Part shown: piece by piece, positions 1 through 42,330 of the stretch
Layout of the letters: each line of letters starts with the position of its first letter
Numbering within the stretch: position 1 is the first letter of the stretch
Assembly: GCA_023663905.1 (NCBI GenBank)
Contig: JAMPGO010000009.1
Span: 1-42,330 of the forward strand
Reading direction: 5' to 3'
DNA: 42,330 nt
Origin: Ruminococcus flavefaciens
Lineage (GTDB): Bacteria; Bacillota; Clostridia; Oscillospirales; Ruminococcaceae
Position numbers and translations under genes: made by a program
The notes under the pieces: generated by a model
Databases searched by the model: none
What the model saw: the letters and a program-made list of their open reading frames with translations, nothing else
Told to the model about the DNA's origin: nothing

Positions 1-3000
1 GGCAGCAACGGTCTGGTTTATACGTTTGACAATGAATATGAACTTGGCAGTATTTCTATGCTGGCAACAGAAGGTATGGATTTTACTTATATAAAAGTAA
101 AGTACTGGAACGATGATAACCCAAACGGAACAATTATTCATAATGCTTCGGTCAAAAGAGTACAGGACAAGGAAGGAAGATATTACCACTTAATTACTCT
201 TCCGTCTGCAATAACAGCGAATAAGGTTCAGATTTGTCTTTCACGTTATCTTGCACAGCCACAGTACCAGCTTATTACAATTTCCGAAGTTTACTTCTAT
301 GGCTATGACCACCTCAGAGAGGAAATAATGGCTCTGTATGTTGATGATTTGCATATGGTTCTCAGAGATGATGTAACACAGCAGACTATTGACGACCTCC
401 GTGAGAGAATCCACGCTCCCGATGAGTTCGGCGAGACAAATCCCAATGCAGCTTCTCTTGAAAAAGAGCTTGCAGCAGCTGAAAAGATTCTCAAGGCTGA
501 ACATCTCAGCCGTGTAATTGATATTCACCCACAGCTTTCTGACCAGAATGTTCCGTCATACGGTTTTTCGGGATTAAACTACTGGCAGCCTCTCGGCGTG
601 ACTGTTCCTCTGGGTGAAACAGTTGCAATCTATGTAGGTCACCCGACTCTTGCAACAGGCACACGCAGTAAACTGCGACTGGTTGCTACACAGTATCATT
701 CGGAATCAAACAGCGTTATAACAACAGGTTATAACCTGAGCGTTGGTGTTAATGAATTTACAATGCCGGAAGGCACAAAAGCCAATGTTGAAAACGGCGG
801 TGCGCTGTATATCATATATCAGGGTACTAACGCAAACGACAGATATTCAGTACGTGTTGACGGCGGTACGGAAGTTCCCGTGCTTGACCTCTACAAAGTT
901 ACTGACGAAGAAGAGCGTATGGCAAAAACTGTTGATTATATTGAACAGCTTGACGAGTACGTTCCCGAAATGAAATCACTCCACAATCAGATTCACAGAT
1001 GTTCGGACAATAAAAATGTTGACTACGCTTACGACCCCAAGAACTGTATTCTCGGTGCGTCCGATATACTTCTTGACAATATGCTTCTTTCACTTCCTGC
1101 ACAGCAGATTCTTGCAGGAGCAGGAACAGGCACTGTTGAAGAGCGTGCGAAAACTATGCTCCAGTCAATGGACGCTATGGATGAAATGATGAATCTTTTC
1201 TACCAGCACAAGGGCTTGAACAACAGCGCTAAGGACAAAGTAAATCAGCTTCCCGTAGGTCATCTCAATATCCGTTATCAGCGTATGTTCTCGGGTGCGT
1301 TTATGTACGCAAGCGGTAACCATATCGGTATAGAATGGGGTTCGACAAGCAGTCTGATGAGAGGCGTTCCGATTGTTTCCGATGAGGACGGCAGATATGT
1401 CAGCGGAAATTACTTCGGCTGGGGTATTGCTCACGAAATAGGTCACAACATCAATCAGAGTACTTATACGGTAGCAGAAATCACAAACAACTACTTCGCA
1501 CAGCTTGCTCAGGCTAAGGACACAAACACAGGTATGCGCTTCCAGTATCAGAATATCTATAACAAGGTTGCTTCAGGTACAAAGGGCAACTGCTCAAATA
1601 TCGCAACACAGCTCGGTATGTACTGGCAGTTACATCTTGCATACGACAAGGGTCTGAACTATAAGACATATCCGAATTACACAGAACAGCTTGAAAATCT
1701 TTTCTATGCACGAGTTGACACTTATGCAAGAACTCCTGCTTCCGCACCTTCTCCGGGCGGTGTGGCACTCGTTCTCGGCAACACAGACCAGAGCCTTATG
1801 AGACTTGCCTGTGCGGCTTCTGAAAAGAACGTTCTTGAATTTTTCGAACGCTGGGGCAAAACTCCCGATTCAGTAACAATTGCATACGCTGAACAGTTCG
1901 AAAAGGAAACACGTGCAATATTCTACGCAAACGATGATTCAAGAGTTTATGCGCTGAACGGCGAGGGAAGCGTTCTCGGTACTGATTGCTCCGTAAATGC
2001 AATAGAGGATGTTTCGGTTAATATCGGCGCAGCTGCAAATAAAGTTGAACTCGGCTTCACTTCTGCTGATATTCCTGAAAGCGATATACTCGGCTATGAA
2101 ATTATCCGCTGTACTATCGAGGGCGGAGAGGTTGACGAAATACCCGTAGGCTTCTCAACAAGCTCGTCATTTACAGATACAGTTACAACACTCAACAACC
2201 GTGCTGTATTCTATAAAGTTACTCTTATTGACCAGTATCTTAACCGCTCGGCAACTTTCACTACAAAAATGGTTAAGATTGAACACGACGGCAGTATTGA
2301 CAAGACAAACTGGACTGTAAGCACAAGCAATCTTAGTGCGGCAACTGTTTCTATCAGCGACGAAGAGGGTATGTCAGCTTGCCAGTCCACAACAAATAAT
2401 CCTGCTGACCAGGTTATTGACAACGACCTTAACACGGTTTACACTCCTAAGATTACAAACGTTAAGGCAGAAATCGTTATTGATTTCCACAAGAACCTGA
2501 CGGCAACAGGTCTGAAATACACGGCAGGCGAAGGCACACCCGCAGGCGCATATGAAGTGTATGTCAGAACGAACGGCGAATGGAAGCTCACGGCTAACGG
2601 CACATTCAAGGGAAGCGAAACTGTTTACTTTGCAAACGATGATAACCAGTATATAAGCACTTACTCCGCTGACGCAGTAAAGCTCGTGCTTCTCAATCAG
2701 AGGAATAAGACCGTTTCAATCGCAGAACTTGACGTACTTGCTCCGACAGGCGATAACGTTGACTTCCGCAGAGCAGGCGAGGAAAAAATGACTGTTATTG
2801 GTACTCTCAGTGCTGATTACCAATACGGCGACCAGCCCGAGGACGTTATTCCCGAAGATTCACTCGTATTCACAGGCTCATACAAGGGCAATCCTGCTTA
2901 CAACGTGGTTATGCTCTTTGACGGCGACGGCAATATCGTAGGCGGTACAGACGGCGAAAACCTTCTCGCACAGCAGATTATTCTTGCAGACGTTCCCGAA

Positions 3001-3207
3001 AACAGCAATATCGCAAACGTATCGGACGGTACTTGGATTTACTGGATTGAACCCGACCAGATGGACGGTATGACAATGCCCGAGACTGTACGTGTTGAGC
3101 TTTACAGAGTTAACAACGCACTTACAAACGAGGGACAGCGTTTAGTCAGCGATTCATTGTTTGAAGAAGTACCTGATAATCTCCCCGAAATCACTTTTGA
3201 AAAGTAA
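1..3207 (+). CDS. M60-like (enhancin-type) zinc metallopeptidase, 5' end outside window
   Basis: The frame is open from base 1 with no start in view, so this is the C-terminal 1068 residues of a longer protein. About the first 100 visible residues look like the second half of a discoidin-like carbohydrate-binding module. A beta-rich domain follows at about 185-290. The catalytic region carries HEIGH at visible residues 478-482, with a downstream Glu in TVAEITNN, the gluzincin HExxH...E layout of M60 peptidases. An FN3-like module lies near 670-760, an F5/8 type C-like module near 770-900, and a further beta domain ends the protein. M60 peptidases are known to cleave mucin-type glycoproteins, so a secreted glycoprotein protease is likely. 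No dockerin, LPxTG or membrane tail is visible at the C terminus. The next gene begins 16 bases downstream with no terminator between, so they are probably cotranscribed. The domain call is good; the substrate is inferred. Confidence 0.85.
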   Translation, partial: GSNGLVYTFDNEYELGSISMLATEGMDFTYIKVKYWNDDNPNGTIIHNASVKRVQDKEGRYYHLITLPSAITANKVQICLSRYLAQPQYQLITISEVYFYGYDHLREEIMALYVDDLHMVLRDDVTQQTIDDLRERIHAPDEFGETNPNAASLEKELAAAEKILKAEHLSRVIDIHPQLSDQNVPSYGFSGLNYWQPLGVTVPLGETVAIYVGHPTLATGTRSKLRLVATQYHSESNSVITTGYNLSVGVNEFTMPEGTKANVENGGALYIIYQGTNANDRYSVRVDGGTEVPVLDLYKVTDEEERMAKTVDYIEQLDEYVPEMKSLHNQIHRCSDNKNVDYAYDPKNCILGASDILLDNMLLSLPAQQILAGAGTGTVEERAKTMLQSMDAMDEMMNLFYQHKGLNNSAKDKVNQLPVGHLNIRYQRMFSGAFMYASGNHIGIEWGSTSSLMRGVPIVSDEDGRYVSGNYFGWGIAHEIGHNINQSTYTVAEITNNYFAQLAQAKDTNTGMRFQYQNIYNKVASGTKGNCSNIATQLGMYWQLHLAYDKGLNYKTYPNYTEQLENLFYARVDTYARTPASAPSPGGVALVLGNTDQSLMRLACAASEKNVLEFFERWGKTPDSVTIAYAEQFEKETRAIFYANDDSRVYALNGEGSVLGTDCSVNAIEDVSVNIGAAANKVELGFTSADIPESDILGYEIIRCTIEGGEVDEIPVGFSTSSSFTDTVTTLNNRAVFYKVTLIDQYLNRSATFTTKMVKIEHDGSIDKTNWTVSTSNLSAATVSISDEEGMSACQSTTNNPADQVIDNDLNTVYTPKITNVKAEIVIDFHKNLTATGLKYTAGEGTPAGAYEVYVRTNGEWKLTANGTFKGSETVYFANDDNQYISTYSADAVKLVLLNQRNKTVSIAELDVLAPTGDNVDFRRAGEEKMTVIGTLSADYQYGDQPEDVIPEDSLVFTGSYKGNPAYNVVMLFDGDGNIVGGTDGENLLAQQIILADVPENSNIANVSDGTWIYWIEPDQMDGMTMPETVRVELYRVNNALTNEGQRLVSDSLFEEVPDNLPEITFEK

Positions 3208-3223
3208 GTAAAGGAGTATGACT

Positions 3224-4189
3224 ATGAAAAAACTGTTGATAAATTTCACGCTTACTGCTCTGACGTTCGGTATGATTTCAGCATTCAATGCAATGGCGGT
3301 TGAATCCGAAGCGACCAGCAGTATCAAAATAGGCGAGGACAAAAGCATATCCCTGACGACCGAAAATGCGTTAGAAGCAGGAATTACCGCTGTCAGCTTC
3401 AAGCTGGAAGTTAACCCTGCTGTGGCAGATGCAATTGTTTCATTCGATTTCAATCCCGAAAATGAAATCAAGGTTACTGATTTTGTCTGGCACGAGAATA
3501 ACAATACAATGAGTATCTATATGGCTGACGAAAACCCGATTTTCAGCTCTGATACATTGAATATAGGTGCGGTATCTGCAAAAGATACCGCCACCAATGA
3601 AAACGTTGAAGTTACTGTGACTGTTGTTAAAGGTTCTCTGGAGATTGTTTCTCAGGGCAAGGCTAAAAACGAGACGCTTGATATTGATATTCAGAATAAT
3701 GTCGAGACAAGAACAGAGATTCCGCAAAGTCCTTTTGGTACACCAGGCGAAGCCGTTCCTGTTGAGGTTACTACCACTACCACAACTTCAATCAAGGGCG
3801 ACAGCAAGTCCGTTACGGTTGAAAAGACCTACCCGACTTCTTACCTGATTACGATTCCCGACAGCACAGATACTCTCGATGTAAATGACAGGTTCGTTGC
3901 AAGTGCCGAAAACGTTCTTATCGAACACGGCAAGTCCCTTAAACTGTCGGTTGAAAGCAACCACAGCTGGGAACTCAGAGACAAGAACAATCCCGAAAAC
4001 AAAGAGGGCATAGCATATCGTATGGGCTACGGCGATAAAAAGACCGTTATAGAATCCGATTCCCAGACTATTATGACTCTCACAGGAAATGAAACGGGCG
4101 ATGTAGCACTTACCGTCATTTCAATAAACAAGGAAAAAATGGCGGGAACATTCTTTGATACGCTTACATTCAGAGTTGAAATCTCCTGA
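3224..4189 (+). CDS. Secreted beta-rich surface protein with WELRD-type C-terminal domain
   Basis: AAGGAG at 3211-3216 is only 1 base from the ATG at 3218 but 7 bases from the ATG at 3224, so the latter is the likely start (321 residues). MKKLLINFTLTALTFGMISA is a signal peptide ending near AMA. Residues about 25-145 form a beta-rich domain that could be cohesin-like (alternating hydrophobic strands, a late Gly-Ala-Val strand), but I do not claim this firmly. A Thr-rich linker (VEVTTTTTTS) leads to a C-terminal domain of about 130 residues with SVESNHSWELRDK and, at the end, AGTFFDTLTFRVEIS. The same domain makes up most of the protein encoded at 5060-5683. No anchor is visible, so it is secreted or held by partners. 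It follows the M60 peptidase gene closely and is closed by a strong terminator. Function unknown; a structural or adhesive surface role is inferred. Confidence 0.8.
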   Translation: MKKLLINFTLTALTFGMISAFNAMAVESEATSSIKIGEDKSISLTTENALEAGITAVSFKLEVNPAVADAIVSFDFNPENEIKVTDFVWHENNNTMSIYMADENPIFSSDTLNIGAVSAKDTATNENVEVTVTVVKGSLEIVSQGKAKNETLDIDIQNNVETRTEIPQSPFGTPGEAVPVEVTTTTTTSIKGDSKSVTVEKTYPTSYLITIPDSTDTLDVNDRFVASAENVLIEHGKSLKLSVESNHSWELRDKNNPENKEGIAYRMGYGDKKTVIESDSQTIMTLTGNETGDVALTVISINKEKMAGTFFDTLTFRVEIS

Positions 4190-4220
4190 TGTGACGGCTC
4201 TCGATTAACAATGCTGTAGG

Positions 4221-4250
4221 AAACCCCTGTTGAAAAAACAGGGGTTTTTT
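4221..4250 (+). terminator. Rho-independent terminator after the peptidase operon
   Basis: An 11-bp perfect stem (4221-4231 with 4237-4247) closes on a GAAAA loop and runs into a six-T tract at 4245-4250. It lies 32 bases after the stop of the preceding gene and separates it from the next promoter. Confidence 0.93.
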
Positions 4251-4311
4251 GCTGTATCTGCATTTGCCGTAATATAGCGGTTTTTTGGGGTATTTTCACC
4301 ATTTTTTCGGG

Positions 4312-4340
4312 TACAACTTTCCATAAATCCGTGTTATAAT
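4312..4340 (+). promoter_or_regulatory. Extended -10 promoter for the 4408-5683 genes
   Basis: TGTTATAAT at 4332-4340 is a perfect -10 hexamer with the TGn extension. The -35 position at 17-base spacing reads TACAAC, a weak match, which the extended -10 would compensate. The predicted start of transcription is near 4347. Confidence 0.7.
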
Positions 4341-4345
4341 AATTA

Positions 4346-4386
4346 CAGACAAGGGGAAAGGTAATAAAAAACAACAAGCTTGTCTG
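4346..4386 (+). other. Inverted repeat at the predicted mRNA 5' end
   Basis: CAGACAAG at 4346-4353 pairs perfectly with CTTGTCTG at 4379-4386, across a 25-base purine-rich loop. It begins at the predicted transcription start and ends 10 bases before the ribosome binding site (AAGGAG, 4397-4402). It could stabilise the mRNA 5' end, act as a protein operator, or gate translation; the sequence alone cannot decide. Confidence 0.55.
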
Positions 4387-4407
4387 AAATATAAGTAAGG
4401 AGATGTA

Positions 4408-4992
4408 ATGCTGATGCGTGACGATAACAATGCACCTAAAAAAAAGTTAACAGCTTCGTGGTGGTTCAAATCATTGGCTGTTGCAGTTCCCACAGTGGTT
4501 ATTGCAGTGAGTGCTTCCAAGCTGATGAACAGTCCGCTTCCTGATACGCCCGCTCCTGATACAGACAACAATTCTGTTTCCGATGAATACAGGTCGGACG
4601 CTCCGGATATTGACCCGAACGCAGGCGAGTATGTCGAACCCGAAAAGGAAGATAACTCTTCAAAGGGAATTTCAATCCCGGGCTGGAACTCTCTGAGTAT
4701 TCCGAAAAACAAAAAGGACGTTTCGGTTGATTTCTTTAATCCGGAAGAAAACGAGGGTATGTATCATCTTACCTTTGAACTTCGCATTCCTGACGAGAGC
4801 GAACAGGGATATGAAGTGCTTTATAAATCGGGTCTGGTTGACCCGGGACTGCATATCCAGAATATAACGCTTTCCCACGAGCTTGAAGCAGGAACTTACG
4901 ACGCTACAATCCACGTTCAGCCCTATCGTATGGACGAACAGAAGACCGCTACCAACAATGCGGATATGCAGACCCAGCTTATTGTTGAATAA
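4408..4992 (+). CDS. Membrane-anchored extracellular beta-domain protein
   Basis: AAGGAG at 4397-4402 precedes this ATG by 5 bases. A short basic, cytoplasmic N terminus (APKKKLTASWWFK) is followed by one hydrophobic segment at about residues 17-37, then an acidic Pro/Asp/Ser linker at about 42-85. The C-terminal domain (about 88-194) begins ISIPGWNSLSIP and contains strands VSVDFFNPEEN, MYHLTFELRIP and LEAGTYDATIHVQPY. This suggests a type II-like or uncleaved-signal protein holding a beta-sandwich outside the cell. I believe this domain recurs in other Firmicutes beside small secreted beta proteins, but its function is not known to me. It lies 67 bases before a secreted WELRD-type gene and probably shares its transcript, so the two may act together at the surface. 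Confidence 0.8.
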   Translation: MLMRDDNNAPKKKLTASWWFKSLAVAVPTVVIAVSASKLMNSPLPDTPAPDTDNNSVSDEYRSDAPDIDPNAGEYVEPEKEDNSSKGISIPGWNSLSIPKNKKDVSVDFFNPEENEGMYHLTFELRIPDESEQGYEVLYKSGLVDPGLHIQNITLSHELEAGTYDATIHVQPYRMDEQKTATNNADMQTQLIVE

Positions 4993-5059
4993 GAAGCCGA
5001 CGGCTCTTTAAAATCATAAACCATAAACCATTTAACAAATTTATTACGGAGGTATTATT

Positions 5060-5683
5060 ATGAAAAAAATGAACGCTTTATTCGCAGCTCTCACACTCGC
5101 TGTAACCGCTCTCACACCTATGGTATCATCTGCCGCTAACATTGAGTTCAAAGGCGATAGAAACACAATGCAGGTGAAGAAGGACTATGGTTCTCACTAC
5201 ACTCTCACCATTCCTGACGGCTTACAGACGGTTGACAATGAAGATGGACTTACAGTGAAAGCAAACGCTTTTCTGCACTATGATGAGAAGCTGATAGTTT
5301 CTGTTGAAAGTAACAACGGCTGGGAACTCAGGGATAAAAATACCAATAACAAGACATATATTCCCTATGAAATGACTGTTGATTATAAGGGTGAAGATAA
5401 GGTTATTAAAACAGGTACTACAGACACTGATATTCTCGAATTTGACTACAATCAGAATGAAAAAGACGTTGCTGTTACTATGAATATGACGGGCATTGGC
5501 AAAGCTTATTACGCCGGTACATACACCGACACACTGACTTTCACAGCAAGAGCAGAGGAAATCAAAGAAGAGGCTAAGGCAACAACAGCTTCAACTGAGG
5601 CTTCAACTGAGGCTTCAACTCCGACAGAGACAAATTCTACCACAACTGTTGAAGGTGGCACAGGTGGCGGAACAGCCGAATAA
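5060..5683 (+). CDS. Secreted WELRD-type beta-sandwich protein with Thr/Glu-rich tail
   Basis: ACGGAGG at 5046-5052 gives a strong ribosome binding site. MKKMNALFAALTLAVTALTP is a signal peptide, probably cut after SSA. The mature protein is one domain (about residues 27-172) with SVESNNGWELRDKN in the middle and AGTYTDTLTFTARAEE at its end, closely matching the C-terminal domain of the protein at 3224-4189. A low-complexity tail follows: TEAS repeats, then PTETNSTTT and GGTGGGTAE. The tail resembles a flexible stalk but has no sorting signal. The ending strand recalls Ig-like surface and pilin folds of Gram-positive bacteria, a resemblance only. It is the last gene before a bidirectional terminator. 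Function unknown. Confidence 0.82.
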   Translation: MKKMNALFAALTLAVTALTPMVSSAANIEFKGDRNTMQVKKDYGSHYTLTIPDGLQTVDNEDGLTVKANAFLHYDEKLIVSVESNNGWELRDKNTNNKTYIPYEMTVDYKGEDKVIKTGTTDTDILEFDYNQNEKDVAVTMNMTGIGKAYYAGTYTDTLTFTARAEEIKEEAKATTASTEASTEASTPTETNSTTTVEGGTGGGTAE

Positions 5684-5730
5684 TACACAGCAAATATCTC
5701 TCCGTCCCCTATGGAGTGATTATATCAAAA

Positions 5731-5757
5731 AAAGTCCGGTGAAAAACCGGACTTTTT
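5731..5757. terminator. Bidirectional terminator between convergent genes
   Basis: Stem AAAGTCCGGT (5731-5740) pairs with ACCGGACTTT (5746-5755) across a GAAAA loop. A T tract follows on the + strand and an A tract precedes it at 5727-5733, so it can stop both the + strand gene ending at 5683 and the minus-strand gene ending at 5760. Confidence 0.92.
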
Positions 5758-5759
5758 AT

Positions 5760-8700
5760 TTATTCTTCTTCTTCGGGTTCTGTTACTTTTTCGGGCAGGG
5801 CTTCAAAATATAAGCCGTGTTCGTCCGCAAAAGTCTCCGCATATGTTCCTGCATAGCCGTAGAATGCTGTAAGGTCTCCGCAGTCGTGGAATGCGTAGGT
5901 GTGGATTGATTCAATGTCCGTGCCTGTGAATACGGTTTTGAGCGACAAACAGCCTGTGAACGCTCCGACAGCGATATTTTTTACAGTATCGGGAAGCTCG
6001 ATTTTTGTGAGCGATGAGCAGTTATGGAAAGCTCCGCCGTCAATGCCTGTTATATCCGACGTAAACGTTACAGATATGATTTCCGTGTGACCTGCAAATG
6101 CGTCCTCGCCGATTCTCTTTACGTTTTCGGGAACAGTTACCTCGTCCGATGTGCCGTTGTAATCATAGAGAACACCGTTGCCGAGAATTACAAACTCACT
6201 TGTAAGACCGTCGCCGTATCTTGAATTATAGAACGCATTACTGCCGATTTTTTCAACGGAAGCAGTCATTGTGATGTGGTATGCGGATGAGTTCATAAAC
6301 GCACAGCTTCCGACTTCCGTGACGGTTGCAGGGAAGTAGACGTAGGTGAGATTATTGAGACCCTTGAATGAATCGTTGCCGACAACAGTAACGGGAAGTC
6401 CCTCTATCTGCGACGGAATTGTAACATTGTACACATTTTCCGTCCACTTGTCAATAACTGCATAGTCGTCGTAAAGCGTGTACTCAACACCGCCTGTAGG
6501 TACATAGCACAAGCCGTTGTTTATCGCATAGCTCTGTGTATTGGAGTTTGCCCAGCCGTGTATTTTTATATCATCAACGGTTTCATACACGATATTGCCC
6601 TCTTCATCTTCGGAAGTGATATAGCCGAACTGGTGACCGCCGTTATAGGAATTTGCATATCCCACGCTTTCAAGTGTGACATCAAGCAGGGCAGGGCAGT
6701 CCAGAAATGCAAAGTCACTGATATTGATATTGCCGTTAAGAGTCAGCTCGCTCAGAGCCGTACAGCCTGCAAATGCGTATGAGCCGATAGTCTGCCAGCC
6801 TGCTCGCTCTATCTCCACAGAAGCAATATTCTCACAGCCGTAAAATGCGTGACTGCCAATGTTGTTTATATTATTCGGAAGCATAAGATTTCCGAGATTT
6901 TTACAGCCTGCAAATGCATAATCGGGAATATTGACTGAATTTTTCAGTACGGTGAAATCCAAATCAGTCAGCGTTTCGCAGTTCCTGAATGCAGATTCGC
7001 CCATTTCTTTGAGTGCGGACGGAATAACAACAGCTTCAAGCGGTTTGCAGTCAAGGAACGCTTTTGCGCCGATTGATGTTACGTTGTCGGAATACTCAAC
7101 AGCTGTAAGCGATTCACAGCCCTCGAAACAGCTCTCGGGAATTACTGTCACGGCTTCGGGAAGTGTACAGCTTTCAAGCTGTGCGCAGTTTACAAATGCG
7201 CCCTTCTCGATTACCGTTACTGTATCGGGAATTGTTACGCTCTTCATTGAGGCGTTCTTGAATGCAAATGCCTGAATCTTTACTACAGGAAGCTTCTCGA
7301 TAGTATCGGGAATTTCAATAGTCTCCGCATCAGGGTCGCAGTCCGTTATAACAACACCCTCGCCGTCTATGTAATAGCCAACGCACATTTCAGAATAGTC
7401 CCTCTCGCCGTAAAGCTCAAACGTAATCTCATTGGCTTCCGCATAGTCCTGTGCAATGGAATTGTAGTAGCCCTTGATTACAAAGCCGTCAATAAGATTG
7501 CCGTCTGAATCGTAGCCGAATGCCTTTTCAGCTATGGATGAAACGTTGTTAAGAATTACAGCGTCTGCCATATTATTACAGCCGAAGAACGCATTTTTTG
7601 CGATTGTTTTTACGTTGTCAGGGATTTTTATTGTTTCAAGCGATGTACAGCCGTTGAACAGTCTTTCGGAGATTGCTGTCAGCGATGACGGAAGTACGGC
7701 TTTTGCAAGGGATGTGCAGTTCTCAAATACTGCAATGTCCATAGCTGATACGCTGTCGGGAATTGTTATTTCAGCAAGCGATGTACATCCCGAAAAAGCA
7801 TATCCGTTTATTCCTGTAAGTCTGTCAGGAAGAGTTATTTCCTCCAGAGCCGAACAGTTGGAGAATGTGTATGCCTTTATTGTTGCAAGTGCGGATTTTT
7901 TCGCAAAGTTTACTGTTTTAAGCGAATTACAGCCGTTGAATGTCCATTCGTTCAGTTCGGTAATATTTGCAGGGATGTTTATTGTTTCAAGCGAGGTGCA
8001 GTTTGTAAATACATTCTGTCCCATTGCTGTAACTGTCTCGGGAATCGTTATATCGTTTAAAGCGGTGCAGTCATAAAATGCTGACCTTCCTATTGTTTCA
8101 AGCACAGTACCTTTTGCAAATGATATGGATTTCAGAGAAGTACAGCCCCTGAACATTTCTTCGCTCAGATTTTTAAGCGGAGCAGGAATTACAATCTCCT
8201 CAAGTGCCTTACAGTTGTAAAATTCCGCACCCGAAACAGTCTCAAGATTAGCGGAAAGTGTTACGTCTGTCAATGCCGTACAGCCGTTGAAGCATTCATA
8301 TCCCAGTGACGTTACGCTGTCGGGAATTACAATCTTTTCAAGCGATGTACAGCCCTCAAACATTCCGTTGTGCTGAGAGTAATAACTTCCGTGGTTTCTG
8401 TGGGGCAGTGATTCGACATTTTCCGATATTTTTACATCTGTAAGCGATGTGCAGAACTCGAATACAGCTCCGCCAAGCGTTGTTACACTGTCGGGCATTG
8501 TAAATGACGTGAGTGATGAACAGCTCGCAAATGCGCCCTCGCCGATTGATTCAACACCATCGGGAACGGTTACGGAAGCGAGTGCGGAACAGGATGCGAA
8601 TGCAAAGTTTCCGATAGTTGTCACATTCTTCGGAATGTCAACCTCTGTTATTTTCGGACAGCTGTAAAATGCGTAATTTTCAATAGCAGTAACGTTCTCG

Positions 8701-10730
8701 GGAATCACAATGCTTTCAAGGGATGTGCAGTTGCGGAAAATCTCGGAGTGCAGAACCGTTATGCTGTCGGGAATTTTTATTTCTGTCAGGCTTGTGCAGT
8801 CGTAGAATGCTCCTGAGCCGATTTCCGAAACGCTTTCAGGGATTTCGATTGACTGAAGCGAACGGCACGCACGGAATGCTTCGGAGGAGATTTCAGATAC
8901 GCCTTCGGGAATCACCACTTTTGTAAGCGACGGCATTTCCGCAAATATTCCTTTCGGGATGACTTCCATTTTTTCGGGAAGCGTGATTTCCGTAATGCCT
9001 TTGCAGTTATAAAAGATTCTGTCGCCTGTTGTCTGAAGTCCGGCAGGAAGAACGACTTCTGTCAGTGCGTTACATCCTGCAAAAGCGTATTTTTCGATGT
9101 TTGTGATTGTATCGGGCATTGTTATTTCCGCAAGCTTCGGGCAGTTATAGAACGCATATTCAGGAATTTCCGTTACGCTCTCGGGTATTGTAATGCTTTC
9201 AAGCGATGTACAGTCACGGAATACCGAGCTTCCAAGAGAAACAACGCTTTTCGGTATCACAATATCAGTGAGGGATGTGCAGTTCTGGAAAAATCCGTAC
9301 TCGCTGAAAGGCAGTGCGGTTATATTCTTTGAAAGCCTGATGTCCGTCATTTTCGTACAGGATACGAAACATCCTCCGCCTATTTCAGTAACGCTGTCGG
9401 GAATAACCACGCTTACAAGTCCCTGACATTCAAAGAATGCCTGCGAGCCTATGGAAACAACAGTATCGGGAATAACCATTTCCGTCAGCGCTTTACAGCG
9501 GTAGAACGCACGGCTTCCGATTTCTTCAACTTCGCCCTCAAATGTTATGTCGGCAAGAGAGTTATTGCCCTCAAAACAGCGGTCGCCGATTCTTTTTACA
9601 CCTTTCGGGATTGTTATTTCTGTAAGCGCATTTGCATAGAAAGCTCCGTCGCCGATTGATTCACAGCGACCTTCAAACGTTACGGATGAGAGTGCGGAAC
9701 AGTTTGAGAATGCCCAGTTTCCGAGAGATACACCGTCGGGAAGGCTTATTGACTTGATTGCACTGCAGTAGTTGAAAGCGTTTTCGTCGATTGTTTTGAC
9801 GGTTGACGGAATTGAAATTGAAGCAATCTGACTACAGCTATAGAAACAGCTGTTGCCGATAGTATCAAGCTCTTCGGGAAATACAACATACTGGAGATTT
9901 CCGCAGTATGCAAACGTATGCGTTCCGAGAGTAGCGGTTTTTCCCTCAAATATTACTTTGTTGAGCTTCTGGCAGTTAGAGAATGTACTACTGCCAAAAG
10001 TCACATTATCGGGGAAGCTCATATATTCAAGCGCATTGCAGTATGAAAATGCCGAATCGCCAAGCGTAATATTTGCAGGAAGCACAATTCTTGTGAGTGC
10101 GTCACATTTATAGAAGCAATAGTTTCCTATTGATTCAACAGAATCGGGAATCGTTATGCCGAGAAGTGCGGGGCATTCATTGAATGCACTTGTGCCTATT
10201 GATACGAGATTCTTCGACAGCGAAATACTTACGAGATTATTGCAGGAACAGAATGCCTCATCGCCGATTGTTTCAACGGAATCGGGAATCGTTATTTCTT
10301 TTAAGCTGTCGCAGTCACGGAAAGCCCTTGTGCCGATTGTTTTCACGGTTTCGGGAATGGTTATTTCAGTGATTGCCGTGTTTCTGTAGAAAACACTGTT
10401 TCCGATTGCCGTGACCTCATTGCCTTCGAGCGTATCGGGGATTTTTACTACGGTATCTGTACCCGTGTAGCCTGTTATGGTTACGCCGTTCTCGTCAATC
10501 GTATACTTGAACACTTCTTCCGCTTCGGTCTCATCCGCAGTAATTTCTACTGCGGAGAGAGTTGCGGAAAGGTCGTCGGTTACAATGTTTTCGTCGGGAA
10601 CAGAAGCAGGAACAGCGACGGGAAGCGCTTCGTTCGCTCCTGTTATGATATTCGTACTCAGCGGAAGCGATGCGGTCGTAACCGATACGCTTAATATCGC
10701 TGAAAGCAGTTTTTTGTTGATTTTTTTCAT
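5760..10730 (-). CDS. Giant secreted BspA-type leucine-rich-repeat protein
   Basis: The 1656-residue protein starts with a signal peptide (MKKINKKLLSAILSVSVTTA). The rest is almost wholly BspA/LRR_5 repeats of about 23 residues (consensus like SLTEITIPDSVTSIGEGAF with a conserved Cys). There are three blocks, each with its own N-cap and C-cap: about 73-1107, 1115-1410 and 1415-1644. The caps are recognisable as YTIDENGVTITG, YYIDGEGVVIT and YTLYDDYAVI at the starts and as Gly-x-Ala-x-Ser-x-Ala-Tyr-Ala-type helices ending the blocks. It ends in an acidic EPEEEE tail with no dockerin or anchor. The ATG overlaps the upstream gene's TGA as ATGA (10727-10730), and AGGTGG lies just upstream inside that gene, so translation is coupled. 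BspA proteins of other bacteria bind host matrix or mediate adhesion; this role is inferred here. Confidence 0.93.
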   Translation of the reverse strand: MKKINKKLLSAILSVSVTTASLPLSTNIITGANEALPVAVPASVPDENIVTDDLSATLSAVEITADETEAEEVFKYTIDENGVTITGYTGTDTVVKIPDTLEGNEVTAIGNSVFYRNTAITEITIPETVKTIGTRAFRDCDSLKEITIPDSVETIGDEAFCSCNNLVSISLSKNLVSIGTSAFNECPALLGITIPDSVESIGNYCFYKCDALTRIVLPANITLGDSAFSYCNALEYMSFPDNVTFGSSTFSNCQKLNKVIFEGKTATLGTHTFAYCGNLQYVVFPEELDTIGNSCFYSCSQIASISIPSTVKTIDENAFNYCSAIKSISLPDGVSLGNWAFSNCSALSSVTFEGRCESIGDGAFYANALTEITIPKGVKRIGDRCFEGNNSLADITFEGEVEEIGSRAFYRCKALTEMVIPDTVVSIGSQAFFECQGLVSVVIPDSVTEIGGGCFVSCTKMTDIRLSKNITALPFSEYGFFQNCTSLTDIVIPKSVVSLGSSVFRDCTSLESITIPESVTEIPEYAFYNCPKLAEITMPDTITNIEKYAFAGCNALTEVVLPAGLQTTGDRIFYNCKGITEITLPEKMEVIPKGIFAEMPSLTKVVIPEGVSEISSEAFRACRSLQSIEIPESVSEIGSGAFYDCTSLTEIKIPDSITVLHSEIFRNCTSLESIVIPENVTAIENYAFYSCPKITEVDIPKNVTTIGNFAFASCSALASVTVPDGVESIGEGAFASCSSLTSFTMPDSVTTLGGAVFEFCTSLTDVKISENVESLPHRNHGSYYSQHNGMFEGCTSLEKIVIPDSVTSLGYECFNGCTALTDVTLSANLETVSGAEFYNCKALEEIVIPAPLKNLSEEMFRGCTSLKSISFAKGTVLETIGRSAFYDCTALNDITIPETVTAMGQNVFTNCTSLETINIPANITELNEWTFNGCNSLKTVNFAKKSALATIKAYTFSNCSALEEITLPDRLTGINGYAFSGCTSLAEITIPDSVSAMDIAVFENCTSLAKAVLPSSLTAISERLFNGCTSLETIKIPDNVKTIAKNAFFGCNNMADAVILNNVSSIAEKAFGYDSDGNLIDGFVIKGYYNSIAQDYAEANEITFELYGERDYSEMCVGYYIDGEGVVITDCDPDAETIEIPDTIEKLPVVKIQAFAFKNASMKSVTIPDTVTVIEKGAFVNCAQLESCTLPEAVTVIPESCFEGCESLTAVEYSDNVTSIGAKAFLDCKPLEAVVIPSALKEMGESAFRNCETLTDLDFTVLKNSVNIPDYAFAGCKNLGNLMLPNNINNIGSHAFYGCENIASVEIERAGWQTIGSYAFAGCTALSELTLNGNINISDFAFLDCPALLDVTLESVGYANSYNGGHQFGYITSEDEEGNIVYETVDDIKIHGWANSNTQSYAINNGLCYVPTGGVEYTLYDDYAVIDKWTENVYNVTIPSQIEGLPVTVVGNDSFKGLNNLTYVYFPATVTEVGSCAFMNSSAYHITMTASVEKIGSNAFYNSRYGDGLTSEFVILGNGVLYDYNGTSDEVTVPENVKRIGEDAFAGHTEIISVTFTSDITGIDGGAFHNCSSLTKIELPDTVKNIAVGAFTGCLSLKTVFTGTDIESIHTYAFHDCGDLTAFYGYAGTYAETFADEHGLYFEALPEKVTEPEEEE

Positions 10731-13700
10731 TGTGCCACCTCGTTTAATAAATCAGAATCAGCATTGCCTATAGAAACAGACGTGTAGTATTTAAGAATCT
10801 TTGAAGCGTCGTCTGCGTCAATCAAGCCGTCGGAATTTACGTCGGCAGATTTCTTCTGACTGTCAGTAAGTACGGATTCCTTGCCTGTGGATGATAATGA
10901 ATATTCATAGAGAACCAGTGAAGCGTCTGTAGCGTCAATCTTGCCGTCCTCGTTTACATCGCCGAGCTTGTATGCCGTTACATCCTGCATTGCTTCGTAT
11001 ACAGTAACCATCTGCGATGTATCACCGACAGAAACGGATACTTTGAGGTCGTCGGTTGCAGTTCCGACATAAGCAGAGAGATTGATTTCCTCCGAAACGC
11101 TCTCGCCTGCGCCTATGCTGTCAGTCTTTACAGTCTTGAGAACGTCGTCGCTCATATGATTCATTATGCTGATTTCAGCAGGTGCGGAAGCAGTACCGTT
11201 GTTGGTAACAGTCACAACAAGAGTGTTGTCATCCTTCTTGGAAGCTTCAACAAAAATGTTGCTGAATCCTGCATTGAATGATGTTGTGTTGTCGTCGGGA
11301 TTGGAATCCTTAATATCTTCCGTTTCAGCCTTTACCGTGAAATCAAGCGATTTTGCCGTATCTATCGGGACATCCACTGTGACTGTGTTCGATTCGCCTG
11401 CGTTGATTACTTCCTCAGAAGTTGTTTCGCACACAACATTGTTCTCGGAATCAAGTACAGTGAGCTTGACGGAATTTATCTTGTTTTCGCCGTTATTCTG
11501 GAGTGCCACATATACGGGAAGCACACCGTCGGAGTATTTGTATTCGTTGTAGCTTGCACTTGCAACAGTCAGGTTTTCAAGTCCGCTGAATGCCGTGAAT
11601 ACAATGCTGTTCTCGCTTTCAACAGCCTTCGTTGTTATGGTAATGTCGTTGCGGTTCATTACTGCATAAATCGTTCCGTCAATGTTTACCGCACTCATAT
11701 TCTCAATGTAACTGCCCTGATTTGTAAGCGCAACTGCACTGCTCCACGCATTATCGGCGCTGTCATAAACAGATTCATAGATTTCTGCGCTGTTGCCGTC
11801 AACCGAACCGCTCCACAGGATTCTGTTGCCGAGAATTTCAAAGTTGCTTGATAAAGTTTCGGGTGCTTCGCTGAATACACGGCTCTTGAATGTAAGATTA
11901 TTCGTCTTTACAAGATTGCCGTCCTCGTACCAGTAAAGGGCTTCCTTATCGTCGTCAACAGCCTGTGCGAATTTTGCGGAATCAATATTTCCGTATGTAA
12001 GCTCGTAAATCTGTCCGTCGTATGTATTTATAGCATTGAGAGTTCTGTCGTCAGTAGTTGTTATATCATTGTCGTTGTCCGTGATATAAACAACGCACAG
12101 TGAATCGTTTACCGCACCTGTTTCGATGTTGGTTACTGCGTTGAGATTATCCGCAAGAATCTGAGGTTCAGACCAGCCGTTGTCCGTGAGTTCGGAAGCC
12201 ATTATGCGGTTTGTATCGTTTGTGCAGAAATAGTCGCTGTTCTCGTTGGAGTTCCATACGGCATATACTCTTCCTCCGACAATTACCACAGAAGGCTTGC
12301 TGTCGTATACGTCTGAATCAGTCGTGAGAAGTTCGGGCTTTTCAAATTTCAGCGTATCTGTATTGAATGCCGATACAGCGATATTCTGTGCGGTTGTCCA
12401 GTCGGTAAGTTCAGCGTCCTTGTCAAGTACAGAAGCCGTATCCTGATAAACAAGATATAACTTTTCGCCGTCTGAATAAAGCTGAGGTGCATAGTCGCCT
12501 GTGCCGTTTGTATCAACCTGTGCAGGTTTGCTCCAAGTACCTGCCTTTTTATCATAAACGCTGTACATAAGACGTAAGCCGTTTATTGCTTCACGTGTGC
12601 TGTCGTTTTCGAGATAAACCATAACAAGCTTATCGCCTACAGCCTGTATCTGCTGTGATGTTACTCCGCTTGAATCCTCTACAATGCTGTTGAGTACCGC
12701 ATAGCCGTTTTCATCGTAGGAGACAGAATCGGTACTGCCCTTCCATACGTTTCCTGTTGCCGTCTGCAAGCTGTAAAGCGATTCGTCAAGTATAGCGTAC
12801 TTGAATCTGCCAGGAGCTTCCTTGGGCTGCCAGTCCCATACAAAGCCTTTTTCCTTGTCGTAAATCTGCAACTCGCTTCCGACAAGCGATTTGCTTACCT
12901 TGAACGGTCCTAAATATGCCTGAACACCGATTTCAAAGGAAGCTGATACGCTGTCAACACCTGTATCGGGATTACCGTTGCTGTCTTTCTTGGTCGTCAG
13001 AAGCGTAGCTGCCAGAGCAAGGCTCATCTGACCGTAGATACCTGCGGCGGCAACTCCTGCAAATCCTACTCCTACGGACGGAGTGAGTGAAAATTCGTTC
13101 TCAAATGTAAGGGTAGCGCTCGGAATAAACTCGTTGTCCTTGAACTGGAGCTTGAAGTCGGCAGTTGCTTTTGCCTCGTCTTTTATCTCAAGCTCACAGG
13201 CAACAGGAATTACACCGACGGCAAGCTGACTTCTGATTGTCGTACCGCCCTCGACTACAACGATAATCTTTCCGCCAAATTCAACGCCGTTTTCCTTTAC
13301 GGATTCTGAGAATCCCTTAGTGCCGGGATATGTGCCGTACATTACACCTGCAATCTTTACGCTTACGCTCCAGGGCTCGTTATAGTCCTGTATCGGGAAT
13401 TTGCTGATAAAGCCTGATTTGTTACCGCTGTTTGCGAAATCGTTGATTAACGAAACAGCGTCCTGATAATCTTTCCACAAATCATCTTCGTCATCTTCGC
13501 CGTAAAGCGTTTTTTCGCCGAGATACAGGATAACGTGACCGTTGTCGTCGGTTTCGATATGTACAGGACTGTTGAAGCCCGAAATCTCAAAGGTTGAACC
13601 GCCGATGAACGGTATTGAAGCATCCGTTCCGAGGTCAAGCTCTCCGCCAAGCTCAAGATTGCCGTTCCACGTTTCAATGCCTGTTTCAACGTTTGTACCA

Positions 13701-16700
13701 CCGCTTGCGATTCCGCCCGAAGTACCGGGTCTTGTGGTAACTGTAGGAGGTGCGACATATGGCGGTTTTTCGGGGCTTAATACTATCATATCAACACCCT
13801 GCATATAGCCTGTATAGGTCTTTATGGTCTTTGTATCAAATCCTGATTTGCTTACTTCCAGACTTGAAGCGGTCTCGGAAATCGGGATGACTGCATAAGC
13901 GCCTTTTTCTGTGGTGTACGTCTTTCCGCCGTAGGTTATTTTTGCACCGTTCATAACCTGACGACCGCTCTGGTCGGCAACAAACAGTACAAATTCTGTG
14001 TCGGGGTCGTAATCGGGAATCTCCGCAAGCTGGTCCATAAGCACAAATTCCTCACTGCTCAGTACATTAAGCGCAACAGGGATATTCGATTCGTTCACAC
14101 GTGTTACAGAAGCGTTGAGAAGCTCGTATCTGTACCTGTATGCCGATTCTTCCTCGTAGAAGCTCGGGGTTTTGTAAATAACGCTGTATGTATATCCCGG
14201 TTCGAGAGTTTCAAAGTCCTCGTCATTCGGCAGAATCTTTACATACTTGCCGTCCTTCATAAGTCTCTTCTGATAGATTACGGGATGTTCTTTCTCAAAT
14301 GCGTTGGAAACTGCTTCGCCCACATTTGTTGACGGACAGTAAATATCAATAGGACTGTTGTTAGTCATTGCAACTTCGTACACAAAGCGGTTCTCGTAAA
14401 GTCTGTCAGGGATATTTACATCAACCGAAACAGCTGATTCGCCGTATACTGTTATTGGCTCGTCAGTCTCGAATACTTCATTGATTTCCTCGTTGAATCT
14501 GTCAAGTATACCGTGATATGAAGCGCTGAGATTATATGTACCCTCTTTGTCGCCTCTGATAATCCAGTCAATTTCCTTGCTCGACTGTCCCTTGATTACG
14601 TCAAAAGATACGTCCTTGTCATAGCTTTTATCAGTCTTGACAAGTGCAAGTCCTTCGGGAAGATTGAGCGAAACTTCGTTGTCGGAGATTGTATACTCTT
14701 CATCGGCATTGTTGTAGACGGTAAGCTTTGCGTGGAAAAATTCCTTCAGGAAGCTTGCGCCGACAGGTACGGTAATCGTTACAACTGTATTGACTGTGTT
14801 TGTATCAGGGTCAACACTGATATATACGGGCTTGGTAACACTTCCGCTACCGCTTCCGCCACCCCAGCTTCCGCCTAATCCGCCGCTGCTCCAGCCTCCA
14901 CCGCCGTTTGTGGCAACAACTTTACCAAGATTGTTTACGTAACATCTCAGGCTCGATGCGGATGCTGTTCCCTTGTATGTAACGTTGAGGTCAACTGCTA
15001 CGATGTGCTGGTTCTGCGGGTCGCTTACGTTTATTCCGACAGCCTTTATCTCGTCGAGAGTCATTCGCTCAACTTCAAAGTCAGCTGTGACAATATCTTC
15101 CTCAACAACAGTGAAGCTCATCTTGTTTTCTTTGCCTGCAAGAATAGTGCAGTTCTTTTCTGTGGGAAGATAGCCGTCGCCGTATACGCCGATTGTGTGG
15201 ATACCTGCCGAAGCCGTGATTTTAGCCGTACCGCTGTTGTCGGTCTTGATTTTCTTCTGCATTTCCGTTCCCAAATCAACATAAACGTAAATGTCAGAAG
15301 CAGGCTTGCCCTCTGTCGTCTTTACAGTGATAACGGATTCGCCGATGAGGGTTCTTTCGAGGACTTCAATAGTCTGTACTTCCGTTGTAGTAAGTCCCTG
15401 CTCGTTCTCGCAGGTGAGAGTTACGTCGTATCTGCCTGTTTCCTTGTACTTATGCACGAATTTCGCATTGGAAGCAGATTTTTCCGTAGCCGACATACCA
15501 TCGCCGAAATCAATCTTCACGGATGTTATGCCGTAGTAGTCATTACAGCCTGTAGCGTCGAAGATATACTCAACACCTTCCTGCTGTGTCGTCTCGCATT
15601 CAAGAGATACTTCGGGAGCGGTGTAAACCTGTACCTGCTGGCTTTCCTTGTATGTCTTGATTCCCGTTGAGCTGTAGGATTCAATTTTGTACGAAATCGT
15701 ACCGTTTGCAGTTGTATCATAATCCTTGAAGGAATATTTGTTAGTCTCGTTCTTCTCGGCTTCAACAGCACCGATTTTCTTCCAGCTTCCTGTATTCACC
15801 TTTTTGTAGATGTAGTAGCCCTGCGATGTCTCATTCTCTTCGGCTGACCAGTCAACGGAAATATATTCCTCAAGCTGTTGAGCCTTCACGGATGTGATAT
15901 TTACCTTGGAGTTGTCAACGGTAAGCTCGACTTCTTTAGCTTCCGATACATTGCCCGATGAATCGACAGCCGTTATTCTTATCTGAACCTTGTCGCTTTC
16001 AAGTGCCGTAAGAGGAATATTCGCCTCCGCAACTGTGTAGTAGTCCTCTATGTCAGTCTTTTCGCTGAATACTTTATATTCGGCAGTAGAGGATGTGCGG
16101 TATTCCATTTTTACGGAATCGAGCTTTACGTTATCGCTGGCAAGTACGGAGATTTTACGGCTCGCTGTACTTAAAATGCCTGTCTCATCAGGGTAAACGC
16201 TCACTATCTCGGGTGCTTCCGTATCCTTTTCAAGCTTGGCAGATACGGCTTTTGACATCGGGCTTTCATTTCCGGCTGCGTCAATTGCTGTCAGCTTATA
16301 ATAATACTGCGTTTCGGGTTCAGCCGTGCGGTCGTAATGATTCAGCACAGAAGCATTGCTCAGAATACAGGTGTATTCGCCGTCCTTGGAAGTGCTTCTG
16401 TAAAGCGAGAATGCAACAGAATCCGCCTTGTTATCAAATGCCTGCCATTTAAGCTGGATTTCATTTGCGTCTGATGATGATTCAAGTGTTGTCGGAGCTT
16501 TCGGAGCTGTCTTGTCAACAATATACTCGTATACTGCCGACGGTTCGCCGATGTTTCCTGCGGTATCGGTTGCAAATGCACGGACATAGATTGTACCGTC
16601 GCTGTAGTCAGCAAGATTCATTTTGTAGGAAGCTCCGAAGTATGTTCCTGCCGATTCGTTTGCTACTACCGCAAGGTCTGTCCATTCTGCTGATTCGCCG

Positions 16701-18976
16701 TTGTCTGCGGATGTCTGGATTGTTACAGAAGCTACACTGAAATCATCCTGTGCGGAAATATAAAGCGGTATTTCTTTTGAGAAATATGCCGGGGCAGGGG
16801 AGATTCCCGTAACAACAGGCGCTGTTGTATCTGATATTGTTGTGAATGTAAACGGCTCGGAATATTCGCTCTGATTGCCGTAAATATCAACGGAAGCAAC
16901 GCTTATTGAATATTCAGTATCGGGCGACAGTCCGAGAAGATTTACTCCGAGCGTTGAATAAACGTTCTGGGTTTTTACATCGTCCTCGTTGTCTGTGGGA
17001 TAATATTTTACCGCAAAATATTTGAAATCATTGTCGGGTACGTCGTTCCAGCTGATTGTTGCCGTAACGTCTGTGACTGCAACAGCTTCTATGCCTTCAA
17101 CGATTGCAGGTGGTGTATGGTCAACCGCATAGAGATGTACGAGGTCTTTGCTCTGATTTCCTGCGTAGTCGAACGCTACAGCCTTGATTTTGATTTTATC
17201 GCTGTATTCCGATGTATCAAGGCGGTAGTTTACTGCCGAGCCTTTGCCTGTGAAAAGTTCTTCCCACGTTTCGCCGTCATCTTCCGAAATGTACGCTGTT
17301 ATTGAAGCAACGCCGATATTGTCGTCAGCTTTGAGCGAAATTGTTACGGTATGGGAGAGAGTGTTTCCCTGTTCAGGCAGGAAAAGCGTTACTTCAGGAG
17401 ATGTTTTGTCACCCTGCACAGCTGCGCTCTTTTCGGCGGAATATATACCCTCCTGACCGTATTTGTCAACAGCGCAAATCATATAGAAATACACATCGCC
17501 CTCTTGGAGATTCTCGTCCGTGTATTCCAAGGTCTCTCTGCCGTCAACGTATTCAAGAAGGGTGTATGCACTGTCATCGGTTCTGCGGTAGACGTTGTAG
17601 CCCGTAACTTTTGCCTCCGAAGCAATTCCCCAAGTCAACTGCATCTGCTGTTCGCCTTCAAAGACTTCAAATCCGTAGACTTCCTTTGCAGGTGTGGTAT
17701 CAACATTGACAGTTACGGTTTTTTCCGCACTCGCTCCGTCCTTGTCGGTTACAGAGAACAAGAGTTCGTATTCTCCGCTTGGAAGTTCGCCGATATTCCA
17801 CTTTATTTCAACAGCAGAAAATGCAGAGTCCGCACCCTTGAAAATAGTATGCTGTTCACCCTGCAAATCCGTGTACGAAAGAGAATATTCGGAAGCGTCA
17901 ACCGTTTTCTCCAGTGCGCACTTTACATAGGTGCTTTTTCCGCCTATTTCGCTCGCATTATCGGGGAATGTTACCGCACTTACAACAGGCTTCTGCGGTG
18001 AGGCTGTTATTGATTTTGATTTCGCCGACGAATAATTGTCAGCGCCATATGCCTGTACAGAATACACATATTTTCTGACTGTTTCAAGATTCTTGTCGTA
18101 ATAAGACAAATCAGAAGTACGTGCAATCTCTTCGTCGTCACGGTAAATTATAAAGCCCTCAAGCTCGCCACTGCAATAGGGCATACTCCACGAAAGGCGC
18201 ATTGATTCGCTGTTTACGTAGGACGCTGAAAGATACAGCGGTCGCTCGGTAACATCGGCGGCTATAAGTCCCACTTCGGAAGATACTGAGAACGTCTGGA
18301 AATCCTTGTTATATACAACGGCATTGTTGATTTTGTAGTCGTAATCGCCGTAAGCTGTGTCGGGTACGTCAAATGTCAGGGTTGCGACAGTTCCTCTGTA
18401 AACGTCAGCCATTTCACAGAAGCCGAAAATCTTGAGCTTGTTATCTTCGGTTACGCTCTGATATGCGCCCGTACACGATACATCGACAAGCGTAAGACTG
18501 CTGTCGTAATCAAGATTGACTTCGATTGCTTCAATGTCCTGATTCCAGTCAACAATTTTAATGTCAACTTTTACCTGCTCTCCGGGACAGCATTCGGCAT
18601 TTGTAAGCTCGAATTTTACCGTTTTTCCCGAATCTGCCTCAGACGGCGGAGCAGGTTCGTTGCCGTCCGCAATCTGACGGACTGCAATAAGGTCTTTGAC
18701 ATCAACCACATCGTCCCTGTATACGTCGTAGGCACGCTTTTTGGATGATGATGAAACAGTATCGGCGGAACTGCTTATGAGTTCAGCAAGAGCGGTTATA
18801 TCGGCGGAATCGGTTTTTCCGTCGCCGTTAACATCACCGCTTCCTATTTCAGCCGTAATCTGCTCGATAACTTCAGCGGCGGAAGTGTAAAGCACTCCTG
18901 CCTGAATGGTTGACAGGCTGATGAATGCGGCTGTCATTCCGCAAAGGCTTCTGCTGAATATTTTCTTTTTCTTCAT
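10727..18976 (-). CDS. Giant scaffoldin-like protein: dockerin, cohesin, FN3/Ig-like array, propeller, CARDB, dockerin
   Basis: The frame is open to 19075, but AAGGAGG at 18982-18988 and the signal peptide MKKKKIFSRSLCGMTAAFIS fix the start at 18976 (2749 residues). Modules in order: type I dockerin about 45-105 (GDVNGDGKTDSADI); cohesin-like domain about 116-238; FN3 modules near 240, 425, 620, 805 and 1000 alternating with Ig-like modules opening DTTAPVV or DKTSPEV; a PKD module (IDFGDG) about 1095-1190; a carboxypeptidase-regulatory-like module about 1190-1265; a Gly-rich linker near 1360; a large uncharacterised beta region; a propeller-like region about 2085-2450; two CARDB-like modules about 2460-2660; and a second dockerin about 2665-2735 (GDVNEDGKIDATDAS). 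Dockerins bind cohesins with calcium, so this could dock at both ends and receive a partner through its cohesin. Whether the cohesin-like domain truly binds a dockerin is untested. It is the first gene of a two-gene unit with the BspA protein. Confidence 0.92.
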   Translation of the reverse strand: MKKKKIFSRSLCGMTAAFISLSTIQAGVLYTSAAEVIEQITAEIGSGDVNGDGKTDSADITALAELISSSADTVSSSSKKRAYDVYRDDVVDVKDLIAVRQIADGNEPAPPSEADSGKTVKFELTNAECCPGEQVKVDIKIVDWNQDIEAIEVNLDYDSSLTLVDVSCTGAYQSVTEDNKLKIFGFCEMADVYRGTVATLTFDVPDTAYGDYDYKINNAVVYNKDFQTFSVSSEVGLIAADVTERPLYLSASYVNSESMRLSWSMPYCSGELEGFIIYRDDEEIARTSDLSYYDKNLETVRKYVYSVQAYGADNYSSAKSKSITASPQKPVVSAVTFPDNASEIGGKSTYVKCALEKTVDASEYSLSYTDLQGEQHTIFKGADSAFSAVEIKWNIGELPSGEYELLFSVTDKDGASAEKTVTVNVDTTPAKEVYGFEVFEGEQQMQLTWGIASEAKVTGYNVYRRTDDSAYTLLEYVDGRETLEYTDENLQEGDVYFYMICAVDKYGQEGIYSAEKSAAVQGDKTSPEVTLFLPEQGNTLSHTVTISLKADDNIGVASITAYISEDDGETWEELFTGKGSAVNYRLDTSEYSDKIKIKAVAFDYAGNQSKDLVHLYAVDHTPPAIVEGIEAVAVTDVTATISWNDVPDNDFKYFAVKYYPTDNEDDVKTQNVYSTLGVNLLGLSPDTEYSISVASVDIYGNQSEYSEPFTFTTISDTTAPVVTGISPAPAYFSKEIPLYISAQDDFSVASVTIQTSADNGESAEWTDLAVVANESAGTYFGASYKMNLADYSDGTIYVRAFATDTAGNIGEPSAVYEYIVDKTAPKAPTTLESSSDANEIQLKWQAFDNKADSVAFSLYRSTSKDGEYTCILSNASVLNHYDRTAEPETQYYYKLTAIDAAGNESPMSKAVSAKLEKDTEAPEIVSVYPDETGILSTASRKISVLASDNVKLDSVKMEYRTSSTAEYKVFSEKTDIEDYYTVAEANIPLTALESDKVQIRITAVDSSGNVSEAKEVELTVDNSKVNITSVKAQQLEEYISVDWSAEENETSQGYYIYKKVNTGSWKKIGAVEAEKNETNKYSFKDYDTTANGTISYKIESYSSTGIKTYKESQQVQVYTAPEVSLECETTQQEGVEYIFDATGCNDYYGITSVKIDFGDGMSATEKSASNAKFVHKYKETGRYDVTLTCENEQGLTTTEVQTIEVLERTLIGESVITVKTTEGKPASDIYVYVDLGTEMQKKIKTDNSGTAKITASAGIHTIGVYGDGYLPTEKNCTILAGKENKMSFTVVEEDIVTADFEVERMTLDEIKAVGINVSDPQNQHIVAVDLNVTYKGTASASSLRCYVNNLGKVVATNGGGGWSSGGLGGSWGGGSGSGSVTKPVYISVDPDTNTVNTVVTITVPVGASFLKEFFHAKLTVYNNADEEYTISDNEVSLNLPEGLALVKTDKSYDKDVSFDVIKGQSSKEIDWIIRGDKEGTYNLSASYHGILDRFNEEINEVFETDEPITVYGESAVSVDVNIPDRLYENRFVYEVAMTNNSPIDIYCPSTNVGEAVSNAFEKEHPVIYQKRLMKDGKYVKILPNDEDFETLEPGYTYSVIYKTPSFYEEESAYRYRYELLNASVTRVNESNIPVALNVLSSEEFVLMDQLAEIPDYDPDTEFVLFVADQSGRQVMNGAKITYGGKTYTTEKGAYAVIPISETASSLEVSKSGFDTKTIKTYTGYMQGVDMIVLSPEKPPYVAPPTVTTRPGTSGGIASGGTNVETGIETWNGNLELGGELDLGTDASIPFIGGSTFEISGFNSPVHIETDDNGHVILYLGEKTLYGEDDEDDLWKDYQDAVSLINDFANSGNKSGFISKFPIQDYNEPWSVSVKIAGVMYGTYPGTKGFSESVKENGVEFGGKIIVVVEGGTTIRSQLAVGVIPVACELEIKDEAKATADFKLQFKDNEFIPSATLTFENEFSLTPSVGVGFAGVAAAGIYGQMSLALAATLLTTKKDSNGNPDTGVDSVSASFEIGVQAYLGPFKVSKSLVGSELQIYDKEKGFVWDWQPKEAPGRFKYAILDESLYSLQTATGNVWKGSTDSVSYDENGYAVLNSIVEDSSGVTSQQIQAVGDKLVMVYLENDSTREAINGLRLMYSVYDKKAGTWSKPAQVDTNGTGDYAPQLYSDGEKLYLVYQDTASVLDKDAELTDWTTAQNIAVSAFNTDTLKFEKPELLTTDSDVYDSKPSVVIVGGRVYAVWNSNENSDYFCTNDTNRIMASELTDNGWSEPQILADNLNAVTNIETGAVNDSLCVVYITDNDNDITTTDDRTLNAINTYDGQIYELTYGNIDSAKFAQAVDDDKEALYWYEDGNLVKTNNLTFKSRVFSEAPETLSSNFEILGNRILWSGSVDGNSAEIYESVYDSADNAWSSAVALTNQGSYIENMSAVNIDGTIYAVMNRNDITITTKAVESENSIVFTAFSGLENLTVASASYNEYKYSDGVLPVYVALQNNGENKINSVKLTVLDSENNVVCETTSEEVINAGESNTVTVDVPIDTAKSLDFTVKAETEDIKDSNPDDNTTSFNAGFSNIFVEASKKDDNTLVVTVTNNGTASAPAEISIMNHMSDDVLKTVKTDSIGAGESVSEEINLSAYVGTATDDLKVSVSVGDTSQMVTVYEAMQDVTAYKLGDVNEDGKIDATDASLVLYEYSLSSTGKESVLTDSQKKSADVNSDGLIDADDASKILKYYTSVSIGNADSDLLNEVAQ

Positions 18977-18999
18977 TTTTTCCTCCTTAAAAAATATTA

Positions 19000-19070
19000 A
19001 GCCTGAGAAATATGTTGTGCATATTAATTTTTGATTCATAATTTGTGCAGAAAACATATTTTTACAGGCT
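19000..19070 (-). other. Long hairpin in the 5' leader of the scaffoldin-like gene
   Basis: AGCCTG (19000-19005) pairs with CAGGCT (19065-19070), and inside it AAATATGTT (19008-19016) pairs perfectly with AACATATTT (19053-19061). Together they make an interrupted 15-bp stem. It ends 11 bases upstream of the AAGGAGG ribosome binding site within the roughly 110-base leader. It may stabilise the 8-kb message or regulate its translation. Confidence 0.6.
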
Positions 19071-19092
19071 CGCATATAATTCCATTATATTT

Positions 19093-19121
19093 ATTATACT
19101 AATTTATGACACAAAAGTCTA
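19093..19121 (-). promoter_or_regulatory. Promoter of the scaffoldin-like/BspA unit
   Basis: Read on the minus strand, TAGACT (19116-19121) is followed after 17 bases by a perfect TATAAT (19093-19098). Predicted transcription starts near 19086, giving a leader of about 110 bases. A second ATTATA at 19084-19089 is an alternative -10. Confidence 0.65.
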
Positions 19122-19204
19122 TAAACTGGGTGTTAATTTTTTGTGAAAAAGTTCACAAAATTACAAATTCATCGATAATTTACACATAATTTTTAAGGAA
19201 AGTA

Positions 19205-19233
19205 TTGACATTTATTGATAAATATGCTATAAT
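19205..19233 (+). promoter_or_regulatory. Consensus sigma-A promoter of the short LRR gene
   Basis: TTGACA at 19205-19210 and TATAAT at 19228-19233 are both perfect, 17 bases apart, with a TGC extension before the -10. This is one of the two strongest-looking promoters in the window. Confidence 0.93.
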
Positions 19234-19265
19234 TTTAACAGAATATTTTTTAAAGGAGGAAATTT

Positions 19266-19835
19266 ATGGAACAAAAAATTGAAGATTTTGAAATTAATAA
19301 CGACGGTGTGCTGATTAAGTACAAGCCTAAAAAAGAAAAGAAGGTTGTTGAAATCCCTGCTAGCGTTAAAAGTATCGGTGACGGTGCGTTTTATCGTTGT
19401 TCAATTCTTGAAAACATAAAAATTCCGAACAGTGTTACAAGCATTGGCGAAAATGCATTTAGTATTTGTTTAAGCCTTACAAGTATAAACATCCCTGATA
19501 GTGTTGTAACTATTGGTCACGGAGCATTTTCGTATTGTAATGCACTTGAAAAAGTGAGAATCTCAAAAAGTGTAAAACATATTGCTGGTTCTACATTTGA
19601 GGATTGTACAAGCCTTGAAAAAGTGGAAATTTTTAATGGTGTTTTAAGCATTGGAGAAAAGGCATTTTATAATTGTAAAAGCCTTGAAAAAATAGACATT
19701 CCCGACAGTGTTACAAGTATCGGCGAAAAGGCATTTTATTATTGTACTTACCTTGGATTCATAAAAATTCCCAAAAGCACAGTTGTAAGCAAAACTGCAT
19801 TTAATAACTGCCCTGCTGAAATCATAAGAATATAA
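19266..19835 (+). CDS. Short BspA-type LRR protein lacking a signal peptide
   Basis: AAAGGAGG at 19252-19259 supports this ATG. The 189-residue protein begins with a charged cap (EQKIEDFEINNDGVLIKY) and then has about seven LRR_5 repeats of 23 residues, such as IPNSVTSIGENAFSICLSLT. The cap has the same role as the block starts of the giant BspA protein on the other strand, but there is no signal peptide or membrane segment. It should therefore be cytoplasmic, or a released fragment of a once larger protein. The repeats are far more uniform and AT-rich at the DNA level than those of its giant neighbour, which suggests recent expansion or transfer. It has its own consensus promoter and terminator. 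Function unknown; a protein-binding role fits the fold. Confidence 0.85.
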   Translation: MEQKIEDFEINNDGVLIKYKPKKEKKVVEIPASVKSIGDGAFYRCSILENIKIPNSVTSIGENAFSICLSLTSINIPDSVVTIGHGAFSYCNALEKVRISKSVKHIAGSTFEDCTSLEKVEIFNGVLSIGEKAFYNCKSLEKIDIPDSVTSIGEKAFYYCTYLGFIKIPKSTVVSKTAFNNCPAEIIRI

Positions 19836-19836
19836 C

Positions 19837-19870
19837 AAAAATCCCTGTAGTGCGCTACAGGGATTTTTTT
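19837..19870. terminator. Bidirectional terminator
   Basis: ATCCCTGTAG (19841-19850) pairs with CTACAGGGAT (19855-19864) across a TGCG loop, flanked by AAAA before and a run of T after. It serves the short LRR gene on the + strand and the amidase remnant on the minus strand, whose stop codon starts at its edge. Confidence 0.92.
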
Positions 19871-20442
19871 TACTTTTCCGCCACAAAGTTGTTGATTCCT
19901 GTGAAAATCGTAAGGGCAACTTTCTCCTGATACTCCTCCGTATTCAGAAGCGACGCTTCTTCGGGATTCGACAGAAATCCGCACTCAACCATAACAGTCG
20001 GGTTTTCACTGTAATAGCACAGAAACAGCTCTTTACCGCACAGCTTTATTTCACGCTTGTTTTCGGGCTGCAATACCTGAAAGCTCTTTTGCAGGGATTT
20101 GGCAAGCATTTCATTATCGCTGTCCGTCGCTGAATAAAACATCTGCGCTCCGCTGTAAACAGGGTCGGTGAACTGGTTCTGGTGTATTGAGATACAAACC
20201 GCATTGTCGTATTTGTTGAACAGTTCAAGTCTGTTGTCCATATCCGAACTCTTCTGGTTTGCAATACCCTCGATTCCTGAATCGTGAATCGAAATATCGC
20301 TGTCCCTTGTTACTTCAACTTCATAGCCCGAAATCCTCAGCAAATCCCTTACCCTTAACAGTATACTCAGATTTATGCCCTTTTCAGGTACTCCCTCGAC
20401 CGATACACAACCGCCGTCAAATCCGCCGTGTGCCGAATCAAA
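19870..20442 (-). pseudogene. N-terminally truncated N-acetylmuramoyl-L-alanine amidase (Amidase_3, CwlD-like)
   Basis: The open frame begins directly after an in-frame TAA at 20443-20445, at Phe-Asp-Ser-Ala-His-Gly-Gly, i.e. in the middle of the family's first zinc motif (normally DPGHGG). From there all catalytic landmarks are present: HGGFDGG, Glu in VPEKGINL, SIHQN and VECGFLSN. No start codon or signal peptide lies upstream; the next possible start, a TTG at 20343, would lose the first zinc ligand. The enzyme would hydrolyse the amide between MurNAc and L-alanine in peptidoglycan, but this copy lacks its export signal and first strand, so it is probably dead. The break sits 6 bases from the end of the Fic gene, which seems to have replaced the amidase N terminus by recombination. 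Confidence 0.85.
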
Positions 20443-20448
20443 TTAAAC

Positions 20449-21210
20449 TCAGTCGGGGTGTATTGCCAAAATGTCCCCGCACTTGTATTCGGTACGGTCA
20501 TAATCTATGCCGAAATAGTCAAGCGCCGATTTCATATCGTCCTGTGCTGAAAGAAATACGTCAATAAGTCTGTTTTTCCTGTCCTGCATTTGCCATTCCT
20601 TCAAGCCCATATAGTAAAACATCTTGTAATCTTCATTGATAATAAACGGAACAATATTATTTTCAAGGCATTGTTTCAGCATAATCAATCTGCCCGTTCT
20701 GCCGTTGCCGTCGTAAAAAGGATGTATTTTTTTATACAGTGTATGGAAGTGCGCTATATCGTATAAATCCAGTTGTCTGCCGTTAAACCGATTCAGAAGC
20801 GACTGCATTTTTCCCGATACCTGCGAGGGCAGGATTGTTTCCATACCACCGACTTCGTTCGCTTCCGTTTTGTAGTCGCCTATCACCATATATTCTTCGA
20901 AGGCTATTACTCCCGATTTCAGCATTTTATGAAGATTTTTAATATATTCCTCGGTCAACGGCTCGTTCAGCGTATCAAGAATATGGTCAAAGCAGTGAAA
21001 ATGATTGACCGTTTCAATAATATCATCAACAGGAGCGTTTTCCGCATTGATTCTCCTTGTTTCGTAGATGTAGCGAGTCTGGTCGTGCGTAAGCGTGCTT
21101 CCCTCGATATGATTCGAATTATAGGCGAAATCAATTTGCAGTCTGTGATATATTCCGCCTTTGTACCTGCTCCGACGTTCGCTGAATAGTTTTTCCGAAA
21201 GTGTTTTCAT
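20449..21210 (-). CDS. fic: Fic domain protein, class II (N-terminal inhibitory helix)
   Basis: The 253-residue protein has a complete Fic motif, HPFYDGNGRTGR (about 162-173), and upstream the inhibitory motif SNHIEG in NSNHIEGST, matching [S/T]xxxE[G/N]. The inhibitory helix is therefore in the same chain and N-terminal, as in class II Fic proteins. Fic enzymes usually transfer AMP from ATP to a hydroxyl of a target protein; the inhibitory Glu normally holds them off. The target cannot be read from sequence. The ribosome binding site AAAGGGGG (21216-21223) and ATG lie in a 29-base segment that recurs exactly before the next Fic gene. The stop lies 6 bases from the broken amidase frame downstream, so the gene appears to have been inserted there. 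Confidence 0.92.
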   Translation of the reverse strand: MKTLSEKLFSERRSRYKGGIYHRLQIDFAYNSNHIEGSTLTHDQTRYIYETRRINAENAPVDDIIETVNHFHCFDHILDTLNEPLTEEYIKNLHKMLKSGVIAFEEYMVIGDYKTEANEVGGMETILPSQVSGKMQSLLNRFNGRQLDLYDIAHFHTLYKKIHPFYDGNGRTGRLIMLKQCLENNIVPFIINEDYKMFYYMGLKEWQMQDRKNRLIDVFLSAQDDMKSALDYFGIDYDRTEYKCGDILAIHPD

Positions 21211-21234
21211 AAAATCCCCCTTTGCAATATCTTT
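21206..21234 (-). repeat. 29-base leader repeat, copy A (class II Fic start)
   Basis: These 29 bases, covering the ATG, the AAAGGGGG ribosome binding site and upstream leader of the class II Fic gene, are identical to 21950-21978. Flanking sequence differs on both sides. Confidence 0.9.
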
Positions 21235-21278
21235 ATGTTTTCATTCGGCACTGCGGTTTAGTATTACTCAATTATACA

Positions 21279-21884
21279 TTAAAGCTCACCGGTACGGTAA
21301 ACAGAGTATCCCTCATAGTGATAGCTTGCATCTATACCTTTCATATAAATCTCACGCTCGTTTATCTTATCGGTCAAGGCATTTTTCAGCAGAAACTTTA
21401 TCTCAATATCCTTAATGGGACTTCTTTCCATAGCAAGAAGATAGTCCTCTTTGTCTACCATACTCCAGTCTACAACCATATTGATTTCTTTTTTTAGAAT
21501 ACAGTCAAGCCATATGCGTGTACTGCGACCGTTGCCCTCTCTGAAAGGGTGAGCAATATTCATCTCTACATACTTCTCTATAATCTCGTCAAAATTGGAT
21601 TGCGGCATTTCCTCGATATGTTTCAGCGCTGTTTCAAGATACATTACAGGAGCAAAGCGGAAATTTCCCTTTGCAATATTGACCGTCCTGACTTTACCTG
21701 CAAACTCATATATATCTTCAAAAAGAAATCTATGAATCTCTGCCAGTGCCTTGAAACTACCAGCAGTCAGGCTATTCAGAATACCGCTCTCAAACAGTTC
21801 TACCGCCTTTGTCTTGCTGATTTTTTCCTCTGTTCTGGCAAGTTCCGCCGAATCGGTTATGCCCAGTCTATTTTCCAATGCCAT
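21279..21884 (-). CDS. fic: Fic domain protein, class III (C-terminal inhibitory helix)
   Basis: The 201-residue protein resembles the small class III Fic proteins such as Neisseria NmFic. It has HPFREGNGRSTRIW (about 111-124), with Glu in the acidic position as in that group, and near the C terminus SYHYEGY, an SxxxEG inhibitory motif, followed by a short tail. NmFic-type enzymes AMPylate DNA gyrase and themselves; the same target here is inferred. The ATG has only a distant GGAG. A strong ribosome binding site with an ATG lies further up at 21952 in the duplicated leader, but it opens only a 15-codon frame. The Fic frame continues upstream without a start codon as DERVGDDFR to a stop, so the gene may have lost its original start by frameshift or recombination. 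Confidence 0.87.
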   Translation of the reverse strand: MALENRLGITDSAELARTEEKISKTKAVELFESGILNSLTAGSFKALAEIHRFLFEDIYEFAGKVRTVNIAKGNFRFAPVMYLETALKHIEEMPQSNFDEIIEKYVEMNIAHPFREGNGRSTRIWLDCILKKEINMVVDWSMVDKEDYLLAMERSPIKDIEIKFLLKNALTDKINEREIYMKGIDASYHYEGYSVYRTGEL

Positions 21885-21949
21885 ACGAAAATCATCTCCA
21901 ACTCTTTCATCTGCACACTTTCAAAATTTTGCAGCTATGCTTTTGGGGG

Positions 21950-21978
21950 TTCATAAAATCCCCCTTTGCAATATCTTT
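21950..21978 (-). repeat. 29-base leader repeat, copy B
   Basis: Exact copy of 21206-21234. Here the ATG at 21950-21952 opens a 15-codon frame (MNPQKHSCKILKVCR) that ends before the class III Fic start at 21884. Confidence 0.9.
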
Positions 21979-21990
21979 GTACTATCTTCT

Positions 21991-22019
21991 ATTGTAGCAC
22001 ATTTTTCGCAAAAATGCAA
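21991..22019 (-). promoter_or_regulatory. Possible promoter of the Fic genes
   Basis: On the minus strand TTGCAT (22014-22019), 17 bases, then TACAAT (21991-21996). The -35 is weak. It is placed correctly to transcribe the leader repeat and both Fic genes. Confidence 0.45.
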
Positions 22020-22026
22020 CACCGAC

Positions 22027-22055
22027 TTGACATTTTAATTCGAAAACGATATAAT
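22027..22055 (+). promoter_or_regulatory. Consensus promoter of the small gene at 22089
   Basis: TTGACA (22027-22032) and TATAAT (22050-22055), both perfect, are 17 bases apart. Confidence 0.92.
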
Positions 22056-22088
22056 GTTAATAAATAATAATGATTTACAGGTGATAAA

Positions 22089-22454
22089 ATGATAATAAAA
22101 ATAATTATGGCTGACAAGAATAAAATCAAGGAGCTGGAATGTCTCAGTGCTTTTACGTGGGAGGGTATGACTCTCGATGAAGAAAATCTGAATGAAATTG
22201 CCCATGCCTTTCAGGAAGAAAATCTCGTGAAGGAAAATACCGAGGAAATACAGGGCTATGTTTGGTTCGGGAAAGATATGAATGAATTGTATAATCTGCA
22301 CGGCGATAACAGATATGCGGACGATTTGCCTTTTCTTGCTTTTGCTCCCGAAACATTCAACGGTACTGCCAACCTTAATGTTTTCAAACTTATGGTCGGC
22401 GCAAGGTGGCTTGACGATATTGTAATGAATAACGCTCTTAATGAAGCTGAATAG
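22089..22454 (+). CDS. Hypothetical small acidic protein
   Basis: A perfect promoter and AGGTG five bases before the ATG support this gene. The 121-residue product is acidic and soluble, without signal or membrane segment. Recognisable stretches are SAFTWEGMTLDEENLNEI, the aromatic segment GYVWFGKDMNELYNLHGDN and ARWLDDIVMNNA. I do not recognise the family. An in-frame ATG six codons on (MADKNKIKEL) is an alternative start. It stands alone between the Fic genes and the MntA-HepT genes, so a role in the same accessory island, for example as an antitoxin or regulator, is possible but not shown. Confidence 0.65.
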   Translation: MIIKIIMADKNKIKELECLSAFTWEGMTLDEENLNEIAHAFQEENLVKENTEEIQGYVWFGKDMNELYNLHGDNRYADDLPFLAFAPETFNGTANLNVFKLMVGARWLDDIVMNNALNEAE

Positions 22455-22522
22455 CTTGATGAGGTTTACATTAATGCGAGGTACAAAATGCCTGCTGTAA
22501 GCGATTTTATTTCGTCAAACTG

Positions 22523-22551
22523 TTGATTTTCATATCGTGGTATGATATAAT
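22523..22551 (+). promoter_or_regulatory. Promoter of the MntA-HepT operon
   Basis: TTGATT (22523-22528), 17 bases, then TATAAT (22546-22551) with a TGA extension. Confidence 0.87.
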
Positions 22552-22581
22552 AAAAGCAGTAAAATATTTAGGAGTGACAGT

Positions 22582-22632
22582 ATGAAAGTGAAATCTGAGA
22601 TGAAACAGAGGGCGACCGGGTATGAAATATAA
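22582..22632 (+). CDS. 16-codon leader ORF overlapping the mntA start
   Basis: AGGAGTGACAGT precedes an ATG at 22582 with better spacing than the downstream gene's own site. It encodes MKVKSEMKQRATGYEI and ends at TAA 22630-22632, overlapping the mntA ATG (22622) by 11 bases. Translation of the leader would bring ribosomes to the mntA start, whose own site is only a weak AGGGCG. It may be a genuine coupling peptide or a remnant of an earlier gene start. Confidence 0.5.
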   Translation: MKVKSEMKQRATGYEI

Positions 22633-22912
22633 TCTTCCTGAAAGAGTTGAACGGGATATTATTAAAATCGCAAGGAAGAACGGTGTTAAAAAAGTAATTC
22701 TTTTCGGTTCAAGGGCAAGATGTACTAATTCTGAAAGAAGCGACATTGACCTTGCAGTAAGCGGTGGAAATACGCTTGATTTTTATTACGATATTAAAGA
22801 AAAAACGCATACTTTGCTGATGTTTGATATTGTGGAACTTGACAGAGGAATTTCCGATGAATTACAGACTGAAATAAACAGGGACGGAGTGATTTTATAT
22901 GAAGAAATATGA
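22622..22912 (+). CDS. mntA: MntA-type minimal nucleotidyltransferase (type VII antitoxin)
   Basis: The 96-residue protein has the MNT signature GSRARCTNSERSDID, an exact fit to GSx10DxD, with a further Asp in LLMFDIVELD. In type VII toxin-antitoxin systems MntA transfers AMP units to a tyrosine of the HEPN toxin HepT and so silences it. The following gene encodes exactly such a partner and overlaps this one by 14 bases. The size is normal for the family and nothing essential is missing. The start overlaps a leader ORF. Confidence 0.92.
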   Translation: MKYNLPERVERDIIKIARKNGVKKVILFGSRARCTNSERSDIDLAVSGGNTLDFYYDIKEKTHTLLMFDIVELDRGISDELQTEINRDGVILYEEI

Positions 22913-23309
22913 TAATTTCAAAAACTGCCTGAATATTCTGAAAAATGCAGATTTTGAGCTTGCAAATAATAATGAAATATACAGAACAGGTATAATCGGA
23001 CAGTTTAACCTGACTTTTGAGCTTGCGTGGAAAGCATTAAAAGAGGTATTATATCTTCACGGTGCAGCAGGTTCGGAAACAGGTTCTCCCAGAGAAATTC
23101 TTCAGCTTGGTTATAAGTTCGGTTTCGTAGATGATTCTTCCGTCTGGCTTGCTATGCTGAAAAAACGCAATACTTCCGTTCATATATACAATGAAGAAGA
23201 AATCGACGAAATGCTCCTGCTTATCCGTGACAGTTTTATTCCTGCGTTTGCTGCTCTGGAAGATACGCTGCGAAAAAAGATTGATAAGGCTGAGGGTGAT
23301 TGGATATGA
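22899..23309 (+). CDS. hepT: HepT-type HEPN toxin (HI0074 family)
   Basis: The 136-residue all-helical protein matches the HI0074 nucleotidyltransferase substrate-binding family: FNLTFELAWKALKEVL in the N-terminal helices and, near residue 90, RNTSVHIY. This fits the HEPN active-site motif Rx4HxY, whose Arg and His are needed for RNA cleavage and whose Tyr is the residue modified by MntA. It should act as an RNase toxin in the cytoplasm. It overlaps mntA by 14 bases and the next gene as ATGA, so three genes form one operon. Confidence 0.92.
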   Translation: MKKYDNFKNCLNILKNADFELANNNEIYRTGIIGQFNLTFELAWKALKEVLYLHGAAGSETGSPREILQLGYKFGFVDDSSVWLAMLKKRNTSVHIYNEEEIDEMLLLIRDSFIPAFAALEDTLRKKIDKAEGDWI

Positions 23310-23659
23310 AATATAATGAATTTTCTGAAATTTACAAAAGAATAACCGGTAATGACATTACAAGAGATGAAGTAAACAATAAAATTTTAATTATTATTGA
23401 TAAGGTGAAGTCAGCTACTGACATACACATTTTTTTAAAGGAAATTACTCTAAAAGTAATTGATGATAGGATATATTTTATGAAAACAGGTCATCAAAAA
23501 CATAGCCTAACTAAAAATGATTACAAGAAAGCTATTGACGTCTTGTCTAAAATAGCTGAAAAAGATATAAAAAATGAACAAGAAAAAATGTTTTTAAAAT
23601 GTATTACAGAATGTATAAAACAATCCATAGATAATGCTGATTGGTATTATAAATATTAA
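23306..23659 (+). CDS. Unknown AT-rich third gene of the MntA-HepT operon
   Basis: The ATG at 23306 overlaps the hepT stop as ATGA, with GAGGG upstream; an in-frame TTG at 23300 is less likely. The 117-residue product is Lys/Ile-rich, probably helical and soluble: NDITRDEVNNKILIIIDKV, then IFLKEITLKVIDDRIYF, and a C-terminal FLKCITECIKQSIDNADW. I recognise no family. Its DNA is much richer in A+T than the two genes before it, pointing to a different origin. The tight overlap suggests it is coexpressed with the toxin-antitoxin pair and could modulate it. Confidence 0.7.
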   Translation: MKYNEFSEIYKRITGNDITRDEVNNKILIIIDKVKSATDIHIFLKEITLKVIDDRIYFMKTGHQKHSLTKNDYKKAIDVLSKIAEKDIKNEQEKMFLKCITECIKQSIDNADWYYKY

Positions 23660-23719
23660 ACAATATGGTGATTCTTTTAAGTAAATGGAAAGAATGTACT
23701 ATTGCTGATTTAGGAGAAG

Positions 23720-24040
23720 TTGTCGAACGATGAAAATTCCCTTGCCTGTGTACTTTCGATTGCTTATTACTACGCACGGAAAGATTATATCATTCATCGT
23801 GAACTTGCAACAGGCAAAGGTTTCGCCGACTTGGTTTTCATTCCGAGAAAAGACAGAAATCTTCCTGCAATTATTGTTGAACTGAAAAAAGGTCATTCCG
23901 CAGAAGAAGCAATTCAGCAGATTAAGAATAACGATTATATGAGTAAAGTTGCAGAGTATTCAGGTGAAATCCTGCTTGTCGGAATCAATTACGATGAGAA
24001 GAAAGAATATTCCTGTGTTATTGAGAAAATTCAAAAATAA
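23720..24040 (+). pseudogene. C-terminal fragment of a PD-(D/E)XK nuclease-like protein (AAA-ATPase/PDDEXK_9 type)
   Basis: The frame matches only the nuclease-like tail of a family whose members are normally several hundred residues with an N-terminal AAA-ATPase domain. Visible motifs are NSLACVLSIAYYYARKDY, RELATGKGFADLVFIPRK (catalytic Asp), IIVELKKG (the ExK pair) and QIKNNDYM, ending GEILLVGINYD. Upstream the frame is closed by a TAG 9 bases before, and no ATG exists; a TTG at 23720 has AGGAG too close (3 bases). A decayed remnant is most likely; a short expressed nuclease-like domain is the alternative. A clear terminator follows. Confidence 0.78.
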
Positions 24041-24046
24041 TATATC

Positions 24047-24079
24047 CTGCTCCGATATTATTGGTCGGGGCAGTTTTTT
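24047..24079 (+). terminator. Rho-independent terminator
   Basis: CTGCTCCGA (24047-24055) pairs with TCGGGGCAG (24065-24073, one G-U pair), followed by six T. Confidence 0.88.
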
Positions 24080-24101
24080 CTGTTTTTGGTAAAATAATGT
24101 C

Positions 24102-24130
24102 TTGCTTTTATGTGCAATATATGTTATACT
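24102..24130 (+). promoter_or_regulatory. Promoter of the S41 peptidase gene
   Basis: TTGCTT (24102-24107), 17 bases, then TATACT (24125-24130) with a TGT extension. Transcription should start near 24137, which rules against an ATG at 24138 as a normal start. Confidence 0.8.
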
Positions 24131-24161
24131 TAAATAAATGAAAAATATAAGGAGAATTTTA

Positions 24162-25889
24162 ATGTATATACTATTTCTGACTATGAAAACACCCAACGGA
24201 CTGGCGGCAATCTTTATATTGCTTTATTCCATTATACTTGCGTTTATCTGCCCGTATTTCAGAAAAAAGGGAAAATATGCCGTTATGAGCATTTTGTGCG
24301 TACTGCCTGTAGTTTTTGCATTATTCCATTTTATCATATACGGCTCAATCTGCTTCTGGGCATTTTGGTATCTGTATTTGGAATCGCTTTTGCCACTGAT
24401 ACATCTTCTGCCGGGCAAATCGGGTAAATTAACGGCAGTCAAGTCTGTTGTTTCTTCGGTATCGGTTTTTGCATTCTGTGCTTTATTTCTCATCAATACC
24501 ACAAATATGCATAACTATACAAGGTACAGCTATATTGAGAGTTTCGCTAAAATGCTTGATACTATGGAAGAGGAATATTGCCTTAACAGCTGGAAACAGA
24601 TAGATTATGACGCTTTACTTGAAGAATATCTGCCAAAGGTAGAGGAAGCTGAAAAAAATAATGATGAATCTGCATATGCGGCTATCATTACAGAGGTTAC
24701 ATACAAATTCTATGATTCCCACGTATATACGGAGTTGTTGTCGTTCCCTGTGTATAAAACCGTCTGCGAAGAACTGGCAGGCAATGATTACGGATTATCT
24801 ATGGTAAGGACAAGCGACGGTGGTGTCATTGCAGTATTTGTCGAGCCTGACCACGAAGCTGACCCGAATTGCACTCAGCTAAGCGATGTTGGCAGTGAAC
24901 TTAATGAGCTGGGTATTCATAACGGTACGCAGATACTTTCCTGGGACGGAGCAGATATTGAAGAAGCAATAGCAGATGTGGAGTGTATATATACGATGTT
25001 ACAGTTTCCTGTCAAAAGCAACGAAGATGTATTCTGCCCCATTTTTCTTGCAGGAAAAGACGGTGAAAGTGTTACGGTTACATTTCTGGATGATGAAGGT
25101 AATGAAAAAAGTGCAAATCTCAAAAGAATCGGTAATTATAGCAAACGTTTAAATACAACTTTAAAAAAATTCCTGCACGGCGGTGCAGGAAACTTACGTA
25201 ATAATTACACCTGTATGCTTGATGATAAGTGCGGTTATCTTCAGATTATTGGGGAATCCTACGATCCGTTTTTAGATGATATTGCTGTAGTAAGGAAAGG
25301 CTACTATCCTGAGCTTACAGAATATTATGCAGAGATGATAGACGAGTTAAAAAAACAGGGTATGGAATATCTTGTGATAGACATCAGAAATAATGTCGGT
25401 GGATATGACTGCTGTGCAGGTGCATTAACTTCACTTTTTACAGACGAAAAGAAACATATGGTATCATACGGATATGAGGACAATGACGGATATCATATAA
25501 AAGAAAATCAGTACATATTTCCCGACGGCAGATACAAGGACTTGCCTGTTGCTGTTCTGGTAAATTCCACTTGTGCAAGTGCAGGAGACGGAATGGCAAA
25601 ATTTCTCGACGACTGCGATAATGTCACGCTTATGGGATTCACAGCAAGTGCAGGTGTTAATCAGAATACAGGCGGATATATTTATCTTACAGAAAATATC
25701 TGCGTTGAATATCCTTGTTTCTTATCTCTTTCTTCCGACGGCAATCCGTTTATTGATACCGACAATACCATAGAAAACAGAATACCTATCGATGTCACCA
25801 TTCCGCTCACAAAAGAAACTGCGTTGAATTTGTTTTCTTTTGAAGAATGCGACCTTGAACTTGAATATGTAGTGGAATATCTTGAATAG
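24162..25889 (+). CDS. Membrane-bound S41-family (CtpA/TSPc-like) serine peptidase
   Basis: AAGGAG at 24149-24154 lies 7 bases before this ATG; an earlier in-frame ATG at 24138 falls on the predicted transcription start and has no binding site. The 575-residue product has about four hydrophobic segments in the first 120 residues, then a large extracytoplasmic part. There is a PDZ-like stretch (GSELNELGIHNGTQILSWDG) at about 245-265 and the S41 core, with YLVIDIRNNVGGYD and, near residue 473, NSTCASAGDG, where the Ser is the expected nucleophile. The family uses a Ser-Lys dyad; I cannot fix the Lys with certainty. S41 enzymes trim C-terminal tails or degrade secreted proteins; substrate unknown. 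The N-terminal multi-helix anchor is unusual compared with CtpA. Confidence 0.87.
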   Translation: MYILFLTMKTPNGLAAIFILLYSIILAFICPYFRKKGKYAVMSILCVLPVVFALFHFIIYGSICFWAFWYLYLESLLPLIHLLPGKSGKLTAVKSVVSSVSVFAFCALFLINTTNMHNYTRYSYIESFAKMLDTMEEEYCLNSWKQIDYDALLEEYLPKVEEAEKNNDESAYAAIITEVTYKFYDSHVYTELLSFPVYKTVCEELAGNDYGLSMVRTSDGGVIAVFVEPDHEADPNCTQLSDVGSELNELGIHNGTQILSWDGADIEEAIADVECIYTMLQFPVKSNEDVFCPIFLAGKDGESVTVTFLDDEGNEKSANLKRIGNYSKRLNTTLKKFLHGGAGNLRNNYTCMLDDKCGYLQIIGESYDPFLDDIAVVRKGYYPELTEYYAEMIDELKKQGMEYLVIDIRNNVGGYDCCAGALTSLFTDEKKHMVSYGYEDNDGYHIKENQYIFPDGRYKDLPVAVLVNSTCASAGDGMAKFLDDCDNVTLMGFTASAGVNQNTGGYIYLTENICVEYPCFLSLSSDGNPFIDTDNTIENRIPIDVTIPLTKETALNLFSFEECDLELEYVVEYLE

Positions 25890-25920
25890 GAATAAATTGA
25901 AGTACTTTATAGGTGATAAA

Positions 25921-26217
25921 ATGAATATACTGCAAAAATTTATAAAAAGATTTTTCGGTCAAACAAAGAGTCAAGAAAAAAATTCAAATACTCGTGATTT
26001 GAATGTCAGTATTGAATTGCCGATATATGAAGAGTTTACAGACGATAGAAACTATAAATTCGAAATATTCAAAAAGAAAAATTATTACAATGTCGTGGTA
26101 TTGAAGAAAATTACCGATGATTATTATGCTTCGGCAGATTATTTTACACATTTAGTGGATACATTGGAGAAAGCTATTGAAATCGGTAAAGAGTCTTTAA
26201 GATGTTTTGAATACTAA
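25921..26217 (+). CDS. Hypothetical small protein
   Basis: An AGGTGATAAA sequence directly before this ATG, the same spacing as at 22089, decides the start; an earlier TTG at 25882 has no binding site. The 98-residue product is rich in Lys, Tyr and acidic residues: a basic N terminus (NILQKFIKRFFGQTKSQEK), then beta strands NYKFEIFKKKNYYNVVVLKK and a C-terminal helix LVDTLEKAIEIGKESLRCF. No signal peptide. I do not recognise a family. It lies 31 bases after the S41 gene and may share its transcript. Confidence 0.6.
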   Translation: MNILQKFIKRFFGQTKSQEKNSNTRDLNVSIELPIYEEFTDDRNYKFEIFKKKNYYNVVVLKKITDDYYASADYFTHLVDTLEKAIEIGKESLRCFEY

Positions 26218-26236
26218 GCGAAAAAGAAATGCGATT

Positions 26237-26290
26237 GTGAATATCGTTAATCGAAAATTAAATAACAGTATATTGGATTTTTATGGTTGT
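26237..26290 (+). pseudogene. Relic of an Rpn/PD-(D/E)XK gene start
   Basis: From GTG at 26237 the frame reads VNIVNRKLNNSILDFYG. It parallels MNTVNRKSKDSVFVRLF at the start of the intact gene at 27553, and the DNA around it matches too (cgttaatcgaaaa is identical). The likeness ends after about 15 codons. It is best read as the surviving 5' end of a lost paralogue. Confidence 0.6.
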
Positions 26291-26307
26291 CCAACAAACA
26301 GTGTAAT

Positions 26308-26338
26308 AAAAATGCACAGTCCGCAAAAGACCGTGCAT
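26308..26338 (-). terminator. Terminator of the minus-strand Rpn-like gene
   Basis: On the minus strand ATGCACGGTC pairs with GACTGTGCAT (one G-U pair, 26329-26338 with 26312-26321) across a TTTTGCG loop and runs into a T tract. Confidence 0.85.
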
Positions 26339-26348
26339 AATGTGCCGA

Positions 26349-27287
26349 TTATGATTCTGAATTGTATTTTTCGTAGGTTTCTTTGTCGATTTCAGCAATC
26401 TCAAGTGCCTCATTAAGTGTATAACCTTTTTTCAGAAGGTTTTCTACTACTTTAAGCGATTGCTCAATGATACCTTCGATTTTGCCTTGAATTTTGCCTT
26501 CAATCGCACCTTCAGCTTTGCCCTTGTCATATATGCCACGACTTAAATTACACATAGAATCGACCTCCTTGTTGATTGATTTGAATGGAATATAAAATTC
26601 ATTCTCAAGAATTTCCAACGCATTTTCCCTGTTCTCGACGTACTTGTTAAGAAGCGTATCAAGCATTTTTATAAGACCGTCGTAGTTTTTGTCCGATTCT
26701 CCGAGATTAATCATTACAAGCGACATCAGGTCGTATCTTTCCGGGCAATTTGGTATTTCTCCGACCATATATTCGGGCTTGAAATTGTATCTCGTGATAG
26801 TATTTGCGGTCTTTTTCGGCGAATTTGTGCAAATCCATATTGAATATACTTTTTTCAGGTTATTGAAATCCGATTTTGTAAATTCAACGTTATACTGCGA
26901 TGAAATAAGTCTGCTGAGATAATAAATCCCACGTTTTTCAAGCATATATCCCGGATTTGAATTGTGCTGAGCCTCGATATTTATAATCAGCTCCGCCTCG
27001 TCGTTGCTGTCGGGCAGTCTGACCTTGAATTTGATGTCATACGTGCGTGTGCCGTCTGATTCCGAAACGGTTTCAGAACCTGCGGAATCCATTTTCGGCG
27101 GATAAACATCGTCAACCTGTTCGTCGGCAATTTCGGGATTTCCGTTCAGACACGAAATTATTTTTTCAATTGAACAGCCCTCGAACTCTTTTACAACATA
27201 TTTCAGAATATTTGCGATTACTTCCTTGTGAGCAAGCAGGGATTTTGCGAGAGCATCATATTTTTGGCTTTCCTGAGATTTCGGCAT
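26349..27287 (-). CDS. Rpn/PDDEXK_2-family nuclease-transposase-like protein
   Basis: The start at 27287 (MPKSQESQKYD) has AGGAAG upstream; the frame extends to 27338 but that would put the start inside the promoter. The 312-residue protein shows the family layout: AHKEVIANILKYVV at the N terminus, then a core with TYDIKFKVRLP (Asp) and ELIINIEAQH (E-x-Q of the PD-(D/E)XK fold), GYMLEKRGIYYLSRLIS, and VYSIWICTNSP. A Gly/Lys repeat region (GKAEGAIEGKIQGKIEG) and a C-terminal helical segment KKGYTLNEALEIAEI follow. Family members include the E. coli Rpn recombination-promoting nucleases. The role here is unknown. Confidence 0.85.
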   Translation of the reverse strand: MPKSQESQKYDALAKSLLAHKEVIANILKYVVKEFEGCSIEKIISCLNGNPEIADEQVDDVYPPKMDSAGSETVSESDGTRTYDIKFKVRLPDSNDEAELIINIEAQHNSNPGYMLEKRGIYYLSRLISSQYNVEFTKSDFNNLKKVYSIWICTNSPKKTANTITRYNFKPEYMVGEIPNCPERYDLMSLVMINLGESDKNYDGLIKMLDTLLNKYVENRENALEILENEFYIPFKSINKEVDSMCNLSRGIYDKGKAEGAIEGKIQGKIEGIIEQSLKVVENLLKKGYTLNEALEIAEIDKETYEKYNSES

Positions 27288-27309
27288 TACATCACTTCCT
27301 CTCAAATAA

Positions 27310-27338
27310 ATTATAACACATAAAAGAAAAAAAATCAA
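27310..27338 (-). promoter_or_regulatory. Promoter of the minus-strand Rpn-like gene
   Basis: On the minus strand TTGATT (27333-27338), 17 bases, then TATAAT (27310-27315) with a TGT extension. The leader is only about 16 bases long. Confidence 0.85.
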
Positions 27339-27497
27339 TAGTTTTCAGGAGTGAAAAATTTTATGTTGGAAACAAATAAAATTTGCAATATCGACTGTCT
27401 TTCAAGGCTGAAAATTAGCCCTTTGACGTTGTGGTAACATCTTGGAAAACGGTTGGCGAATATTTTTATAGGAGAATCCTCAATCAGAAAAAATCTA

Positions 27498-27526
27498 TTG
27501 CAATTCCCTTAAAAAAGTGCTATAAT
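27498..27526 (+). promoter_or_regulatory. Promoter of the + strand Rpn-like gene
   Basis: TTGCAA (27498-27503), 17 bases, then TATAAT (27521-27526) with a TGC extension. Confidence 0.87.
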
Positions 27527-27552
27527 GTAAGTGGGAAAGGAGCGTGATTCCG

Positions 27553-28350
27553 ATGAATACCGTTAATCGAAAATCCAAGGACAGCGTATTTGTCAGACTG
27601 TTTCAGGATAAGGAAAATATTCTACAGTTGTACAAAGAACTTCACCCGGAAGTTACTGATGTGACTGTTGATGATATTGAGATTCAGACGCTTGAATCTC
27701 TTATCGTAAATAAGCAGTACAACGACCTTGGATTTACCGTAAAAGACAAGTGGGTAATGCTTTTTGAAGCACAAAGCACATGGAATCCAAATATGCCAGT
27801 CAGAATGCTTTCCTACCTGAACGAAACGTTCATCAATTACATCAGGGATACCGAGCAGAGCGTGCATATGACGCAAAAAGTGAAACTGCCGTTCCCGGAA
27901 CTCTGGATTATTTATTCCGGCGAAGAGGAACGTCCCTCGGTTGTATCGTTTAATGATGAGTTTTTCGACGGAAAAGCACCGATTGACTTAAAAATCAAGG
28001 TACTGAGAGAGACAAACAGCACTCTTGCGGGACAGTATATCGGATTTTGCAGAGTGTTCAACGAACAGCGTAAAAAGTACAACAACAGTATTGAGGCAGC
28101 GAAAGAAACTTACAGGATTTGCATTAAAGCAGGCTATCTTGCGAAGTTTATGGAGAAACACGAACAGGAGGTAATCGATATGATGGCTGAGTTATTCGAC
28201 GAGAAGTATCAGAGGGAACAATATGACAGAGCAGCAAGAAGAATTAATTACGAAGCCGGAAAAAATGAAGGTCTTATGGAAGCCCTTAAAAAGATGATTG
28301 ACAATGGAATCGAAGAATCTGAGGCGAAAAAAATCCTCGGTCTGACATAA
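27553..28350 (+). CDS. Rpn-like PD-(D/E)XK family protein
   Basis: AAAGGAG at 27536-27542 is 10 bases before the ATG at 27553 and 1 base before a GTG at 27544, so the ATG is chosen (265 residues). The core shows NKQYNDLGFTVKDKWVMLFE with the E-x-Q of VMLFEAQS, then MLSYLNETFINYI and LPFPELWIIYSG, the Rpn/PD-(D/E)XK arrangement. The C-terminal third is helical and charged (AARRINYEAGKNEGLMEAL, IEESEAKKILGL), like the tail of its divergent neighbour at 26349. The two are distant paralogues facing away from each other. Nuclease function is inferred from the fold. Confidence 0.82.
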   Translation: MNTVNRKSKDSVFVRLFQDKENILQLYKELHPEVTDVTVDDIEIQTLESLIVNKQYNDLGFTVKDKWVMLFEAQSTWNPNMPVRMLSYLNETFINYIRDTEQSVHMTQKVKLPFPELWIIYSGEEERPSVVSFNDEFFDGKAPIDLKIKVLRETNSTLAGQYIGFCRVFNEQRKKYNNSIEAAKETYRICIKAGYLAKFMEKHEQEVIDMMAELFDEKYQREQYDRAARRINYEAGKNEGLMEALKKMIDNGIEESEAKKILGLT

Positions 28351-28355
28351 AATAT

Positions 28356-28389
28356 AACCTGCTCCGCCAGTCTATCGGAGCAGGTTTTT
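28356..28389. terminator. Terminator between convergent genes
   Basis: AACCTGCTCCG (28356-28366) pairs perfectly with CGGAGCAGGTT (28376-28386), followed by a T tract. It shares the CCTGCTCCG arm with the terminator at 24047. On the minus strand the stem is followed by a weaker T-rich stretch, so it may also serve the gene ending at 28391. Confidence 0.9.
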
Positions 28390-28390
28390 C

Positions 28391-29806
28391 TTATGTATTC
28401 ATATCTAAATAGCGTTCGTACATAACAATAGCGTGGTGAATGGCAAACGTCGTTCTGTACTGATATAGTTTCAAGTCATTCTGCATAACTGCGATTGCTT
28501 CGGTAACACAGCCCGGATTTTCCAGTTCCTCTTCATAGAATGTAACGTGGTCGCCCTCGGTGGTTTCATTTATTTCTACGGCGATTTCCAGATTGCAGTC
28601 GTTCTTTTCAACGTAGTAAAAAACGGAATTTTCCGCATTATTCTGAACTCCTGTCACCAGTTTTTCAACAGCCTCCGCACTGTCACGGTACACCATAAGT
28701 ATCGTATCATTCGCTATTTGCGTAATGGAATCATAGACGTTCTGCGTGATTCCCTCGTCGTCCGTGTAGTCATACTGGACAATCCAAAACGGCAGACAAT
28801 AAGACACGGACAGATTTTTAGAATCCGCATATTGCTGTGCCGTTTCGATGAATTTCACCTGCTGGGCTCTCGCAGAATCGTTATTTTTCCAATCGTACTC
28901 CGAGTTTATCCATACTTCCGCATCGTAGGAAACGCCCGCTAATCTTGCATTGTAATCTACCAGACCGTTATATTCCTCGACCTTATTGAAAATATTATAA
29001 ATCGCTTTCTGATAGCTGTCCTCGTATAACCACGTATTTTCGCCGTTCAGCAGGTACACTTTCATATCTCTTGCATAAGCGTTCTTTACAAAAGTTTCCA
29101 CCATTTCCTTACTGTTTACCAGTTTATTAGCACCGATAGAATAGTAAATTTCGGTAATGCCGTAAAACTCCAATGCGTCTAAAAGTTCATTCTGCTTTTC
29201 CGTATCATCGTCAAGTCCATACAAGGCGGCTTTCGAGCCTTTCCAGTACCACGTTGCACGATTCATTTTCGTTTCTTCATTGACAGCGTAAACATCTGCT
29301 GTACCTGAATTATACAGATATTTCGTATCGCCGTTCAAGCCGAATTTCTCGTTGTTTACAAGATAAAATCTGTCAACAGAATAATCCAGAGGACGACCCA
29401 TTTTCTCCTCAATCGAGCGTTTCAGATTACCTGTTATCTGATAGTTGTACTCCGATTTTGAAATATAAGCATTTTGAACAGCCTCTTTATATTCCATACC
29501 GATAAGCGAATCGAAAGAATTTTGGGAAGATGATTGCACCAGTAACCGCTTCATCAGGCACAAATCAAAAACGTCAATTCTCTCGTCTTTGTAAAGGTCG
29601 CCTGCTTCCCAATCGTTTAATCTCACATCGGGAACTGCAATCAGCCATTTCTGCATTGTAACAACGTCCGCAACCGTAAACTGACCGTCCGCATTCACAT
29701 CGCCCGTAATGCTTTCCAGTTCGCCGTCGGCAGAATATGCCGATACGCTCGGTACTGCACATACCGCAAGCATACACGACAGGATAACTGCAAATATTTT
29801 TTTCAT
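28391..29806 (-). CDS. Secreted dockerin protein with a possible TIM-barrel hydrolase domain
   Basis: GGGCGGTGAG upstream supports the ATG. Signal peptide MKKIFAVILSCMLAVCAVPS, then a type I dockerin at about 35-90 (GDVNADGQFTVADVV, and GDLYKDERIDVFDLCLMKRL as the second loop). The remaining 380 residues alternate strands and helices: YGITEIYYSIGANKL, RDMKVYLLNGENTWLY, LAGVSYDAEVW, SVSYCLPFWIV, DTILMVYRDSAEAVEKLV. This rhythm suggests a (beta/alpha)8 barrel of glycoside-hydrolase type, with Asp/Glu in SYDAEVW as candidate catalytic residues. I cannot name the family. The dockerin would attach it to a cohesin-bearing scaffold, possibly one like that at 10727-18976. Confidence 0.85.
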   Translation of the reverse strand: MKKIFAVILSCMLAVCAVPSVSAYSADGELESITGDVNADGQFTVADVVTMQKWLIAVPDVRLNDWEAGDLYKDERIDVFDLCLMKRLLVQSSSQNSFDSLIGMEYKEAVQNAYISKSEYNYQITGNLKRSIEEKMGRPLDYSVDRFYLVNNEKFGLNGDTKYLYNSGTADVYAVNEETKMNRATWYWKGSKAALYGLDDDTEKQNELLDALEFYGITEIYYSIGANKLVNSKEMVETFVKNAYARDMKVYLLNGENTWLYEDSYQKAIYNIFNKVEEYNGLVDYNARLAGVSYDAEVWINSEYDWKNNDSARAQQVKFIETAQQYADSKNLSVSYCLPFWIVQYDYTDDEGITQNVYDSITQIANDTILMVYRDSAEAVEKLVTGVQNNAENSVFYYVEKNDCNLEIAVEINETTEGDHVTFYEEELENPGCVTEAIAVMQNDLKLYQYRTTFAIHHAIVMYERYLDMNT

Positions 29807-29830
29807 AGTAAACTCACCGCCCTTTACACC

Positions 29831-29859
29831 ATTATAGCACGTTTGTTTCCCGAAATCAA
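29831..29859 (-). promoter_or_regulatory. Promoter of the dockerin protein gene
   Basis: On the minus strand TTGATT (29854-29859), 17 bases, then TATAAT (29831-29836) with a TGC extension. Confidence 0.88.
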
Positions 29860-29903
29860 GGTTTTTTCGATTTGAGGACAGTAAAATAATGAGCTGTTAT
29901 TTA

Positions 29904-30473
29904 TTACAGAAATTCAACTTCACCGCTGTCCAAATGATAAATTGCGGGCAGTACCTTTAAGCCGTAATTCTTTTCATCCGCCTGTATACTAAGGCTTTTT
30001 TCGATTATCTCACAGCTGTGTTTCACATTCAGACAACAAGCAGTTACTTCATCCTTTTCATCGCCGATTGCTTTTACTATTTCATCCGTGATAAATTTGA
30101 TGTAACCGTCAGGCTCGTGGTTCATTGCCGCATCGACTGCTCCGCAATGGTCGTGACCGAGGACTACAATCAAGCCTGTTCCAAGATGTTCTGCGGCATA
30201 CTCAATGCTTCCCAGCTGATGAGAATCGATTACATTGCCCGCAACACGAATGACAAATAAATCACCGATTCCTGCCGAAAATATCAGCTCCGGAACAACT
30301 CTCGAATCCGAGCAGGTGATGATGATAGCGTATGGCTGCTGACCGTTTTTTACAAACGTTTTTAAATGTGCGGACGAAATATCGGCTTCAAATTTATCGG
30401 CACGGATATAATCCTTGTTGCCGTCAATGAGATACTGCCTGGCTTCGTCTGCTGTAATTCTGTATTCCTGCAT
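29904..30473 (-). CDS. Beta-class carbonic anhydrase
   Basis: The 189-residue protein has CSDSR at about residue 54 and HDHCG at about 106, giving the Cys, Asp/Arg dyad, His and Cys of the zinc site of beta-carbonic anhydrases. It interconverts CO2 and bicarbonate in the cytoplasm, feeding carboxylases in an anaerobe that lives at high CO2. Length and motif spacing are normal. AGGAG lies before the ATG. It has its own near-consensus promoter and stands alone between unrelated genes. Confidence 0.95.
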   Translation of the reverse strand: MQEYRITADEARQYLIDGNKDYIRADKFEADISSAHLKTFVKNGQQPYAIIITCSDSRVVPELIFSAGIGDLFVIRVAGNVIDSHQLGSIEYAAEHLGTGLIVVLGHDHCGAVDAAMNHEPDGYIKFITDEIVKAIGDEKDEVTACCLNVKHSCEIIEKSLSIQADEKNYGLKVLPAIYHLDSGEVEFL

Positions 30474-30510
30474 AATTTCAATCTCCTGTTTAAAATCAGT
30501 CTGTAAATTA

Positions 30511-30539
30511 ATTATATCACTTCAATTTCAAAAAGTCAA
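30511..30539 (-). promoter_or_regulatory. Promoter of the carbonic anhydrase gene
   Basis: On the minus strand TTGACT (30534-30539), 17 bases, then TATAAT (30511-30516) with a TGA extension. Confidence 0.9.
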
Positions 30540-30587
30540 CGTAAAACTGAATCCGTTTCAACGGCTGACGTATATTATCAAATGTAA

Positions 30588-31805
30588 TCACACCAGTCTC
30601 ACGACTAACGTCGCACAAAAATATCTGTTACGAATCTCCGCATACACCTCGCCGCCCATAAGTGACATCAGCCGTTTGCAGATGAAAAGTCCCAGTCCGT
30701 TTCCCTGCACCTTATTGGAATTACTTCCACGATGAAAGCTCTCAAATATCTGCGGTAATTCCTTCGTTTCAAGTGTACAGCCGCTATTTGATACTGTAAT
30801 AAGTTCACATCCGTCCATTTTGTCAAAGCTGATTTCAATTCGTCTGCCGTCGCCGTATTTTATGGCATTCTCCACAAGATTTTGCAAGCATTCGGCGAGA
30901 CGGTCGGTATCGCAGGAAAGCAAGCAGTCGTTATATTTTTGTATGACAAATTCTGTTCCTGTCATAGCAAGCTGAGGTGCGTATCTTGCATCTATTCTTG
31001 CGATGATACTGCTGAGAAAAGCTTCTCTCAATGCGACCTCGAAGCTCATAAAATCCTCGCTCGCCGCCTTGGTTATCTCACTTACAAAGCTCTCTATCTC
31101 ATCCGCACGAACGTTTATGCTCTCGGCTGATTCACGGCGCTTATCTTCATCTTTGTATAAACCCTTGGCAAGCGCCTTTGCATTCAGTTTGATAGCAGAC
31201 AGAGGTGTTTTTATATCGTGAGACAGCGACAGAAGCAGTAGTTTTTTATCTCTCTGCATTGCAATTTCTTTTTTACGGCTTTCCTCAATGCTTTCCCGCA
31301 AAAGATTGATACCCCACGTAAATTTCCCAAAAAATCGGCTTTTTTCTTCGGGTATCGGAACAGCAAGATTCCCTTTTGCAAGCTCCTGCGGAACATCGTT
31401 CAGTCTGCCGAACGGAGCAATGATATGCCGCCATATATAATACAGCAATCCGAATATTAACATTAATACAATGCACAGCGTACAATTTATTGCCAAAACG
31501 CTATGCTGTCTGCCGTCAACGGAATATTCCACACGATAAGGTGTGCCGTTCACTTCGATTATAAGATAATGTTCATCAGAAATATAAAGTTCACCGTCAG
31601 CTTCTGTAAAAACTCCCATAAGACGAGGATATTTTTCAAGGTCATAATTGCCTGTTTTTTCAATTTCGTCCGCAAGCTGTTTGGCTTCAACACGGTAAAA
31701 TCCATCTGAACTGCGTTCCTGCCTGAAAAGATAAATATTCAAGGTTATCGTCAGCAGTACAAAAACAGAAATGACTGCAAAACAAAGTCTGTTGAATGCT
31801 TTCAT
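30588..31805 (-). CDS. Sensor histidine kinase of the ABC-transporter operon
   Basis: The 405-residue protein has a membrane helix near the N terminus (about 7-27), an extracytoplasmic loop of about 75 residues, a second helix at about 105-125 and a HAMP-like linker. The kinase core has the H box LSHDIKTPLSA (His about 196), N box LVENAIKYG and G boxes in GNGLGLFICKRL. It would phosphorylate the OmpR-type regulator encoded just upstream, whose stop overlaps this start as ATGA. The loop is larger than in BceS-type kinases, so it probably senses its signal itself rather than only through the transporter; that is inferred. Confidence 0.93.
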   Translation of the reverse strand: MKAFNRLCFAVISVFVLLTITLNIYLFRQERSSDGFYRVEAKQLADEIEKTGNYDLEKYPRLMGVFTEADGELYISDEHYLIIEVNGTPYRVEYSVDGRQHSVLAINCTLCIVLMLIFGLLYYIWRHIIAPFGRLNDVPQELAKGNLAVPIPEEKSRFFGKFTWGINLLRESIEESRKKEIAMQRDKKLLLLSLSHDIKTPLSAIKLNAKALAKGLYKDEDKRRESAESINVRADEIESFVSEITKAASEDFMSFEVALREAFLSSIIARIDARYAPQLAMTGTEFVIQKYNDCLLSCDTDRLAECLQNLVENAIKYGDGRRIEISFDKMDGCELITVSNSGCTLETKELPQIFESFHRGSNSNKVQGNGLGLFICKRLMSLMGGEVYAEIRNRYFCATLVVRLV

Positions 31806-32464
31806 ACGAATTTGTACCCCACACCCCAGACGGTCAGCAGACGTTTTGCATTCTTAGGGTCGTCTCCAAGTTTCGAGCGCAGACGGTTTATATGAACGTG
31901 GAGCGTTTGCAGTTCCGAATTGCTGTCGCTTCCCCATACCCTGCTGAACAGATATTCCTTATTCATAGCCTTGCCCTGATTTTCGATAAGCAGAGCCAGC
32001 AAATCAAATTCCTTTGCGGGCAACTCTGCGGACTTGCCGTCAATGATAGCTGTGCGATTGACGAGATTCAATGTCACACCGTTCGCCGACAATATATCCC
32101 TCTGATACCTCCGCTTGAAAATGCCTCTAATCTTTGCGAGCAGAATATCAATATCATAAGGCTTTTCTATATAGTCGTCCGCACCGATATCAAAACCGTT
32201 AAGCTTATCTTCCTTTTCGGTACGACAGCTTACTATCAATATGGGCGTATCGGTATTTTCTCTGAGCTTTGAGCATACCGCAAACCCGTTCACATCAGGA
32301 AGATTTATATCTAGCACCACAAGCTTAGCGCCGTATCTCTCAAACAGCTCGACCGCACGCTCTCCGCTGTCCACGATTGATACCGTATAGCCCTCCTCAC
32401 GCAGAAAATCTGTCAGCAGTTTTGCAAGCTCTTTGTCATCTTCCACTATCAGAATATCGGTCAT
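31802..32464 (-). CDS. OmpR-family response regulator
   Basis: The 220-residue protein has a receiver domain (acidic EDD at 8-10, phosphorylated Asp about 52 in LDINLPD, Lys in YIEKPYD) and a C-terminal winged helix ending LLTVWGVGYKFV, typical of the OmpR/PhoB family. AGGTGG lies before the ATG. It sits between the ABC genes and the kinase gene in one operon. The direct repeat at the permease promoter (35700-35717) has the 11-base period such regulators bind, so it probably controls its own operon. Confidence 0.95.
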   Translation of the reverse strand: MTDILIVEDDKELAKLLTDFLREEGYTVSIVDSGERAVELFERYGAKLVVLDINLPDVNGFAVCSKLRENTDTPILIVSCRTEKEDKLNGFDIGADDYIEKPYDIDILLAKIRGIFKRRYQRDILSANGVTLNLVNRTAIIDGKSAELPAKEFDLLALLIENQGKAMNKEYLFSRVWGSDSNSELQTLHVHINRLRSKLGDDPKNAKRLLTVWGVGYKFV

Positions 32465-32515
32465 ATTATCACCACCTACAAGTATTGTACCATATCAGCG
32501 GCGATATTGCAAGTA

Positions 32516-33286
32516 TCACCAGCCCTGCTCCATAAGCCAGTTATTCAGCCCTCTTTCACGGTCTCGAAGCTCCTTGTCGCCTCCGTCAAAATGCCCCATT
32601 TCCTTTTCACCAACTATTCTGCCGTCCACAATGTAAAGCACCCTACTGCACTTGGCGGCAACCTTCGGGTCGTGGGTAACGCACATAACTGTAGTTCCGT
32701 CACGGTTGAGCTTTAACAGCTCGTTCATCACCTCGTCCGAGCTTGCACGGTTGAGTGCGCCCGTAGGCTCGTCTGCAAATATCATCTTCGGCGAATTTAT
32801 CATACTACGGCAGATACAAGCCCTCTGTAGCTGTCCGCCCGATACCTCGTTGATGTCGTTTCCGCCCACTTCGTCAATACCCAGTCTGCACATTAGCGAC
32901 CTGCCACGCTCTTCGGTCTGTTTACGGCTTTCGGTATTCTTTTTCGATTTGACCGCAGGCAGAATAATATTGTCAAGCACCGAGAGATTTTTCATCATAT
33001 ACATCTGCTGAAAAATAAATCCCATTTCATCAAGGCGAAGTCTCGCAAGTTCCTTATCTCCAAGCTTTGCGGTTTCCTTGCCGTCAAATACGACCTCGCC
33101 CGCTGTCACTCTGTCCATTCCCGAAACACAGTAGAGCAGAGTGCTTTTACCCGAACCTGAAGGACCCATTATTGCCACGAACTCTCCTTCATTGATTGTC
33201 AGGTCGATATTTTTCAGCACATTGTTCTGATGTTTGTTTACGATATATGTCTTGCAAAGACCCTTTGTCTGTAAAACCGTTCCCAT
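32516..33286 (-). CDS. ABC transporter ATP-binding protein (MacB/BceA/LolD type)
   Basis: The 256-residue protein has Walker A GPSGSGKST at 41-49, the Q-loop in GFIFQQMY, the signature VSGGQLQRA and Walker B MIFADEP, followed by the H-loop in VTHDP. It powers the FtsX-type permease encoded just upstream. AGGAGG (33295-33300) overlaps the permease stop codon, a sign of tight coupling. Together with the two-component genes this is the usual arrangement of Firmicute systems that detoxify or respond to cell-envelope peptides; the substrate is not visible. Confidence 0.95.
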   Translation of the reverse strand: MGTVLQTKGLCKTYIVNKHQNNVLKNIDLTINEGEFVAIMGPSGSGKSTLLYCVSGMDRVTAGEVVFDGKETAKLGDKELARLRLDEMGFIFQQMYMMKNLSVLDNIILPAVKSKKNTESRKQTEERGRSLMCRLGIDEVGGNDINEVSGGQLQRACICRSMINSPKMIFADEPTGALNRASSDEVMNELLKLNRDGTTVMCVTHDPKVAAKCSRVLYIVDGRIVGEKEMGHFDGGDKELRDRERGLNNWLMEQGW

Positions 33287-33298
33287 TTTGTTTTCCTC

Positions 33299-35647
33299 CT
33301 ATTCTATGCTTGCCGTGTCGGACGCTTTTATCGTTCTTGTATAAAGAGCCGTCAGGAATGAGCCGATAATCGTTACCGTCAGAAGTATTGCAGGGCAGAC
33401 CGCAAATATCTCCACAGGGTCAATATCACACTTGATTCCTTCCACATCGCCTATCATCGAGCATATCCAATTCATCATAACATTACTTATCGGCATAAGC
33501 ACTGCAAGAGATATGATACAAGCCAGTACCGATACAATAACAAATCTCAGCGTATGCTGTGCAATGATACTGCCGTTCGGTATACCTACTGCTTTCATCA
33601 ATGCAATCTCGCTTTTTTCCTTTGAGATGAATGAACGCTCCAGAAGAACGACAATGAGCGCAGTCACGATAGCAGTCAGTATCATCATCATCTGTTTGAT
33701 AGTGTTCAGTGCGCCTGATATTCCTGTAAATGTGCTTATCATATCCGAAGTGTTATATACCTTGTCACTGTCGATAAGCTCTTTTATCTTCTCAACATTG
33801 CGGTCTATGGTTTCTTTGTCGGGATTGCCGTCAAAATGTATCTGCACACCCACCGTGCTGTCCGCCGGCAGCTCTCCGAGGTCAAAATCTTTGTAAAGAT
33901 ATGCCGACGAGGAATTAAATGAGGAAAATCTTCCCGTGATGATAAATTCATATTCCTTATCATCAATGACTGCCGTTATTCTGTCGCCTATCTGAGCGTC
34001 AAGGTCACGGAGTGCACTTAACGTTAAGGCGACCTCATCATTTTTTTGCGGAGCGATTCCTTCGTCAATACGAAGCGTATCGTCAGTATCGCCCTTAATG
34101 ACACCGAAAAGTATACTTGCTTTCTTATCTTTGTGTGCCGCTTCAGATTTTGCGGCTATTGTCATTGTACATTTACCCGACATACCATTTTCTTCAAGCA
34201 GTTTTTCCGTATCTGCAATGATATGCTTGTATGCACTCATATCTATCAGAACTTCGCCGATTGTATCGGCATCAAGAATATGCGCTTCACTTGTCGGCAC
34301 ATTGAACAGCCAAAGTATCTTCTCGCTTTTGAGAGTCAGTGCAAAGTTGGACATAAGTGCTGTCATAAGAATGCAAAGGGTAAATATAACAGTGATAATG
34401 CCAAACTGCTTCGGAGCGCTTAATATATCGTTAAGCGCCATAAATACGGTTGACGGCAGTTTTGAACGTCTGAGATGTATGACGCTTTTTTTGCGGAAAC
34501 GCTCTCCTGTCTGTCCGTTTCTTACTGCGTCTATCGGAGAGAGATTATTTACCCTGCGTGTACAGCCGTAGCAGAATATAAGAATGATAAGCACTACCGC
34601 CGTCGAACTGATAAATCCCATTAAACTGCCGTTTTCAATGCCCAGCACCATATTCTCCGATACGGTTTTCATCATCATATCTCCGAGCGGTATCGAGCCG
34701 AAGAATCCGATTACCGCACCGACGACTGAGATTGCAAGATACTTGACGATGTAAAGCGCACGTATACTGCCGTTGCCGATACCGACCGCCTTCATAATGC
34801 CTATCTCACGGAACTCCTCGCTTATGGTAAAACCGATTGCAAAACGAAGTACGACAAATGCTGTGAGCATTAATATAATGCTTATCGCCATCATTATATA
34901 TGCTGTCACTATATCATAAATATAAATGCTTTTCAGTTCATCTCTTGTACTGACGTCCACTCCTTCATAGCTTTTGGCAAACTCCTTGATACTGTCAACG
35001 TCTGAGGTGCTGATAAAAAGCTGAGTGTAACTCATAGTATGGCAGGCTTCGTCTTTGTCCAGATATTCATAGTCGGCGGAATCAATGATAAGCATAGGAT
35101 TTACAGAGCTTTGCGTGCTGAATACCGCATCCTTGAAACGTCCCATAAATTTAAGTGTGAGCTTGCTGTCGCCGATTTCCAGTTCGATTTCATCGCCTTT
35201 TTGGATATCCGTATTATGCAAAAAGGGCGATGTGGCATAAAAACAGCCCTTGTCCACGCTTTCTATGATATTGTTATCTTCATCGAAATAATTGATACCC
35301 ATTTCATCTTCGGAAATCAAAAATGCAGCATTGATGAAGTTGTCAAGTTTTTTACCGTTATGCTTGAAAAATTTCGAGCTGAATACAGTCAGCAAATGCT
35401 CGCTTTTCACCTCGTCCACAGACGGCAGAGAGATAATTTTTTCCTCAACATCGTTTTCTGTGGGCATTTGAACGACAGCGTTCGGTACGTCTGCTTCGTC
35501 AAAAAAATGCTCAATACCGCCGTTAACCGCAATGATATTATTAACGCTCGCCGTCGCAAACATCGCAGAAAGTATCACGAACAGTAGGAGAATGATGTTC
35601 ATAGTCTTTTTGCGTTGCAGGTCTTTTTTCAGTATCCTCCGGAACAT
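33299..35647 (-). CDS. FtsX-type ABC permease with two FtsX domains
   Basis: The 782-residue protein starts with one helix (about 17-36), has an extracytoplasmic domain of roughly 200 residues, then an FtsX domain of three helices (near 250-370). A second half repeats the plan: a helix near 410, an extracytoplasmic domain and three helices up to the C terminus. The motif GIMKAVGIGNGSIRALYIVK in the first half recurs as ALMKAVGIPNGSIIAQHTLR in the second, showing internal duplication. Such mechanotransmission-type permeases do not transport across the membrane in the usual sense. It is the first gene of a four-gene operon with ATPase, regulator and kinase. Confidence 0.93.
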   Translation of the reverse strand: MFRRILKKDLQRKKTMNIILLLFVILSAMFATASVNNIIAVNGGIEHFFDEADVPNAVVQMPTENDVEEKIISLPSVDEVKSEHLLTVFSSKFFKHNGKKLDNFINAAFLISEDEMGINYFDEDNNIIESVDKGCFYATSPFLHNTDIQKGDEIELEIGDSKLTLKFMGRFKDAVFSTQSSVNPMLIIDSADYEYLDKDEACHTMSYTQLFISTSDVDSIKEFAKSYEGVDVSTRDELKSIYIYDIVTAYIMMAISIILMLTAFVVLRFAIGFTISEEFREIGIMKAVGIGNGSIRALYIVKYLAISVVGAVIGFFGSIPLGDMMMKTVSENMVLGIENGSLMGFISSTAVVLIILIFCYGCTRRVNNLSPIDAVRNGQTGERFRKKSVIHLRRSKLPSTVFMALNDILSAPKQFGIITVIFTLCILMTALMSNFALTLKSEKILWLFNVPTSEAHILDADTIGEVLIDMSAYKHIIADTEKLLEENGMSGKCTMTIAAKSEAAHKDKKASILFGVIKGDTDDTLRIDEGIAPQKNDEVALTLSALRDLDAQIGDRITAVIDDKEYEFIITGRFSSFNSSSAYLYKDFDLGELPADSTVGVQIHFDGNPDKETIDRNVEKIKELIDSDKVYNTSDMISTFTGISGALNTIKQMMMILTAIVTALIVVLLERSFISKEKSEIALMKAVGIPNGSIIAQHTLRFVIVSVLACIISLAVLMPISNVMMNWICSMIGDVEGIKCDIDPVEIFAVCPAILLTVTIIGSFLTALYTRTIKASDTASIE

Positions 35648-35684
35648 AGCTTGTACCTCTTTTCATTTATTTTCTCTATTTCTC

Positions 35685-35717
35685 ATTATAGCATATCAAT
35701 TCTTAACAAGTCTTTAA
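35685..35717 (-). promoter_or_regulatory. Promoter with direct-repeat operator for the ABC/two-component operon
   Basis: On the minus strand TATAAT (35685-35690) has a TGC extension, and the -35 position reads only AGACTT. Overlapping and abutting it are TTAAAGA (35711-35717) and TTAAGAA (35700-35706), starting exactly 11 bases apart. OmpR-family regulators bind such tandem half-sites on one face of the helix, so autoregulation by the operon's regulator is likely. Confidence 0.6.
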
Positions 35718-35929
35718 CTTTTGGAAAAAACACAAAAATAAAGAGCGGAGCATTTAAACTCCGCCCTTATTGCTGAAAAGTCAGGCATTATATTTGACCT
35801 GCGTTTTCTGATACTCATAACAAGGCTGATTATCGAGCATACATAAGTCACAATCGGGCTGATAAACGAGAACACAAGTCCTACAATCATAAGCACAAGC
35901 GACGGCACGTGAATTTTCTTTTTTTCCAT
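35714..35929 (-). CDS. Small membrane protein next to the CPBP protease
   Basis: AAAGAGGT upstream supports the ATG, and the gap to the protease gene is 20 bases, so the two are cotranscribed. The 71-residue product is basic at the N terminus (MEKKKIHVPS) and has one long or two short hydrophobic segments at about 9-39, followed by RKRRS. Beyond about residue 50 the frame runs through a terminator hairpin (35741-35766), so the last 20 residues may not be original; a frameshift near the end is possible. Small basic membrane proteins beside CPBP proteases can be immunity or accessory factors of peptide systems; this is inference only. Confidence 0.6.
   Translation of the reverse strand: MEKKKIHVPSLVLMIVGLVFSFISPIVTYVCSIISLVMSIRKRRSNIMPDFSAIRAEFKCSALYFCVFSKS
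35739..35766 (-). terminator. Terminator inside the end of the small membrane ORF
   Basis: On the minus strand GGGCGGAG and GCTCCGCTC form a hairpin (core GCGGAG 35745-35750 with CTCCGC 35759-35764, loop of 8) followed by a T-rich stretch. It would end the protease/small-protein transcript just before the ABC operon promoter. Confidence 0.7.
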
Positions 35930-35949
35930 TGTTAATACCTCTTTCTTGA

Positions 35950-36942
35950 TTATATTGCATTTATTACTGTCAGGGCAATAAATATCAATGTTGTGATTAG
36001 CGTAACAGGCGAAGTAAAATAACTCACTGCCGTCCTGATTCCCGAAACTTCCGTATCGTTTTTTTTAAGTTTAAAGCTGTCTCTTCGATTTATTATTTCA
36101 AGTATAAAAAATACAAGTCCCGTAATCATTATGGCGATTGTCAGAAATCCCATTAATACAGTTACAATTATCGGTGCAAGATTACTCATTATATATTCGC
36201 TGTCCTCAGCTAAAATTTTTCCTGTATCAATATCCCCGACAAACAGCGACGATACCGCTCCGACAGTATTCAGGCAGAAATGAAGTAATATTGACGGAAT
36301 AATTGATTTTGTTTTGACGATGAGAAATCCTGCGCATACGCCAAGCGTCGCCGTATACAAAGTCTGTTCGTAGTTACAGTGCCAGAGTCCGAACATAATT
36401 CCCATAATAATAATCATTGTCCACGAACCGTACTTCACGCTATTTCTCAAAAGCGTACCTCTGAACAGAATTTCTTCAAAAAACGGTGCAAGGAACATCA
36501 TTGCAACTATATTTGTGATTCTTGACAGAGCGTTGTCGTCCGCTGACATATCAATCGTGTGAAGTTCGATTCCAGTTGCGTATTGCAGAATATTGAAAAA
36601 TATGTTTGATATGTAGCCTGCTGTGTACACGAGAAACAGTGAAATAAATATCCACCTGAACACCCATTTTGCAGGCATTTCAGATTTGCGGAAACACGGT
36701 TTCAGTTTCGGAATCTTATTTGATTTTCCGAAAATCAACAATAATATCGGTATGTCGATAATATACTGAAACAAAAATATAAGCAGACTTTGCAGATATT
36801 CGTAGTTTGCGGATTCACTGCTTACAAACAGTTCTGTAATCGGTTCTGAAAAAGCCGTGAATATTAATATCAGTACCGTCCATAAAAGCAGTATGCCCGA
36901 ATTAACGTTTGAAGCCTTACGCAGATTTTTTGTTGCATTCAT
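35950..36942 (-). CDS. CPBP-family intramembrane metalloprotease
   Basis: The 330-residue protein has about eight hydrophobic segments and the three CPBP motifs: FFEEILFRG (EExxxR, Glu about 156-157), FGLWHCNYEQ and LLHFCLNT. The family includes CAAX-type prenyl proteases of eukaryotes and, in bacteria, Abi proteins often found next to bacteriocin genes, where they give immunity or process peptides. The promoter has a good extended -10 but no -35, and two LytTR-type boxes just upstream. Activation by the neighbouring AgrA-like regulator is therefore likely. It is cotranscribed with a small membrane protein gene. Confidence 0.92.
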   Translation of the reverse strand: MNATKNLRKASNVNSGILLLWTVLILIFTAFSEPITELFVSSESANYEYLQSLLIFLFQYIIDIPILLLIFGKSNKIPKLKPCFRKSEMPAKWVFRWIFISLFLVYTAGYISNIFFNILQYATGIELHTIDMSADDNALSRITNIVAMMFLAPFFEEILFRGTLLRNSVKYGSWTMIIIMGIMFGLWHCNYEQTLYTATLGVCAGFLIVKTKSIIPSILLHFCLNTVGAVSSLFVGDIDTGKILAEDSEYIMSNLAPIIVTVLMGFLTIAIMITGLVFFILEIINRRDSFKLKKNDTEVSGIRTAVSYFTSPVTLITTLIFIALTVINAI

Positions 36943-36986
36943 TTACATTTCCCCTTAAATTAATTTTTATCTTTCTGACATAATCA

Positions 36987-36995
36987 ATTATAGCA
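36987..36995 (-). promoter_or_regulatory. Activator-dependent promoter of the CPBP gene
   Basis: On the minus strand TATAAT (36987-36992) with a TGC extension. The -35 position (37010-37015) reads CCGCAA, far from consensus, as expected for a promoter that needs an activator. Confidence 0.7.
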
Positions 36996-37024
36996 CAATT
37001 CCTGAATTTTTGCGGATATTGTTC

Positions 37025-37054
37025 TGAACGGTCATTTTTTGTCCCCAAACGGTA
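37025..37054 (-). promoter_or_regulatory. Pair of LytTR-type binding boxes
   Basis: On the minus strand TACCGTTTG (37046-37054) and GACCGTTCA (37025-37033) share ACCGTT and start 21 bases apart, leaving a 12-base gap. This is the geometry of boxes bound by AgrA, ComE and PlnC-type LytTR regulators. The nearer box ends 32 bases before the -10 of the CPBP gene. A LytTR regulator gene lies 1.4 kb away. Confidence 0.72.
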
Positions 37055-37065
37055 CAGACTGATAT

Positions 37066-37106
37066 AAAAAATGCCATTGTCCTGTAATTTTACAAAACAA
37101 TGGCAT
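37066..37106 (-). terminator. Terminator of the Agr-like two-component operon
   Basis: ATGCCATTGT (37071-37080) and ACAATGGCAT (37097-37106) form a perfect 10-bp stem with a smaller inner stem (TGTAA with TTACA). On the minus strand it is followed by a run of six T. Confidence 0.9.
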
Positions 37107-37112
37107 ATATAA

Positions 37113-38423
37113 TTATTCGCTCACAAACGGCAGGACTACTGTTGCTTCAAATCGGGATTCTTTTCTTTCAGCCACAAAACTTCCGCCGTATTTTTCGGCA
37201 ATCAGATTAACGTTGCTCAACCCGTAACCGTGCATAATTTTATCAGGCTTGTCGCTTGCAAAATTTTTGAATCCGATGTTTCCGACAGTCGAATTTAAAA
37301 TATTAACAACAAGCGCAGTATCGTTCGTAAAAATATTTACGTTGATAAATCTGTCGTCTATGTTGCTTATTTTTACACAGGCTTCAATCGCATTGTCAAG
37401 CAGATTTCCCAGCACTACACTCAAATCATAACGCTCTGTATTGATTTGATTCTTGTCGATTTTTATGTCAGTCCTGAATTTTATATTTTTTACCTCCGCA
37501 GTATTATAAGCGTTGCTGACAAGAGCATCTATTACAAGTAAGCCTGTATTAATCCGCTTGTAAGAAGCGCTGAGATTATTAACAGCCTTGTCGATATAGC
37601 CTACCGCTTCATTATAATCTTCCTGAATAACGCATTCCCTGAGATAGACAAGATGTTTGTTGGTATCGTGCAGAATACCGCTTATACTCTTGAACGACAT
37701 AGAAGTCTGCTCGTATTTTTTCTCCTGAAACATAAACTGACTTTCCATTATAGCTTGTTTCTGCCTGATTTCATTAGCCTGTATTATATTATTCAGAAGA
37801 TAGTATACAATAAAATTGATTATCAGTATGCCGAGTATCGCCGTATTGGTCGGGAATCCAGCATTTACGGCATTGTCCTTTGATTCGACAGTAACGGCGA
37901 TTATTATGAATATACTGATAAGCGGTACGATAATCATACACAGATAGTCCTTGAAATCCGCCTTGACGGAATTTCTTTTCAGAATCAGCAATACTATCAG
38001 AACCATTATAAATTTTATGAGTTTTGACAGCATTACCGCATAAATGTACATATCATTTTCGGGTGTTTGAATATCATAAAATGACTTTACCCCTGTTATT
38101 ATGCTGTTTGCGGCAACTTCCGAAATCATTGAAAAAACAATAAACGATATACTTGCGAACAGTCTGGCAATCAGTTTTGTTTCATATAAAACAGTAAACA
38201 AAAAGACTTCAATAAGCGATATTAATATATTGCCAAGCCACGTAAAATCGGGAATCCTTGCAAACCAGAATAACGTGCTTATGCCGATATAAGTCAGATA
38301 ATATATCGGCTTTACCGCCCAGTGTTTTCTTATTCTGAAAATAATTTCACAATATATCATTGTAATAATCATCTCAAATACGGAAGCTGCTATGATAAAA
38401 ATCAACTGCATTGCCTCGCTCAT
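37113..38423 (-). CDS. AgrC-like GHKL sensor histidine kinase
   Basis: The 436-residue protein has about six hydrophobic segments in the first 215 residues, then a coiled dimerisation region with GILHDTNKHLVYL (His about 252) and a GHKL ATPase domain with LGNLLDNAIEAC and HGYGLSNVNLIAEKYGG. This is the plan of AgrC/ComD-type peptide-pheromone receptors. The start overlaps the stop of the regulator gene as TAATG. No agrB or obvious pheromone gene lies in the window, so the signal may be made elsewhere or be a peptide handled by the adjacent CPBP protease. Confidence 0.92.
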   Translation of the reverse strand: MSEAMQLIFIIAASVFEMIITMIYCEIIFRIRKHWAVKPIYYLTYIGISTLFWFARIPDFTWLGNILISLIEVFLFTVLYETKLIARLFASISFIVFSMISEVAANSIITGVKSFYDIQTPENDMYIYAVMLSKLIKFIMVLIVLLILKRNSVKADFKDYLCMIIVPLISIFIIIAVTVESKDNAVNAGFPTNTAILGILIINFIVYYLLNNIIQANEIRQKQAIMESQFMFQEKKYEQTSMSFKSISGILHDTNKHLVYLRECVIQEDYNEAVGYIDKAVNNLSASYKRINTGLLVIDALVSNAYNTAEVKNIKFRTDIKIDKNQINTERYDLSVVLGNLLDNAIEACVKISNIDDRFINVNIFTNDTALVVNILNSTVGNIGFKNFASDKPDKIMHGYGLSNVNLIAEKYGGSFVAERKESRFEATVVLPFVSE

Positions 38424-39169
38424 TATTTCTTATACCTCACAACCATATATTTTGAAAAAGCTTCTTTGATTTCAGACAGCTTTCTTCTGCTCGCTTCTAC
38501 TGTTTTACCGTTTGTGAGTTCAACCATATTTGAATTGAATTTCCTGATATATTTCATATTGACAAGTACAGACCTGTGTACGCTTATAAAGTACTGTTCT
38601 CTTAATTCCGATTCCATTTCCGCAATTTTCCCCTTGATTTTAAATTCCCCGTTTATTGTGGTTACAAGCAGATTTGATTTTGTGGTAAGACTTTTTACGG
38701 TTTCAAAGCATATAATATCTTCCAGATGAAGCACGATTTCGCCCTGTTTCAGACTTATTACAGTGATATTTGTTTGCAGTTCCGTAAGATAGTTTACAAG
38801 TCTTTTCATCTTATCTTCAAACAGTTCATAGGTCAGCGGTTTTGTAAGGTACTGGTATGCCTGCACGTCAAAACTGTCCTGCATATATTCGGGATAACTT
38901 GTGATAAATACTATAAGCACGTTTCGGTCGGGAATCCGACGTATTTTTTCAGCTAACTTTATACCGCTTATTACAGGCATTTCCACGTCTAAAAATACTG
39001 CGTCGTATCTGAATGGTTTGCTTTTATACTCATCAAGTAGCTTGTTTCCGTCCGAATATTTATCGATATTAAACTCTATTCCGCTCCGAACGGAAAATTT
39101 AAGAATATAGTCCTCAATTTTTTTGATTTCCGATATTTCATCGTCGCATACTGCAATATTCAAAAGCAT
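38423..39169 (-). CDS. AgrA-like LytTR response regulator
   Basis: GGGGAG (39178-39183) supports the ATG. The 248-residue protein has a receiver domain (acidic CDDE at 8-11, phosphorylated Asp about 61 in FLDVEMP, Lys in YLTKPL) and a LytTR DNA-binding domain at about 140-245 with YFISVHRSVLVNMKYI, GKTVEASRRKLSEIKEAF. It is translationally coupled to the GHKL kinase gene. The paired ACCGTT boxes before the CPBP protease gene are probable targets; its own promoter shows no such boxes. Confidence 0.94.
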   Translation of the reverse strand: MLLNIAVCDDEISEIKKIEDYILKFSVRSGIEFNIDKYSDGNKLLDEYKSKPFRYDAVFLDVEMPVISGIKLAEKIRRIPDRNVLIVFITSYPEYMQDSFDVQAYQYLTKPLTYELFEDKMKRLVNYLTELQTNITVISLKQGEIVLHLEDIICFETVKSLTTKSNLLVTTINGEFKIKGKIAEMESELREQYFISVHRSVLVNMKYIRKFNSNMVELTNGKTVEASRRKLSEIKEAFSKYMVVRYKK

Positions 39170-39201
39170 TGTAATTACTCCCCGTTAAATCTGATATAAT
39201 A

Positions 39202-39230
39202 ATTATAACACATCTTAACATAATTTTCAA
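39202..39230 (-). promoter_or_regulatory. Promoter of the Agr-like operon
   Basis: On the minus strand TTGAAA (39225-39230), 17 bases, then TATAAT (39202-39207) with a TGT extension. Confidence 0.82.
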
Positions 39231-39328
39231 TATGATAATTCGCCTTTCGGGGATATATAAGAACCATTCGAGGTGCAGGGCGAAAATGGACGGGATTTTG
39301 AAAACGGCATAAAGTTACGAAAAAAGAC

Positions 39329-39357
39329 TTGCCAAATTCGATGTTATGCGCTATAAT
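39329..39357 (+). promoter_or_regulatory. Promoter of the VOC-protein gene
   Basis: TTGCCA (39329-39334), 17 bases, then TATAAT (39352-39357). Confidence 0.88.
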
Positions 39358-39407
39358 AGTAAGGTGGATTTAGAGCGTGTTCGAATTTCAATTTACGGAG
39401 GTAATCT

Positions 39408-39818
39408 ATGAGATTAGACGGATTTGGCTTATTTGTAAAAGATATGGGTGCAATGATAAGATTTTACAGAGATGTGCTGGGATTTGAAATCAAAGAGGGC
39501 GAGAATACTTCAAATGTGTATCTGTTGAAGGACGGCACGTTGTTTCTGCTTTACGGCAGAGATGATTTTGAGAATATGACAAGCAAAAAATACGAGTATG
39601 CGAACGGCTTGAACGGACATTCCGAAATCGCTCTCTATGTCGATACTTTTGAAGAAGTGGACTTAGAATACAGAAATGCGGTAAACAAGGGTGCGACTCC
39701 GATTTTAGAACCGACAACAGAACCTTGGGATCAGAGAACCTGCTACATAGCCGACCCTGAAGGTAATCTTATCGAGATTGGTTCGTGGAATAAGCCTTTT
39801 GAGATAAAGGACAAATGA
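39408..39818 (+). CDS. VOC-family (glyoxalase/dioxygenase fold) protein
   Basis: ACGGAGG before the ATG. The 136-residue protein has the two babbab units of the vicinal oxygen chelate fold: LFVKDMGAMIRFYRDVLGFE, then SEIALYVDTFEEVDLEYRNA and the family ending CYIADPEGNLIEIGSW. The His in HSEIAL and the Glu in LIEIG are in metal-ligand positions, though the first ligand position near the N terminus is not an obvious His. Substrate unknown; such proteins isomerise, cleave or bind small molecules and some confer drug resistance. A good promoter lies upstream. Confidence 0.9.
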   Translation: MRLDGFGLFVKDMGAMIRFYRDVLGFEIKEGENTSNVYLLKDGTLFLLYGRDDFENMTSKKYEYANGLNGHSEIALYVDTFEEVDLEYRNAVNKGATPILEPTTEPWDQRTCYIADPEGNLIEIGSWNKPFEIKDK

Positions 39819-39845
39819 TAAATCGGAATTTAAAAAGAGGATATT

Positions 39846-40162
39846 ATGGAAACCATAATTATTAAATTAGATTCAAGGAAAATGAAAAATCCTGATTTGG
39901 ATATACGATTGATTTGCCTGAACGGATTGAGGAGTATACTGATAATCAAATAACAGACAACGGATATGATTATATTTCAAATGCAGAATTAGGATTATGG
40001 CTTGAAACTGATAATGCAGAGAAGAATGTCGACTTAATAATTCAATTATTAAGAGCAGAAACTTTTTTGGATAATGATTTGTCAGAGATAGCAGAAATTT
40101 ATATTTCAGACAAAGAATGTGCAGAGATAGAGAATTGTAGAAAAATTCATCCGATTCAATAG
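39846..40162 (+). pseudogene. Frameshifted small gene of unknown function
   Basis: AAAGAGGATATT precedes the ATG at 39846, which opens METIIIKLDSRKMKNPDLDI. That frame stops at 39953, while from about 39905 the next frame continues as DLPERIEEYTDNQITDNGYD and runs to 40162 (GLWLETDNAEKNVDLIIQLL, EIAEIYISDKECAEIENC). Adding one base between 39909 and 39910 would turn CGA TTG into CGA TAT GAT and join the halves as NPDLDIRYDLPERIEE, giving one protein of about 105 residues. Either the gene is broken by a one-base deletion or the sequence has an error there. I do not know the function. It follows the VOC gene by 27 bases. Confidence 0.7.
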
Positions 40163-40192
40163 TAATTTTCAGTTTACTGAAAAAGTTAACTG

Positions 40193-40242
40193 AAAAAATA
40201 ACGGCAGATTTTTCGTCTGCCGTTACAATTTCCGATGAATAT
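40193..40242 (-). repeat. Detached copy of the recombinase 3' end and terminator
   Basis: These 50 bases match 40965-41013 except for one loop base and two swapped bases. On the minus strand they encode VNIHRKL and a TAA, like the IHIHWKL end of the recombinase, then the stem AACGGCAGA/TCTGCCGTT and a T tract. No recombinase gene precedes this copy, so it is an orphan tail. Confidence 0.85.
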
Positions 40243-40302
40243 TGACAGACAAAAAGATACTGAACAGGAAACTAAGATAAATTTGAATTTAAGAGGATTG
40301 AA

Positions 40303-40965
40303 ATGAATAAATTATTTAAAGATATTAGACACAGCGATATTGAAGCGGTAAGAAAAGCGATATCAAAGAACATTGCCGTTGTAAATGAGGTTTACAGTGC
40401 CAAAGCACCTAAAAAGGATATTGGACAATCACCGTTACAAGTCGCAATTAAATGCGGTGAATTTGAAATTATAGAGCTTCTGATTGCAAATGGTGCTGAT
40501 ACCGATTTTATGGAAGATTCTGCACTTGTTCCGACTAACAGCGTTTGTATGTCTGTACTGCACGATGCTATAATATGTGCATTTTCTGCATTATGTTATA
40601 AAAAGTATGACCAATCTGAAAAGTATATCAATTTGATTAAAATATTACTGGAAAGCGGAGCTAATCCTAATCGGAAAACATCATCAGAAATGCTTCCGAT
40701 AGGTACAGCGGTAAATGGGGCTGAAATTATTTTGACACGTGATAGCGCTTATCCGGACATACAAGAAATAACTCAAAAGAGATTATTTGAGGTTCTTGAT
40801 ATACTTATAAAATATGGTGCTGACGAAAAAGAATGGCTTAATCAAAACTTTTGGGGAGTATCAAATAAAGTCCATTACTTTGAGGAAAAGATGTATGGAA
40901 TTGATAACGTTGACATAATGGAACCGATTCGAAATACTCTTAAAGAATATTTTGATTATCTGTAA
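40303..40965 (+). CDS. Ankyrin-repeat protein
   Basis: AAGAGGATTGAA precedes the ATG. The 220-residue protein has about four to five ankyrin repeats: LFKDIRHSDIEAVRKAISKN, QSPLQVAIKCGEFEIIELLI followed by ANGADTDF, then LIKILLESGANPNRK and VLDILIKYGADEKEW, interrupted by longer loops. No signal peptide. Single ankyrin proteins of this size often serve as cytoplasmic binding proteins, including immunity proteins against polymorphic toxins; that is speculation here. The gene lies between two copies of the recombinase tail and is AT-rich, so it was probably brought in as a cassette. Its TAA is the first base of the second copy. Confidence 0.87.
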   Translation: MNKLFKDIRHSDIEAVRKAISKNIAVVNEVYSAKAPKKDIGQSPLQVAIKCGEFEIIELLIANGADTDFMEDSALVPTNSVCMSVLHDAIICAFSALCYKKYDQSEKYINLIKILLESGANPNRKTSSEMLPIGTAVNGAEIILTRDSAYPDIQEITQKRLFEVLDILIKYGADEKEWLNQNFWGVSNKVHYFEEKMYGIDNVDIMEPIRNTLKEYFDYL

Positions 40966-41013
40966 AAAAATAACGGCAGATTTTCGTCTGCCGTTACAAT
41001 TTCCAGTGAATAT
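40965..41013. terminator. Recombinase 3' end and terminator (second repeat copy)
   Basis: The stem AACGGCAGA/TCTGCCGTT (40972-40980 with 40986-40994) lies between convergent genes and is preceded on the + strand by a run of A, which gives a T tract on the minus strand. It ends the recombinase transcript and may also end the ankyrin gene's. The whole segment is repeated at 40193-40242. Confidence 0.85.
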
Positions 41014-42330
41014 GAATCGTACGTCCGCCGTTTTCCTGCACCTCGCCGACTTCGATAAAGTCAATAAATTCCTCAACAATACTGCGGTCAAGGACGGTGA
41101 AATGCGTGTATTTCTCTATGACAGCACGCTGATTTTCGGCATTTTCCCGACGTGTACGGCACTCGTCAATATGCTTTTCGATTTCGGCAAGTCGCTGACT
41201 TATTTCCTGCTCCTCGACGGACAGACTTTCACGGAATGCCCTGTAATCCGCTTCCGAAATAATGCCGTCGAGCCTGTCCTTGTACATCATTGTAAGGCGG
41301 TTTCTGGCGGTCTGCAACTGCGCTTCAAGACTGTTCCGCTGACGTTCCAGAGCCTGTAACTGCTCCTGCTGTATGTCGGTAATTGCAATTTCGTCCGTCT
41401 GACAGTAACGCTCGATAATGGTATTCAGCTCGTCAAGAATTTTCTGCTCTAGCACTTTACCGCTGAGCGTTTTGGTGTTGGGGCAGTTCATTGCCCCGAT
41501 TTTATACGTGGCACACTGCATACCGTAATATTGGATAGTCTTAGCCTTGTTATAGTAAACGTTCCGCTTCATCGGGCGACCGCAGACCGCACACTTCACA
41601 TTACCCGACAAAGCGGAAACTTCATTTGTCACACGGCTTGAACGTATACGGCTGTTTAAGCGTTCCTGCGTGCGTTCCCACGTTTCACGGTCAATAATTG
41701 GCTCGTGCGTGTTCGGAATGCGCACCCATTCGCTTTTGCTGACTTTTTTACGCTTCTTGTTTTTGTAGCTGACGTGGTGGGATTTCCCTTGCACAAGCGT
41801 ACCCGTGTACATTTCATTCCTGAGTATCGCCGCAATTGTTGACTGCGTCCACAAACCTTTCGTGTTGCTGCTGTTGGCGTTGCAGTTGACATAATTTGAA
41901 CCCGACTGCTTCTTGTAAGCGGAAGGGCTGAGGATTCCTCTGCCGTTCAGCTCCTGTGAAATTTTTCGGTAGCCGTTGCCCTGCACGAACATATCAAAAA
42001 TCAGCCTCACGTTATCAGCCGTGTTTCTGTCAACAATCAGCCTGTGCTTATCTTCGGGGTCGATAAGATAGCCGTAAGGTGCGAACGAGCCTATAAACTG
42101 CCCCTGCTCACGCTTGAACGTGAGCGTACGTCTTATTTTACTGGAAATATCTTTCACATACATCTCGTTGTACGCACTCGTAAAAAGCCGCATAGTTCCG
42201 TACATTTCGCTGTCCGAGTCCGCATTATCCGCAACCCCGATAAAACGGATTCCCCATTCCAGAAATTTATCATTTATGTACTGCTCGATGACAATAATAT
42301 CCCTCGAAAATCTCGACTGGTCTTTGCACA
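40994..42330 (-). CDS. Large serine recombinase, N terminus outside window
   Basis: The frame is open through the end of the window, beyond the first Met in view at 42205. The visible 445 residues begin in the resolvase catalytic domain (KDQSRFSRDIIVIEQYINDK, then GVADNADSDSEMYGTM and KDISSKIRRTL). The Recombinase domain follows (FAPYGYLIDPED, ADNVRLIFDMFVQGNGYRKI, ILRNEMYTGTL), then a zinc ribbon (CAVCGRPM ... MQCATYKIGAMNCPN) and a long coiled coil (about 290-390) before the end IHIHWKL. The catalytic serine lies outside the window. Large serine recombinases integrate and excise phages and transposable elements at att sites, so this marks a mobile element reaching past the right edge. A diverged copy of its 3' end occurs at 40193-40242. 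Confidence 0.93.
   Translation of the reverse strand, partial: CKDQSRFSRDIIVIEQYINDKFLEWGIRFIGVADNADSDSEMYGTMRLFTSAYNEMYVKDISSKIRRTLTFKREQGQFIGSFAPYGYLIDPEDKHRLIVDRNTADNVRLIFDMFVQGNGYRKISQELNGRGILSPSAYKKQSGSNYVNCNANSSNTKGLWTQSTIAAILRNEMYTGTLVQGKSHHVSYKNKKRKKVSKSEWVRIPNTHEPIIDRETWERTQERLNSRIRSSRVTNEVSALSGNVKCAVCGRPMKRNVYYNKAKTIQYYGMQCATYKIGAMNCPNTKTLSGKVLEQKILDELNTIIERYCQTDEIAITDIQQEQLQALERQRNSLEAQLQTARNRLTMMYKDRLDGIISEADYRAFRESLSVEEQEISQRLAEIEKHIDECRTRRENAENQRAVIEKYTHFTVLDRSIVEEFIDFIEVGEVQENGGRTIHIHWKL

Follow-up and report, generated by a model that had tools for sequence, protein, structure and literature searches.

A LytTR operator linking an AgrC/AgrA-like pair without agrBD to a CPBP protease gene in Ruminococcus flavefaciens: a candidate sensor-only Agr derivative

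What does an Agr-like two-component pair sense, and what does it control, when no gene for its signal lies beside it? The question was raised by a stretch of 42,330 nucleotides of Ruminococcus flavefaciens (contig JAMPGO010000009.1, assembly GCA_023663905.1), referred to here as the window. An initial annotation had connected the pair, through two LytTR boxes, with an intramembrane protease and a small membrane protein, and had offered two guesses: a peptide-sensing system whose response is the protease itself, or an immunity system listening to a neighbour's peptide. The regulator, the kinase and the sites around them were as follows.

39242..39271, plus strand: relic of a second operator, GCCTTTCGG and ACCATTCGA, 21 apart, pointing away from RR (sequence reading and alignment)
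39202..39230, minus strand: sigma-70-like promoter of the RR-HK operon, TTGAAA-17-TATAAT with TG (scan, 11 of 12 matches)
38423..39169, minus strand: AgrA-like LytTR response regulator (RR), 248 aa (PF04397, 63 bits; PF00072, 52 bits)
37113..38423, minus strand: AgrC-like sensor kinase (HK), 436 aa, with a GHKL ATPase domain (PF14501, 79.7 bits)
37071..37106, minus strand: hairpin followed by a T-run, 3' of HK (z -7.4 against shuffles; matching hairpin in L095 and L096)
37025..37054, minus strand: LytTR operator, TACCGTTTG (37054-37046) and GACCGTTCA (37033-37025), with starts 21 bases apart
36987..36995, minus strand: extended -10, TGCTATAAT, without -35 (sequence and sigma-70 scan)
36947..37054, minus strand: segment homologous to the agrD promoter of L095 (blastn, E 1e-10, 73% over 109 alignment columns)

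The regulator pair and its operator

The LytTR regulator adjoined a GHKL kinase whose N-terminal sensor has several helices, the arrangement by which Agr systems are recognised, and the matches to PF04397, PF00072 and PF14501 were all over cut-off. Six hydrophobic segments were found in HK by a simple hydropathy scan. HK scored 24.4 bits against the NCBIfam staphylococcal AgrC model, whose cut-off is 500, and is therefore not an AgrC equivalog. When the 84,980 species genomes of genome_contigs were scanned with RR, 14 loci emerged, L095 to L108. The identity of the RR orthologues ranged from 86 to 46% across the 10 loci L095-L104, and HK was 80% identical to its counterpart in L095 and 68% to that in L096. 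L107 held an RR fragment of 56 residues, also found in G064, and L108 was a non-orthologue (33% over 69 residues). The annotated pairing of a LytTR regulator with an AgrC-like kinase was thus borne out, both genes being present and their Agr kinship backed by domains and relatives. An order-level search with HK gave matches at E 1e-35 in 2 of 394 genomes, one being that of the window and the other, G488, carrying a fragment. Plasmid matches to HK covered the C-terminal part only, at no more than 32% identity among the best 20 of 22 matches, and of the 50 stretches of viral contigs that matched a pattern, none encoded an RR relative.

The coordinates given for the boxes before the protease gene, the start distance of 21 and the gap of 32 to an extended -10 were all exact: on the minus strand, the TATAAT of TGCTATAAT started 32 bases past the second box. 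As judged by sequence and conservation, these are two candidate 9-bp LytTR sites with a 12-bp spacer ahead of a promoter. The sigma-70 scan of the window found no -35-bearing promoter at this operator. The lack of a -35 here, when the RR-HK operon has an ordinary promoter, is in keeping with activator-dependent transcription. The pattern ACCRTT-N15-ACCRTT occurred once in the window, where shuffled sequences held 0.02 on average and 2 of 100 shuffles reached one copy. Four copies were present in the 82%-complete genome against one for the reversed-pattern control; by eye only the window copy had an extended -10 at the right distance. The other three pairs, without a matching -10 by eye, were regarded as chance occurrences and not as regulon members.

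The regulator's relatives were compared as well. In the window and the 10 loci L095-L104, 21 ACCRTT pairs had a start distance of exactly 21, and 5 had other distances (6-50). Sixteen of the 21, the window's included, were classed as forward, and the remaining 5 lay upstream of RR facing away. By eye, TG-N-TA stood at the position of TGCTATAAT in 13 of the 16 forward pairs, again counting the window, and in none of the 5 pairs facing away (L097-L101). The annotated geometry of LytTR boxes held, with both the 21-base spacing and the TG-N-TA position recurring; the boxes are genuine and are those of the neighbouring regulator's family. The second operator in the window was an imperfect copy of exact pairs in the same orientation in L097, L098, L099, L100 and L101, which lay 60-63 bases upstream of RR in four of these loci and 162 bases in L100. 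The stretch with the RR-HK promoter could also be aligned with L034.

Loss of agrB and the genes carried by relatives

The comparison with L095 located the place where the window departs from its relatives. The DNA match ran through RR and HK to the stop codon of HK (78% over 2165 columns), resumed at the boxes and the agrD promoter, and ended a few bases before the start codon of the protease gene. The second match to L096 likewise fell on the agrD promoter (39 columns, E 0.001). Between the two blocks matching L095, agrB was the stretch missing from the window. In L095 and L096 a hairpin stood directly before agrB, and the window kept a similar one, which by this comparison appears to be a relic of the agrB leader. 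Since the matches cover RR-HK and the agrD promoter with a gap at agrB, the locus can be written as RR-HK-[agrB lost]-P_agrD-CPBP-small protein. A chimeric assembly is an improbable source of this arrangement, but a conceivable one; the junctions coincide with gene boundaries.

Searches of the window agreed with this picture. Three AgrB queries gave no match in it at E 0.05, nor did queries with the double-glycine (GG) peptides and the 157-aa protein described below. No credible AgrD was found at the locus; a match to agrD97 at E 0.001 fell inside the FtsX gene. The earlier remark that neither agrB nor a precursor peptide was visible thus remained correct for the locus with both AgrB and AgrD queries.

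Six of the 14 loci carried agrB and agrD after RR-HK (L095, L096, L097, L100, L102, L103). In L104 only an agrB fragment was left, in the more distant L105 and L106 agrB lay upstream of RR, and in L098, L099, L101, L107 and L108 agrB was not found. Decay was frequent in these related loci (L098, L099, L101, L104, L107). The AgrB of L095 scored 120.5 bits against a Pfam cut-off of 23, and the AgrD peptides of L095 (29.9 bits) and L097 (35.1 bits) exceeded the TIGR04223 cut-off of 19. With S. aureus AgrD as the model, the autoinducer core was predicted to be FCSFFF in L097 and TCFFIC in L095 as well as in L096.

Further downstream, L095 and L096 encoded a 157-aa protein (the L095 copy weakly resembling DUF5085, below its cut-off), several small proteins starting like MENVMKNGFAELS and bearing GG, and one intramembrane protease, which was a CPBP in L095 and an M50 protease in L096. 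Both loci also had a C39-type exporter, of which the locus end left only the N-terminal part. L102 also had GG peptides and a C39 exporter, so that these two features were found together in 3 of the 6 agrBD-bearing loci (L095, L096, L102). From its gene content, the downstream region of L095 and L096 looks like a putative autoinducer-controlled double-glycine bacteriocin cluster. We lean towards the view that the window locus was derived from Agr-type quorum sensing, which in the closest relatives adjoins such a bacteriocin-like cluster.

The protease gene and the small membrane protein

Two genes followed the operator, with these features.

35950..36942, minus strand: CPBP (Rce1-like) intramembrane protease, 330 aa (PF02517, 70.9 bits against a cut-off of 22.4)
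35714..35929, minus strand: small membrane protein, 71 aa, 3'-truncated (alignment, hydropathy and family search)
35741..35768, minus strand: terminator overlapping the end of the 71-aa frame (scan)

CPBP proteases have a third histidine motif in addition to EExxxR and FxxxH. All three accompanied the PF02517 match and were intact in the window protein (EEILFR at 156, FGLWH at 184 and HFCLN at 221), the first two corresponding to the motifs given in PMC9298176. The genus of the window genome counted 125 genomes. CPBP matches at E 0.001 were present in 106 of 110 genus genomes and were mostly remote, and closer homologues, with E no higher than 1e-50 and 33-50% identity, occurred in 17 of the 109 other genus genomes. 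None of the 18 regions with CPBP homologues had a box pair nearby at spacings of 20-22 (L118 and L121 being covered for only 33 and 21 bases upstream), and none had a match to RR or HK. Conversely, the window CPBP matched nothing in any of the 14 RR loci at E 1e-3, and the gene order RR-HK-CPBP was kept in none of them. The boxes were therefore rejected as a general feature of CPBP genes. The expectation that they would be conserved in relatives was upheld for the regulator, in whose loci 21 of 26 pairs were spaced 21, but failed for the CPBP gene, of which they do not appear to be an ancestral feature. These comparisons indicate that regulator and operator form the conserved unit, under which the CPBP gene was placed.

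The second gene was only partly as annotated. The protease and the 71-residue membrane protein were both found as described, but the latter is truncated at its 3' end. Its family has two helices and a length of about 90 residues, and in the window the first helix was kept while the second was missing. It may be dead. Similarity to the family reached a few codons upstream of the ATG in the window, so the start of the protein is uncertain. A weak promoter-like site was seen before the frame (35978-35949), one of 19 such sites compared with 14.9 in shuffles. The small protein was rejected as a signal precursor, because it belongs to a family of membrane proteins that lack a double-glycine leader.

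Of 396 genomes of the bacterial family, 60, the window's own included, contained the small-protein family according to a profile search. Loci were available for 30 of the matches, and the 29 besides the window's were examined, each with a neighbourhood of at most 1.5 kb. In one, CPBP and a small-protein tail were naturally fused into a protein of 395 aa (L169/L198). In another (L170/L199), the small protein lay near a double-glycine peptide, a CPBP and what was left of the 157-aa gene and the C39 gene. Two more had it downstream of a box pair, once with TGTTACAAT (L165/L202) and once about 450 bases off and without TG (L166/L196). Such links (fusion, bacteriocin-like cluster or box pair) were thus seen in 4 of the 29 loci, box pairs in 2, and in the other 25 no CPBP fusion, bacteriocin-like cluster or box pair was found within 1.5 kb at most. 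Beyond the 29, L098 had the small protein in a LytTR cluster between a 156-aa protein and a GG peptide, and in L127, one of the 18 CPBP regions, it stood directly before a CPBP. The link of the small protein to bacteriocin-like clusters is recurrent, not general. On the strength of the fusion, the adjacency and the common clusters, CPBP and the small protein are probably functionally linked.

Readings of the locus and its relation to known systems

Of the two original guesses, the protease as a response to the cell's own peptide was weakened by the missing agrBD. The other, an immunity system listening to a neighbour, gained comparative support: in the closest relatives, agrB, agrD and GG peptides occupy the place that the CPBP gene has in the window, and the small protein has some homologues tied to CPBPs and bacteriocin-like clusters. 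We slightly favour the reading that the window holds a sensor-only (solo) Agr derivative that was wired to an immunity-like pair and may eavesdrop on a neighbour. Relatives still carry the ancestral signal genes, and a likely ligand can therefore be named. HK would bind a cyclic autoinducer released by an agrBD-bearing neighbour, with TCFFIC as the predicted core in L095 and L096; phosphorylated RR would then bind both boxes and activate the extended -10; and CPBP, perhaps with the truncated small protein, would shield the membrane from bacteriocin-like peptides that the neighbour would make under the same signal. Residues 1-205 of HK were 75% identical between the window and L095 and 64% between L095 and L096. 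Because the sensor part is closer to that of L095 than the latter is to L096, whose AgrD core is identical, a peptide of that same class is probably what the window HK detects. In its full form, the proposal is more tentative: a constrained, signal-less AgrC/AgrA-type pair with a single known promoter, which drives a CPBP and small-protein immunity pair, may arm the cell on the autoinducer of a bacteriocin-making neighbour.

A decaying remnant, in which agrBD was lost, RR-HK and its promoter are vanishing, CPBP is expressed weakly or constitutively and nothing is sensed, is an unlikely but serious alternative. Since the related loci have often decayed, the window locus could be a recent step in the same direction: among the 13 orthologous loci (of 14 found), three lacked agrB (L098, L099, L101), L104 retained a fragment and L107 an RR fragment. 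The truncated small protein and the degenerate second operator upstream of RR also agree with decay. RR and HK, however, were of full length; the boxes, their spacing, the -10 and the CPBP motifs were intact; and a new gene stood exactly under the promoter. Codon changes on the window branch, counted with L096 as the third sequence and leaving out 180 codons that differed in all three, gave a nonsynonymous to synonymous count of 22/85 (RR 6/33, HK 16/52), compared with 14/57 on the L095 branch (Fisher p 1.0). These equal ratios indicate that the window pair is as constrained as the pair that kept agrBD, although a very recent loss would escape the comparison.

It is rather improbable that CPBP acts on the signalling itself, by trimming a peptide as MroQ and SilX do or by binding the kinase as Abx1 and SpdC do, with feedback on HK. 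The CPBP gene does adjoin the HK gene in the window, and such roles have precedents: PMC10482373 describes MroQ as the CPBP responsible for trimming AgrD in S. aureus, and PMC9298176 states that SilX, a CPBP encoded in a bacteriocin locus, seems to act in signal maturation and gave no immunity, and that other CPBPs bind kinases. No AgrD substrate was found at the window locus, however, and the mutual absence of RR-HK and CPBP homologues from each other's loci, described above, does not fit a CPBP belonging to the signalling pathway.

Complete quorum sensing in trans, with agrBD in the missing 18% of the genome or supplied by a second agr system on contig C11, is very doubtful. With the genome 82% complete, the part that is missing could contain agrBD or an exporter. 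In the assembled part, the best match to the L095 AgrD had E 0.028 and a stop inside, in a search that would miss a very different AgrD, and no match to the C39 peptidase (PF03412) was found, 8 of 14 control genomes having one. The only AgrB over its family cut-off lay on C11, with its own RR, HK and AgrD-like frame. These C11 proteins were distant from those of the window or its relatives (RR 28%, HK 26% and AgrB 23-32% identical), and the AgrD-like frame was 25% identical to the AgrD of L096 (E 0.004). Moreover, agrBD adjoins HK in the closest relatives, and the window is a case of local loss with relics.

The reading as an eavesdropping, sensor-only pair has a known parallel. LuxR solos such as SdiA are receptor-regulators kept without a signal synthase and detect foreign signals. 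They are Gram-negative receptors of acyl-homoserine lactones, whereas the window has an Agr pair of the two-component kind next to a single target promoter. By this analogy, a solo Agr could possibly be the Gram-positive counterpart of LuxR solos, with immunity and not attack as its output. Eavesdropping on peptide signals has been argued mainly from streptococcal blp loci, and in blp it reportedly was the subject of Miller et al. 2018, a paper cited in PMC9638458. The pneumococcal blp locus (PncP, BlpY, BlpZ and others) resembles the window locus in being a peptide-controlled regulon with CAAX proteases and short membrane proteins, both considered immunity genes, and the relation between the two kinds is called unclear in PMC4860687. 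The window differs from blp by its Agr-type sensor, by the one such promoter found in the genome and in that searches found no GG peptide in the window and no C39 exporter in the 82%-complete genome.

Plantaricin PlnC/D promoters of Lactobacillus plantarum likewise have two 9-bp repeats with a 12-bp spacer, whose length is crucial, before the promoters of a bacteriocin regulon (PMC2714321). Their repeat is TACGTTAAT and a -35 is present, whereas the window and its relatives have mostly TACCRTTCA and an extended -10 without a -35. The plantaricin signal is a linear peptide. Staphylococcal Agr (AgrBDCA, P2) shares the LytTR regulator and the six-segment GHKL kinase with the window, and AgrB and AgrD over curated cut-offs with the window's relatives; agr P2 also has two 9-bp sites 12 bp apart (PMC10482373). 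The window differs in lacking agrB and agrD, in its order RR-HK and in its target, which is the CPBP gene and not agrBDCA and RNAIII.

Every part of the locus is of a known kind. Their combination, in which an Agr pair without signal genes has a CPBP gene placed on what was the agrD promoter, was not found in searches of the open-licence literature, and a survey of rumen isolates that counts cyclic-lactone autoinducers and class II clusters makes no mention of sensor-only loci in the part available (PMC13289728). The locus offers a candidate case of Agr-type eavesdropping that is legible at the DNA level. Its relatives have kept the ancestral signal genes, and a direct test would take one synthetic cyclic peptide, one promoter and one protease. 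It also draws attention to a family of two-helix proteins of about 90 aa, for which Pfam has no model and which a natural gene fusion ties to CPBPs. That tie offers a clue to how the CAAX proteases and the short membrane proteins of immunity genes act jointly. If the reading is true, the cell would listen to its neighbours so as to protect itself.

Second operator and the protein near agrD

A second LytTR box pair was found 5' of the response regulator (RR) gene in loci with RR orthologues, and a relic of this pair was present in the window:

L097:172, minus strand, second box pair
L098:2309, minus strand, second box pair
L099:246, minus strand, second box pair
L100:894, minus strand, second box pair
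L101:383, minus strand, second box pair
Window 39242-39271, relic of the second box pair

The pair was oriented away from RR, with no -10 on its own side, and perhaps serves RR autoregulation. A protein of 156-157 aa was encoded in three of the related loci, and its L095 copy showed weak likeness to DUF5085:

L095:11008-11481, after agrD
L096:11010-11483, after agrD
L098:3371-3841, inside the LytTR cluster

Relics and losses of related modules

In L034:10098-10325 (genome G064), about 200 bases comprising the RR gene start and promoter shared 80% identity with the window, and this stretch is a relic, in another species, of the window's RR module. One integrase-like and one excisionase-like gene lay about 1 kb from it. 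In L101:443-2472, RR and the sensor kinase gene (HK) were both full-length, agrB was absent from the 1.5 kb 3' of RR-HK, and no box pair was found 3' of HK; L101 is a second such locus, its loss probably being independent of that in the window. The window's own genome also carried a separate agr-like system (contig C11:463971-466822) with genes for RR, HK and AgrB, together with a short frame resembling AgrD.

Neighbouring genes and a natural CPBP fusion

Two further features of the window lay outside the module:

Window 30588-35647, minus strand, directly downstream: FtsX-type permease, ABC ATPase, OmpR-type regulator and VanS-like kinase
Window 40994-42205, minus strand, close to the contig end: serine-recombinase-like gene

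The former may be another antimicrobial-peptide response unit, and the latter is a possible mobile-element border. Elsewhere, at L198:6806-7993, a CPBP protease was naturally fused to a small two-helix membrane domain without a Pfam model. This fusion is a Rosetta-stone link between the CPBP family and the small two-helix membrane family.
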